Shown: piece by piece, positions 1-49,063 of the stretch | Numbering within the stretch: position 1 is the first letter of the stretch | Layout of the letters: each line of letters begins with the position of its first letter | NCBI GenBank assembly: GCA_029247365.1 | Contig: JAQWLJ010000029.1 | Span: 1-49,063, forward strand | From: Acidimicrobiales bacterium | GTDB taxonomy: Bacteria > Actinomycetota > Acidimicrobiia > Acidimicrobiales > Aldehydirespiratoraceae | Direction: 5' to 3' | DNA: 49,063 nt | Translations under genes and position numbers: made by a program | The notes under the pieces: model-generated | The model's input: only the letters and a program-made list of their open reading frames with translations | Databases searched by the model: none | Told to the model about the DNA's origin: nothing

Positions 1-291
1 CATGATCGTGAACGCGGTGAGCAGCACGACCGTGACAGTCGTCCAGGTGGTGAACAGCCCTTTGCGGTCGACCCGGTCGGACCACGCCCCCGCCGCCGCG
101 GAGAACAACATCGCAGGGAGTCCGAGCAGACCCGCGACAATGCCCTCGGCTGCAGTCCAGTCGGTAAGTGTCACCACCAGCCATACGAAGGTGAAACGCA
201 TGGTTCCACCAATGCCGGCCAGGCAGGTTTGCGCCAACCAGAAGCCGCGAAAGTCGCGATCGGCGAGGAGCTCGCGGGCGGGGCTGGGCAC
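1..291 (-). CDS. MFS transporter, N-terminal part (runs off the window)
   Basis: The minus strand reads 97 codons from a GTG at 291 to the window edge without a stop. A TAA in frame lies four codons upstream, so this GTG is the first usable start. The peptide starts with a short cytosolic piece ending in RDFRGFWLAQT. Two hydrophobic helices follow, and between them and the edge is a loop of the type AGAWSDRVDRKG, which is the MFS signature loop between helices 2 and 3. The substrate cannot be told from this part. It lies just downstream of yraN (17 bp gap) on the same strand and may be co-transcribed with it. Confidence 0.75.
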   Translation of the reverse strand, partial: MPSPARELLADRDFRGFWLAQTCLAGIGGTMRFTFVWLVVTLTDWTAAEGIVAGLLGLPAMLFSAAAGAWSDRVDRKGLFTTWTTVTVVLLTAFTIM

Positions 292-307
292 TGCCCGACA
301 TTACGGT

Positions 308-634
308 CTAGAAGGCCGCCTCGACGATTTCGATCGATGGACCGCTGACGGTCGCCACGTCGAAGCGGAGTCGGCCTCGACGGTCGTGGGTGTCGAGCCA
401 CGACATAGCGGTACGGCGCAAGAATCGTTGCTTGCAGCTGTCGACCGCCTCGAGTCCAGAGCCGAACCGGTCGCTCGACCGGGTCTTCACCTCGCAGAAC
501 ACGATCTCGTCGTCTTTTGCGACCACGAGGTCGAGTTCGCCTCCGCGCACCCGCCAGTTCTGGTCGAGCACGACGTAGCCGGCAGACTCGTAGTGCCGCG
601 CCACCCGTGATTTGTCTTCGCCTCGAGCCGTCAT
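308..634 (-). CDS. yraN: YraN/UPF0102 family nuclease-fold protein
   Basis: This 108-residue protein belongs to the UPF0102 (YraN) family, which has a Holliday-junction-resolvase-like nuclease fold and no firmly proven role. The family core is visible: GYVVLDQNWRVRGGELDLVV followed by EIVFCEVKTRSS, giving the E-x-D...E-V-K arrangement of the PD-(D/E)XK fold. Longer readings exist upstream, but the ATG at 634 matches the usual family length. In many bacteria yraN sits near rplS, as it does here. The rnhB and lepB genes often found between rplS and yraN in actinobacteria are absent. Confidence 0.85.
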   Translation of the reverse strand: MTARGEDKSRVARHYESAGYVVLDQNWRVRGGELDLVVAKDDEIVFCEVKTRSSDRFGSGLEAVDSCKQRFLRRTAMSWLDTHDRRGRLRFDVATVSGPSIEIVEAAF

Positions 635-790
635 GGTGCCGAAGCTACGAGCCGGGTACGACACCCTTCGGGGGGGGTGAAGAACACCACCGTCGGCTTC
701 GATCTCCGGCGGAGAGAGAAGATTCGAGAACCCAAGCGGACGGGTGCGCGGAGCCACGCCAACGAGGGGTGGTTTGGTTCACACGCTACG

Positions 791-832
791 GCTGATGCGT
801 GGCTCGACTCGCTGCGGAGCCCGCCGATCAGC
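791..832 (-). terminator. Imperfect inverted repeat at the end of rplS
   Basis: Two arms, GCTGAT/ATCAGC and GGCTC/GAGCC, pair around an internal loop and an 11-nt apical loop. The structure begins on the rplS stop codon. There is no T-tract, so it would be a weak or Rho-assisted terminator, or simply an mRNA 3' stabiliser. Confidence 0.3.
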
Positions 833-1175
833 TGAAGCGCTTTTCCTTAACCTTGGCGGCCTTACCGATGCGGTCGCGCAGGTAGTAGAGCTTGGCACGA
901 CGCACGTCGCCTCGAGCACCTACCTCGATCTTTTCGACGATCGGGGTGTGCAGCGGGAAGGTGCGTTCGACACCGACGCTGAAGCTGAGCTTGCGGACGG
1001 TGAAGGTCTCGCGCACACCGGCGCCTTGGCGACGAATCACGACGCCTTCGAAGACCTGGGTGCGCTCACGGTTGCCCTCGATCACGCGGACGTGCACCTT
1101 GAGGGTGTCGCCCGGCGCGAAGTCGGGGATGTCGTCCCGGAGGCTGAGGTTGTCGACGAGATCGGTGGGCTGCAT
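828..1175 (-). CDS. rplS: 50S ribosomal protein L19
   Basis: This is a 115-residue L19 of normal length. The N-terminus (MQPTDLVDN), the [20 protein letters not shown] block, the VFEGVVIRR strand and the KLYYLRDR tail are all typical of the family. L19 sits at the 30S-50S interface. The ATG at 1175 was chosen over an upstream ATG at 1268 because the extra 31 residues have no family counterpart. It follows trmD with a gap of about 105 bp, the common trmD-rplS order. Confidence 0.97.
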
Positions 1176-1280
1176 GGCTGCCTCGGTGTGATGATGCGAA
1201 CGTTCGAAGGCGGGGTCACAGGACCCGGACCGAAGCATGAGTCTAGGGGCACAGATCCCGACTACCACTCGCGATGGACG

Positions 1281-2009
1281 CTACGACAGTTCGATCTCGA
1301 ACTCGTCGAGCACCTGCTGTTCGGCGTCAGTGAGGCCGCCGCGGGCGTCGAGCAGGTCGGGGCGTTTGCGCGCTGTGCGTTCAATGGCTTTGGCAAGCCG
1401 CCAGCGGTCGACCTTCGCGTGATCACCAGACCGCAAGACATCGGGGATGTCCCAGCCACGGAACTCTGCTGGGCGGGTGTAGTGCGGGTATTCGAGCAGG
1501 CCTTGAGCGAAGGACTCGTCATCGATGGACGCTGCATTTCCAAGCACGCCAGGAACCAGTCGGCCGACGGCCTCAATAATGAGTGCGGCGGCGATCTCTC
1601 CCCCGGCGAGAACGAAGTCACCCACCGAGATCTCGCCATCGCAGAGGTGCTCGCGGACGCGCTCGTCGACACCTTCGTAACGGCCACAGAGCAGCGAGAA
1701 TCCGTCGAGCTGAGACAGCTCGTGGGCCATGGTCTGGTCGAAGCGGCGGCCAGCCGGCGACAGGTAGTAGAGCGGGCGTGGTGGGTCGACAGCCTCGACC
1801 GCGCCAAACAGCGGTTCGGGTTTCATCACCATGCCGGCGCCGCCGCCGAAGGGCGCGTCGTCGACGGTCTGGTGCACGTCGATAGTCGTCTGACGCAGAT
1901 CATGGACCCGAATGTCCAGGTGACGGTCTCGGCGGCCGCGGCCGATGACCGACTGGTCGGCGTTGTGGTCGACCATCTCCGGGAAGATCGAGAATACGTC
2001 GATCCTCAT
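1281..2009 (-). CDS. trmD: tRNA (guanine-37 N1)-methyltransferase
   Basis: TrmD methylates G37 of tRNAs with G at position 36, using S-adenosylmethionine, and so prevents +1 frameshifting. The 242-residue protein shows MRIDVFSIFPEM at the N-terminus, the PFGGGAGMVMKPEPL loop, the knotted SAM site (LCGRYEGVDERV, EISVGDFVLAGGE) and the C-terminal RPAEFRGWDIPDVLRSGDH segment. Its ATG overlaps the rimM stop as ATGA, so the two are translationally coupled. Domain order and length are normal. Confidence 0.97.
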   Translation of the reverse strand: MRIDVFSIFPEMVDHNADQSVIGRGRRDRHLDIRVHDLRQTTIDVHQTVDDAPFGGGAGMVMKPEPLFGAVEAVDPPRPLYYLSPAGRRFDQTMAHELSQLDGFSLLCGRYEGVDERVREHLCDGEISVGDFVLAGGEIAAALIIEAVGRLVPGVLGNAASIDDESFAQGLLEYPHYTRPAEFRGWDIPDVLRSGDHAKVDRWRLAKAIERTARKRPDLLDARGGLTDAEQQVLDEFEIELS

Positions 2010-2497
2010 CCGTCGACGTCTCGTTCCGAGGCCGCTTCGTCAAGATCGAAAAGGCCGACGGGTACGTCGACCCGGATCTCTTCACCGGCGATGTGCGACA
2101 CGATGAAGCGGGCCGGAACCAGCGAACCAGAGTCCAGTTCGAGCAGATCAGAGGCGGGGTTGTCGAGCACGCGTTCGACCGCGCCGTGCGCAACGCCCGC
2201 CTGATCGATGACGGTCGCACCGATCAACTCGTGGACCCACAGCTCATCGGGATCGTCGATCGGTTCAGCCGACAACACCACGTTGCGGAGCGCCTCGGCC
2301 TGGTCACGATGGTTCACACCAACGAACTGCACGAGCCAGCCGCCTTTGTGCGGACGCGACGAACGAACCTCAAGAGTTCCGTTCGTTGCGTCGAGCACCG
2401 ACCCCGGGTCGAGGCGCTCGGTTCGATTGGAGGTGAGCAGCACGTTCACTTCGCCTCGCACGCCGTGCGGGCGGGTGATGCGGCCGATCTCGAGCAC
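2006..2497 (-). CDS. rimM: Ribosome maturation factor RimM
   Basis: RimM assists late 30S assembly and binds S19. The protein (163 residues from the GTG at 2497) has the N-terminal LEIGRITRPHGVRGEV strand-loop and a C-terminal PRC-barrel-like part containing DNPASDLLELD. The reading frame stays open well upstream to 2605, but the start at 2497 lies directly after the khpA stop and leaves the usual four residues before the GxIxxxHGxxG motif. A longer start would lie inside khpA. Confidence 0.93.
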   Translation of the reverse strand: MLEIGRITRPHGVRGEVNVLLTSNRTERLDPGSVLDATNGTLEVRSSRPHKGGWLVQFVGVNHRDQAEALRNVVLSAEPIDDPDELWVHELIGATVIDQAGVAHGAVERVLDNPASDLLELDSGSLVPARFIVSHIAGEEIRVDVPVGLFDLDEAASERDVDG

Positions 2498-2498
2498 G

Positions 2499-2747
2499 TC
2501 AGTCGACGAACTCAACCTCGATCGAGGTGACGTCGTCGTCGACACCAGCGGCGCGCACGACGGTGCGGATCGCACCGGCCACACGGCCACGTTTGCCGAT
2601 GACACGACCCATGTCGCCGTCGCCGACCGTCACGTCGAGGCGGATACCGCCCTCGGTCTCGGACTGGGCAACGCTCACCGCGTCGGGGTTGTCGACCAAC
2701 TGCTTGACGACGTACTCGCAGACCGCAACCGCGGCGTCAGCGCTCAC
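2499..2747 (-). CDS. khpA: KH-domain RNA-binding protein KhpA
   Basis: This 82-residue single KH domain has the GxxG RNA-binding loop GKRG at residues 51-54, preceded by DMGRVI. KhpA-type proteins usually lie between rpsP and rimM, as here. With KhpB they bind many small RNAs and affect cell length and envelope growth in Gram-positives. The ATG overlaps the rpsP stop by 4 bp. Confidence 0.92.
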
Positions 2748-3139
2748 TCGTCGCCCTCGCTGGCTTCGTCGTCACTCTCGTCGGCCGCTGGGGCCTCGGC
2801 CTCTGCGGCAGCGTCAGCTTCCTTTTCGAGCTGCTTCTTGGACTTGCGGGGCGCACGCTCGGGAACCGCGGCATCGACGGCGTCGCCGGTGTGCTCGGTC
2901 CAGGCGCCGGAGATCTTCAGGAGCTTCTCCACCCGATCGGTCGGCTGGGCGCCCTTGGAGAGCCAGTGAACGGCCCGCTCGTTGTCGATGTTGATAACCG
3001 ACGGGTCCTGGCGGGGCTCATAGGTCCCGATGATCTCGATAAAACGGCCGTTGCGCGGGGAACGCGAATCGGCGGCGACGACACGGTAGGTGGGCTGCTT
3101 TTTCTTGCCCATCCGCATTAGGCGGAGCTTGACGGCCAT
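2744..3139 (-). CDS. rpsP: 30S ribosomal protein S16 with long acidic tail
   Basis: The first roughly 85 residues are a standard S16: [19 protein letters not shown], then [18 protein letters not shown] and [19 protein letters not shown]. The protein then runs on to 131 residues with a lysine stretch followed by an Ala/Glu/Asp tail. Extended tails are known in some actinobacterial S16 proteins and are probably disordered. The ATG at 3139 fits the family start exactly. A purine-rich AGAAGAAGAG lies about 10 nt upstream. Confidence 0.96.
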
Positions 3140-3386
3140 GAGGTGAATCTCTTCTTCTGGGATCGCTGGGTGAAACTTCGCTCGGGCGCGACGGAGGCCC
3201 GGAACAACTCGCCCATTCAATCTGGACGAGGGCGCCGAACCAACCTGCGAGCAAGGACTAACGAGGACCATGACTCAGGAAGGGGTCCGGTCCGCTACAC
3301 CTCAACTCGGCGAGTTCTGTGTGACTTCCGGCATGGAACACACTGCAGAGACCCGAAGCGACCCTGGCGGGCTCGCGCCGGTCTAC

Positions 3387-4862
3387 CTAACCCCGGCCGA
3401 GGAAGTCAGAGAGGTCGGGGGGCCCGTCGCTGTCGAGACCAGGCAAGGTGAGGGCGTCTTTCGGAATCTTCGCCGGGCCCTTCTCGGTGACCCGCCCGCC
3501 GGAGGCCTTGCGGCGCCCACTCTTCTGCTTGCCTTTCTTGCCCTTGCCCTTGCGGTTCGATGTGTTCTGCTTCTTGGTGCCGAACCCGGCGAACTGCTTC
3601 ATCATCGTGCGCATCTGCCCGAACTGATCGAGCAACTGCTTGACGTCGCTCGATTGTGTGCCAGAGCCAGCGGCTATCCGGCTACGGCGACTGCCGTCGA
3701 TCATCTCGGGCTTGGCCCGTTCCTGGGGTGTCATCGAACGGATGATGCCTTCGAGGCGGGCAATGTGGCGATCATCGATCTCGACGTCGCGGGCTTCCTT
3801 CGGGATGCCCGGCATCATCCCCATCAGGTTGCCGATGGGGCCCATCTTCTTGATCTGCTGCATTTGCTCGAGGAAGTCCTCGAGCGTGAACGTGCCCTCC
3901 ATGAGACGGGCGGCAGCAGCCTCGGCCTCTTCCTGCTCAAAGACTTCTTCGGCCTTCTCGATGAGGGTCTCGACATCGCCCATGCCGAGGATGCGGCTGG
4001 CGAGACGATCGGGGTGGAACGTGTCGAAGTCGTCGAGTTTCTCACCGGTCGAGGCGAAGGCGATTGGCTTGCCGACGACCTCCTTGACTGACAGCGCAGC
4101 GCCACCGCGGGCGTCGCCGTCAAGCTTGGTGATGATGACACCGTCGAGTCCGAGGGTCTCGTTGAACGCTTGGGCCGTGTTGACTGCGTCCTGACCGGTC
4201 ATGGCGTCGATGACCAGGAATGTGTAGTCGGGGCTGACTGCGTCGCTGATCTGGCGGACCTGCCCCATCAATTCTTCGTCGATCGCAAGACGCCCCGCCG
4301 TATCGACGAGGACGACGTCTCGGCCGGTGCGCTCGGCTTCCTTGATCGCCTTGCTGGCGACATCGACCGGGTCGGTCGGCTCGGAGAAGACCGGCACGCC
4401 GATCTGGCTGCCAAGGGTGCGGAGCTGTTCGACCGCAGCCGGACGTTGAAGGTCGGCACCGACGAGCAGCGGATTGCGACCCTGCCGTTTGAACCACTGC
4501 GCGAGCTTGCCGGCGTTGGTGGTCTTACCAGCACCCTGCAGGCCGGCCATGAGCACGACCGTGGGCGGCTTGGAGGCGTAGGTGATCTTCATCGCCTCGC
4601 CACCGAGGCTCGTCGTCAGCTCCTCAAGAACGATCTTGACGACCTGCTGGGCCGGGTTGAGCGCCTTGCTCAGCTCTTCACCAACGGCTCGCTCACGGAT
4701 ACGACCGACCATGTTCTTGGCGACGTCGAGGTTGACGTCGGCCTCGAGAAGCGCCAGCCGGATCTCGCGCAAGACGTCATCGACATCGTCCTCATTGAGC
4801 TTTCCACGGCCGCGGATGCGGCTGAAGATCCCGTCGAACCGGTCGGAGAGTGTCTCGAACAT
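3387..4862 (-). CDS. ffh: Signal recognition particle protein Ffh (SRP54)
   Basis: Ffh is the GTPase of the signal recognition particle and delivers signal-anchor proteins to FtsY. The 491-residue protein has the helical N domain (1-90), the G domain with P-loop GLQGAGKTT near residue 109, DTAGRLAIDEEL, TKLDGDARGG, and a methionine-rich M domain (GNLMGMMPGIPKE, MTPQERAKPEMI, QFGQMRTMMKQF). A Lys/Arg/Gly-rich tail follows. A TACCCT hexamer lies 9 nt before the ATG. The SRP RNA gene is not in the window. FtsY is encoded nearby on the same strand. Confidence 0.97.
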   Translation of the reverse strand: MFETLSDRFDGIFSRIRGRGKLNEDDVDDVLREIRLALLEADVNLDVAKNMVGRIRERAVGEELSKALNPAQQVVKIVLEELTTSLGGEAMKITYASKPPTVVLMAGLQGAGKTTNAGKLAQWFKRQGRNPLLVGADLQRPAAVEQLRTLGSQIGVPVFSEPTDPVDVASKAIKEAERTGRDVVLVDTAGRLAIDEELMGQVRQISDAVSPDYTFLVIDAMTGQDAVNTAQAFNETLGLDGVIITKLDGDARGGAALSVKEVVGKPIAFASTGEKLDDFDTFHPDRLASRILGMGDVETLIEKAEEVFEQEEAEAAAARLMEGTFTLEDFLEQMQQIKKMGPIGNLMGMMPGIPKEARDVEIDDRHIARLEGIIRSMTPQERAKPEMIDGSRRSRIAAGSGTQSSDVKQLLDQFGQMRTMMKQFAGFGTKKQNTSNRKGKGKKGKQKSGRRKASGGRVTEKGPAKIPKDALTLPGLDSDGPPDLSDFLGRG

Positions 4863-4911
4863 GGTCCGCTCAGGGTATCGGCCCGACCCGGCCTGAGCGG
4901 CTCGCTCTGGC

Positions 4912-4917
4912 TAGCGT
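4912..4917 (+). promoter_or_regulatory. Candidate leaderless -10 (TAGCGT)
   Basis: TAGCGT ends 7 nt before the GTG at 4925. No Shine-Dalgarno sequence fits in between. This is the spacing expected when transcription starts at the start codon. Confidence 0.45.
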
Positions 4918-4924
4918 CGGCGGC

Positions 4925-5377
4925 GTGAACTTCACGCTTCGCCAGTGGGCCATCATCGTCATAATGGTCGCCGGGTTCATTGGGGCCGCCATCCTCATCA
5001 GCAGCAGCGACGGTCCTATCGCCGACGAGAACGCGGCCGAATTCGACGAGGCGGTGTGGTGCGAGGCGGCGAACGCGATCAGCCGGTGGTCAAGCATTCT
5101 CGACGGTTCCGCCGACGGCGATTCGGTCAACGAAGTCCGCAACTTGCGTCAGGCCCTCGCCGACGGGCGCCTCGTCGCCCCCCAAGAGCTGAGTTTTGAG
5201 ATCGCGCGGCTGCAGGATTTTGCGCTGCTCGTCAAGCAAGGCGAGGAGGCGAAGGGCGATCTCGCCGCCGGACTCGCCAGCGCCCAAGCCAATGTCGACA
5301 CCGAACGCGTCGCACAGGCGATCGCAGCACTCGACGACGCCCTCAGGGCCTGCGGCCACAACCCGGTTGACGCCTGA
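4925..5377 (+). CDS. Small single-pass membrane-anchored protein of unknown function
   Basis: I do not recognise this 150-residue protein. A hydrophobic helix at about residues 7-26 (IIVIMVAGFIGAAILIS) is followed by an extracytoplasmic, mostly helical domain rich in Ala, Glu and Asp. There is one Cys at the start of this domain (WCEAAN) and one near the C-terminus (LRACGHN), which could form a disulfide. The GTG at 4925 starts just before the helix and has a -10 hexamer 7 nt upstream. It is divergent from ffh and convergent with ftsY. A strong hairpin follows the stop. Confidence 0.7.
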   Translation: MNFTLRQWAIIVIMVAGFIGAAILISSSDGPIADENAAEFDEAVWCEAANAISRWSSILDGSADGDSVNEVRNLRQALADGRLVAPQELSFEIARLQDFALLVKQGEEAKGDLAAGLASAQANVDTERVAQAIAALDDALRACGHNPVDA

Positions 5378-5682
5378 GCACTACGGTCGGCCCTCGCGGG
5401 AGGGCCGATGCCCCGGAGTTGAGTCACCGCCAGGTCGCCGCATAGAAGCGACTGCAACCGGCGCCCTTACCGCTGGAGGTGACAGGCCCGGCAGCGACGA
5501 CACCCTACCCCCCCTCGGATGCCTTCGTGTTCTGAGCCGGCTTTGACCAACGGTTCACGAACAAGCAGCGGTTTGTGGGCTACGACTTCGCTGGCTCGCT
5601 CAGCGATTCACTCGCAGATGTCATCCCAATCGCGGCCGGGATCGACGGCCCGCCCGCAAATCTGTCGTGCCTGTGCTGGTGG
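5378..5682. other. Non-coding gap between two converging genes
   Basis: About 305 bp separate the unknown plus-strand gene from the end of ftsY. The only clear element is the hairpin at 5388-5408. Short open frames cross the region, but none has a convincing start or family resemblance. Confidence 0.4.
5388..5408 (+). terminator. Perfect 9-bp hairpin after the small membrane gene
   Basis: TCGGCCCTC pairs fully with GAGGGCCGA around a 3-nt GCG loop, starting 11 bp after the stop codon. No T-run follows, as is common for actinobacterial terminators. Confidence 0.6.
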
Positions 5683-6819
5683 CTACTCAAATAGGGCGCT
5701 GACGAATTCGACCTCGTCGAACTCAATGAGGTCGTTAATGTCTTCACCCAGGCCGACCAGCTTGACCGGTACGCCGAGCTCGTCGTGGATCGCCACGACG
5801 ATGCCGCCCTTGGCCGAACCGTCGAGCTTGGTAAGCACAACCCCCGTGACATCGACGGCCTCGGCGAACTGTTTGGCCTGACTCATTCCGTTCTGGCCGG
5901 TGGTGGCATCGATGACCAGCAGCGTCTCGGTGACAGTGCCCGCACCCTTTTCGGCCACGCGACGAACCTTCGACAGCTCTTCCATGAGGTTGGTCTTGGT
6001 CTGCAGGCGTCCGGCAGTGTCAGCCAGCACGATGTCGGCGTTGCGGGCGCTGGCCGCCTCGACGGCGTCAAACACGACCGACGATGGATCGGCGCCTTCG
6101 CCACCCCGCACAATGTGCACATCGGAGCGCTCAGCCCACATGGTGAGCTGCTCAGCCGCTGCGGCACGGAAAGTGTCGCCGGCGGCGAGAACAACCTTGC
6201 GGCCCTCGTCAGTTTCACGCTTGGCGAGCTTGCCAATCGTGGTGGTCTTGCCGACGCCGTTGACCCCAACGAACAGCCAAACCGCCGGACCGGGCTCACC
6301 GCCGGCGGCCGCGACATCTGCCGACAGCGAGCGGTCGAAACCGCCCAGCCGCTTTACCAACTCGGCCTGCACGAGAGCCGGGATCTCAGCCGCGTCCGCT
6401 ATGTCGTCGGCTTCGGCACTCGCCTTCACTGCTTCCATGATGGAGGTGGAGGTCGCAACGCCAACATCGGCCCGAATCAGAGCTTCTTCAAGCGAGTCCC
6501 AGGTGTCGCTGTCGATCCCACCGGAGAAGACAGCACCGAAGAAGCCCGTGAGCGACGCGCGGGCGCCGGCGAGACGTTCCCGAAAGCTGGGCCGAGCGGC
6601 GTCCTCAACAACCGATGGCACCTCGGCCTCAAGAGGCTCGAGCACGTCGGTCACAACAGCAGAGCTGCCGCTTTCGCCGACCACGTCGGCGATGTTGACG
6701 ACCTCTGTGAGGTCGGGCGGATCGATGGTGAGACCGGCCTCGCGGTCACGGCGAAGAACGATGAACGATGCCCCGATGAGGACAAGGGCGGCAACGGCGA
6801 TGATAGCTGCGAACAACAT
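5683..6819 (-). CDS. ftsY: Signal recognition particle receptor FtsY
   Basis: FtsY docks the SRP-ribosome complex at the membrane. This 378-residue form begins with a true transmembrane helix (residues 2-22), followed by an acidic linker, as in many actinobacterial FtsY proteins. The NG domain starts near residue 75. It carries P-loop GVNGVGKTT (185-193), DTFRAAAAEQL, DTAGRLQTKTNLMEEL, TKLDGSAKGG and the C-terminal GLGEDINDLIEFD. TAGGCT lies 9 nt before the ATG. The smc gene that often precedes ftsY is not present. Confidence 0.97.
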   Translation of the reverse strand: MLFAAIIAVAALVLIGASFIVLRRDREAGLTIDPPDLTEVVNIADVVGESGSSAVVTDVLEPLEAEVPSVVEDAARPSFRERLAGARASLTGFFGAVFSGGIDSDTWDSLEEALIRADVGVATSTSIMEAVKASAEADDIADAAEIPALVQAELVKRLGGFDRSLSADVAAAGGEPGPAVWLFVGVNGVGKTTTIGKLAKRETDEGRKVVLAAGDTFRAAAAEQLTMWAERSDVHIVRGGEGADPSSVVFDAVEAASARNADIVLADTAGRLQTKTNLMEELSKVRRVAEKGAGTVTETLLVIDATTGQNGMSQAKQFAEAVDVTGVVLTKLDGSAKGGIVVAIHDELGVPVKLVGLGEDINDLIEFDEVEFVSALFE

Positions 6820-6907
6820 GTCGAGCGCAGCCTACCGGTGGACCCGAAGAGGCCCCGCTGGTCCGGATCCATCCCGCACGCCACCCGAGGTGACGATTTA
6901 GAAGGGA

Positions 6908-8371
6908 CTAGTTGCTGCCGACGGTGACCTGCAGCATGACCCGCTCACCTTCGCGGACCACCTCGATCTCGATTTCGTCACCCGGCCGGAAGAACTTGAA
7001 ATCAGCAGAGAGCTGCTCCATTGTCGTTACCAGCTCGCCGTTGACTCCAATGATCAGGTCACCGACCTTGAGTCCCGCGTCATCGGCGGGCGATCCATCG
7101 ACCACGAGGCTCACCAAAGCACCGAACGTGCCGTCGGTAGGGGTCGCTCCGTTGATACCGAGGAAGCCCAGCTCAAGCGACTCGCCGTCCACGATGCGTT
7201 CGGCGATGATGAGGATGGTGTCGGACGGCACGGCAAACCCAACGCCAACATTCGCGGTGGCGACACCGTCGGTACGAATCGACGTGTTCATGCCGATCAC
7301 GTGGCCATCCTTGTTGGCGAGCGCACCCCCAGAGTTGCCCGGGTTGATGGGCGCATCAGTCTGAATCATCTCGACAGTCACCGGGTTAGACGGATCGGAG
7401 CCGCCGAACTGGTTGATCCGGTTGACGGCGGAGACGATGCCAGCGGTGACGCTCTGGTCAAGGCCAAACGGGCTACCGATCGCAACAGCAAGCTGGCCGA
7501 CCACAACCGTCTCGGTCGGGGCAAAAACCGCCTCAACGAGGTCAAGGCCTTCGGGGTCGACCTGCACGACCGCAATGTCGCGAGCCGAGTCGCCGCCGAC
7601 AACCACGCCGCTCACCTGTGCGCCATCGTCGAATAAGACCGACACGGTGGCGGCGTTTCCGATGACGTGATCGTTGGTGACGATGTAGCCGTTCTCTGCA
7701 TCCCAAATAATGCCGGATCCTTGGCCCATACCCGTGTTGATCAACACGACCGACGGCGAAAGAGCTCGCGCTACTGCCGTGACCGGTTCGACATCTGGGT
7801 TGTCGCCAACCCCTGGGGGTGGCGTCGTGGCGGGAGTGAGATCAGTGCGGGACTCGGCCCGCGCTGCGATCGTCGTGGGCGTGTCGGCCTGCTCGATCAC
7901 GACTGGGTCATCGTTGATCTGTGTGCCGATCAAGACACCGCCACCGACCAGGGCAGCGCTGAGCGCCATGCCGGCAGCGAAACCTACCGCCACCCGCCAC
8001 CGACCACGAGCTGCGCCGAGAGGCGGCGGCGGGGCTGAGGCCGGGGCAGGTGACATCGTGGGGGGTCCGGCCGGGGGGCTGGAGGGGGGAGAGAAAATCG
8101 CACCAGCCGGACGAGGGGCACCGCTCGACACCGGAGGGGTCATCCAGGGAGCGGTGGGAGGGCCTGCGCCCAGTCCCTGCGCACCCCGACCAGGAGGAGG
8201 CGGTGGCGGTGGGACTGGGGCGGTCGAGTAGGGGCCCGCCGGGCGGTCGGTCGCAGACACCGTCGAGGGGGACGACGGGTTTGGGCCTGCCAGGGACCGC
8301 TCATCGGCGGGCCGGGCCGGCGAGGCGGGGGGTTCCTCACCGGGCGAATTGTCGATCGGGTATCGATCCAT
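6908..8371 (-). CDS. HtrA/PepD-like membrane-anchored serine protease with PDZ domain
   Basis: This 487-residue protein has a proline-rich cytosolic N-terminus (about 1-120), one transmembrane helix (about 126-149) and an extracytoplasmic trypsin-fold domain. The catalytic triad is visible: H235 (TNDHVIG), D265 (ARDIAVV) and S347 (GNSGGA). A PDZ domain follows (about 395-480). Such proteases degrade or refold damaged envelope proteins. Upstream lie a response regulator and a sensor kinase in the order of mycobacterial mprA-mprB-pepD, where the kinase system responds to envelope stress and controls PepD. By analogy it is the protease arm of that response. It has its own -10 hexamer, so it can also be transcribed alone. 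Confidence 0.92.
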   Translation of the reverse strand: MDRYPIDNSPGEEPPASPARPADERSLAGPNPSSPSTVSATDRPAGPYSTAPVPPPPPPPGRGAQGLGAGPPTAPWMTPPVSSGAPRPAGAIFSPPSSPPAGPPTMSPAPASAPPPPLGAARGRWRVAVGFAAGMALSAALVGGGVLIGTQINDDPVVIEQADTPTTIAARAESRTDLTPATTPPPGVGDNPDVEPVTAVARALSPSVVLINTGMGQGSGIIWDAENGYIVTNDHVIGNAATVSVLFDDGAQVSGVVVGGDSARDIAVVQVDPEGLDLVEAVFAPTETVVVGQLAVAIGSPFGLDQSVTAGIVSAVNRINQFGGSDPSNPVTVEMIQTDAPINPGNSGGALANKDGHVIGMNTSIRTDGVATANVGVGFAVPSDTILIIAERIVDGESLELGFLGINGATPTDGTFGALVSLVVDGSPADDAGLKVGDLIIGVNGELVTTMEQLSADFKFFRPGDEIEIEVVREGERVMLQVTVGSN

Positions 8372-8377
8372 GTGGAG

Positions 8378-8383
8378 ACAGTA
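8378..8383 (-). promoter_or_regulatory. Candidate leaderless -10 (TACTGT) of the HtrA-like gene
   Basis: TACTGT on the minus strand ends 6 nt before the ATG at 8371, with no Shine-Dalgarno sequence between. The spacing fits a leaderless transcript. Confidence 0.5.
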
Positions 8384-8500
8384 CGGTGGTTGGGCGAAAG
8401 CTTCGGTAAGACGCTGGGAAAGACCGGAGAAAATCCTGCTAGATAGTCTTACGCAACGATGCGGGTGTTCGGATGCTTCCCGACCCTGCCACTGCTGTGC

Positions 8501-9748
8501 TCAACTCGGCAGAGGCAAGTTGATGCTGCGGGGGAACCACAGCACGAATGTCGAACCGCGGCCGACATCGGACGCAAGGTCGACGCGGCCGCCGTGTGAC
8601 TCGACGATCTGGCGCACGATCGTAAGCCCCAGTCCGGAGCGACCTTCCTGCCGAGCCTCGCCACGGTCACCTTTCCAGAAGCGCTGAAAAATCCGCAGAT
8701 GGTTCTCCGGGGCGATACCGGGGCCTTCGTCGGCGACTGCGATGAAGTTCCAGTCGTCGAACCGGTCCGCTGACACCGTGACCGTTGAGCCGTTGGGCGC
8801 GAGACGCACGGCATTGGCGAGCAGGTTGGCCACAGAACGCCGAACCGCAGAGTTGTCGCCACAGACCGGCAGCGTCTCCTCTGGGAGCTGGATTGCAAGC
8901 TGGAGGTGGGCGGCCTCGGCCGGTGCCGAGAACTCCTCGGTGAGATCGCGAGCGAGTTCGACGAGGTCGAAGTCCTCTTGCCGCATCGTTCGGGTGCCGT
9001 GCCGGGCGTAGACCAGCAGATCGTCAACGAGCCGCGACATGCGCTCGGCCGATCGACCAACCACCTCGCCAACCGACCGGAGTTCGTCTTCATCGGCATC
9101 GGGGTCCGACATGACGACATCGAGGTTGGTGCGGATCACGGCGAGCGGGTTACGCAGCTCGTGGCTGGCCTCGTGGATGAACTCACGCTGGTTCTCGAAG
9201 GCATGGTCGAGGCGGCCAAGCATGTCGTCGAACGTGTCGGCGAGCTGTTTGAGTTCGTCATCAGGGCCTTCGAGCTTGATGCGGCGCGACAAATCCGTGC
9301 CGGAAATCTCCTGAGCAACCAGGGTGATCCGTCCGACCGGTCTCAGCACGAGGCCGGCAACGAACCAGCCGACGCCGAGACTGCCGATGAACAACAGACC
9401 AAGCGCGCCAAACGCATACGTCCGAAGCTGGTCGAGTGCCTGCTGATTCACTTCACGCTCGAACACCGCGAGTTGGTCGACGAACTCGACCTCGATGGGA
9501 ACGCCGATGATCGGGCCGTCCTCCTCGGGCTGAAAAAGCCGCACCATTTCCTCGGTGCGACTGACGTCCTGGTCGCGCAACTCCTGCGCAAGGCCGGCGT
9601 AGATACCGCCGACGACCACCGTGGCAAGGCCGAAAAGCAGGACCGAGTAGAGCACCATCAGCCGGAAACGAATCGACCCGGCCCAGCCTGGGAGCCGTTC
9701 CGCAGCTCGGACAGTGATCGGGGGTGTGGCCGCCTCAGCCACGATCAC
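8501..9748 (-). CDS. Sensor histidine kinase (MprB-like)
   Basis: The 415-residue membrane kinase has two transmembrane helices (about residues 22-45 and 110-135) around a sensor loop, then a HAMP domain (LRPVGRITLVAQEISGTDL). The DHp helix has the phospho-acceptor box HEASHELRNPLAVI. The HATPase domain shows the N box (NLLANAVRLAP), G1 (DEGPGIAPE) and G2 (GRSGLGLTIV). The GTG at 9748 overlaps the end of the response-regulator gene and gives a normal kinase length. A second GTG two codons downstream is also possible. The cognate regulator lies directly upstream and an HtrA-like protease downstream. Confidence 0.93.
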   Translation of the reverse strand: MIVAEAATPPITVRAAERLPGWAGSIRFRLMVLYSVLLFGLATVVVGGIYAGLAQELRDQDVSRTEEMVRLFQPEEDGPIIGVPIEVEFVDQLAVFEREVNQQALDQLRTYAFGALGLLFIGSLGVGWFVAGLVLRPVGRITLVAQEISGTDLSRRIKLEGPDDELKQLADTFDDMLGRLDHAFENQREFIHEASHELRNPLAVIRTNLDVVMSDPDADEDELRSVGEVVGRSAERMSRLVDDLLVYARHGTRTMRQEDFDLVELARDLTEEFSAPAEAAHLQLAIQLPEETLPVCGDNSAVRRSVANLLANAVRLAPNGSTVTVSADRFDDWNFIAVADEGPGIAPENHLRIFQRFWKGDRGEARQEGRSGLGLTIVRQIVESHGGRVDLASDVGRGSTFVLWFPRSINLPLPS

Positions 9749-10436
9749 CAGCGTCGAGCGGGACAAGGCGGTAGCCCAGTCCGATGACGGTTTCGATCGC
9801 CTGCTCCTCGTTGTCCTCAGAGAGCTTGCGGCGAAGAGTGCCAACCGTGACCCGAACCGTGTTGGTGAACGGGTCGGCATGCTCGTCCCACACATGCTCG
9901 AGCAAGTGTTCCTGACTGAGCACCTCGTCCACGTGGGCCATGAAGTAGCGCAGCAGCGCGAACTCCTTCGCAGTGAGGTCGAGGTCGCGGTCGTTGCGGC
10001 GGGCCCGCTTCTTGGTGTCGTCAAGTTCGATGTCGCCGACAACAACGACCGATGCCGAACGACCGGCCTCACGTCGCAGGAGCGAGCGCACACGAGCGGT
10101 GAGTTCGCCGAACGCGAACGGTTTGACCAGGTAGTCGTCAGCGCCATGGTCGAGACCCTCAATACGCTCGTCGATCGAATCGCGGGCGGTGAGCATGAGG
10201 ATGCGTGGCGGGTCGCCCTCCTCGGGCGGATTGGCCCGAAGCTGTTGACAGACTTCGAGTCCGTCAACACCCGGCATGGTCAGGTCAAGACAGACGAGGT
10301 CGTACGGCGTCAGCTCGGCTTTCGCGAGTGCCTCTTCGCCATCGTGGGCGAGATCGACTGCGTAGCCCTCGCGGCGCAGCCCCCGGGCAACCGCCTTTGC
10401 CAGTTCGACTTCGTCGTCGACCACGAGAATCCGCAT
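9735..10436 (-). CDS. OmpR-family response regulator (MprA-like)
   Basis: The 233-residue regulator has an N-terminal receiver (RILVVDDE, phospho-acceptor Asp in LVCLDLTMPGVDG, conserved Thr in MLTARD and Lys in YLVKPF). The C-terminal winged helix contains LTAKEFALLRYF and TNTVRVTVGTLRRKL. It overlaps the kinase gene by 14 bp. TAGTTT ends 7 nt upstream of the ATG, suggesting a leaderless mRNA. The start at 10436 matches the family. A much longer upstream reading is only the shadow of the divergent MoxR gene. Confidence 0.94.
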   Translation of the reverse strand: MRILVVDDEVELAKAVARGLRREGYAVDLAHDGEEALAKAELTPYDLVCLDLTMPGVDGLEVCQQLRANPPEEGDPPRILMLTARDSIDERIEGLDHGADDYLVKPFAFGELTARVRSLLRREAGRSASVVVVGDIELDDTKKRARRNDRDLDLTAKEFALLRYFMAHVDEVLSQEHLLEHVWDEHADPFTNTVRVTVGTLRRKLSEDNEEQAIETVIGLGYRLVPLDAGDRG

Positions 10437-10443
10437 GGTGCGG

Positions 10444-10449
10444 AAACTA
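10444..10449 (-). promoter_or_regulatory. Candidate leaderless -10 (TAGTTT) of the response-regulator operon
   Basis: TAGTTT on the minus strand ends 7 nt before the ATG at 10436. The 135-bp space to the divergent MoxR gene probably holds both promoters. Confidence 0.5.
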
Positions 10450-10571
10450 GCCGGGAGAGCGCTCACCCAATGCGTTCGGTCGCGCGTATGGTGCGCCACG
10501 TTGACTGTCACGGGCTCACGGCACCATTTTGCGCCGAAAGCTCGCATCAAGCCACGAACCGGAGCCCCTCC

Positions 10572-11615
10572 ATGACCGATGATTCCGATCCGCCATCGCT
10601 CGAGCGGGCGCTGGTCGAGCTGCGCCGCGTGATCGTCGGGCAAGAACGCCTCGTCGAACGACTGCTCGTGGCGCTCGTGGCTGGAGGGCACTGCCTGCTC
10701 GAGGGCCCACCCGGGCTCGCCAAAACACTGTCGGTGCGCACCCTCGCCGAAACCACCGGCGGCACGTTCAGCCGGGTGCAGTTCACCCCCGACCTCCTGC
10801 CAGCTGACATCACCGGCACCCGCATCTACCGAGCTTCTGCCGAGAAGTTCGACGTCGAACTTGGTCCGGTGTTCGCCAACTTCGTGCTGGCCGATGAGAT
10901 CAACCGGGCGCCGGCAAAGGTGCAGTCGGCGCTGCTGGAGGTGATGGGTGAGGGCCAGGTCACCATCGGCGGCGAGACCTTCGAGGTGCCGAAGCCGTTC
11001 CTCGTGCTCGCCACCCAGAACCCGATCGAGTCCGAGGGCGTCTACAGCCTGCCGGAGGCCCAGCGCGACCGCTTCTTGATGAAGGTGCTCATCGACTACC
11101 CCAGTGGCGCCGAGGAGATGGAGATCGTCCGGCGGATGGGCACCGTTGCCCCCACGGTGGAAAAAATGCTCGAGATCGACGACATCGTCACCTGGCAGGA
11201 GCGGGCCCTCGACATGATCGTCGATCAGGGAGTGCTCGATTACGCCGTCAACCTCGTGCTCGCGACCCGCACCCCGGCGGCCTACGGCCTCGACGACCTC
11301 ACACCAATGATCGACTACGGCGCCAGCCCCCGGGCCTCGCTCGGACTCGTCGCCGCTGGTCGGGCGCTGGCGATGCTGCGAGGCCGCGACTATGTGGTTC
11401 CCCAAGATGTGTTCGACGTTGCGCCCGATGTGCTGCGCCACCGCATCGTGCCGTCATATGAAGCGCTGGCCGCCGAACTCGACATCGAGCAAATTGTCGT
11501 GCGGATCCTGTCGACGGTGCCGGCGCCGATCATCTCGCCATCGACACAGGATCCAGGCCGAATCGACGAAGCGGCCTGGATCCCAGCCGCGCAGCCTCCA
11601 ACGCCCGACTCGTGA
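10572..11615 (+). CDS. MoxR-family AAA+ ATPase
   Basis: This 347-residue AAA+ protein has Walker A LLEGPPGLAKT near residue 40, Walker B VLADEINRAP, sensor 1 LATQNPIESEG and the YSLPEAQRDRFLMK segment typical of MoxR. MoxR ATPases act as chaperones for protein complexes and are usually followed by DUF58 and VWA genes, exactly as here (overlaps of 4 bp). The ATG at 10572 was chosen because the frame upstream lies antisense to the response regulator. A GGAG lies about 7 nt before it. Confidence 0.93.
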   Translation: MTDDSDPPSLERALVELRRVIVGQERLVERLLVALVAGGHCLLEGPPGLAKTLSVRTLAETTGGTFSRVQFTPDLLPADITGTRIYRASAEKFDVELGPVFANFVLADEINRAPAKVQSALLEVMGEGQVTIGGETFEVPKPFLVLATQNPIESEGVYSLPEAQRDRFLMKVLIDYPSGAEEMEIVRRMGTVAPTVEKMLEIDDIVTWQERALDMIVDQGVLDYAVNLVLATRTPAAYGLDDLTPMIDYGASPRASLGLVAAGRALAMLRGRDYVVPQDVFDVAPDVLRHRIVPSYEALAAELDIEQIVVRILSTVPAPIISPSTQDPGRIDEAAWIPAAQPPTPDS

Positions 11616-12544
11616 CGACGGCTCCGGCCGCCACGGCCAACGACCGCACCCGTGAGGTTCTCCGGCGGCTCGAACTCGACGTCGAACGCCGCCTCGGCGG
11701 CCTGCTGCAAGGCGACTACCGAGGCCTCGTGTCTGGCCTCGGTAGTGAACCCGGCGAGACCCGCAGGTACCAACCGGGCGACGACGTACGCCGCATGGAC
11801 TGGAACGTCACTGCCCGCTTTGGTGGGCCCCACGTCCGCGACACCATCGCCGACCGCGAGCTCGAGACCTCGGTGCTCATCGACCTTTCCCCCAGTCTCG
11901 ACTTCGGCACCACCAAGCTTCGCAAAGCCGATCTCGCAATGGCGGCGGTGGCGGCGGTCGGGATCCTCACCGACCGAAGCGGCAACCGCCTGGGCGCGAT
12001 CCTCGCCACCGCCGACGGCGTGCGCGAACGTCAGGCCCGCAGCGGGCGCCGCCACCTGATGGCGCTCCTCCACCACATCGCCACGCACGGCCCTGCGTCG
12101 GCCGTCACCCACCCTCACCCAGCCGTGTTCAACGACGCACTCCGCCGACTCGCCGGACCCGGGCATCGCACCGGACTTGCGGTCGTGATCTCTGACCTTC
12201 TCCGGCCTGGCTGGGACGATCCGCTCAGGGCCGTTACCGGGCGACAAGAAACCTTGGTGGTCGAGATTGTCGACCCGCGCGAACTCACGCTTCCCAACGT
12301 CGGCATCATCGAACTCCAAGACCGACAGACCGGTGCCGTAACCGAAATCAACACGCGCAGCGACAAGGTGCGAGCTCGTTACGAAGAGGCGGGGCGCGAG
12401 CGCTTGGCCGACCACGCGCACCGGGTCCGTCGGGCGGGAGCCGACCACCTCGTCCTGCGGACCGATCGCGACTGGGTGATCGACCTCGCTCGCTTCGTCG
12501 ACCGCCGCCGGCGCGGTCACCGGGTGAGGCGGCCCAACCGGTGA
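11612..12544 (+). CDS. DUF58 domain protein of a MoxR operon
   Basis: The 310-residue protein carries the DUF58 signature: SGLGSEPGETRRYQPGDDVRRMDWNVTAR, followed by a VWA-like core (ETSVLIDLSPSLDFG) with a partly kept metal-site pattern. The GTG start overlaps the MoxR stop (GTGA), and the stop overlaps the next start the same way. DUF58 proteins are found between MoxR and VWA membrane proteins and are thought to be their partner or substrate. No transmembrane helix is visible. Confidence 0.9.
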   Translation: MTTAPAATANDRTREVLRRLELDVERRLGGLLQGDYRGLVSGLGSEPGETRRYQPGDDVRRMDWNVTARFGGPHVRDTIADRELETSVLIDLSPSLDFGTTKLRKADLAMAAVAAVGILTDRSGNRLGAILATADGVRERQARSGRRHLMALLHHIATHGPASAVTHPHPAVFNDALRRLAGPGHRTGLAVVISDLLRPGWDDPLRAVTGRQETLVVEIVDPRELTLPNVGIIELQDRQTGAVTEINTRSDKVRARYEEAGRERLADHAHRVRRAGADHLVLRTDRDWVIDLARFVDRRRRGHRVRRPNR

Positions 12545-13518
12545 CCACCACCCGCCCGCTCGTGCTTCTCCTCCTGCTGGTCATCCTCGGCCTGGCCATC
12601 GCCTACGCGCTGCTGCAACGGCGGCGTGGCCGGTTCGCCCTGCAGTTCAGTGACGCGTCACTCCTCGACTCGGTTGCGCCACGCCGACCCGGCTGGCGTC
12701 GGCACCTGGTTGCAAGCTGCTTTCTTACCGTCATCGCGCTGCTCGTGGTGTCGGTGGCAGGACCGGCACGCTCACGCGAAGTGCCACGGGAGCGGGCGAT
12801 CGTGATTCTCACGATCGACACGTCGTTCTCGATGGGCGCGATCGACGTCGACCCCACTCGAATCGGCGCGGCCCAGGAAGCGGCCCGACAATTCCTCGAG
12901 AGCGCGCCGGTCGGTGTCGACGTCGGCCTCGTGTCGTTCCACGAGGCACCGATCATCGAAGTTCCGCCCACACCCGATCGACGTGCGGTGCTCGACGCCA
13001 TCAATGCGCTCGAACTCGGGCCGTTTACCAACACCGGCGACGCACTCTCCGCCTCGATCACCACGCTGAAGCGCACGGTGGAACAGCTTGAGGTAATCGA
13101 TGACTCCGCACCGCCGGCAGTCGTTGTGCTTCTCTCCGACGGCGAACCGACGATCGGGCGACCGATCGACGACGCAATCGCTGAAGCGACCCAGGCCGGC
13201 ATCCCCGTCTCGACTGTTGCCCTCGGCACAGCGTTGGGTGAGGTCACCGTTGAGGATCCCGATTTTCCAGGCACGTTTTTCGACGTCGACGTGCCGGTAA
13301 ACGAGAGCACGCTGCGCACCGTTGCCGAGGCGACGGGCGGTAGCTTCTTCGCCACTGCGTCAGCTAAGGAACTTGCCGCGGTCTACCGCGACATCGGTTC
13401 CGCAGTCGGCTTCGAGCAGGTCGATGAAGACATCAGCGTGTGGTTCACCTCTGCGGCGCTGGTGCTCGCGCTCCTCACGAGCGCGCTCAGCCTTCGCTGG
13501 TTCCAGCGGATTCCCTAG
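12541..13518 (+). CDS. Membrane-anchored VWA-domain protein (BatA-like)
   Basis: The 325-residue protein has two N-terminal helices (about 6-24 and 57-74), a periplasm-side VWA domain and a C-terminal helix (about 300-318). The MIDAS metal site starts with D93-T-S-F-S97, with the Thr (TNTGDAL) and Asp (LSDGEPT) partners further on. BatA-like proteins with MoxR and DUF58 form a stress-linked membrane complex of uncertain role. It is translationally coupled to DUF58 by GTGA and ends the operon. Confidence 0.9.
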   Translation: MTTTRPLVLLLLLVILGLAIAYALLQRRRGRFALQFSDASLLDSVAPRRPGWRRHLVASCFLTVIALLVVSVAGPARSREVPRERAIVILTIDTSFSMGAIDVDPTRIGAAQEAARQFLESAPVGVDVGLVSFHEAPIIEVPPTPDRRAVLDAINALELGPFTNTGDALSASITTLKRTVEQLEVIDDSAPPAVVVLLSDGEPTIGRPIDDAIAEATQAGIPVSTVALGTALGEVTVEDPDFPGTFFDVDVPVNESTLRTVAEATGGSFFATASAKELAAVYRDIGSAVGFEQVDEDISVWFTSAALVLALLTSALSLRWFQRIP

Positions 13519-13651
13519 CTGCACACCGACCGAGCGTGATCTCTGCGACCATACGGTTGACTGCAATGACGTCGAGCACCGCCCAGATCGGCAAGGGCAG
13601 ATGGATGTCAGCAAGACCCAACGGTCGATTCACGGATCAATGTGCGGTACT

Positions 13652-14812
13652 TCAGTCTTTGCCGGCTCCGACGATCCACATGGCGTAGTACTGCGCGGCA
13701 CCGCCGTACGCATGGCCCAGCGCAGTTCGGGCACCGTCGACCTGATGAGCCCCGGCGAGCCCCATAACTTGCATGGCAGCCTCACCGAATCGGATCATGC
13801 CGGATGCCCCAATCGGGTTCGACGACAACACACCACCCGAGCAGTTGACCGGCAGGTCGCCACCGTCGATCGACGTTGCGCCTTCCTCGACCATGCGCCA
13901 GCCCTCGCCCTTTTCGGCGAACCCGAGCGACTCGAGCCACATGGGCTCGTACCAGGAGAACGGCACATACATCTCGACCGCGTCGATCTCCTTGCGGCGG
14001 TCGTGGATGCCGGCTTGGGCGAACACATCGTTAGCGCACGCTTCGGACGCGGCCGGCGACACCATGTTGCGACCGCCGAACGAACCGGACTCCGAACGCA
14101 TCGCAACGCCCTTGATCCAGGCGACTGGGCCGTCGTGAGCGTCGGCAACCTTTTCGCTCCCGAGCACGATCGCGCACGCACCGTCCGATGACGGGCACGT
14201 CTCGCTATAGCGGATCGGGTCCCACAACATCGGCGACTCGACCACCTGCTCGAACGTGAGGTCCGGCTGATGCAGGTGCGCGTACGGGTTGTTAAGTGCG
14301 TGCTTGCGATCTTTCAACGCCACCATGCAGCCGATCAGCTCGGGTGCCTGCGTCATCATCATGTAGCGACGGATGATCGGGCTGAAGTAGCCGCCAGCGC
14401 CCGCGTTCACCGATGTTGCGAACGGCTGCGGCAGCGACAGCGCCCACATTGCATTGGATTCGGACTGCTTCTCCCAGCCGATCGTAAGCACCGTCTCGTG
14501 CACCCCCGACTGGATCATCGACGTGGCCACGCACGCCGTGGACCCACCGACCGAACCGGCCGTGTGCACCCGCATGATCGGCTTGCCGACACACCCGAGC
14601 GCCTCGGCGAGGTACACCTCCGGCATCATGACGCCTTCGAAGAAGTCGGGCGCCTTGCCCATGATCACCGCGTCGATGTCGGCCCAGCTCTTGCCCGACA
14701 TCTCGAGCGCGTTCGTTGCCGCTTCGCGCAGCATTCCGGCCATCGACCCTGGGTAGGTCGTGTCGTACTTCGTCTGACCAACACCGAGGACGGCCGCACG
14801 TTGCGTTCCCAT
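13652..14812 (-). CDS. Thiolase-fold lipid-transfer-type protein (Ltp3-like), no catalytic Cys
   Basis: This 386-residue protein has the thiolase fold of the SCP-x/Ltp group but lacks the thiolase chemistry residues. Where thiolases carry the nucleophilic Cys it reads VHTAGSVGGS, and the GHPxGATG His is Asn (SNPIGASG). Such Ltp proteins can act as retro-aldolases on steroid side-chain CoA esters together with a DUF35 partner, as Ltp2 does with ChsH2. The start ATG shares its A with the stop of the next thiolase-like gene upstream (TGATG). The order DUF35, 350-aa Ltp, 386-aa Ltp with a divergent F420 oxidoreductase matches my recollection of Rv3521-Rv3522-Rv3523 and Rv3520c. Confidence 0.85.
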   Translation of the reverse strand: MGTQRAAVLGVGQTKYDTTYPGSMAGMLREAATNALEMSGKSWADIDAVIMGKAPDFFEGVMMPEVYLAEALGCVGKPIMRVHTAGSVGGSTACVATSMIQSGVHETVLTIGWEKQSESNAMWALSLPQPFATSVNAGAGGYFSPIIRRYMMMTQAPELIGCMVALKDRKHALNNPYAHLHQPDLTFEQVVESPMLWDPIRYSETCPSSDGACAIVLGSEKVADAHDGPVAWIKGVAMRSESGSFGGRNMVSPAASEACANDVFAQAGIHDRRKEIDAVEMYVPFSWYEPMWLESLGFAEKGEGWRMVEEGATSIDGGDLPVNCSGGVLSSNPIGASGMIRFGEAAMQVMGLAGAHQVDGARTALGHAYGGAAQYYAMWIVGAGKD

Positions 14813-15864
14813 CACTCCCCCTCCAGCACGGCGACAAGATTCTGTTGCAGGCACGGGCCGGACGCCGCAGTGGCGACCGCTCGGTCGGCGTCGCCGCGAC
14901 TGATGCGCTGCGCGGCCTCACCGATGCGGATGAGACCCGACGCCATCATCGTGTGCGCAGCCTGAGCGCCACCCGAGGGATTAATCACGGTGTCGTCACC
15001 CAAGCCAAGCGCCGCCGTGAGCACCGCCTCGCTTGTCGAGAACGGCGCATGGAGTTCAGCAATGTCGATTTTGTCGTCACCAACGCCCGCCTTCTCACCA
15101 GCAATGCGAGCCGACATCGACTGCGTAAGGTCGCGAACCCCAAGCGTGTGTGCGTCGGACCGGTGGTCGATGCCGCGGATCCACGCTGGTCGTTCGCACA
15201 ACTCCCGGGCCTTGTCATCGGCGGCAAGCACGATGACCGCCCCGCCGTCAGACGACGCAGGGAGATCCGACGGCCGGAGAGGTTGCATGGCGTAGTCCTC
15301 AGCGAGGATGTCGGCGACCGTCTTTGGCGTCGTGCGGATGGCATGCGGGTTCGAAGCGGCGTGCTCACGAGACCGACTCGAGATCTCGGCTAACTGCTGC
15401 TCGCTGACCACACCCTGGTCGAGGAGTTGGCGGGCTGCCATCGCCTCGATCGCAAACGCGTCGGGCCATAGCGGCGCCACGTAGTACGGGTCCATCTGAG
15501 TGGCGAGCACGTCGCGCAACGAGCCCGGCGACGACTTGCCGTAGCTGTAGACGAACGCTGTGTCGATCTCGCCACACTGCAGCTTGACCCACGCTTCGTA
15601 AAGCGCCCAGGCACCGTCCTGTTCAACATGACTCTCGCTGATCGGCGGAACCGGGCCAGTGCCGTCAATCGTCATGACGAACGAGAAGGCCTGACCGGCA
15701 AGGAAGTCCGATGAACCCGAGCAGGTAAACCCCATCTCCTGTTGGGTGAGCCCGACGGCATCCTTGGCCTGGTTCATGAGTGGAACCATGAACTCGACTT
15801 CGGACTCGGTGTTGATCTTCGATTCCTGTCGCTGCGCAAACGCAACCACCGCGATGTCCCTCAT
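14812..15864 (-). CDS. Thiolase-fold lipid-transfer-type protein (Ltp4-like), no catalytic Cys
   Basis: The 350-residue protein belongs to the same Ltp/SCP-x thiolase group. It shows the FTCSGSSDFLAGQAFSFV segment of Ltp proteins, then a Cys-less nucleophile region (ISESHVEQDGAWALYEA) and a C-terminal INPSGGAQAAHTMMASGLIR block. It probably forms a hetero-complex with its neighbour and with the DUF35 protein upstream, whose stop overlaps this start by 4 bp. A role in breaking down steroid or branched acyl-CoA is inferred from the family and context. Confidence 0.85.
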   Translation of the reverse strand: MRDIAVVAFAQRQESKINTESEVEFMVPLMNQAKDAVGLTQQEMGFTCSGSSDFLAGQAFSFVMTIDGTGPVPPISESHVEQDGAWALYEAWVKLQCGEIDTAFVYSYGKSSPGSLRDVLATQMDPYYVAPLWPDAFAIEAMAARQLLDQGVVSEQQLAEISSRSREHAASNPHAIRTTPKTVADILAEDYAMQPLRPSDLPASSDGGAVIVLAADDKARELCERPAWIRGIDHRSDAHTLGVRDLTQSMSARIAGEKAGVGDDKIDIAELHAPFSTSEAVLTAALGLGDDTVINPSGGAQAAHTMMASGLIRIGEAAQRISRGDADRAVATAASGPCLQQNLVAVLEGE

Positions 15865-16856
15865 GACCCACTTGCCTCCTCGTCAGGTCGACCAACTCGG
15901 GCGTAGTCCTCGATCACCTCGTCGGGTTCGCCGGTGGGTTCCCATCCGAGGATGTTCTGCGCGCTCATCTCGAGCTCGTCATCGGGCCTCCACACCGCAC
16001 GGACCCGCATCCCAACCCGGACATCTTCGGGCTCGATGTTCATGCTGAGACCCATGAAGCCAACCGATGCGCCATCGAGCACAATCCACGCCGAGACGTA
16101 CGGCGGGGTGAGATCGGGCCGCATCTTGATCGGCACTCGGGTGATATTGAACGATTCGATGTAGCCGGTGTCGGGAAGCTCGACGAGGTCAGGCAAGGTC
16201 GACCTCCCGGCAATCGAACTGACGCCTCGAGGCGGCACGAACACCTGCCCAGTCTCAGGGCACTGGTCACCGAGGATTCGTTTGTCCTTCATCGCCCGCA
16301 GATACTGCGAGAGGGCCCGTCCCGGCGAGTAGGTGTACTCCATGCGGATTGGTGTGCGCACCGATCGCACCTCTTCCACACCAGCCGGAACCACACCGGG
16401 CTCGCCTAGGGCCGAGGCGACGGCAGGGACAAACCCTGCGATGTCGGTGATATGGCCCTCGCGCTCCTTGCGCCAGACCACCTCGACGCGCATGCCGGTC
16501 TCCATCTCGTGCGGGCCGTCGACCATCACTGCGTGAAGCATCGGCGTGTCGGCGCCATCGAGTGTGATCATCGCCCAGGCAAACGGTTGCGAGAAGGGCT
16601 GCTGCGGCCGGGGATCACCGTTCCACGTCCACGTCTGCACGCTGCCAAGCGTGCTCACCGGCACCAGTTCGCTGAGCGACTCCGAGGTGATCGGGTCGTA
16701 TTCGAGCGGAGGGCACATGACGGACCCGTCGCTGCGCTTCACCCCCTGCACCACGCCTTCGCGCAGCCCGGTCAGAAAGGCCCCGATCACGGGTCCTGTC
16801 GTGCGAGTGAAGGGGTATTCGAGCACCAACGGCGCGGTGAGAACTTCGTCTGCCAT
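15861..16856 (-). CDS. Tandem DUF35 (OB-fold) protein, partner of the Ltp pair
   Basis: Two DUF35-type halves are visible in 331 residues: one around 20-150 (WRKEREGHITDIAGF) and one around 180-310 (RILGDQCPETGQVFVPPRG, then VGMRVRAVWRPDDE). DUF35 proteins bind thiolase-fold partners and help hold acyl-CoA. Their zinc ribbon normally has four Cys; here each half keeps only one (VMCPP and DQCPE), so zinc binding is doubtful. A good ribosome site (GGGAGG) precedes the ATG. The gene opens the Ltp operon. Its -10 (TAGGAT, 16899-16904) lies next to a perfect palindrome. Confidence 0.85.
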   Translation of the reverse strand: MADEVLTAPLVLEYPFTRTTGPVIGAFLTGLREGVVQGVKRSDGSVMCPPLEYDPITSESLSELVPVSTLGSVQTWTWNGDPRPQQPFSQPFAWAMITLDGADTPMLHAVMVDGPHEMETGMRVEVVWRKEREGHITDIAGFVPAVASALGEPGVVPAGVEEVRSVRTPIRMEYTYSPGRALSQYLRAMKDKRILGDQCPETGQVFVPPRGVSSIAGRSTLPDLVELPDTGYIESFNITRVPIKMRPDLTPPYVSAWIVLDGASVGFMGLSMNIEPEDVRVGMRVRAVWRPDDELEMSAQNILGWEPTGEPDEVIEDYARVGRPDEEASGS

Positions 16857-16906
16857 CGTTCCTCCCGGTGGGTGGTTTGGGGGCGACCGTAGCGGCCTAT
16901 CCTAAA

Positions 16907-16923
16907 CCTGACGAATCGTCAGG
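16907..16923 (-). promoter_or_regulatory. Perfect 17-bp palindrome at the DUF35/Ltp operon promoter
   Basis: CCTGACGA and TCGTCAGG pair fully around one central base. The site lies 2 bp upstream of a TAGGAT -10 on the minus strand and overlaps the stop codon of the TetR gene. This is the place a repressor would occupy. A terminator for the TetR gene is the alternative, but there is no T-run. Confidence 0.6.
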
Positions 16924-17503
16924 AACGGCCAGCGAGGAGCATCCGCGCTGCGTCTTCGAGATCGTCGCTGGCCCGCTCATACGTAAGCCAGTCGTTCTTC
17001 CAACCGAGCAGCGCAGAGAACCAAACATGCTCGAGTGAGCGGATGATCCGAGCCTGGTCATCGGCGGGAAAATCGGGTGGGAACGCGGTGCCGAGCAGGC
17101 CAGCGAAGGTGACATGCAACGCCTCTTGGCACGCAGCGACCTCCTCACCTTCGGCGACAAAGCCGCTGATCAGCGCTGCGGTGACCTTCGGGTGCGCTCC
17201 CATGCTGTCGATCGTGCGGTGCAGCAGATCGAGCACCCGATCGAGCGTCGTGGCACCGTTGACCGGGTTAGCTTCGACCCCCCGCCGAAACGTGTCGAGC
17301 CACTCACTCATCGACTCGGCGAGCAGATGATCCTTCGACGAGAAGTAGTGATAGACGGTGCCGAGGGCGACATCGGCGCGTTCTGCAACCGCCCGCATCT
17401 GTACACCGTCGTAGCCGCCCTGCGCCGCAAGCTCGATCGCCGCCCGGAGCACCCCATCTCGCCGTTCGGCTTGGCGATCAGTGAGACGGCGGGCGCTGGA
17501 CAC
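16919..17503 (-). CDS. TetR-family repressor, KstR-like
   Basis: The 194-residue regulator has a helix-turn-helix at about residues 30-60 (GGYDGVQMRAVAERADVALGTVYHYFSSKDHLL). This closely resembles KstR, the repressor of cholesterol catabolism in mycobacteria and Rhodococcus, whose ligand is a steroid-CoA ester. The C-terminal half is the usual helical ligand domain. The GTG at 17503 is preceded by TACCCT at 6 nt. It sits between the DUF35/Ltp operon and a divergent F420 oxidoreductase and probably controls both. A true KstR would have a much wider regulon, so this may be a local paralogue. Confidence 0.85.
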   Translation of the reverse strand: MSSARRLTDRQAERRDGVLRAAIELAAQGGYDGVQMRAVAERADVALGTVYHYFSSKDHLLAESMSEWLDTFRRGVEANPVNGATTLDRVLDLLHRTIDSMGAHPKVTAALISGFVAEGEEVAACQEALHVTFAGLLGTAFPPDFPADDQARIIRSLEHVWFSALLGWKNDWLTYERASDDLEDAARMLLAGRS

Positions 17504-17509
17504 CCGCCA

Positions 17510-17515
17510 AGGGTA
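17510..17515 (-). promoter_or_regulatory. Candidate leaderless -10 (TACCCT) of the TetR gene
   Basis: TACCCT on the minus strand ends 6 nt before the GTG at 17503. Confidence 0.45.
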
Positions 17516-17565
17516 CTTCGCTGACCACGCGCCCCAGGGCAGCCAGGCTTGGCTGTTGTTCCACC

Positions 17566-17585
17566 ATTCAGTGCAGTGTCTGAAT
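17566..17585. promoter_or_regulatory. Inverted repeat between TetR gene and F420 oxidoreductase
   Basis: ATTCAG and CTGAAT are separated by 8 bp. The site is 63 bp upstream of the TetR start and 140 bp upstream of the oxidoreductase start, so it could be a TetR operator. Its sequence differs from the palindrome at 16907. Confidence 0.4.
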
Positions 17586-17711
17586 CGTTGGGTCCAAAGT
17601 GGGAGGGAACCACCTCATACCTCTCTATCGGCGCAGACCTGCAGGACGTGAAACAGAATCGTTGGTCAACTCACCGGTTCATGACGTTGGTCACCTCGAC
17701 CGACCCGCCGG

Positions 17712-17717
17712 TACGGT
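17712..17717 (+). promoter_or_regulatory. Candidate leaderless -10 (TACGGT) of the F420 oxidoreductase
   Basis: TACGGT ends 7 nt before the ATG at 17725, with no Shine-Dalgarno sequence between. Confidence 0.5.
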
Positions 17718-17724
17718 GCCGTCC

Positions 17725-18735
17725 ATGAAGATCGATGTCAGCTTGGGCGGGGACCTGACGGCTGCAGCCGAACGAGGGCGATCGCTGCTCGCCGCCGAGC
17801 TCGATGGCGCTTTCACATTCGAGGGGAACAGCGATGTGTTCTTCCCCCTCGCCGCTGCTGCAGGCTGTGGGCTCGACCTCTACACCAACGTGGCAATCGC
17901 GTTCCCTCGCTCGCCAATGCATCTCGCTTACCAGGCGTGGGACCTGCAGCGGGCGTCTGGCGGGCGGTTCGCGCTCGGGTTGGGCACCCAGGTCAAAGCC
18001 CATATCGAGCGCCGCTACTCGTCGACGTGGGACCGCCCCGTGGGTCGGTTCGTCGACATGATCAAAGCCACGAAGGCGATCTGGGCGAACTGGACCGACG
18101 ACACACCGCTTGACCACGTGAGCGACTTCCACCGCTTCGACCTGATGGTTCCGACCTTCGTACCACCCCCACTCGGCGACGACATCGCTCCCCCACCGAT
18201 CTGGGCTGGAGCACTCGGGCCCCAGATGACGAAGGCGATGGCTCGCCATGCCGACGGCATCATCATCCACCCGTTCAACACGGGCTCGTTCCTCGACGCC
18301 ATCACGATGCCGCTCATAGACGAAGGCCTCACCGCCGGCGGACGAGACCGCTCGTCGCTCACGCTCAACGTCGGCTGTATCTGCTCACCGAGTGTCACCG
18401 ACGAAGAGTTCGAGCGCTCATCGAAGTCGATGCGCAACAACCTCGCGTTCTACGCATCGACACCTGCCTACCGGGTCACACTCGACCACCACGGCCTTGG
18501 GGACATCCAGCCCAAGCTCAAGGAGATGACCAAGACCGGCCGCTGGGCCGAGATGGCGTCGGTACTCGATGATGAGCTGCTCGATCTCCTCGCAATACGT
18601 GGCACGCCGGTGCAGTGCGCGGCTCGACTCCACAAGGAGTACGGCGCCTTCGCCGACCGGATGTCACTCACAACCCACAACGCCTCTGACCAGGCGCTCG
18701 GTCAGATGAAAGCGGCGCTCGTCGCGATCAGCTGA
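17725..18735 (+). CDS. F420-dependent luciferase-like oxidoreductase (MSMEG_2256/TIGR03617-like)
   Basis: This 336-residue TIM-barrel protein starts MKIDVSLGGDL and carries FTFEGNSDVFFPLA, the AWDLQRASGGRFALGLGTQVKAHIERR block and PPPIWAGALGPQM, typical of one F420-dependent LLM subfamily. It likely uses reduced F420 in lipid or steroid breakdown; the substrate is unknown. It is divergent from the TetR/DUF35/Ltp genes, as Rv3520c is from Rv3521. Its stop overlaps the end of the convergent ArsC gene within the 8-bp palindrome TCAGCTGA. Confidence 0.88.
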   Translation: MKIDVSLGGDLTAAAERGRSLLAAELDGAFTFEGNSDVFFPLAAAAGCGLDLYTNVAIAFPRSPMHLAYQAWDLQRASGGRFALGLGTQVKAHIERRYSSTWDRPVGRFVDMIKATKAIWANWTDDTPLDHVSDFHRFDLMVPTFVPPPLGDDIAPPPIWAGALGPQMTKAMARHADGIIIHPFNTGSFLDAITMPLIDEGLTAGGRDRSSLTLNVGCICSPSVTDEEFERSSKSMRNNLAFYASTPAYRVTLDHHGLGDIQPKLKEMTKTGRWAEMASVLDDELLDLLAIRGTPVQCAARLHKEYGAFADRMSLTTHNASDQALGQMKAALVAIS

Positions 18736-19096
18736 AGATCTCGGCGAGCCGGTCCTTCGCCTTCACGCCATCGAGAGGCCGCCCGATGATCGCCTTCTTG
18801 GTGGTGACGACAATGGGCCGCTGCAGCAGCCGCGGGTAGCGCACCAGTACCTCGACCACTGCGTCGACGTTGCCGACATAGTCGTCTTCGTTGAGTTCGA
18901 GCTTTTTGAACTGGCTGTCCTTGCGAACGAGATTCTCGACGGGATCCTCGAGCTTGGCGATCAGCGCGCGCAGCGTCGCCTCGTCGGGCGGGTTCTTCGT
19001 GTAACGGATCTCTTCGAACTCGACACCGTTCTCCGTGGCGACCGCCACGGCGTTCTGAGACGAGTTTCAATGCGGGTTGTGATAGATCGCAGTCAT
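18728..19096 (-). CDS. ArsC-family reductase with in-frame TGA (probable selenocysteine) at the catalytic Cys
   Basis: The 122-codon frame reads MTAIYHNPH, then TGA (19067-19069), then NSSQNAVAV and a complete ArsC-family body (ENGVEFEEIRYTKNPPDEATLR, VRKDSQFKKL, QRPIVV, IIGRP). In ArsC proteins the motif is HNPxC(S/N)xS, so the TGA takes the exact place of the nucleophilic Cys. A ribosome site (AAGGTGG) precedes the ATG at 19096, so translation should begin before the TGA. Directly after the TGA is a hairpin with a GGUC loop (see 19017-19066), the form of a bacterial SECIS. Reading the TGA as selenocysteine is therefore likely. Otherwise the protein would start at the later GTG (19048) without its active site. 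ArsC-type proteins reduce arsenate or act as glutaredoxin-like reductases; the real substrate is unknown. A Cys-to-stop mutation is the alternative, and a decayed gene does lie next door. Confidence 0.8.
19017..19066 (-). promoter_or_regulatory. Candidate bacterial SECIS element
   Basis: Starting on the base after the TGA, AACUCG (19066-19061) can pair with CGAGUU (19022-19017). Inside, CCGUGGC (19050-19044) pairs perfectly with GCCACGG (19039-19033) around the tetraloop GGUC (19043-19040). The loop begins 24 nt after the TGA, within the usual bacterial SECIS distance. Its sequence equals the SelB-contacting GGUC loop of E. coli fdhF. Confidence 0.75.
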
Positions 19097-19136
19097 CGTG
19101 ACGCCACCTTAGAGCACCAAGCCGGCGTCAGGCTTT

Positions 19137-19926
19137 TCAGTTCTCGATACCGGTCGCGTTGGGCCAACGGTCGGCCACGACCGCACCGATCACACCAGGA
19201 AACTGCTGCATGTAACCGGCCAGGCCGGGCATGAGTTCGGGCTCGAGTAGCGGTCGCTGACCAGCAGTCGACTTCCAAGGAACTCGAAGGCCATCCGTCC
19301 CTCGCTGCGCACGATCAGATCGATCAAGCGGGCCTCTAGGAGACGGCGGGCGAAGCGTCGATCCTCGGAAATGACGTGATACGTCGTGTTGAACAGATCG
19401 GACTAAACGTCGAGGTTGAGGCGCGTTGCGTTGGCGAACCGCTTTGAGACCAGGTTTTCGTACGTGATGAGCGTGCGAGGCGAATTGATCAGGCGACCGA
19501 CGATTGTGGCAGTTACCTTCGACCCCGGCCCCGGCGGGTGGTCTTGGATCGGCCCCTGCGTTGGTTGACCTCGTGCTCGGTGTACCTGTGCGCGTCAAAG
19601 ACGTGCACGATCGCCGGCCCGGGTTCAGCGGTGACAACGTTGCTTCCAATCCATGTTGATCGACTGTCGGGAGCGAGCAGGCGAAAGTGGTTGCGGGTAA
19701 GCCCGGGCCCGTCCTGTTCCTGGAACCGGTGACCAGCCGCCAGCGCCGCCTTCTGGATCTGCTCAGACCGGCCACGCCACTTCGCCAGCGACGGCAGCAT
19801 CCACAGGCCAACAGCGACAACGACGACGATCAGTAGCAATGGCGTCCACCATGCCTCGCTCAAGACACCGATGACCGTTCGCTCTGCCGTATCGGCAGGC
19901 GACGACTGGACAAGCGGGGCGATCAC
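19137..19926 (-). pseudogene. Decayed membrane-protein gene (two frameshifts and a TAG stop)
   Basis: The 5' part (from the GTG at 19926) encodes a protein with one transmembrane helix (WWTPLLLIVVVVAVGLWML) and a soluble domain, ending early at 19513. The homologous reading then continues in a second frame (SKVTATIVGRLINSP, ENLVSKRFANATRLNLDV), hits a TAG at 19403-19405, and goes on (SDLFNTTYHVISEDRRFARRLLEARLIDL). Near 19240 it moves to a third frame (LLEPELMPGLAGYMQQFPG) and ends at 19137. The three pieces together look like one continuous protein of about 260 residues of unknown function. Three separate lesions make real decay more likely than a sequencing error. Confidence 0.75.
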
Positions 19927-19936
19927 CGTGCTCCAT

Positions 19937-19973
19937 CGGCACCGGTTGGCGCGGCTGTGAGCCGCCGGTGCCG
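19937..19973 (-). terminator. Strong hairpin downstream of the PII gene
   Basis: CGGCACCGG pairs perfectly with CCGGTGCCG, and a smaller GGC/GCC hairpin lies inside. It starts 14 bp after the PII stop codon. No T-run is seen. It also separates PII from the decayed gene. Confidence 0.6.
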
Positions 19974-19986
19974 AGCAACAAGTCGA

Positions 19987-20364
<378 letters not shown>

Positions 20365-20470
20365 TCACTCTGACCCGACATGACACATAATGCACTCGTG
20401 ACGGTTTGTGTGCCAACTAGATCAGCAATTCATGCAAGAAAGCAGACATACTTTGGCATCAATTCTGTAT

Positions 20471-20486
20471 ATTGTATCAATACAAT
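20471..20486 (+). promoter_or_regulatory. Palindromic operator overlapping the GntR-gene -10
   Basis: ATTGTAT and ATACAAT form a perfect 7-2-7 palindrome. Its last six bases, TACAAT (20481-20486), are also a consensus -10 and end 6 nt before the ATG at 20493, so the mRNA should be leaderless. A repressor bound here would block its own promoter. AT-rich palindromes of this kind are typical of YtrA-type GntR regulators. Confidence 0.7.
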
Positions 20487-20492
20487 ACTCGT

Positions 20493-20948
20493 ATGAGTGA
20501 CACCGAGCCCGACCTCAACCCCGTTATCGAGTACACCGACCGGGCCGGCGAGCCCCGCCGACTCGTCATCCGTCTCGATCCCCGCAGTGGCGTCCCCCGC
20601 TTCGAGCAACTCCGGGCTCAACTGTCCGTGATGGTGGCGGTCGGTCGCCTCTCTCCCGCTGACCGACTTCCCACCGTGCGCGACCTCGCCCGTCAGCTGG
20701 GCCTGGCGCCAGGCACTGTCGCTCGTTCGTATCGCGAACTCGAACGCGATGGCGTTGTGGTCACGCGCGGCCGAGCAGGAACGTTTGTGGCCGACGAACC
20801 ACCCCACAGCGAGCCACTCCGCGAACGCCGCGAGCGGCTGCGGACCGCGGCCCTCCGTTACGTCTTCGACATGCAACAGCTCGGGGTCGCAGAGGCCGAC
20901 ATCGCCACCGCCGTAGCCGAGGCCGTACGCGACGATGCCCGCCCTTGA
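20493..20948 (+). CDS. YtrA-subfamily GntR transcriptional regulator
   Basis: This short regulator (151 residues) has the GntR winged helix (VPRFEQLRAQL, GRLSPADRLPTVRDLARQLGLAPGTVARSYRELERDGVVVTRGRAGTFV). It has only a brief helical tail, which defines the YtrA group. These usually repress an adjacent transporter operon, but none is seen here: the neighbours are PII (divergent) and an acyl-CoA dehydrogenase (convergent). The start codon is fixed by the TACAAT hexamer 6 nt upstream. The palindrome over that hexamer suggests autorepression. The same intergenic space serves glnB. Confidence 0.9.
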   Translation: MSDTEPDLNPVIEYTDRAGEPRRLVIRLDPRSGVPRFEQLRAQLSVMVAVGRLSPADRLPTVRDLARQLGLAPGTVARSYRELERDGVVVTRGRAGTFVADEPPHSEPLRERRERLRTAALRYVFDMQQLGVAEADIATAVAEAVRDDARP

Positions 20949-20961
20949 GCAGGCGGGCATC
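20934..20961 (+). terminator. Perfect 10-bp hairpin over the end of the GntR gene
   Basis: GATGCCCGCC pairs with GGCGGGCATC around an 8-nt loop that contains the TGA stop codon (20946-20948). No T-run follows. Confidence 0.65.
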
Positions 20962-21028
20962 GCGCGGTCCCCTGGAGGGAGGTTGTTCTTCATGATCTGC
21001 CCGCAGCCGACCGGCGTGGATTAGACGA

Positions 21029-22258
21029 TCAGGTCGCAATGTCGCGAAAAGCGACACCCTTGTCGGGGCGCGGTTCTTGCGGCAGTCCCAGCACGTTCTC
21101 GCCCACGATGTTGCGTTGGACCTCGTCGGTGCCGCCACCGATCCGTGACATCCATTGACACAGGAAGCCGGCGTTCTGCCAGAAGCCATTCATGGGGGCA
21201 TCGCTGCCGACGAGCATCGCCGCTCCGCCCATGATCTCCATGACCAGCGAACCCTGCAGTTCGAGTCGACGCGAGGCCGCGAGCTTCAGCACGGAGCTTT
21301 CGGGCCCGGGCATCTCGCCGCGGCTGGCGGCGGTTCGCACCCGATACGACAGATACCGGATCGTCGATTCCATCTCGACGAGCCGGGCCAACTGCTGGCG
21401 GACCGTTGGACGATGGTCGACCTTAAAGGCGCGGGCAAGTTCGACGACATCGGCGAACCCGAAGCGACCGGAGGTACCGATGCTCTGTCGTTCGTTCGAC
21501 AGCGTCGTGAGGATCGGTCCCCAACCGGCGTTGACGTCGCCAAGGACACAATCGAGTGGAACTCGGACCTCGTCGAGGAACACCTCGTTGAACTCAGCCC
21601 GGCCGTCGATCTGCTGCAACGGGCGGATCTCGATGCCAGGCGAGGTCATGTCGACGAGCAGGTACGTGATGCCGCTGTGTTTGGGGGCGTCAGGATCGGT
21701 GCGGACAAGCAACATGCCATGAGCCGCCTCGATCGCATTGGATGTCCACACCTTCTGCCCGGTCACCACCATCTCGTCGCCATCGATGATGCCCACCGCG
21801 CGAAGCCCGGCAAGATCGGAGCCGGCGTTGGGCTCGCTGAAGAGCTGGCACCAGGTTTCGACCCCTCGCAGCATCGGTTCGAGGTAGCGGGCCTTCTGGA
21901 CTTGGCTGCCGTGGCTGATGATCGTCGGACCGGCCATGCCGATGGACTGGGAGTACCCCCCGAGCGGCACGTCATAGGCAGCTTCCTCATCGGCAAAAAT
22001 CGCATTGAAGTGGCTTGACTCGCCCCGACCGCCGAACTCGACTGGCCAGGTCAGCCCCGCCCAACCCGCCTCAAACTTGGTTGTCTGCCAGTTCGCAGCT
22101 GCTACCCGAGCTGCCTCGGCCTCGTCGGTAGTCGGATGGATCGCCCAGTGGGACTCGGACCAGTCAATCGCACCGTCACGACGCGATGCGTGTCGTTCAA
22201 GAAAGGCGCGGCACTCAAGCCGCCACGCTGCCTCTTCGGGCGTATCGTCGAAGTCCAC
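21029..22258 (-). CDS. Acyl-CoA dehydrogenase
   Basis: The 409-residue flavoprotein shows the family blocks in order: GLTWPVEFGGRG, CQLFSEPNAGSDLAGL with GQKVWTSNA (FAD-binding middle domain), TYLLVDMTSPGIEIRPL, and the C-terminal RIGGGTDEVQRNIVGENVLGLP. It introduces the alpha-beta double bond in an acyl-CoA, passing electrons to ETF. The GTG at 22258 was chosen because it starts beside the stop of the SDR gene upstream and matches the family N-terminus (VDFDDTPEEAAWR). The natural substrate is not evident; the neighbouring SDR and the other lipid genes suggest a steroid or branched acid. Confidence 0.93.
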   Translation of the reverse strand: MDFDDTPEEAAWRLECRAFLERHASRRDGAIDWSESHWAIHPTTDEAEAARVAAANWQTTKFEAGWAGLTWPVEFGGRGESSHFNAIFADEEAAYDVPLGGYSQSIGMAGPTIISHGSQVQKARYLEPMLRGVETWCQLFSEPNAGSDLAGLRAVGIIDGDEMVVTGQKVWTSNAIEAAHGMLLVRTDPDAPKHSGITYLLVDMTSPGIEIRPLQQIDGRAEFNEVFLDEVRVPLDCVLGDVNAGWGPILTTLSNERQSIGTSGRFGFADVVELARAFKVDHRPTVRQQLARLVEMESTIRYLSYRVRTAASRGEMPGPESSVLKLAASRRLELQGSLVMEIMGGAAMLVGSDAPMNGFWQNAGFLCQWMSRIGGGTDEVQRNIVGENVLGLPQEPRPDKGVAFRDIAT

Positions 22259-22259
22259 G

Positions 22260-23159
22260 TCACGAGGCGCCGTACACGGGGGCCGGATCGGGCCCAGCGG
22301 CAATCGAGCGGTGAGCGAGATCGCCGGCTTCCTCGGCAGACATCTGTCGTTCGCCAACCGACTCGACCGGCCCCTTCTGCCAACCGTCGCACATGTTGAG
22401 CTGGCCACCACTGGCTTCAAAGACCCGACCGGTCAAATCGCACGCGCCGCTTCCCAACCACACGACGAGAGGTGAGACGTTGTCGGGCGCTTTCGGATCC
22501 CAGCCGTCGGGAGCCTCTGCGTCGTAGAAGATCCCAGCCGTCATTCGGGTCCGGGCATCAGGGGCAACCGCATTGGCCATAACCCCGTACCGGCCCCACT
22601 CAGCCGCCTGCTGGATCGTGAGCTGGGCGATCGCCGCCTTCGCTGCTGCGTAGTTGCCCTGGCCGATCGAGCCGCTGAGTCCGGCACCCGACGAGGTATT
22701 CACCACGCGGGCCACCACGTCCTCGCCCGACTTTGCTCGCTCTCGCCAGTGTTCGATCGCATGCCGCGCCGGCGCAAAGTGGCCCTTCAAGTGCACGCGG
22801 GTGACCGAGTCCCATTCGTCTTCTGACATCCCGGCGAGCATCCGGTCGCGGAGAAAGCCAGCGTTCAGCACGAGCGTGTCGAGTCGACCGAACTCGTCGA
22901 CGGCCTGGCTGACCATCGCCTCGGCCTGGCTCCAGTCGGCAACATCGGCTGCGTTGGCTATCGCATCGCCACCAGCAGTGCGGATCTCAGCCACGACTTC
23001 CTCGGCCGCATTCGATGTGCCACCAGATCCGTCACGATCGACACCCAGATCGTTGACCACGACACGGGCGCCGGCCTCGGCGAACGCGAGCGCATGCGCA
23101 CGACCAAGGCCGCGGGCTGCACCGGTGACGATGACGACTCGTCCTTCACAGATTCCCAT
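22260..23159 (-). CDS. Short-chain dehydrogenase (peroxisomal multifunctional enzyme-type SDR)
   Basis: The 299-residue SDR has the NAD(P) motif TGAARGLGRAHA, an NDLGVDRDGSGGTSNAAEEVV segment typical of the SDR domain of MFE-2/HSD17B4-type proteins, NAG (VLNAGFLRD), and the S-Y-K centre (NTSSGAG, QGNYAAAKA). It likely oxidises a 3-hydroxyacyl-CoA or hydroxysteroid-CoA. A C-terminal tail of about 40 residues follows the SDR fold. The acyl-CoA dehydrogenase downstream overlaps its end, so they form an operon. TAGGTT lies 8 nt before the ATG. Confidence 0.92.
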   Translation of the reverse strand: MGICEGRVVIVTGAARGLGRAHALAFAEAGARVVVNDLGVDRDGSGGTSNAAEEVVAEIRTAGGDAIANAADVADWSQAEAMVSQAVDEFGRLDTLVLNAGFLRDRMLAGMSEDEWDSVTRVHLKGHFAPARHAIEHWRERAKSGEDVVARVVNTSSGAGLSGSIGQGNYAAAKAAIAQLTIQQAAEWGRYGVMANAVAPDARTRMTAGIFYDAEAPDGWDPKAPDNVSPLVVWLGSGACDLTGRVFEASGGQLNMCDGWQKGPVESVGERQMSAEEAGDLAHRSIAAGPDPAPVYGAS

Positions 23160-23167
23160 GACCGCCC

Positions 23168-23173
23168 AACCTA
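23168..23173 (-). promoter_or_regulatory. Candidate leaderless -10 (TAGGTT) of the SDR operon
   Basis: TAGGTT on the minus strand ends 8 nt before the ATG at 23159. The rest of the 248-bp gap to the YbaK gene shows no other clear element. Confidence 0.4.
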
Positions 23174-23407
23174 CGCGGCGACCGGGAACCGGCGAGAATC
23201 ATGTGCTGCGTCGAGACCGATCTTCTCGGTCAACGCATCGGCTGGCCAGTCGGATTGGTACTGCACGGAACCGAACTCCAGCAAGGGCTATACCGACGCC
23301 AAGACAACTATCGGCGTTCAGGCCAAACCTGCCCGTCGCGCCCCTCGCTGGGCAGACGGCGAAGCACAGACGTGAATTTTTCGGCCCGAACCCGTCTCGC
23401 TTCGGCC

Positions 23408-23884
23408 TCAGCAGGTAAACCCGGCCGGTTCGGCGCCGGTCACTTCGAGCAGCTGTTGGGGGCCGATCGAAAAGCAGCGATCGGGCGTGCCACCAGCGCC
23501 GTAAATGACCTCGTGCTCGAGCAAGGCGGTGTCGATCAGCGTGGGGATCGCGGTGGGATGACCGAACGGTGGCGTACCCCCAATGGCATAGCCGGTCGAG
23601 GCAAGCGCTTCGCTGGCGTCAGCCATTCGAACCTCGCCACCAACGAGCGCACCGAGCGCCTCAAGATCGACCCGGTTGTGACCGGCGGTAAGTGCGAGCA
23701 CCGGCCCATCGGGCCCCATCACTAGCAACGACTTACAGATCTGACTCAGCTCACAGCCGATGGCTGCCGCAGCCTGCGCTGCCGTGCGCGTACCTTCTGG
23801 ATACACCACGGCATCGACATCGATCCCAAGCTCGCGCGCCGCGAAAACGAACCGTTCTGCGCCACTTGTCTTCGCCACCGTCAC
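23408..23884 (-). CDS. ybaK: YbaK/ProX-type aminoacyl-tRNA deacylase
   Basis: The 158-residue protein has the YbaK fold: SQICKSLLVMG with the conserved Lys, LTAGHNRVDL, and the substrate loop GYAIGGTPPFGHP. These enzymes hydrolyse misacylated tRNAs, such as Cys-tRNA-Pro, and act in trans. The GTG start overlaps the stop of the F420 oxidoreductase gene upstream (GTGA). The substrate among the YbaK/ProX/YeaK subgroups cannot be set by eye; the GGTPPFGH loop favours the YbaK/EbsC group. Confidence 0.88.
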   Translation of the reverse strand: MTVAKTSGAERFVFAARELGIDVDAVVYPEGTRTAAQAAAAIGCELSQICKSLLVMGPDGPVLALTAGHNRVDLEALGALVGGEVRMADASEALASTGYAIGGTPPFGHPTAIPTLIDTALLEHEVIYGAGGTPDRCFSIGPQQLLEVTGAEPAGFTC

Positions 23885-24810
23885 TCCCCTAGCTGCGCGA
23901 ACGCCTCGATGACCGTGGCACCGTAGGCCGCCACACGGTCGAGCGTCTCGCTCAGATCACGACCGTCAATGGTGACATTGTTGCCAGTCACTCCCAGCTC
24001 GGCGTAGGCGCCAAGCGCATCAAGGTGTTCGCTGGGCTGGAAGTCACGGGTCGCCGGGTTGCCCCCTTCACCGACGACGAACACGATCTCGATCGGTTCG
24101 GACCGTTCGGCCTGATTGGCTCGGCGCCAAAGGTCGCGAAGCATCACAGCCAGATCATCAGGACCCTCGAGCGAAGGGCTACGAACAGTGCGGGCATAGG
24201 CAGCCGGATTCGGCATCGGCATCCATCCCTGCGCGTGGTCGACGACCCGTTGTCGGGTGCGCGCTGCATTGCCACCGATCCAGATCGGGATCCGCCCACG
24301 TGGGGCCGCAGGGCGCGGAACGACCTCGTCGACGCGGTCACCACCGGCCATTACTTCCACCGAACCGTCGGCCCACAGCCGCCCGAGTGCATGGAGCGCA
24401 GCATCGAAGCGGGTGTTGCGTTCGTCGAACGGGACGTCGAGCGCCGCGAACTCACTTCGGAGATAGCCCACACCGACGCCAAGGGTGAGCCGACCACCAG
24501 CCAGCGTGTCGAGCGATGCGGCCGCCTTTGCCAGCACGAGTGGGTGGCGGTACGCCAAGGGGACAAGGTTGGTCAGCAGGCCAATCTCGGGATCGGCGAG
24601 CGCCACCGCTGTCAGCGCAACAAATGGATCAAACGTGTCGTGACCACCCCCCACGAGCCACCGGCGGGGCGGGGCCGGATGGTCGGTGACGAAGACGTGG
24701 TCGAACCCGCTGGCAGCCGCAGTCCGAGTGACCGCCGCGATCGCGTCGGCCGACTGAATCCACTGCGGCATCGGATGCGTGCCGACGGGGATCCCGAGGC
24801 CGAATCGCAC
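23881..24810 (-). CDS. F420-dependent luciferase-like oxidoreductase
   Basis: The 309-residue LLM-family TIM barrel has FDHVFVTDHPAPP, the VLAKAAASLDTLAGGRLTLGVGVGYLRSEFAALDVPFDER block and IPIWIGGNAARTRQR, as in the TIGR03619 type of F420-dependent enzymes. The GTG at 24810 fits the family N-terminus (MRFGLGIPVG) and lies at the stop of the amidohydrolase gene upstream. It is in one operon with that gene and with ybaK. The substrate is unknown. Confidence 0.88.
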   Translation of the reverse strand: MRFGLGIPVGTHPMPQWIQSADAIAAVTRTAAASGFDHVFVTDHPAPPRRWLVGGGHDTFDPFVALTAVALADPEIGLLTNLVPLAYRHPLVLAKAAASLDTLAGGRLTLGVGVGYLRSEFAALDVPFDERNTRFDAALHALGRLWADGSVEVMAGGDRVDEVVPRPAAPRGRIPIWIGGNAARTRQRVVDHAQGWMPMPNPAAYARTVRSPSLEGPDDLAVMLRDLWRRANQAERSEPIEIVFVVGEGGNPATRDFQPSEHLDALGAYAELGVTGNNVTIDGRDLSETLDRVAAYGATVIEAFAQLGE

Positions 24811-24811
24811 C

Positions 24812-26548
24812 TCAGCGACGACCGCGCACGAGGCGCCCCGGCCGAGCGCCGGTATCGACCCCGTCACGTCGGGTGACCTCGCCCGCCACGATCGTGGCCA
24901 CGTAACCCTCTGAGCGCTGGATGAGCCGTCGACCACCCGCGGGCAGGTCGTAGATCATCTCAGGCGTCTGAAGCCGCAACCGGTCATAGTCAATGACGTT
25001 GAGGTCGGCCCGCTTTCCTACCTCGACGGTGCCGCGGTCGGACATGCCGTACAGCTCAGCCGTGTCGTGCGTCTGCTTCTTCACGATCCACTCGAGCGGC
25101 AGGAGCTCGCCGCGGGTGCGATCTCTCGTCCAGTGCGTCAACATCGTGGTCGGGAGCGACGCATCACAAATGATCCCGCAATGCGCACCACCGTCGGAGA
25201 GGCCACTGACCGACTGCGGATGGATCAGCTGAGCACGGATCGCCTCGTGGTCACCGTCGGCGTAGTTCAGCAGCGGCAACATCAGGAGCGCATGCCCGTC
25301 TTCGGCACAGAACGCGTCGTAGGCGGCCTCGAGGGGATCGACGCCGCAAGCTTGCGCAATCGCAGCGATTGAACGATCGGCAGTCGGCTCGTAGTCGGGC
25401 GGGTCGCCGAGAATGAAGATGTTGTCGAGCATCCCGGCAGCAAGGCCGGCCAGGCCTTCAATCAATAGCCCACTACCTTCGATGTCGGCTTCGGCGAGAA
25501 TCGCGGCACGGACCTCAGGCTTACGCAGCTCAACGATTCGTTCAGTCAGTGGAAGATCTGCGATGGCTCGATAGCTCGGACGCAACAGGAAGGGGTGGCC
25601 GGTCTCCCAACCTACGAGCACGCCGAAAGGCCGCCCCGCAACTTGCGGATGGATGTTGGCGCCCTCGCCACTTGCGTCGAGCGATGCCTGGAGGATGTCT
25701 TTCCAGAGGTCAGGAGCACTGCTCACCTGAAGCATTGCGAACGAGACGGGCTGGCCGGTCTCGGCGCTCAGCCGAACCATCCAGTCGACCTCTTGCATCG
25801 GGGCGACGACGTCCTCGCCAGCCACACCCGCAGGGGCAAGTTCGAAGATGCCACCACCGCCGTCGCGCAGGCCGTAGCCGAGGGCGAAGAGCTCATCCTC
25901 AGCGGCGAAGGTCCCAGGAACCGGCTCACCGTCCATCGCCCGGTGGACGATGGTTCGGCTGGTAGACACACTAAGGGCACCAGCAGCGACGGCGCTGCGG
26001 ACGATGTCGGCCATCGCTTCGATCTCGGCAGCATTGGCGGGCTCGTTGCGGGCGCCTCTCTCTCCCATCACGTATGCGCGGACGGGACCGTGCGCAACCT
26101 GGGTGCCGATGTCGACACTCCATCGCCGCTTGTCGAGCGCATCGAGATATTCGGGGAACGTCTCCCACTCCCAGGCGATGCCCTCGCTGAGCGCGGCTCC
26201 AGGGATGTCCTCGACGCCTTCCATCAGCTGAATCAACCACTCCTCCGACCCGGGCCGAACCGGAGCAAACCCAACGCCACAGTTGCCCATCACGACTGTG
26301 GTCACGCCGTGCAGCGAGCTCGGCTCAAGGAGGTCGTCCCACGTGACCTGGCCGTCATAATGGGTGTGGACGTCAACGAAGCCCGGGGTGAGGAGCCGCC
26401 CGGCGGCGTCGATCACCTCATGGGCATCGCCTTCGAGGCTCTCGCCAATCGCAACGATCACACCTTCGGTGATTGCCACATCGGCGACCCGCCGGTCGGC
26501 ACCGGTCCCGTCGACGACTGTGCCGTTTCGGATGAGGAGATCGAACAT
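24812..26548 (-). CDS. D-aminoacylase-like amidohydrolase
   Basis: The 578-residue protein is of the N-acyl-D-amino acid deacylase group of the amidohydrolase superfamily. It starts FDLLIRNGTVVDGTG, has the first metal pair H61-x-H63 (VDVHTHYDGQ), the metal-bridging Cys90 of this group (MGNCGVGFAP), the late Asp (LSDGGAHCG) and the C-terminal ADLNVIDYDRLRL. True substrates of actinobacterial members are often unknown and may not be D-amino acids. TACGCT ends 7 nt before the ATG at 26548, so it is probably leaderless. It is divergent from a CoA transferase. Confidence 0.9.
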   Translation of the reverse strand: MFDLLIRNGTVVDGTGADRRVADVAITEGVIVAIGESLEGDAHEVIDAAGRLLTPGFVDVHTHYDGQVTWDDLLEPSSLHGVTTVVMGNCGVGFAPVRPGSEEWLIQLMEGVEDIPGAALSEGIAWEWETFPEYLDALDKRRWSVDIGTQVAHGPVRAYVMGERGARNEPANAAEIEAMADIVRSAVAAGALSVSTSRTIVHRAMDGEPVPGTFAAEDELFALGYGLRDGGGGIFELAPAGVAGEDVVAPMQEVDWMVRLSAETGQPVSFAMLQVSSAPDLWKDILQASLDASGEGANIHPQVAGRPFGVLVGWETGHPFLLRPSYRAIADLPLTERIVELRKPEVRAAILAEADIEGSGLLIEGLAGLAAGMLDNIFILGDPPDYEPTADRSIAAIAQACGVDPLEAAYDAFCAEDGHALLMLPLLNYADGDHEAIRAQLIHPQSVSGLSDGGAHCGIICDASLPTTMLTHWTRDRTRGELLPLEWIVKKQTHDTAELYGMSDRGTVEVGKRADLNVIDYDRLRLQTPEMIYDLPAGGRRLIQRSEGYVATIVAGEVTRRDGVDTGARPGRLVRGRR

Positions 26549-26555
26549 GGTCTCC

Positions 26556-26561
26556 AGCGTA
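26556..26561 (-). promoter_or_regulatory. Candidate leaderless -10 (TACGCT) of the amidohydrolase operon
   Basis: TACGCT on the minus strand ends 7 nt before the ATG at 26548. Confidence 0.45.
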
Positions 26562-26652
26562 CGAAAGAGTGGAGAACTGGTCGAACCGCCTCGGTCGGCC
26601 ATCTCGCCCTGCGTCCCCCACGGCACATAGTGTTCGCCGGCAAGGAGGAACG

Positions 26653-27867
26653 ATGCCTGGACCGCTCGATGGTGTAAAGGTTGTCGAGCTCGGCGTGTGG
26701 ATCGCCGGGCCGGCATGCGGCGGCATCCTCGCCGATTGGGGCGCCGAAGTCGTCAAGATCGAACCGCTCGGTGGCGACCCGTGCCGCACGTTTCGCACGA
26801 TGCTCGGGGCAGAGATGCCGAACAACCCAATCTTCGAGATGGACAACCGCTCGAAGCGAAGCATCGCCCTCGATCTGACCATCAACGACGGCGCGGCGAT
26901 CGCCGAGCAGCTGATCGCCGATGCCGACGTACTGGTAACGAACGTGCGCCTCGGTGGACTGGAGCGACTCAGCCTCGATCCAGACAGCGTTTTGGCTCGT
27001 CACCCGACGCTCATCTATGCAGCCGTTACCGGCTTCGGCATGGAGGGCGAGGACGCAGACCGGGCCGCCTTCGACATCGCTGCATTCTGGGCGCGGAGCG
27101 GTATCGCTCATCTCCTCACACCCCCGGGCGGTGACCCGCCGTTTCAGCGCGGGGGCATGGGCGACCACAACACCGGGCTCGCCGCAGCTGCGGCGGTGTG
27201 TGCTGCGCTCTACCACCGCGAGAAGACTGGCGAAGGCCAGGTCGTATCGACGTCGCTCATGCGCGAGGGCCTCTACACGATCAGCTTTGACCTCTCGGTC
27301 CTGCTCGGTTGGGGGCTCACCCTCGAGGTCGGTCAGCGCGAGCAGATGGGGAATCCGACGACGAACAACTACACCTCGGGTGACGGGAAGCGTTTCTGGA
27401 TCGTGGGCCTCGAAGGGGCTCGACACTGGCCGCCCTTGACGCGAATCGTCGGCCATCCCGAGTGGCAGCAGGACAAGCGCTATGCCGACGCCCGCGGTCG
27501 CCGCCAGAACGCCCGCGAACTGATCGCCGAACTCGACAAGATTTTCGCCTCCAAGACCATGGACGAATGGATCGACGTTTTTGCGAGTGAGCCTGAGCAC
27601 TTCTGGGCGCCGGTGCAGTCTCCCGACGATCTGCTCGCCGATCCGCAGTTTTACGCGAGTGGTGCGCTCGTTGAGGTTCCCGACGGCAAGACGACGACCA
27701 ACATGATCGCCACCCCTGCTGATTTTGGGGCTACGCCCTGGTCGCCACGAGGTATGGCCCCGGACCTAGGCGAGCACACCCGCGAGATCCTCACCGAACT
27801 CGGCCGCGCCGATCAGATCGAATCGCTGCTTGCGGAACGAACAGTGGGCGAACCTGCGGCAGACTGA
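26653..27867 (+). CDS. CaiB/BaiF-type (class III) CoA transferase
   Basis: The 404-residue protein has the family start GPLDGVKVVELGVWIAGPACGGILADWGAEVVKIEPLGGDPCR, then NRSKRSIALDL and the probable catalytic Asp141 in AFDIAAFWARSG. The CoA-site region GNPTTNNYTSGDG and a C-terminal swivel domain follow. It moves CoA between carboxylic acids by a glutamyl-or-aspartyl-CoA route. The ATG at 26653 follows an excellent ribosome site (AAGGAGG), unlike the leaderless genes around it. In this setting it may activate or recycle steroid or bile-acid-like acids. Confidence 0.92.
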   Translation: MPGPLDGVKVVELGVWIAGPACGGILADWGAEVVKIEPLGGDPCRTFRTMLGAEMPNNPIFEMDNRSKRSIALDLTINDGAAIAEQLIADADVLVTNVRLGGLERLSLDPDSVLARHPTLIYAAVTGFGMEGEDADRAAFDIAAFWARSGIAHLLTPPGGDPPFQRGGMGDHNTGLAAAAAVCAALYHREKTGEGQVVSTSLMREGLYTISFDLSVLLGWGLTLEVGQREQMGNPTTNNYTSGDGKRFWIVGLEGARHWPPLTRIVGHPEWQQDKRYADARGRRQNARELIAELDKIFASKTMDEWIDVFASEPEHFWAPVQSPDDLLADPQFYASGALVEVPDGKTTTNMIATPADFGATPWSPRGMAPDLGEHTREILTELGRADQIESLLAERTVGEPAAD

Positions 27868-27940
27868 CGCCATGTCTCGAAGGTGCTGGGTGCGACAGCT
27901 CCGTCATGATCTTGAGTTATCCCAGATCGAGGCCTGATCC

Positions 27941-28522
27941 GTGCGTTGGGCCGAACTCCGGGGCGTTCTTGCGTTCGTCTCCATCATGGCTGCGATCGTG
28001 TTCTCGTGGCGGTACATCGAATCGCGCCCGGTCGACGCGACGACCACCGTCTCGACGACTACAACCGTCAACACCAGCACCACCCTCGCCGCCACCACAA
28101 GCACCACACCTGCACAAGCCATCGAAGCGACATGCATTCGCGCTGCGGAGTTCAACGCCGAGGTAGCACTGATCCCGAACAACTCGGGCCCTGGGTCTCT
28201 CGCTCGGCTCGCTCTGTCGTTCTGGTCCGACCTTGAACTCATTGCCCCCGAGGGGGCCGCGACCGAACTCGGCGCAGTGGTTGCCTACTACCAGAGCTAT
28301 CTCGACACGGCGGCGCCGTTCGACTTCGATACCGCGAAAATCATTCTCGAGGGCGACAAGGAAAAGTTCGAGCAGCTCGTCACACGACCGGCTCTAGGCC
28401 TCCAGACATCACGCGGTCTCATCGCGACGTTGTGTCAGATCGAGCTACCGAATCAGCCCTCGATCAGCCCAGAGAGCTTCGGCAACCTCGAGGACGATTT
28501 GCTCGACCCGCCCGGGGACTGA
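27941..28522 (+). CDS. Exported or membrane-anchored protein of unknown function
   Basis: I do not recognise this 193-residue protein. An N-terminal hydrophobic helix (about residues 8-25) is followed by a Thr/Ser-rich low-complexity linker (about 33-60). A folded, mostly helical domain with two Cys (TCIRAAEFN and ATLCQIELP) follows, which could form a disulfide outside the cell. The GTG at 27941 starts just ahead of the helix with only a weak GAGG upstream. The Thr-rich linker resembles those of other exported proteins in this window. Confidence 0.65.
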   Translation: MRWAELRGVLAFVSIMAAIVFSWRYIESRPVDATTTVSTTTTVNTSTTLAATTSTTPAQAIEATCIRAAEFNAEVALIPNNSGPGSLARLALSFWSDLELIAPEGAATELGAVVAYYQSYLDTAAPFDFDTAKIILEGDKEKFEQLVTRPALGLQTSRGLIATLCQIELPNQPSISPESFGNLEDDLLDPPGD

Positions 28523-28635
28523 CCCTCAACCCGAGCACTGCGGCCATCGGAAAACCCCTCTAACAAACACGCGACCGTGCTGCCTCTGCTCTTCGTCGAC
28601 GCTCCCACCCCGGGATGCGCCACCAGGCTGCAAGA

Positions 28636-29592
28636 ATGCGCACGAACATGCGCCTGCCGTCCGTCCTCGTCGCCCTACTCACCGTCTCTCTCGTGAGCTC
28701 CACCTGCAGCAGCGACGGCGACAGGGAACCACCCTCGGTCGCCATCGCGCCACCGTTGGCCCCAGAGGGTCAAGCAGACGACAGCGTCTCTGACCCAGCC
28801 GCAATCTCGACCGACGACGACCCAGAATCAGTAGCTGAATCCGCTGACCCGGCACGGTCACTGTGGCCTGTCGATCCGTCCACACTTGACCCCGATGCTC
28901 CGCCGATGTGGACGGTCGAGATCATCGAGTCCTACCCCCACGACCCAGAGGCGTTCACTCAGGGGCTCGAGTTGCTGGCCGACGGAACCGTTCTCGAATC
29001 AACTGGATTGCGTGGGTTCAGCACGATCCGGCTTGTCGACCTTGAATCCGGTGAGGTTTTAGCACGTGCCGAGCTCACTACGACCGAGTTCGGCGAAGGG
29101 GCGACCCGGGTTGGCGACACGGTCATCCAGCTGACCTGGCAAGAAGAGGTGGCTCGACGCTGGCGTCTGCCTGACCTAACACCGCTCGACCCGTTTGCCT
29201 ACGACGGGGAAGGTTGGGGTCTCTGCCTTGCTGACGATCGCCTGGCGATGAGCAACGGATCATCGGACCTCGAGTGGCGCGACCCCCAGACGTTCGATGT
29301 GCTTGAGACTGTGGCCGTGCAACTGCGAGGCGAACCGGTCGCGGCCCTCAACGAACTCGAGTGCATCGACGATCACGTCATCGCCAACGTCTGGTTCAGT
29401 GACTTCCTCGTGGTGATCCGGGGCGATGGCGCCGCAGTGGCGACGATCGACGCAAGCGAACTCGTGACCAACACGCCGGTCGAGATGAGCGGCGACGTGC
29501 TCAACGGCGTCGCCGACCTCGGCGACGGCACCTTGTTGCTCGGGGGCAAGCGCTGGCCAACGTTCTACCGGGTTCGGCTGGTAACCGAGTGA
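28636..29592 (+). CDS. Glutaminyl-peptide cyclotransferase (plant/bacterial type), exported
   Basis: The protein has a signal peptide with a possible but imperfect lipobox (VSSTC), a long acidic Ser/Asp linker, then a beta-propeller domain of the glutamine cyclotransferase family (ESYPHDPEAFTQGLELLADGTVLESTGLRGFSTIRLVDLESGEVL, CIDDHVIANVWFSDFLVVI). These enzymes turn N-terminal Gln into pyroglutamate. An ATG at 28615 is also possible; 28636 gives a more usual signal peptide of the form MRTNMRLPSVLV. The typical NELE is NELECIDDHVIANVW here. No clear promoter or ribosome site is seen. Confidence 0.85.
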   Translation: MRTNMRLPSVLVALLTVSLVSSTCSSDGDREPPSVAIAPPLAPEGQADDSVSDPAAISTDDDPESVAESADPARSLWPVDPSTLDPDAPPMWTVEIIESYPHDPEAFTQGLELLADGTVLESTGLRGFSTIRLVDLESGEVLARAELTTTEFGEGATRVGDTVIQLTWQEEVARRWRLPDLTPLDPFAYDGEGWGLCLADDRLAMSNGSSDLEWRDPQTFDVLETVAVQLRGEPVAALNELECIDDHVIANVWFSDFLVVIRGDGAAVATIDASELVTNTPVEMSGDVLNGVADLGDGTLLLGGKRWPTFYRVRLVTE

Positions 29593-29635
29593 CGCTGGAC
29601 GAGACGCTGTCAGCACGCGTGCGTACAGTCAGCAC

Positions 29636-30256
29636 ATCACGCTGACACCACCTCCCCTCTTCGGCCTCGACATCGAGACCGACACCACCATTAACGGACT
29701 CGACCCGACGGTGGCACCCATCGTTGCAATCGCCGTGTCCGGAGCCGGCACCGACGTTGTGCTCGATGGTCCCGACGAGCGCACCATGCTCATCGAACTC
29801 GACGCGATCCTTGCGGAGCTGTGTGGTGGTGTCCTCGTTACGTGGAACGGGTCGGGGTTCGACCTGCCGTTTATCGCCACCCGGGCACAGACACTCGACG
29901 TGCCGCTGGGCCTCTTCATTTGCCATGACCCTTCCATTCCGGGCCGCCACAATCCCCTGCCTGGTCATGCCGGACGCGTTCGGGGGCGATGGCACGCACT
30001 TGGCCATATCGACGGCTACCAGGCGTACCGGTCCGACGTCGGCCGTGTCCTGCCGGTGTCGTGTGGCCTGAAGTCGCTCGCCCGCCTGATTGGACTTCCA
30101 GCCGTCGAGGTCGACCGGAGCGCCATCCATCTCCTGAGCGAGGCCGAGCGGCGGGCCTACGTCGCCTCCGACGCGATGCTCGCCCGCGTTCTGGTCGAGC
30201 GGCGAGCTGATGCCATGCGCTGGGTCGATCAGGTGTCGACCGTCAGCGGCTCGTAA
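29636..30256 (+). CDS. DEDDy-type 3'-5' exonuclease with a non-canonical start
   Basis: The three exonuclease motifs are visible: Exo I (GLDIETDTT), Exo II (VTWNGSGFDLPFIATRA) and Exo III (AYVASDAML), so the enzyme is of the DEDDy class, as in the proofreading domain of family B polymerases. The first ordinary start (GTG 29711) lies after the DIET motif and would remove catalytic residues. In frame upstream there is no ATG, GTG or TTG before the stop, only ATC (29636), ACG and CTG (29642). TACAGT ends 6 nt before the ATC. Translation probably begins at one of these. The end overlaps the convergent 337-aa gene by 28 bp. Confidence 0.8.
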   Translation: MTLTPPPLFGLDIETDTTINGLDPTVAPIVAIAVSGAGTDVVLDGPDERTMLIELDAILAELCGGVLVTWNGSGFDLPFIATRAQTLDVPLGLFICHDPSIPGRHNPLPGHAGRVRGRWHALGHIDGYQAYRSDVGRVLPVSCGLKSLARLIGLPAVEVDRSAIHLLSEAERRAYVASDAMLARVLVERRADAMRWVDQVSTVSGS

Positions 30257-31242
30257 CCGGCAACCTTGTGGTGAGGGGTGTCGAGGTAGATCTTCGCCTC
30301 GGGCGCGCCACCGAACTTCCCATGGCTCCAGCGCACCTCGACGTGCCCCTCGATTACTCGGTCGACACCGCATTCGCGGTCGCGAAGGTCGACGCGCCAT
30401 CGAACGAGCGGCTGGCCGGCATGCTCACCCCAGACGTCGACGGAGTGGAGCGCATAGCGAGTACGGAAATCCCACGGTGTGGTGACCCGATAGCTCAGAG
30501 GTCGATCTTTCCGGTCGGCGCCGAGCACGAAGTACGGCGCTGCCTGCAGGCGCAAGACTCGCCACACGAACGCTTCGCGCCCACTCTTGGTGCCGAGTCG
30601 GGCGAGCAAACGGGCCGAGCTCGCCCGAGCGATCTCGAACGCCACGAGCTCCCACTGCTCGCGGAGCTCAGCCGGCCAACGGCCCGGAAGGGCACGGCGC
30701 AGCCGTTCTCGATCGGGACCGTCGAGCGCATCGACCCGAGTGGGCAGCGACCCGTCCTTGAGATAGGTAAGCACTTCGTCATAGATCTCTTGGTACGACT
30801 GGGGCGCCACCTCGGCAAACCAGTCGTCGCCTCGCTTTTCCCTCTCGCTCAGCGCCCGGTCGAAGAGGTTCCACGGTGAGGCGTTCTGCAAGATCTTCGA
30901 GCCGTACTTACAGCTGATCAGGTAGACATGATCGACTCGGAGATCGGCTGGGATCTGTTCATAGGCTGGGGGCCGGTGCGGCCCCTTCCACTCAACGGTC
31001 CACGGTGGGCGACCCCGGAGCCCTTCCGCCGCTCGAGCAAACTTCTGGCCGTTCCGCCAAGCGACGTCGAAAACAGCAGCGTGGTCGCCGGCGGAGAAGG
31101 CTTCGTCGAGTCGGTCATACACCGCGTCATCGACGTTGGTGATGAACCGGGGTCGTGCCGCCAGTGCCCGGGGGAGTTCGCGGAACCCGAACAGGCCGAG
31201 GCCGGTGACGATCTCGGAGATCTCGGTCCGGGTGTCGGCCAT
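30229..31242 (-). CDS. Possible restriction-nuclease-like partner of the methyltransferase (unknown family)
   Basis: I do not recognise this 337-residue protein. One stretch, RVDHVYLISCKYGSKIL (D104 ... S110-C-K112), preceded by WTVEWKG (E85-x-K87), has the look of a PD-(D/E)XK nuclease core with the second acid replaced. The C-terminal third is beta-rich (VRWRVDLRDRECGVD, GHVEVRWSHGKFGG). No membrane segment is present. It is the last gene of a tight operon with a 115-aa protein (TGATG overlap) and a DNA methyltransferase, which is the main reason to suspect a role in restriction. The start at 31242 is set by that overlap. Confidence 0.7.
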   Translation of the reverse strand: MADTRTEISEIVTGLGLFGFRELPRALAARPRFITNVDDAVYDRLDEAFSAGDHAAVFDVAWRNGQKFARAAEGLRGRPPWTVEWKGPHRPPAYEQIPADLRVDHVYLISCKYGSKILQNASPWNLFDRALSEREKRGDDWFAEVAPQSYQEIYDEVLTYLKDGSLPTRVDALDGPDRERLRRALPGRWPAELREQWELVAFEIARASSARLLARLGTKSGREAFVWRVLRLQAAPYFVLGADRKDRPLSYRVTTPWDFRTRYALHSVDVWGEHAGQPLVRWRVDLRDRECGVDRVIEGHVEVRWSHGKFGGAPEAKIYLDTPHHKVAGYEPLTVDT

Positions 31243-31589
31243 CAGCCGAGGCTTCGCAACCGGGGCTGCGTCGAGCCGTCGAACAGACGGGTGAACTGCA
31301 GCTGCGCACCGATCAGATCGGCCGGAAGGTCTTCGCTGGTGTAAATCGACTTCCCGTCGTAGACGTCGATCCCAGTGCCTACGGACCGGATCCACGCAAC
31401 GACTGCGTCGCCCCACCGCTCCATGAGCAGCGCTTCTCGCACCGACTCAGCATCAGCGCCCAACAGGGCGGGGTCGGTGCGGGCCACGACCTCCAGTGCC
31501 AAGACGCGGTGCAGCACGTCGATGTCGTCGGCCAGGAAGATCGACGGCGGTTCGGTGTGAACGACTGCGTAGGCAATGACCTCGGTCAC
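31242..31589 (-). CDS. Small protein of a methyltransferase operon, unknown
   Basis: This 115-residue acidic protein matches no family I know. It is predicted helical ([40 protein letters not shown]). Its GTG overlaps the methyltransferase stop (GTGA) and its stop overlaps the 337-aa gene start. The position between a methyltransferase and a putative nuclease suggests an accessory or control subunit. Confidence 0.7.
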
Positions 31590-33097
31590 GACGGCCGAGC
31601 TTGCTGCGCTTCAAACGTCTCGATGTCGGACTCGGCCCAAAAACCGGGAATCGGCAGCACCAAGTCGCCCTTGGCGTACTCACGCAGCCGGGCCACACCC
31701 GCCTGGTCGAACATCTCGATCGCGTCCCACACCTGATCGGGGCCAACAGCACGCAGCGCCTTATCACCCTCGCTGTTCGACTTCGGCAGGTTGGAGGTCA
31801 GCACCAGAACCCTGCTTGGGTTCTGCGGTTCGTCGGTCGCTCGGAGGACGTGAATCCGGCCGAGCGTCTTCCAGAGCGTGTCGGTGCGCATGAGACCCGG
31901 GCGCACCGTGGTGAACGCGCCCGACACGTCGACATACCACTGGCCGCCCTCGGCATCCTCGACTTGGAAGTTGAACTGCACCCCGACCTTCGGGATCTTG
32001 ACCGGATCCTTCACGACGGTAAACCCGGCGTCGGTGAGTACCCGCTCGGCGATGTCGGCAGCCTTCTTCCCCTCGCTCGTAGCGCGGCGCTGGAAGAACT
32101 CCTGGCGATCTTCGTCGTCCTCAGGTAGTTCGAAGAGCGGATCTTCGCCGAGGACCTCGACCGCGCGGATCTTGGGCCGCTCACGTTCGGCATCGAGTCG
32201 GGCCTGCGCTATCTCGCAGTACTCCGGATCGAGATCGAAGCCGAAGCCCCGACGGCCGGTTCGCTCCGCTGCGACCAATGTCGACCCCGAGCCGAGGAAG
32301 GGATCGAGAACTGCGTCACCCTCGTAGGTGTAGAGATCGATCAGCCGGCGGGGTAACTCGACTGGGAACGGCGCAGGGTGCTGGACCCGACGAGCCGACT
32401 CAGGGCTGATCTTCCAGACGTCGAGCGTTGCCTCCATGAAGTCGTCGGCCGACATGGTGCTCTCGCGACCCTTGGGCTGCACCCGATCGAACCGGCCCTT
32501 GCTCGCTACCACGACACGCTCGGTGAGATCGCGCAGTACCGGATTCGTTGCCTTGCGGTAACTGCCCCATGCCACCGAACCCGTCGCACCCTCGGCCTTC
32601 TGCCAAATGATCTCACCCCGCAGCAGGAGGCCGAGATCGTCTTGCAGGATCGAGATCACATCGGCAGAAAGGCTCCGGTACGGCTTGCGACCAAGGTTCG
32701 CGACATTGACAGCGATTCGACCACCCGGCTCCAGCACCTCGACACACGACGTGAAGACGTCGTGCAGCATCTGCAAATAGTCGAGGTACGACTCGGGCAC
32801 CGCCGGCACTGCGCCGCGGGTCTGTGGATCGCCGGTGACGGCAAGCTCGTACTCTTTGCCAACGAAATACGGCGGCGACGTCACCACCAGCGCTACTGAA
32901 TTCGCCGGAAACACCTGCGAGATGTCGCGGCTGTCACGGTTGTGGATCGGCCCCAACGAGTCAGGAATGGGATGCACGGAGTCGTCGGTGCTGATCTCCG
33001 GCACCGTGAAACGGGCGTAGAAATCGGACGCGTCATGGCTCTCGCGACGCCCCACCCCGAACGCGGTGGTGGCGGTTGATTTTCGGCGTTCGGTCAC
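31586..33097 (-). CDS. Site-specific DNA methyltransferase with a C-terminal nuclease-like domain
   Basis: The 503-residue protein is a beta-class N4-cytosine/N6-adenine DNA methyltransferase: motif IV TSPPYF (S74-P-P-Y77) comes before motif [15 protein letters not shown] (265-278) and GFDLDPEYC. After residue 335 there is an extra domain, [16 protein letters not shown] followed by [21 protein letters not shown] and [16 protein letters not shown], a helix then beta hairpin layout like PD-(D/E)XK folds but with Ser at the Lys place. The GTG at 33097 has a good ribosome site (GGAGGG) and a TAGGAT -10 upstream. The reading frame remains open further upstream, without support. Confidence 0.9.
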
Positions 33098-33386
33098 GAT
33101 CCCTCCGAGTCGACAGGCGATCCTAGGCGGGCCCGAGACAAGCCCCGGGCTTCTGCCCAAGATCGTGCCGAATGGGTGTGACAGTGCGTTCGCTCGGCAC
33201 GGTGTCGAGAGAGCGCAACCCGGTTCGAGCACCCCTGCAGCTGTTGCCGAGTTCGCACCCGCTTTCCCCGCCCTGACAGGTCGCCACGATGTTGTGATCT
33301 GGACGGTGTCACACCCCGCTATGACGATGTGGACCCCTCGTCGGACGGGATGCCCGACCATCGAACACTGATGGTTGGAGGATGAC

Positions 33387-34043
33387 GTGGTGTCGTTTCC
33401 GTTGATGGCCGTGGCGACCGAAGCGTCGCGGCGAGGACTGCCGACCCGGCTGGTCGGCGGAGCGGTCGTGTCGGTCAACGATCCGCTCATCGGCGGCCTG
33501 CCGCTCCTGGGCGTCCGATTCGGTCGATCAGTCGACGCGGTCGCGTCGCCAGTCGGCTTTGGGCGACCCCACAGCCCACCGTCGGTTGTTGCCGTCGACC
33601 GTTTCGGCGAGGCCGTGCTCGTTGACCCGCTCCTCGGCACACCTGCACCCGATCGTCCCGTGGCGACGTTCCTCGACACGGTGTGGCTCGATCGCGCGCT
33701 GGCTGCGACACTCGCCGCTCCGCTCGGGCAGCCTCCTCGGTGGGGTGAGTCGGCGGCGCTTCACCCGTGCGCACCCACCGGACTTCGATTCACCAGCCCA
33801 GAATGCCTGGTCCACCGACCCCGGGCCAACTCCCTCAGCTGGCTGACGTTTCGATCTTCGCTCGTCGACCGCGCCATCTCCTGGCCGCCGATCACGGGCG
33901 CCCTCGCCGTCTGGTTCGACCACGGCTCGCTGTGCCGTCACCTCTTTTCTCTCCTCCCCGAGCCAGAAACTATCCAGACCGAACTCGGCGAGTTGCTCTC
34001 GCCTCATGACGTCACCCGCATCGAATCGGTGATGGTCGCGTAA
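33387..34043 (+). CDS. Unknown protein divergent from the methyltransferase
   Basis: I do not recognise this 218-residue protein. It is hydrophobic in parts but lacks a clear transmembrane helix. Visible features are [26 protein letters not shown], a His/Cys pair ([17 protein letters not shown]) and [28 protein letters not shown] near the end. A GGAGG lies 5 nt before the GTG at 33387, which sets the start. It is divergent from the methyltransferase (289-bp gap with no obvious operator) and ends 9 bp from the convergent next gene. Confidence 0.6.
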
Positions 34044-34052
34044 CGCAGCCGG

Positions 34053-35090
34053 TCAGCCCCCGAAGAGCTCGGCCAACCTCGCCCGCGCTGTGCCGTCGAG
34101 CGTGTTCCAGTCGTACATCGACGCACCGATCCCCGCTGTCTCTGCAACCGCTGACGCGAAGTTGTCGAGTTCGGTGATGGTGGCCAGCGGCTCGGCCGGG
34201 TTTTCTGGGTCATCGATGCCATCGATCCCCCCGATGCCGCCGATCGGGTGCACGAGCGCGTTCGGATCGCCGATGTTGGTGCGCAACCGGCGCACCGACT
34301 CCTCCACGTACGCGTAGCCATCGCCGTAGCCCGACGCATCGGAGCGGAATGACCAGTACGCCATCGGCAGCCACACATCGTAGGTGGGGGCAATTTGTTC
34401 CCACGGAAAACCCGGCCAGAAGTCTTCGTTGACCACTTCGATCAACACCGGTGGCAACACGATCGCGCCGAGTGGCACGTCAGGGTTAGCTGCTGCGATC
34501 GCCTGCCCAAGCTCGATGAGTCGGGTGCTTCGGGTCTCGTTGTCGACGCCGTTGCCCGTCCACTCGATGTCGATCCCGATGCCGTCGAATCGCTGGCCTA
34601 GCACCTCGAAGTCGATCATCGCCTGAACCCGTTCGAGGTCAGCAGCGCCTTCCCCGAAACGAGGCAAGTACCAAGCCACCACATCGATATCGAACTCGTG
34701 GGCAGCCAACAGCCACTCGGCGAGTAGCCAGCGGTCCTCGAGCCCCGACGGCGACCGATCGTCGAGGCGGGCGGCCTGGAGGTATACCGTTCGCACACCG
34801 GCATCGGCCATGTCCTGCAGTTCGGTGGCCTCCAGGGAGGGTGTCAGGCCTGAGTACGGGGGCGAGAAATCAAACACGTCAACCCACGTGCCGTACCCGC
34901 GATACGAGTCGATGGTGCGCTGCGGCGCAGCTGCAACAGTCAGCTCACCGTCGCGAAGGTCGACCACGAATGGAGCGGCCGACACCGCCAGCGGCGGCGG
35001 GGTGGTGCCGCTCGTCGCCGCAATGTAAGCCGCGCCACCAACCACAAAGGCGATCACCGCGAGCCAGGCGAGGATCGTGTCGCGATGCAT
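34053..35090 (-). CDS. Secreted or anchored TIM-barrel protein, glycoside-hydrolase-like
   Basis: The 345-residue protein has an N-terminal signal anchor (about residues 7-25) and a probable (beta/alpha)8 domain. ADAGVRTVYLQAARLDD, FDIDVVAWYLPRF and RFDGIGIDIEWTGNG look like successive barrel strands, the last with an acid-rich DGIGIDIEW end as in GH18-like and related barrels. YDVWLPMAYWSFR is also typical of this group. The substrate is unknown. The ATG at 35090 has TACGAT 6 nt upstream. It is divergent from carD. Confidence 0.7.
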   Translation of the reverse strand: MHRDTILAWLAVIAFVVGGAAYIAATSGTTPPPLAVSAAPFVVDLRDGELTVAAAPQRTIDSYRGYGTWVDVFDFSPPYSGLTPSLEATELQDMADAGVRTVYLQAARLDDRSPSGLEDRWLLAEWLLAAHEFDIDVVAWYLPRFGEGAADLERVQAMIDFEVLGQRFDGIGIDIEWTGNGVDNETRSTRLIELGQAIAAANPDVPLGAIVLPPVLIEVVNEDFWPGFPWEQIAPTYDVWLPMAYWSFRSDASGYGDGYAYVEESVRRLRTNIGDPNALVHPIGGIGGIDGIDDPENPAEPLATITELDNFASAVAETAGIGASMYDWNTLDGTARARLAELFGG

Positions 35091-35096
35091 CGTCGA

Positions 35097-35102
35097 ATCG
35101 TA
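35097..35102 (-). promoter_or_regulatory. Candidate leaderless -10 (TACGAT) of the TIM-barrel gene
   Basis: TACGAT on the minus strand ends 6 nt before the ATG at 35090. Confidence 0.5.
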
Positions 35103-35205
35103 GGCGTCCGACTCGGCCGGATCGGTTCGGTCTCCGCGTTTGCGAATGAGGCGTTGCCTGGCATCCTTGTTGCAGAGGTGCTTGCGACTTTCGAGGACGG
35201 ATCAG

Positions 35206-35685
35206 TTGACCTTCAAGCCTGGTGATCGAGTGGTGTACCCCCACCACGGCGCAGCGGTGGTCGAGAAGAAGGAGAAGCGTAAGGCGTTCGGCGAAGAGAC
35301 CGAATACCTCGTGCTCCGCATGGCGCATGGCGAGATGACGCTTGCGGTCCCTGTCGACAAGGCCGACGAAGTCGGCATGCGATGGCCGATCAGCGAAGAA
35401 GACGTCGAAGATCTCTTTGAGGTACTCGCCAAGCGGGATGTTCGCGAACCCGCCAACTGGTCGCGCCGCTTCAAGAACCATCAGGAAAAACTCAAGAGCG
35501 GTGACGTGTACCAGGTGGCGGAAGTCGTCCGGAATCTTGCGCTACGCGATCAGGCCAAAGGCCTCTCTGCCGGCGAGAAGTCGCTTTACACCAAGGCTCG
35601 CAACGTGCTGGTCAGCGAGCTTGCCTTCGCCCTTGACGTCGAAGAAGACGACGCTATGGCCAAGGTCGACGGCGCGCTCGTCTGA
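35206..35685 (+). CDS. carD: RNA polymerase-binding regulator CarD
   Basis: CarD stabilises the open promoter complex by binding the RNAP beta lobe and the upstream fork of the bubble. The 159-residue protein has the RID Tudor-like domain (FKPGDRVVYPHHGAAVVE, EYLVLRMAHGEMTLAVP) and the C-terminal helical domain (PANWSRRFKNHQEKLKSGDVYQVAEVVRNL, GLSAGEKSLYTKARNVLVSELA). It starts at a TTG (35206), which matches the mycobacterial start MIFKVGD and has GAGGA 8 nt upstream. The ispD/ispF genes that often follow carD are not present. Confidence 0.95.
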   Translation: MTFKPGDRVVYPHHGAAVVEKKEKRKAFGEETEYLVLRMAHGEMTLAVPVDKADEVGMRWPISEEDVEDLFEVLAKRDVREPANWSRRFKNHQEKLKSGDVYQVAEVVRNLALRDQAKGLSAGEKSLYTKARNVLVSELAFALDVEEDDAMAKVDGALV

Positions 35686-36201
35686 GCCAACCCGATCTCG
35701 CGACGTGAACCGCCGAGCTCCTTTCTCGTACCGTCGGCGACGCTGTTGCCCACGCCGCCCAACGCAGCCTTGAGTTCGTTGTCGAGGTGCGTTAGGCGGT
35801 CCCTGATCTTCAGATCGCCCCGATAGCTGATCCTGGTGCCGATACCGGCCTGATCCTGCTCGAGCCATCGGCGCAGTACACCGCCGACCCTCGGCCAGCG
35901 TTCAGCTCTGCGCTTCGTTCCAAGGCGCCCTACCGGAGCAGGTTGCTCAGACCGGCACGATCCGCGACCACACCATTTGCCAACGCATCGGCGCCAGCGA
36001 AGCGCTCGAACTCAGCCACTACTTCCAGCCCTCTCGCGACTACGCCGGCCTGCCAACGCGGCGACGAACCAGATCGTGCAGAAGGCGAAAACCAGCTCCC
36101 AAAACGCCCACGACCACATCTGGGCAAGCTGGTGGCCGGTGCCGCGACCGAGTGCCGGCGCAAGCAGCGCGGTCGTAATGATCTGCCACCGGGCTGAGCA
36201 C
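35686..36201. other. About 515 bp without a convincing gene
   Basis: Several short open frames cross this stretch. On the minus strand a hydrophobic peptide (MWSWAFWELVFAFCTIWFVAAL, split over about 36030-36110) and an acidic end (EFERFAGADALANGVV, near 35935-36000) look protein-like but lie in different frames without good starts. They may be remnants of a lost gene. No RNA gene or terminator could be recognised. Confidence 0.35.
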
Positions 36202-36957
36202 TCAACGGACGAGCCCCCCGCCGTCGACCACGAGCGACTGCCCGTTGACCATGCCGGCATGGTCAGAGCCGAGCCAGACCACTGCGGCTGCAACCGCTTC
36301 AGGGCGGATGAGCTCACCACGGATGTTGGACTTGGCGATGATCGAGGCCATTCCTTCGTCACCGGCGATGAAATTCTGGAGCATGGTCGTGTCGGTCGAC
36401 CCGGGGAGCACGGCGTTGACGCGGATCCCCTGCCGGGCGTACTCCTGCGCGGCCGCCTTCGAGAGGCCGATCACCCCATGTTTGGCCGCCGTGTAGTGCG
36501 GAAGTCCAGGGGCGGCAACGATGCCGGCACCCGACGACGTGTTGATGATCGCCCCGCGACCAGCGGAGGCCATGTGGCGGAGTTCGTGACGCATGCACGA
36601 GTACACGCTGCCGAGATTGACGTCGAGCATCCGATCCCAACGTTCGACCGGAAGATCGTGGAACTGATGCGGCACGTCGTTGATGCCGGCATTGTTGAAC
36701 GCGATATCGATGCGTCCGTGCTCGTTCACGATCTGGTCGATCGCCTCAGCGACTGCATCATCATCGGTGACGTCGAGTTGGACCGATGAACCGGACCCGC
36801 GCATCGCAACGACGGTTGCTTCCGCGCCCTCGACGTCGATGTCGGCGACAACGACATGCGCCGCGCTCTCCACCGAGAACTCAATTGCGGCGGCCCGACC
36901 GATTCCGCTCGCGCCTCCGGTGACGAAGACAACCTTCCCTGCTGCGAGCTGGACCAT
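36202..36957 (-). CDS. Short-chain dehydrogenase/reductase
   Basis: This classical SDR of 251 residues has TGGASGIGRA, the acidic NAD-selecting turn VVADIDVEGAE, NNAGIND, and the catalytic NTSSGAG ... HYTAAKHG (Ser, Tyr, Lys), with VNAVLPGSTDT after it. The Asp after the second strand favours NAD(H). It begins 15 bp after the thiolase stop, so the two form an operon. A role in beta-oxidation or steroid oxidation is inferred from the context. Confidence 0.92.
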   Translation of the reverse strand: MVQLAAGKVVFVTGGASGIGRAAAIEFSVESAAHVVVADIDVEGAEATVVAMRGSGSSVQLDVTDDDAVAEAIDQIVNEHGRIDIAFNNAGINDVPHQFHDLPVERWDRMLDVNLGSVYSCMRHELRHMASAGRGAIINTSSGAGIVAAPGLPHYTAAKHGVIGLSKAAAQEYARQGIRVNAVLPGSTDTTMLQNFIAGDEGMASIIAKSNIRGELIRPEAVAAAVVWLGSDHAGMVNGQSLVVDGGGLVR

Positions 36958-36972
36958 CGTGCGCCTACCGAC

Positions 36973-38124
36973 TCAGAGCCGCTCGATGATGGTGACGTTG
37001 GCCTGCCCGCCACCCTCGCACATGGTCTGCAGTCCATAGCGTCCGCCCGTGCGCTCAAGCTCGTTGAGCAGCGTGGTCATCAGCTTGGCTCCGGTAGCGC
37101 CGAGCGGATGACCGAGGGCAATGGCTCCACCGTTGACATTGACCCGTTCGTGGGGGATGTGATGCTCGATCATCCAGGCAAGCGGGACGCTGGCAAAGGC
37201 CTCGTTGCACTCGAACAGGTCGATGTCGTCGATGGCCATGCCCGTCTTCTCGAGCGCGTACGCAGTTGCGGGGATCGGCCCGGTGAGCATGTAGATCGGG
37301 TCATCGCCGCGCACGCTCATGTGGTGAATCCGGGCTCGAGGCGTGAGCCCGTGCTCCTCCACGGCCTGCTCGCTAGCCAGCAGAAGGCTGACCGAGGCAT
37401 CGCTGATCTGGCTTGCAACTGCCGCCGTGATACGCCCATCTGCGATCAAGGTCTGGAGTTGCTGCATCTTTTCGATCGAGCCGCCCCGCCGGGGCCCTTC
37501 GTCCATCGTGCACTCGCCGACCGCAACGATCTCGTTGTCGAAGCGACCTTCGTCGATCGCCCGGATCGCCCGCTCGTGGCTTTCGAACGCGAACGCCTCC
37601 ATGTCGTCGCGGCTGATGTCCCATTTCTCGGCAATCAGCTCAGCGCCTCGGAACTGCGAGACCTCTTGCGTTCCATATCGATCGACCCACCCCTGTGAGC
37701 CGCTGAAGGGGTCGTCGAACCCGAGGTCGGCTGCGAGGGTCATCGCCGACGAGATCGGGATCTGCGACATTTGCTGCACACCACCAGCGACGACAAGGTC
37801 GTGGACGCCGGCCATGATGCCCATCGCCGCAAACGAGACGGCCTGCTGCCCGGAGCCGCACTGGCGATCGACGGTGGTACCCGGAACGTGCTGCGGAAGA
37901 CCCGCAGCGAGCCAGCACGTTCGGGCGATATCGCCCGCTTGGCCCCCGACCGAGTCAACATTGCCGAGGATCACATCTTCGACCGCTGCGGGGTCGACCC
38001 CGGTGCGATCCATCAGGGCAGAGATGCTGGCTGCGCCGAGGTCGGCGGGGTGGATATGCGCTAAGCCGCCTCCTCGCTTCCCGGTGGGAGTTCGAACCGC
38101 GTCGACGATGTAGGCCTCAGGCAT
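36973..38124 (-). CDS. Acetyl-CoA acetyltransferase (thiolase II family)
   Basis: The 383-residue thiolase keeps all catalytic residues: nucleophile Cys89 (DRQCGSG), His in GHPLGATGA and Cys in TMCEGGGQA, so unlike the Ltp pair it is a working thiolase. It cleaves a 3-ketoacyl-CoA. Its close likeness to FadA5/FadA6-type proteins and its neighbours suggest steroid side-chain or fatty acid breakdown. The ATG at 38124 follows a CACACT hexamer at 6 nt, which overlaps an inverted repeat. Confidence 0.93.
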   Translation of the reverse strand: MPEAYIVDAVRTPTGKRGGGLAHIHPADLGAASISALMDRTGVDPAAVEDVILGNVDSVGGQAGDIARTCWLAAGLPQHVPGTTVDRQCGSGQQAVSFAAMGIMAGVHDLVVAGGVQQMSQIPISSAMTLAADLGFDDPFSGSQGWVDRYGTQEVSQFRGAELIAEKWDISRDDMEAFAFESHERAIRAIDEGRFDNEIVAVGECTMDEGPRRGGSIEKMQQLQTLIADGRITAAVASQISDASVSLLLASEQAVEEHGLTPRARIHHMSVRGDDPIYMLTGPIPATAYALEKTGMAIDDIDLFECNEAFASVPLAWMIEHHIPHERVNVNGGAIALGHPLGATGAKLMTTLLNELERTGGRYGLQTMCEGGGQANVTIIERL

Positions 38125-38130
38125 GACGCC

Positions 38131-38145
38131 AGTGTGCCAAACACT
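38131..38145 (-). promoter_or_regulatory. Inverted repeat at the thiolase promoter
   Basis: AGTGT and ACACT are separated by 5 bp. The repeat overlaps the presumed -10 (CACACT) of the thiolase gene, so it may be a repressor site. It is short and could be chance. Confidence 0.35.
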
Positions 38146-38263
38146 TGCTCCCGCCCCAAGCAGCCGGTTACGGAGATTGCGCCACACGATGCGGGGAGAC
38201 CGCAACGCATCGCCACTGCTGCTCGCCGGCCCGCTCAAAACAACCCGATACCGCCGACACCGA

Positions 38264-38269
38264 TACAGT
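38264..38269 (+). promoter_or_regulatory. Candidate leaderless -10 (TACAGT) of an acyl-CoA dehydrogenase
   Basis: TACAGT ends 8 nt before the ATG at 38278, with no Shine-Dalgarno sequence between. Confidence 0.45.
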
Positions 38270-38277
38270 CCGCGGCT

Positions 38278-39480
38278 ATGGCCGACGAGACCGACGAGTT
38301 CCGGCAACGGGTCAGCGACTGGTACGAGGCGAACGCGACCCGGCGGGGCACGACTGACCCGTGGGCCGTCAATGTCCAGACCGACCCCGACGAGGCGGCC
38401 GCCCATTTCGACGCTTGCCGAGCGTGGCAAGGTCGCCTCCACGAGGCGGGCCTGATGGGTATCGCTTGGCCGGCCGAGTACGGCGGTGCTGGCGGCGCGT
38501 CGTGGATGAGTCGCATCGAACGCGAAATTGCGCGCGACTACGAGGAGTGGACCGGTTTCGTCGGTGCGAGCACAGCAATGATCGGTCCAGCCCTACTTCG
38601 CCATGGCAACGAAACACAGAAGCGCGAGTTTCTTCCGAAACTCCTCGGGGCTGAGCTGACGTTCTGTCAACTCTTCAGCGAGCCGGGGGCAGGGAGCGAC
38701 CTCGCATCATTGGCAACCCGAGGCGACCGCGACGGCGCTGAGTTCATCGTCAACGGCCAGAAGGTCTGGAACAGCGCAGCTCAGCATGCTGACTGGGCGT
38801 TCCTGCTGGTCCGCACCGACGCCGACGCGCCGAAGCACCGCGGCATCACGTTCCTGCTCGTCGATATGACGTCGCCCGGCATTGAGGTCCGCCCGCTTGT
38901 GCAGATCAACCGATCGGCACACTTCAACGAGGTCTTCCTCAGCGATGTCCGGATCCCGGTCGCGAACGTGATCGGCGAGATCGACGGCGGCTGGGGGGTC
39001 GCCCGTACGGTCCTCGCGAACGAGGCAGCCTTCATCGGAGGCGGCCCGAAGACACCTGCGAGCGAGAACCTCCGTACCCTCGCCAAGCAAGCGGGCCGCT
39101 CCGACGACCCCACCGTTCGTCAGGAACTTGCCGCCGTTATCAGTCGCGAGCGGATCGTCGGCTGGATGGGGGAACAGATCCAACAAGCGATCCACCGGGG
39201 CGAGATGCCGCCTATGGACCCCGGCCTCATCAAGCTGATGGCTGCTGAGAACAAGGTCCGAACGGGAAATCTGGCCATGACCCTGCGAGGTCCCGCCGGG
39301 GGTTCTGGCGAGACTTCGGAAACCCTGTGGTCTCAGGCTGAGTTGTTCGGCCGCTTCTCGATCTCGATCGGCGGGGGCACCAATGAGGTGCTGCGAAACA
39401 ACCTCGGGGAACGAGCCCTCGGTCTTCCTCGGGAGCCGGGGTTCAGTAAGGACCAGCCCTGGCGGGAGATTCCCCGTTAG
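38278..39480 (+). CDS. Acyl-CoA dehydrogenase
   Basis: The 400-residue enzyme has GLMGIAWPAEYGGAGG, CQLFSEPGAGSDLASLATRG, GQKVWNSAAQ, TFLLVDMTSPGIEVRPL and the end SIGGGTNEVLRNNLGERALGLPREP. It closely parallels the dehydrogenase at 21029-22258, pointing to paralogues with different substrates. It is divergent from the thiolase-SDR operon, and both may answer to one regulator. The ATG at 38278 is fixed by the TACAGT hexamer upstream. Confidence 0.93.
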   Translation: MADETDEFRQRVSDWYEANATRRGTTDPWAVNVQTDPDEAAAHFDACRAWQGRLHEAGLMGIAWPAEYGGAGGASWMSRIEREIARDYEEWTGFVGASTAMIGPALLRHGNETQKREFLPKLLGAELTFCQLFSEPGAGSDLASLATRGDRDGAEFIVNGQKVWNSAAQHADWAFLLVRTDADAPKHRGITFLLVDMTSPGIEVRPLVQINRSAHFNEVFLSDVRIPVANVIGEIDGGWGVARTVLANEAAFIGGGPKTPASENLRTLAKQAGRSDDPTVRQELAAVISRERIVGWMGEQIQQAIHRGEMPPMDPGLIKLMAAENKVRTGNLAMTLRGPAGGSGETSETLWSQAELFGRFSISIGGGTNEVLRNNLGERALGLPREPGFSKDQPWREIPR

Positions 39481-39499
39481 CCGGTGGTCATGCCATGGC

Positions 39500-39949
39500 C
39501 TAGGGGCAGTAGGCGCTCCCGGAGTCGTTACCGACGCCGGCCTTCACGGCGCTTTTGAACTCGGCGATCTCGTCGGTGCCGAAGTCGGCCTCGTCGGAGG
39601 TCTTGACGTACCACCCCCAGCGCTCCTGGTCGGGGCCGATGACCCACGTCTCGGTCTTTCCGGCATAGCAGCACACGGTGTCGTTCACGCCGGTGGTGTC
39701 GAGGCCGGAGTCATCAAGGCGAGCCTCTGCGGCTTCGACCTGCGCCGACGTCTCGGCCTCGACGCCAAGGTGGTTGATTCCGCCGGCGTTGTCGGTGTTC
39801 TCGAACAGCACGAGCTTGAGAGGTGGGTTCTCGATGACGAAGTTTGCGTAGCCAGGCTTTCGCTTGTTCGGTTGGGTATCGAAGAGCTCCGAGTAGAACG
39901 CGACAGCCTCGTCGATTTCGCTGACGTCAAGGGCGAGCTGCAGACGCAT
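39500..39949 (-). CDS. ArsI/CadI-family VOC protein, metal-ligand Glu replaced
   Basis: The 149-residue vicinal-oxygen-chelate protein closely follows the ArsI/CadI group: LQLALDVSEIDEAVAFYSELF, KRKPGYANFVI, PPLKLVLFEN, GGINHLGVE (metal His60) and the vicinal thiols C93-C94 (TVCCYA). ArsI cleaves carbon-arsenic bonds; CadI is cadmium-induced. The third metal ligand, the Glu in WEWY of typical members, is Gly112 here (RWGWYVKT; GGG codon where GAG would code Glu), so metal binding and activity are uncertain. AAGGAG precedes the ATG. A palindrome typical of metal-responsive repressors lies about 42 bp upstream. Confidence 0.88.
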   Translation of the reverse strand: MRLQLALDVSEIDEAVAFYSELFDTQPNKRKPGYANFVIENPPLKLVLFENTDNAGGINHLGVEAETSAQVEAAEARLDDSGLDTTGVNDTVCCYAGKTETWVIGPDQERWGWYVKTSDEADFGTDEIAEFKSAVKAGVGNDSGSAYCP

Positions 39950-39990
39950 AGGAGTCTCCTTGAGGTCCCGAACAGCATCGCACTAGTCGT

Positions 39991-40006
39991 ATCGATATCT
40001 ATCGAT
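39991..40006 (-). promoter_or_regulatory. Palindrome upstream of the ArsI/CadI-like gene
   Basis: ATCGATA and TATCGAT form a perfect 7-2-7 palindrome 41-57 bp upstream of the start codon, in the expected promoter zone. AT-rich palindromes of this size are typical of ArsR/SmtB repressors. No arsR gene is in the window. Confidence 0.55.
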
Positions 40007-40386
40007 TTGTTGATGTGAGATCCCAACGGGAGGGAAGCGCAAGGCCTCCGACAACCCCGGTGGGAGCCAGCCCCTGGGGTTACTCACCGAGGGGCACCTC
40101 AAGCGCTGTCTCGTTGGCACAACCAGCGGGCACATCGGCACCGCCACTGCACCCGGCGCGAGAGACGAGTGGGTCGCACGTTGCCAATGGCAAGGGGTAG
40201 TCGAACGGAGGCGCAGCATTCAGAGAGCGGACAGTCGGGCCAACACATCTCGAGACCAACTCAGCCGACCTCGCACCCGCACAAAGGGAGCAACAGGCAA
40301 CGATCCCGATGTCGACAACGGATCGATGCAGGGAAATACGGCGGCAGAGCTTTCTCGTTGACACGCTTAGCGGCCAGGATGACACC
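40007..40386. other. 380-bp gap before the FadE-like pair
   Basis: A minus-strand frame ending at 40080 (PLATCDPLVSRAGCSGG near the end) looks protein-like but has no good start, so it may be a remnant. A TTGACA at about 40358-40363 is a candidate -35 for the plus-strand dehydrogenases. A GC-rich inverted repeat (AACCCC/GGGGTT) spans about 40053-40081. Confidence 0.35.
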
Positions 40387-41403
40387 ATGCAGACTCGACT
40401 CACCGAGGACGAACTCGTCGTCCAGGACGCGTTCGGTACCTTCTTCGCGAACGAGTCGCCGTCCGCCGTCGTCCGAGAAGCCGAACAATCCGGTGGCTTC
40501 TCACCCAACCTCTGGGCCGGCCTGGTTGCGATGGGTGGCCCAGGGATGGCCCTCCCGGGTTCCCTCGGCGGCGGCGACGCAACGCTGTGCGATCTCGCCG
40601 TGGTCGCCGATACCTACGGTGCCAACCTCGCCCCCGTGCCCCTCATCGAGCACGCAGTTGCCGCCCGCCTCCTCGCAACCATCGGTGGACATGACGAACT
40701 CGTCGGCGCCCTGGCGAACGGGACACCCGTGGCAACCATGGCCCTTCGCGCTCCGGTCGACGGGGTCACCCGATTCGTCCCGGCCGGTGCGGTGGCCGAC
40801 GTCGTGCTCGCACACACCGACGACGGCATCGTCCTCAGTCGATCTACTCCCCCGAGCGAGGCCCTGCCAAACACCGGTGGCTTGCCTCTCGCTCACCGCA
40901 GCCTCGACGGTGACATCGTCTCGACCGATCACGCGACCTGGGACCGTGCCGTCGACGAATGGCGGGCTCTGACCGCGGCGGCCTACGTGGGACTCGGGCG
41001 CCGGGTGATCGCGATGGGCGTCGAGTACTCGCGAGAGCGCATCCAGTTTGGCGTCCCGATCGGAACCTTCCAGGCGCTCCAGCAGGGGTACGCCGACGCG
41101 TCGACTCGTGTCGAAGGCGCCCACCTCCTCGCCCACCGGGCGGCATGGGCGCTCGAAGCCGAAAGGGCCGACGCCTCCCGACTTGCGGGGATGGCGCTGC
41201 TCTTCGCGGCTGAAGCGGCTCGCTTCGCCGCCGATCGTTCAATGCAGTACCACGGCGGCTACGGCTTCTCTGAGGAGTACGACGTCCAGCTTTACCATCG
41301 ACGAGCCACGGCATGGATTCTGCAACTCGGCGACCCCAGCGTCGAGTACGCCCGTCTCGCCGACGCCGAGTTCGGACCCCGCGCCGACGGAGAGGCGGCC
41401 TGA
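40387..41403 (+). CDS. Acyl-CoA dehydrogenase subunit (FadE28-like)
   Basis: The 338-residue protein is shorter than a normal acyl-CoA dehydrogenase. The middle beta-domain is poorly kept, while the C-terminal helical domain is clear (YVGLGRRVIAMGVEYSRERIQFGVPIGTFQALQQ, DRSMQYHGGYGFSEEYDVQLYHRRA). This is the pattern of the small partner in alpha2beta2 dehydrogenases such as FadE28-FadE29 of cholesterol side-chain degradation, whose sizes are about 339 and 387 residues. Its stop shares a base with the next gene's ATG (TGATG). The ATG at 40387 fits the family N-terminus. Confidence 0.9.
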   Translation: MQTRLTEDELVVQDAFGTFFANESPSAVVREAEQSGGFSPNLWAGLVAMGGPGMALPGSLGGGDATLCDLAVVADTYGANLAPVPLIEHAVAARLLATIGGHDELVGALANGTPVATMALRAPVDGVTRFVPAGAVADVVLAHTDDGIVLSRSTPPSEALPNTGGLPLAHRSLDGDIVSTDHATWDRAVDEWRALTAAAYVGLGRRVIAMGVEYSRERIQFGVPIGTFQALQQGYADASTRVEGAHLLAHRAAWALEAERADASRLAGMALLFAAEAARFAADRSMQYHGGYGFSEEYDVQLYHRRATAWILQLGDPSVEYARLADAEFGPRADGEAA

Positions 41404-42569
41404 TGGACTTCTCCTTTTCATCCGAAGCCGAAGCGTTTCGCGACGAGGTCCGCGCCTTCCTTGCCGCCAACCTCACCGAAGAGATGATCGAGGCAACCCA
41501 CGACGGCACCATGCACATTCCTGCGCTCCACCAGGCCATGGCCGACAGGGGCTGGCTCGCTGGTCCGGTCCCGGCCGAACTCGGTGGGGGTGGCCGCAGC
41601 GCCCTGGAGTCGGTGATCCTGAACGAAGAGATGCAGCTCGCTCGTGCCCCGATCGACGCAATGGCCGTCACCGTCATCGTGGCTGCCATCTTGCTTGAGC
41701 ATGGCAACGATCATTTGAAGCGGAACGTCGTCCCTCGCCTTCTTGATGGCAGCTCGCTCAGCTGCTTTGGCTACAGCGAGCCCGAATTTGGAAGTGACGT
41801 GGCCTCGGCCAAGACGAAGGCCGAACGCGACGGTGACGAATGGCTGATCAATGGAGCAAAGATGTGGACGACGATGGCCCACATCGCCGACTCCGTGCTC
41901 TTGTTGACCCGTACCGATCCCGACGTGGCAAAACACAAGGGCCTGACGTTCTTCCTGGTCCCGCTCGACACCCCCGGCATCGAGATCCAGCCGGTCCCGA
42001 CGATGGCGACCGAACGTTCGAACGCCACCTTCTACGACAATGTCCGACTCGACGACGAGTGGCGAGTCGGCGATGTGAACGGCGGGTGGGCTGTCATGAA
42101 AACTGCGCTCAAGTACGAGCGCGGCATCGCTGGTGGCCAGTTCCCTTCGCCACCAGTGATCGACGCAGCGGCCGACTGGGCACACAATCACGCTCGCCCC
42201 GACGGAACCAAGCCGATCGACGACCCGACTGTCCGAGAAAAGCTCATGCGGGCGCTCATCGACGTGGAGGTGTGCCGAGGGTTCGCCTACCACTGCGCCG
42301 ACCTCGCCAACGAAGGCGTGATGTTCGGCGTCGAGGGCTCAATGACTAAGTTGTTCGCCAGCGAGACCTACAAGCGGCACTGTCGCGACTTCCACGACAT
42401 GATGGGAGCGGAAGGTCTCCTCACCCATGAATCACCCGACGCCCATCTCGGCGGCCGGATCGAAGAGAACCTCCGCCACTCCCCGGTTACTGCCATCTAC
42501 GGCGGCACCAGCGAAATCAACCGCAATGTTGTCGCCGAAGGTCACCTCGGCATGCCCCGGGCCCGCTGA
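41403..42569 (+). CDS. Acyl-CoA dehydrogenase subunit (FadE29-like)
   Basis: The 388-residue partner has MDFSFSSEAEAFRDEVRAFL, FGYSEPEFGSDVASAKTKAERDGDEWLINGAKMWTTMAHIA, TFFLVPLDTPGIEIQPV and the end AIYGGTSEINRNVVAEGHLGMPR. With the gene before it, it should form the mixed tetramer that dehydrogenates steroid-CoA side chains. The two subunits' lengths and order agree with the FadE28/FadE29 pair. In mycobacteria that pair lies next to ChsH2 and Ltp2; here the Ltp/DUF35 genes are 24 kb away. Confidence 0.9.
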   Translation: MDFSFSSEAEAFRDEVRAFLAANLTEEMIEATHDGTMHIPALHQAMADRGWLAGPVPAELGGGGRSALESVILNEEMQLARAPIDAMAVTVIVAAILLEHGNDHLKRNVVPRLLDGSSLSCFGYSEPEFGSDVASAKTKAERDGDEWLINGAKMWTTMAHIADSVLLLTRTDPDVAKHKGLTFFLVPLDTPGIEIQPVPTMATERSNATFYDNVRLDDEWRVGDVNGGWAVMKTALKYERGIAGGQFPSPPVIDAAADWAHNHARPDGTKPIDDPTVREKLMRALIDVEVCRGFAYHCADLANEGVMFGVEGSMTKLFASETYKRHCRDFHDMMGAEGLLTHESPDAHLGGRIEENLRHSPVTAIYGGTSEINRNVVAEGHLGMPRAR

Positions 42570-42604
42570 CGCTCTGCTGCGAGTTCGCCTCTCCGTCGTT
42601 GTGC

Positions 42605-43678
42605 TCAGCTCCACCTCGGGCGTAGCGCACTGTGCTCGATGTTGGGCAGGACATGCTCGGCCACGAGATCACACTCGGCGATGTGGGTGTAGCCGCTCAA
42701 GATGAACGCGTCGACACCGACGTCCTGATAGGCCTGCAGCTTCGCCACGACCTGATCGGGGTCACCCACAATTGCTGCACCCGCGCCCGAGCGGGCGCGA
42801 CCCACACCGGTCCACAGGTTCGCTTCGACATAGCCGTCGTCGTCGGCACCCGCTCGCAACTCGTTCTGACGGGAGACACCGACCGACTGCGTGTCGAGTG
42901 ACCTCCCCTTGATTGCAGCGCCCGCGCCGGCATCAAGGCGCGCGATCAGCCGGTTGGCGGCGAGACGAGCTTCGGCCTCGGTCTCTCGGACGATCATGTG
43001 CGCACGCAGCCCATAGCCCAGGGTGCGGCCGAAGCCCTCGGCTCGCGACCGCATGTCGTCGATGGTCTCGGCAACTGACGTAACCGTGTCGGGCCAGGTG
43101 AGGAACACGTCGGCTGCTTCAGCGGCACACGCCTTGGCCGCTTCGGAGAATCCACCGAAGTACATGGGTGGACAGCCCGGGTCAACCGTGGCGATGCGGG
43201 GTGGGTCGAGATTAAACGCAGCGAACTCACCATTGACCTCAAGTCGTTCACCGTTGAGCAGCGCTCGCAGACCGTGCATGTACTCGACCGTGCGGCGATA
43301 CCGCGGCTCGGACTCGAGTGCTTGGCCCGGCATATCGGAACTGATGATGTTGATCGTGAGCCGACCTCTGGCCAGCTGGTCGATGGTGGCGAGCTGTCGC
43401 GCTAGCTGCGGTAACCACATCTCGCCGACGCGAACAGCGAGGAGCAGGTGGATCTGTTCCGTGTGGGTCGCGATCGCCGACGCGAACGCGGTGGAGTCGA
43501 TCCCGAGCTGGTAGCCCGACGGCAACAAGATGTTGTCGAACCCTTTGCGGTCGGCGTTCTGGACGATGTCTCGACAGTGGCCCCACGAGCTGATGAGCGC
43601 CGGGTCGGGCACTCCGAGGAACTCGTAGTCGTCGTCACAGAGCGCACCGAACCACGAGATCTCGACGGGCGACCTCAC
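42605..43678 (-). CDS. LLM-class flavin-dependent monooxygenase (SsuD-like)
   Basis: The 357-residue protein resembles alkanesulfonate monooxygenase and its relatives: ISWFGALCDDDYE, GFDNILLPSGYQLGIDSTAFASAIATHTEQIHLLLAVRVGE, LARQLATIDQLARGRLTINIISSD and the end VDAFILSGYTHIAECDLVAEHVLP. It would use reduced FMN to oxidise a sulfonate or similar compound. Its GTG overlaps the aldo-keto reductase stop (GTGA), so it is the second gene of the LacI-controlled operon. The substrate is unknown. Confidence 0.88.
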   Translation of the reverse strand: MRSPVEISWFGALCDDDYEFLGVPDPALISSWGHCRDIVQNADRKGFDNILLPSGYQLGIDSTAFASAIATHTEQIHLLLAVRVGEMWLPQLARQLATIDQLARGRLTINIISSDMPGQALESEPRYRRTVEYMHGLRALLNGERLEVNGEFAAFNLDPPRIATVDPGCPPMYFGGFSEAAKACAAEAADVFLTWPDTVTSVAETIDDMRSRAEGFGRTLGYGLRAHMIVRETEAEARLAANRLIARLDAGAGAAIKGRSLDTQSVGVSRQNELRAGADDDGYVEANLWTGVGRARSGAGAAIVGDPDQVVAKLQAYQDVGVDAFILSGYTHIAECDLVAEHVLPNIEHSALRPRWS

Positions 43679-44583
43679 GGAAGCGGCACTCCTTCGCTGT
43701 CCCGAACAATCCGGTACACGTCGCTGCGGTCGAGGCGCACGTTCAACGCGTTAGCGGCTGAGCGGAGTCGGTCGGGGTTCTGGGTTCCCAGCAGCGCTAC
43801 CGGTGCCGACGGGTGCGCAAGAACGAAGGCGTAGCAGATGGCGGCACGGTCGACACCCTCTCGCTCAGCCAACGTGTCGAGAGTCGCGATGAGCTCGGGT
43901 CGCACACCGTCGCCGGACATGAGGCTTCCGCCGCCGAGTGGGCTCCAGGCCAGTGGCACGACGCCATCGCGCATACAGAGGTCAAACGTGCCATCTCGCA
44001 ACGGGCCGAGGAACGCCGGCGAGAACTCAGGCTGGCTCGTGGCGAGCGGGACATCGAGATGGGCCGCGAGGGCATCGTGCTGTGCCGGAGTGTGGTTGGA
44101 GATCCCCACGGCCCGGATCTTCCCCTCTGAGACAAGCGAGCCAAGCGAGTCAGCCACCTGCATCGGGTGGGCAAACAGATCGGGCCGGTGAATCTGGTAG
44201 AGATCTATCACGTCGACACCGAGTCGCTGCAGGCTCGCGTCGACCGCAGAACGCAGGTAGTTGTCGCTCGAGTCGTAAGGGATTGGCGGCATGATGCCAC
44301 CCTTGGTGGCCAGCACCATGCGGTCGCGCAGATCGGGTGCGACGGCCAAGACGTTGCCGAGAACCTCTTCGTTCCCGCCGAAGCCAGAGCCGCCGTAGTC
44401 GAGGCCGTAGACATCGGCGGTGTCGACCAGGTTCATTCCCAGATCAAGTGCGGTCTCGACCAGCCCCTGGGCCTGGGCCGTCTCGCCGGTGGTGAGTCGC
44501 CAGCAGCCGAATCCGAGGGGGCCGACAGCATCGAGGCCAGCGGGAAGGGCGCGGGCGCCGGCCCGTACAAGAGAGTCGCTCAT
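43675..44583 (-). CDS. Aldo-keto reductase
   Basis: The 302-residue TIM-barrel oxidoreductase shows the catalytic tetrad: D54 and Y59 (LVDTADVYG), K94 (LATKGG) and H132 (YQIHRPD). NADPH-site features near the end (LLGTQNPDRLRSAANAL) are present. The ATG at 44583 has TAGCAT 6 nt upstream. A LacI-type operator lies in the same promoter, so it is likely induced by a sugar-like or other small ligand together with the divergent dehydrogenase. Confidence 0.92.
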   Translation of the reverse strand: MSDSLVRAGARALPAGLDAVGPLGFGCWRLTTGETAQAQGLVETALDLGMNLVDTADVYGLDYGGSGFGGNEEVLGNVLAVAPDLRDRMVLATKGGIMPPIPYDSSDNYLRSAVDASLQRLGVDVIDLYQIHRPDLFAHPMQVADSLGSLVSEGKIRAVGISNHTPAQHDALAAHLDVPLATSQPEFSPAFLGPLRDGTFDLCMRDGVVPLAWSPLGGGSLMSGDGVRPELIATLDTLAEREGVDRAAICYAFVLAHPSAPVALLGTQNPDRLRSAANALNVRLDRSDVYRIVRDSEGVPLP

Positions 44584-44589
44584 GGTCGT

Positions 44590-44595
44590 ATGCTA
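44590..44595 (-). promoter_or_regulatory. Candidate leaderless -10 (TAGCAT) of the aldo-keto reductase operon
   Basis: TAGCAT on the minus strand ends 6 nt before the ATG at 44583. The LacI-type operator begins 9 bp further upstream. Confidence 0.5.
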
Positions 44596-44604
44596 GCCCC
44601 ACGC

Positions 44605-44618
44605 TGAAAGCGCTTACA
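44605..44618. promoter_or_regulatory. LacI-type operator between two divergent genes
   Basis: TGAAAGCGCTTACA matches the LacI/CcpA-family operator pattern with the central CG and core palindrome AAGCGCTT. It lies between the -35 and -10 zones of the aldo-keto reductase and 27 bp upstream of the divergent dehydrogenase start. A LacI repressor is encoded at 45709-46734. Confidence 0.75.
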
Positions 44619-44644
44619 TGGTCTAGATTGGGTACAACGGCGAC

Positions 44645-45712
44645 ATGATGAGTCTTCGATACGGAATCATCGGCAGCGGCATGATGGGCGTCGAGCACAT
44701 CGAGAACCTGAAGCACATCGACGGCGCCGAGATCACCGCGATCGCCGATCCTGACCCCGGCAGCCGCGAGTTCGCCGGTGCCGCAGTCCCTCAGGCCACG
44801 CGCTACACGAACCACCAGGCACTGATCGAGGACGGTCTGTGTGATGCCGTGGTCGTTGCATCGCCAAACATGACCCACATCGACGTGCTGCGCGACTTGC
44901 TCGCCACCGACCTGCACATCCTCGTCGAAAAGCCACTCTGTACGACGGTCGAGCATTGCTACGAGGTGCTTGACCTCGCCGAGGGACGCAGCGCCATCAC
45001 CTGGGTAGGACTCGAGTATCGCTACATGCCGCCGATCGCCCGCTTGCTCGAGCAGGTCGACGCCGGTGCGGTCGGAACCCCACAAATGGTGGCAATCCGC
45101 GAACACCGGTTTCCGTTTCTCGAAAAAGTCGGTGACTGGAACCGGTTCTCGGAGAACACTGGCGGCACCCTGGTCGAGAAGTGCTGCCACTTCTTCGACC
45201 TGATGGCGCGAATCATGCCCGGGGCGCCGATCAGCGTCTTCGCGAGCGGTGCCCAGGACGTCAACCATCTCCACGAGTCCTACGCCGGCCGCACCCCCGA
45301 CATCCTCGACAACGCGTTTGTCATCGTCGACTTCGACAGCGGCGCTCGGGGGATGCTCGACCTCTGCATGTTCGCCGAGGCCACTCACAACCAAGAAGAG
45401 CTTTCCGTCATTGGCGAGAAGGGCAAGGTTGAGGCCCTGATTCCCGACGACGTGCTTCGCGTCGGTCGTCGCGGCAAGCACTGGATCGGCGGGGTCGAAC
45501 AACACGACATCATCGACGACTCGATCCCCTACCAGGGCCACCACAGTGGATCGTCGTATATCGAGCACCTTCGTTTCAAGGAGGCCGTGCTGGGCCACAC
45601 CACGCCGGAGGTCAGCCTCTACGACGGGCTGCTGTCCGTCGCGATCGGCGCAGCTGCACACCGTTCGATCGACGAGAACCGTCCGGTCGAGATCGCCGAG
45701 TTCCTTCGCTAA
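44645..45712 (+). CDS. Gfo/Idh/MocA-family oxidoreductase
   Basis: The 355-residue protein has the dinucleotide motif YGIIGSGMMGVEHI, VVVASPNMTHIDVL, the EKP motif (HILVEKPLCTT) and a C-terminal alpha/beta domain with GGTLVEKCCHFFDLMARIM. Such enzymes oxidise sugars, inositols and related compounds with NAD(P). A second ATG at 44648 is also possible. It is divergent from the aldo-keto reductase across a LacI operator and convergent with the LacI gene (stops overlap by 4 bp). The three genes plus the flavin monooxygenase look like one catabolic unit. Confidence 0.92.
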   Translation: MMSLRYGIIGSGMMGVEHIENLKHIDGAEITAIADPDPGSREFAGAAVPQATRYTNHQALIEDGLCDAVVVASPNMTHIDVLRDLLATDLHILVEKPLCTTVEHCYEVLDLAEGRSAITWVGLEYRYMPPIARLLEQVDAGAVGTPQMVAIREHRFPFLEKVGDWNRFSENTGGTLVEKCCHFFDLMARIMPGAPISVFASGAQDVNHLHESYAGRTPDILDNAFVIVDFDSGARGMLDLCMFAEATHNQEELSVIGEKGKVEALIPDDVLRVGRRGKHWIGGVEQHDIIDDSIPYQGHHSGSSYIEHLRFKEAVLGHTTPEVSLYDGLLSVAIGAAAHRSIDENRPVEIAEFLR

Positions 45713-46734
45713 CGCTTCGCCAGCCCGGTCGTGGAACGTACGACCAGCTCTGTCTCAAGCTCCTGGGTGGAGAGTACGCACTGGTCGTTCTGGAGATCCT
45801 CGACGATCCAACGAGCGGCCGTCGCACCGCTGGCCGGCGGATCCTGTCGCACGGTCGTGAGGGCCACGGTCTGCGCCAACGGGTGGTCGTCGATCCCGAC
45901 GATCGACAGGTCTTCGGGAACGTTGAGACCCCGTTCCACGGCCACGCCCCGCGCTCCCATCGCCATCTCGTCAGAGATCGCGAAGATCGCGGTCGGGGGC
46001 TCGATGAGGTCGAGTAGGCGGTGGGTCGCCTCCTGCGCGCCAATGACCGAGAAGTCTCCCCCCTCCAGAAGATCGGGATCGACGACGATGCCGTATCGGG
46101 TGAGGGACTGGGTGTAGCCCTCGCGCCGGCGCCACGAGACCTCAGTTCGCATCGGGTCGTCTCGCATCCCCTCGATTAGCGCGATCCGGCGGTGCCCGAG
46201 AGCGAGTAGATGGTCGACCGCCAGCCGCGCCGCCGAGATGTCGTCTGGCCGCACCGATGACAGACCCGGGTAGCTGTTGCCAATCGTGACCACCCGAAGC
46301 TCCGACTCGCGAAGGCGCTCGACCTCGTCATGCTCGAGTCGGATGTCGACCAGCACCAGCCCATCGACGCGGTGGTGCATACGATCGATGTCGGCGATGA
46401 AGCGTCGCCGGGCCTCAGCGCCGGCGACGCCAACCACGAGGACCTCGTAGCCCGACTCGGCCAGAACGGCCTCGACGCCGCCGACAACCTGGGCGCAATA
46501 CCAGCCTGCAATGTTCGCAACGGCCACGCCGATCGTGTGAGAACTGCCAGCCGCGAGCTTCGCTGCGGCAGGGTGAGCTCGATAGCCGAGTTCGTCAGCA
46601 GCAGCCTGAACCTTCTCCCGAGTACTGGTCGCCACGTTGTCGAGTCCGCGCAACGCCCGACTGACGGTCGCAACCGATACGCCCGCGGCGCGGGCGACGT
46701 CTTCGATTCTCGGGTTCTGGTCGTTGGTCCCCAT
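45709..46734 (-). CDS. LacI-family transcriptional repressor
   Basis: The 341-residue regulator has an N-terminal helix-turn-helix (PRIEDVARAAGVSVATVSRALRGLDNVATSTREKVQ) with the minor-groove hinge helix (HPAAAKLAAGSS), then a periplasmic-binding-protein-like sugar domain (TIGVAVANIAGWYCAQVVGGVE, AIFAISDEMAMGARGVA). It most likely binds the operator at 44605-44618 and represses both divergent transcripts. The ligand is unknown. CACACT lies 7 nt before the ATG. Confidence 0.93.
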   Translation of the reverse strand: MGTNDQNPRIEDVARAAGVSVATVSRALRGLDNVATSTREKVQAAADELGYRAHPAAAKLAAGSSHTIGVAVANIAGWYCAQVVGGVEAVLAESGYEVLVVGVAGAEARRRFIADIDRMHHRVDGLVLVDIRLEHDEVERLRESELRVVTIGNSYPGLSSVRPDDISAARLAVDHLLALGHRRIALIEGMRDDPMRTEVSWRRREGYTQSLTRYGIVVDPDLLEGGDFSVIGAQEATHRLLDLIEPPTAIFAISDEMAMGARGVAVERGLNVPEDLSIVGIDDHPLAQTVALTTVRQDPPASGATAARWIVEDLQNDQCVLSTQELETELVVRSTTGLAKR

Positions 46735-46805
46735 CGCGGCAAGTGTGGTGGAGAAGGAGCATGGTGACCAGTCTGTGCCCGCGCCTCGGTAGCCTTAGGC
46801 CCTCA

Positions 46806-46879
46806 CGGGACGTGGCGCAGCTCGGTAGCGCACCTGCTTTGGGAGCAGGGGGTCGTGGGTTCAAATCCCGCCGTCCCGA
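46806..46879 (+). tRNA. tRNA-Pro (anticodon TGG)
   Basis: A full cloverleaf can be folded: acceptor CGGGACG/CGTCCCG, anticodon stem CCTGC/GCAGG with loop TTTGGGA, and T-arm GTGGGTTCAAATCCCGC. The anticodon TGG reads proline codons. The CCA end is not encoded. A T-rich terminator follows. Confidence 0.95.
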
Positions 46880-46885
46880 CTAGAG

Positions 46886-46912
46886 AAACCCTTGTTCAGA
46901 GGGGTTTTTGTT
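46886..46912 (+). terminator. Intrinsic terminator of tRNA-Pro
   Basis: AAACCCTT pairs with AGGGGTTT (one G-U pair) around a 6-nt loop, followed by a run of T residues. It begins 7 bp after the tRNA end and is the only classical T-tract terminator seen in the window. Confidence 0.8.
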
Positions 46913-47060
46913 TTGGTTCTGGTCGAGCTTGTGGCCCTGTGAAGGCGCCAGGGACACGCAACGTTTGCCTACGGGAGCGTTCGTGAGTCGGTCTTGGCGT
47001 GCCGACAGGGCCTCATGAGCCACCGATGACGGCAGAAAATCTGGCGGAAGCATCTCCAAA

Positions 47061-48152
47061 TTACGGCAGCGATTCGCACGCCTCGCCGTCTCGATCTCCA
47101 TCGAGTCTCGCCACATCTCCGAATGAGAGGAAGTACTGGTTGAACCAGGCTTGAGCTTCTGCCTGGGTTGCGAAGTCGCCGCAGTTCATAACGTCGCCAG
47201 GATTCTCAAGCGGAGCGGTTGCGGGTGATGTCGTTGTGGTTGGAGCGGGCGCAAGTGAAGTGCTCGTCGGCGGCGCAGTTGTAGATGGCGCAGTTGTGGG
47301 TACCGGCGTCGTGGCCGGTTGTGTCGCTGCGTCGAAGCAGCCGGAAAGCACCGACTCAATCGCCGATTTCTCCGCCGGGTCAATGCTCAGTTCCCATCGG
47401 GCTTTCACAGAAACCCACCCAGCTACGTACTCGCAGCGGTACTCAACAACCGCTGGCAGCCATTCCGCAGGGTCTCGATCGCCTTTTGAGCGATTCGAGG
47501 ATGCTGATACGGCGATCAGCGTCAGCGGTGACGTTTGGTCATTTGCAAACGCTTCTCGTTGAGACGAACTCCAACTGTTTGCGCCTGAATCCCATGCTTC
47601 TGCAAGCGGGACAACGTGGTCGATATCGAACGACTGCGGGTTCGTTGTTGTTGTTCCGTCGAAGGCCGAAATCCATAGGCCACTGGTCGGCCGGCAGCCA
47701 TCGCTCGTTTCAACGGGCTCAAGCGACTCTGCGACGAGGACTTCGTATCGGGTATTGCAACGGTCGCCGTCGAGATCTGACCAGTGGTCGAACAGGTCAC
47801 GGTTGTAGCCGACACGCGGCGGCTCGGCTTCAACAAGAAGCGAGTCAAGCAGCGCCTGTGTTCCAGACGCTTCTGGCGCTGCGGCGGGGTCGGGCACTTC
47901 GGCAGGCTGCCCGGTCGGGGCGGCAGTAATCGTCGACGAAGTGGTGACCGTTGTAGTTGTTGTCGGAACGGTGGTCGTCGGACCCGTAGGCGCTTCGGTC
48001 GTGCTCGTAGGTGCCGGCTTATTGGCCTGGGCGAGCTCCGCTCCAAGTTCCTCAATCCGCTGCTGCGCTGACACAAACTCGTTAGAAGAAGAGCCGCCAC
48101 CGCAGCCCGCCAATGCCACCACCAGAACCAGGCCTGCCGCCACCCGTCTCAT
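47061..48152 (-). CDS. Lipoprotein with HNH-type nuclease and Excalibur domain
   Basis: The 363-residue protein has a lipoprotein signal (VALAGC, lipid Cys17) and a Thr/Pro-rich linker. A DUF1524/HNH-type nuclease domain follows ([34 protein letters not shown] with the metal His, [14 protein letters not shown]). After a second Thr/Pro-rich linker comes an Excalibur calcium-binding domain ([28 protein letters not shown]). Such proteins cut DNA outside the cell for nutrient use or defence. CACGGT lies 7 nt before the ATG at 48152. The upstream region closely matches that of a tiny paralogue at 48190-48348. Confidence 0.9.
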
Positions 48153-48189
48153 TGCCTCAACCGTGGGCCACAGCCGCGCACGATTCGGC

Positions 48190-48348
48190 CTAGGGGAGGT
48201 GGTCTTCCAACCCCGAAAGCATCGTTGCAGGCTCCCATGACGCTGTTTGTTTCGATGAGGCTATGGAATTGGGATAATTTGAAGAGGAAACGTAGCCGCA
48301 GCCGGCCATCGCGACCGCCAACACCACATATGTCGCAACCTGTTTCAT
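48190..48348 (-). CDS. Tiny lipoprotein, paralogue of the HNH lipoprotein's signal region
   Basis: A 52-residue open frame begins [19 protein letters not shown], a lipoprotein signal with the lipid Cys at residue 17, and ends LEDHLP. The start region parallels the HNH lipoprotein ([20 protein letters not shown]), including ACGGTTG-x-GGC before each ATG, so the two come from one duplication. The small copy has no folded domain; it is either a small secreted lipoprotein or a remnant. TACGGT ends 7 nt before its ATG. Confidence 0.6.
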
Positions 48349-48355
48349 GGCCACA

Positions 48356-48361
48356 ACCGTA
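48356..48361 (-). promoter_or_regulatory. Candidate leaderless -10 (TACGGT) of the tiny lipoprotein
   Basis: TACGGT on the minus strand ends 7 nt before the ATG at 48348. The same place before the HNH lipoprotein reads CACGGT. Confidence 0.45.
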
Positions 48362-48381
48362 GTTCACGACACCGTGAGGCT

Positions 48382-48413
48382 CGGTCTGTCGGTGATGTTG
48401 GTCTGAGGGTCAG
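48382..48413 (+). repeat. Short direct repeat, copy A
   Basis: About 32 bp starting CGGTCTGTC, containing TGTTGGTCTG, similar at most positions to copy B at 48951-48982. It includes the bacterioferritin stop codon. Confidence 0.55.
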
Positions 48414-48856
48414 CCGATCGTGTAGTCACGCAGAAGCTTGTTGAGTTCGATGACGTGCAACTCTTCTTCGCCAATCTGGGTTCGAGCAAATTCCTCAAGA
48501 TAAATCGAGACGCCCTCCGCATGTTCGAGAAGACGCCGATACAGGTCAAGCGCGCGGCGCTCGTGCTCGATCGACTCGCGCAACACTGTCTCGAGCGAAT
48601 GGTCGTGGCTCTCTTCGATGCTGGCTATTCCCTGCTCTGGGTGCCCTCCCAGACCAGTGAGAATCTCGCCAACTTGCTGGGCGTGGAGGAGCGATTCCGT
48701 CGCCTGCATCTTCATAAAGTCAACGAGTGGCAAACGATTCGGGCCAGTGATCACGAGCGAGTAGTGCGTGTATCGCACGACACCCGCCAACTCTGCCTTC
48801 ATCACGTCGTTGAGAACTGGGATAAAGGGAGTGGTATCGAAGATCTGGTCAGACAT
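48410..48856 (-). CDS. Bacterioferritin-like protein
   Basis: The 148-residue ferritin-like four-helix protein has MKAELAGVVRYTHYSLVITGPN, then QATESLLHAQQVGEILTGLGGHPEQ, SIEHERRALDLYRRLLEHAEG and TQIGEEELHVIELNKLL. The Glu/His pattern over the four helices suits a di-iron centre. It stores or detoxifies iron; whether it binds haem as true Bfr does is unclear, since the usual haem Met is not obvious. The ATG at 48856 follows AGGAG. It lies between two copies of a short repeat. Confidence 0.85.
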   Translation of the reverse strand: MSDQIFDTTPFIPVLNDVMKAELAGVVRYTHYSLVITGPNRLPLVDFMKMQATESLLHAQQVGEILTGLGGHPEQGIASIEESHDHSLETVLRESIEHERRALDLYRRLLEHAEGVSIYLEEFARTQIGEEELHVIELNKLLRDYTIG

Positions 48857-48950
48857 TAGCGAGACTCCTAGCAACGCACTACTGAGACTACATCGCTTCC
48901 CGCAAAACGACCGGCCCCAGCAAGATGTACAAACGATCTGTCAATGCTTA

Positions 48951-48982
48951 CGGTCTGTCCGTCGTGTTGGTCTGGAGGTTCA
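48951..48982 (+). repeat. Short direct repeat, copy B
   Basis: Similar to copy A at 48382-48413 over about 32 bp, upstream of the bacterioferritin gene. The two copies flank that gene in the same orientation. Confidence 0.55.
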
Positions 48983-49016
48983 GTCGACGTAGACCATTTG
49001 ATCTGGAGGCTCAGTC
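48967..49016 (+). repeat. Partial tandem repeat, period 31 bp
   Basis: TTGGTCTGGAGGTTCAGTC (48967) recurs as TTGATCTGGAGGCTCAGTC (48998) with two differences. The first unit is part of repeat copy B. No gene is seen in the last 190 bp of the window. Confidence 0.55.
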
Positions 49017-49063
49017 CAGTCATTGCGCCTTTTCTTGCATCGCACACAACGCACGTACCGTCC

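Follow-up and report, generated by a model that had tools for sequence, protein, structure and literature searches.

Selenocysteine (Sec) forms of the arsenate reductase ArsC, with a UxxS motif, have been in print since 2005. They were described from environmental DNA: the Sargasso Sea yielded 14 sequences (PMC1088965), and 77 UxxS and 42 UxxC Sec arsenate reductase sequences followed in GOS (PMC2398784); the preliminary description of the DNA treated here had mentioned such genes from marine metagenomes, and these two papers agree with it. Two reviews, of 2022 and 2026 (PMC9312934, PMC13188914), also list Sec arsenate reductase, and the accessible part of the second describes the functions of such selenoproteins as largely uncharacterised. 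The arsenate reductase-like UxxC selenoprotein of model NF041106 (PMC13188914) and Spx belong to the same ArsC/Spx superfamily. A term search of the available text of PMC1794560 gave no mention of 'arsenate reductase', and one of PMC5029168 none of 'arsenate'. No report on selenoproteins of Acidimicrobiia was found in the open-access literature searched.

Among cysteine enzymes, the reference is the ArsC of E. coli and R773. R773 ArsC belongs to the ars operon; in E. coli ArsC, three arginines bind arsenate or arsenite, and the adduct formed on Cys12 is resolved with glutathione. For Sec insertion, the reference is the SECIS element of E. coli fdhF, an apical stem with a GGUC loop placed in the low twenties of nucleotides after the UGA.

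The gene considered here lies in a stretch of 49,063 nt from an Acidimicrobiales bacterium (contig JAQWLJ010000029.1), which is called the window below. It is a further member of the UxxS group, with unusually complete evidence, and we put at about 95% the probability that it encodes a selenoprotein with the ArsC (glutaredoxin-type arsenate reductase) fold; Sec insertion itself and catalysis are what we infer. As far as the available portions of the two environmental surveys describe them, the published proteins (ArsC 1, pfam03960/COG1393/TIGR00014) share with this one the family, the UxxS motif and a bacterial SECIS right after the UGA. They are environmental sequences, whereas here the host genome and its machinery are known, together with the RNA-level conservation and the distribution of Sec and Cys forms across the order.

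Table 1. Features of the Sec-ArsC locus and of the paralogue loci (window positions, except for L136 and L137)
Feature	Position	Strand	Details
Sec-ArsC gene	18728..19096	-	122 residues, Sec = residue 10; ATG 19096-19094, terminal TGA 18730-18728
In-frame UGA at catalytic Cys position (HNPH-U-NSS, UxxS)	19067..19069	-	alignment to solved ArsC chains
Table 11 ORF, 106 aa	18728-19048	-	GTG start at 19048
SECIS apical hairpin	19033..19050	-	7-bp stem 19050-19044/19039-19033; loop GGUC 19043-19040
TAAGGT, TANNNT (-10-like) box	19106..19111	-	ends 9 nt before ATG; no Shine-Dalgarno-like letters outside box
Second Sec paralogue, relatives G089 and G161	L136 about 2832-3180; L137 about 3710-4055	+	~2-3 kb from first gene

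An in-frame UGA at the catalytic position

The frame reads from its ATG through nine codons (MTAIYHNPH), then TGA, then 112 sense codons up to the terminal TGA (Table 1), just as the preliminary description had it when it gave the ATG at 19096, nine codons, a TGA and more than 110 codons of ArsC-family protein. It had also placed the TGA on the catalytic Cys of the HNPxC motif, and alignment with solved ArsC chains does put it on that residue of E. coli-type ArsC; in PDB, arsenate reductases are the best matches by sequence. When the TGA is translated as Cys, the protein scores 54 bits against Pfam ArsC (pfam03960; cut-off 24), and UxxS is present as UNSS. Its relatives NF041106 and Spx carry UxxC or CxxC instead; NF041106 gave no match at E 0.001, and the Spx models stayed far below cut-off. 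Within its own genome, the gene is the sole match to its own protein at E 0.001. Under translation table 11, the locus yields just the 106-aa ORF, which starts at an internal GTG and lacks the active site, as had been anticipated. The ORF of a luciferase-like monooxygenase (17599-18735, forward strand) converges on the gene and overlaps it by eight bases (18728-18735).

Of the 37 genomes of the same family, 35 gave a match, and each of these 35 has TGA as its catalytic codon (30 read first and 5 later), which excludes a misread TGC, the error that the preliminary description had named as fatal to its reading, and rules out sequencing error. When the genome itself and 60 relatives were searched, 53 of the 61 matched: a single in-frame TGA lay inside the best match in 40, 12 had no stop, and one partial match had a TAG. 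Across the order, 188 of 298 genomes matched, and among the matches listed (down to E 1.4e-28) all had one TGA except those of G136 and G233. A sample spanning the phylum gave matches in 66 of 396 genomes, 9 of which had a match containing one TGA. In a tree of 92 rows from this and related genomes, the catalytic codon is TGA in 73 and TGC in 19. Every homologue without TGA whose codon was read (22/22, i.e. 19 + 3) has TGC at the site and never Trp, so that comparison with Cys homologues sets the TGA exactly where they carry TGC. Locus L072 also has the TGA and a GGUC hairpin and is probably the same gene as that of G013. A search of viral_contigs found no relative, and a viral origin was set aside.

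Were the UGA an ordinary stop, the locus would be a pseudogene or would encode the shorter protein started at the internal GTG, and that ORF does exist. However, the residues preceding the TGA are conserved in the Sec rows (H6 in 72/73, N7 in 70/73), as is the TGA itself; on either side of it amino acids are kept while synonymous positions vary elsewhere, which rejects a pseudogene, and a 106-aa product would miss H6, residue 10 and S13. The conservation of the GTG has another cause, since this codon belongs to the frozen hairpin described below. We therefore consider termination at this UGA very improbable. A general reassignment of UGA in the lineage, for instance to Trp and without any Sec, would likewise account for its being read through in this gene. 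It is already contradicted, and its chances are negligible: most of the genes also end with UGA (54 of the 70 distinct Sec-form genes), the homologues replace TGA by TGC and not by a Trp codon, and the Sec machinery is present. Sec, inserted at residue 10, is the reading that we retain.

A second Sec ArsC-like paralogue, with the motif YHNP-x-U-GKSRGAL and 37% identity to the window protein, was noticed in two relatives (Table 1). In G130, G236 and G311 the contig with the first match holds another TGA-bearing one, and G032 (L139) has a related paralogue with UxxA.

A hairpin selected as RNA

Downstream of the TGA, at a spacing of 23 nt, begins the GGUC loop of a hairpin. The preliminary description had drawn a structure starting at the base after the TGA: its 7-bp upper stem and GGUC loop stand, but its lower stem is absent from the consensus of 50 relatives. 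The hairpin thus resembles the fdhF SECIS in its apical stem, loop and position and differs from it in that a lower stem is not conserved.

Taken alone, the fold is no proof, because its stability is only mildly above that of shuffled sequences (z -1.75, 8/200) and unexceptional among synonymous recodings of the same peptide, 49/200 of which were at least as stable as the native hairpin (the codon pool contained the hairpin codons too). Nor does fold energy separate Sec from Cys genes to any great extent, the mean minimum-free-energy z being -1.20 in 70 Sec genes versus -0.86 in 19 Cys genes.

Selection nevertheless acts on the hairpin as RNA. Over its six codons, mean synonymous diversity is 0.03, against 0.54 at 38 comparison codons (Mann-Whitney p 5e-5), which lie outside the hairpin, stand for amino acids of four- or six-fold degeneracy and are at least 70% conserved in amino acid; no other six-codon window of the gene is as low (32 distinct genes from 53 loci; duplicates and sequence with N left out). 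Sorting the 70 distinct Sec sequences by eye put 50 into a group with this hairpin and 12 into one with a different hairpin, with 8 left over. In the first group, pairing in the 7-bp stem is kept in 98.6% of 350 cells, with one G-C pair changed to U-A in 19/50 sequences and another G-C pair changed to A-U in 3. Covariation among close relatives, which the preliminary description had named as a check, is indeed seen: none of 500 shuffles reached the score of 0.262, and slid controls stayed at or below 0.027. The numbers of pairs and of pair types showing change did not stand out from the shuffles (154 and 89 of 500). Between clades, the protein changes from AVAVAT to ALAVAE jointly with a compensatory change in the stem. 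The GGUC loop is present in 50/50 sequences of the hairpin group, i.e. 50/70 of all distinct Sec sequences, and in 0/19 Cys homologues.

Of the 20/70 sequences without this type of hairpin, the 12 others share a different consensus fold with little covariation (11 pairs, one of them changed on both sides), in which the loop, CGUGC in most, comes about 18 nt after the UGA. The alignment of that fold holds for L091, L094, L095, L098, L101, L102, L104-L106 and L108 and is poorer for L086 and L093, where some pairs are broken. Given the position of this second loop, the register of the SECIS seems to shift from clade to clade, suggesting SECIS turnover.

When an RNA model of the hairpin was run against the genome (150 of 6010 first-look candidates scored), it matched the Sec-ArsC gene and, weakly, one other place (E 0.54, contig C15), which was set aside as the stretch inspected held no TGA-interrupted ArsC-like frame. 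At that sensitivity, the other selenoprotein genes of the genome, selD included, are therefore without this SECIS sequence.

Selenocysteine machinery and the Sec/Cys distribution

The genome (3.1 Mb, 98% complete) holds all four of the genes that the preliminary description proposed to look for. The tRNA-Sec scores 64 bits and has the anticodon UCA; SelA, SelB and SelD score 374, 289 and 360 bits, and all are over their family cut-offs, so that the absence of tRNA-Sec and SelB, seen in advance as the outcome that would speak against Sec, does not apply. On contig C51, SelA adjoins SelB, and tRNA-Sec is about 16 kb away. The active site of SelD reads GAG-U-GCK across an in-frame TGA, hence selD is itself a selenoprotein gene; a Sec-containing SelD is a common arrangement. 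Since single searches were also positive in some of 14 control genomes (over cut-off: tRNA-Sec in 5, SelA in 1, SelB in 2, SelD in 2), the verdict rests on the four genes jointly. A weak match to a cobalamin riboswitch lies near selD (L018, 195-263, reverse strand; 32.2 bits, gathering threshold 31.5).

The co-occurrence of the Sec form with SelA was surveyed in 80 genomes chosen by hand from the relatives, order and phylum searches. SelA is over cut-off in 55/56 Sec-form genomes versus 7/22 Cys-form genomes (Fisher p 6e-10, related genomes treated as independent), and in 1 of the 2 genomes without a match. The one Sec-form genome without a SelA match, G202, is 83% complete; 15/22 Cys-form genomes have no SelA match, while G233 and six others have the Cys form despite SelA. 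A swap within a single genus is provided by G261 (L091), with Sec and SelA, and G136 (L092), which has TGC and neither a GGUC loop nor a SelA match. The latter falls inside an 11-row clade that is otherwise Sec (SH-aLRT 98); its exact place is unsure because of a long branch and odd composition, and the tree is a quick one (121 columns, 36 of 89 inner branches open). According to the accessible part of a sponge binning study, SelA and SelB occur in most symbiont bins, from various phyla.

Fold, active site and the question of arsenate

The predicted model, built from 13 sequences, has a mean pLDDT of 83, and arsenate reductases make up its seven best Foldseek matches (E 2e-9 to 2e-7). It has the fold of E. 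coli/R773 ArsC (1i9d and 1jzw, with TM-scores by query length of 0.76 and 0.79; also 3rdw) at about 31-33% identity. The active-site His, Ser and three Arg are common to both, and the Cys there is a Sec here. R58, R93 and R106 occur in 92/92 rows, S13 and H6 in 91/92; by the alignment with solved ArsC chains, the three arginines correspond to R60, R94 and R107 of R773 ArsC. The Ser at U+3 is kept in 72/73 Sec rows. The best NCBIfam match is TIGR00014, the glutaredoxin-dependent arsenate reductase equivalog, and the residues of that type (His, Cys/Sec, Ser and three presumably anion-binding Arg) are all present.

An assignment as 'ArsC-type' is thus supported by sequence, predicted fold and invariant arginines, and to that extent the preliminary description, which had proposed an ArsC-type enzyme, holds; this support does not extend to arsenate, which is a candidate for the natural, physiological substrate. 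The protein might instead be a Sec enzyme other than an arsenate reductase, i.e. a selenol thiol-disulfide or peroxide/oxyanion reductase with the ArsC fold, perhaps with a housekeeping task, to which we give somewhat less than even odds. The match to TIGR00014 fits such a reading in that its 88 bits are under the cut-off of 106, and so does residue 14, which is Arg or Lys in 18/19 Cys rows (Arg in 16) and more variable in the 73 Sec rows (Lys 25, Arg 12, Ser 11, Thr 9, Gln 7). The surroundings of the gene point the same way. Unlike R773 ArsC, it has no recognised ars neighbour, either among the ten window ORFs around it or among ten representatives from relatives (mechanical ORFs, clustered by single linkage). 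The neighbours are luciferase-like monooxygenases, TetR, acyl-CoA dehydrogenase and others in the window and AMP-binding, Rieske and other proteins in relatives; the neighbourhood varies between relatives and indicates no function. Neither Acr3 nor ArsB was found in the genome; Acr3 is over cut-off in 10/56 Sec-form and 11/22 Cys-form genomes, ArsB in 0/56 and 4/22. On the other side, the exporters covered were these two, with ArsP, ArsJ, ArsM and others outside the search, and the invariant arginines that align with the arsenate- or arsenite-binding ones of E. coli ArsC, the U+3 Ser and the nearest solved folds all favour an arsenate reductase.

A promoter-like box close to the start

The -10-like box upstream of the ATG (Table 1) is not peculiar to the window. 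In 36/72 Sec genes, a TANNNT box ends 6-10 nt ahead of the start, versus 3% in shuffled sequences and 1% at random positions, and it nearly excludes a Shine-Dalgarno sequence: 35 genes have the box only, 34 the Shine-Dalgarno only, 1 both and 2 neither (Shine-Dalgarno-like letters inside the box masked, one duplicate dropped, starts chosen by rule). It is not special to Sec, being present in 14/18 Cys genes (a further one, lacking a start, was dropped). Within the genus of the window, 8/9 genes are of the box class, with the box ending 7-9 nt upstream, and that of G008 is of the Shine-Dalgarno class. Such a pattern is that of leaderless actinobacterial transcripts. Half of the Sec-ArsC genes thus look leaderless or nearly so, and the transcript of the window gene is probably near-leaderless, with a leader of a few bases possible.

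A broader proposition has two parts. In most of the genus, the Sec-ArsC mRNA would be leaderless or have a few leader bases, with the UGA about 30 nt from its 5' end and no Shine-Dalgarno, so that leaderless initiation would precede SelB/SECIS decoding; and the enzyme, retained in selenoprotein form across many families of an order where both searched arsenite exporters are mostly absent, would have a conserved housekeeping substrate other than arsenate. That both parts hold together seems to us rather unlikely.

Discussion

The use of Sec by this lineage in an ArsC-type enzyme, first proposed from the letters of the window, is now supported by the conservation of the UGA, the machinery, the covariation of the hairpin and the frozen synonymous sites. 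In the mechanism that we infer from the anatomy of the hairpin and the machinery genes, SelB with Sec-tRNA(Sec) would bind the hairpin, with its loop 23 nt past the UGA, and Sec would be inserted at residue 10. The selenolate, lying near R58, R93 and R106, would then attack an oxyanion or an oxidised substrate, and the selenenyl adduct would be resolved by a low-molecular-weight thiol or a redoxin.

With this gene, Sec-ArsC, first known from environmental sequences, can be assigned to a host lineage that has the whole machinery, its SECIS is well bounded, and there are natural swaps between Sec and Cys, one of them within a genus whose Cys genome gave no SelA match. What Sec adds to an ArsC enzyme thereby becomes directly testable.
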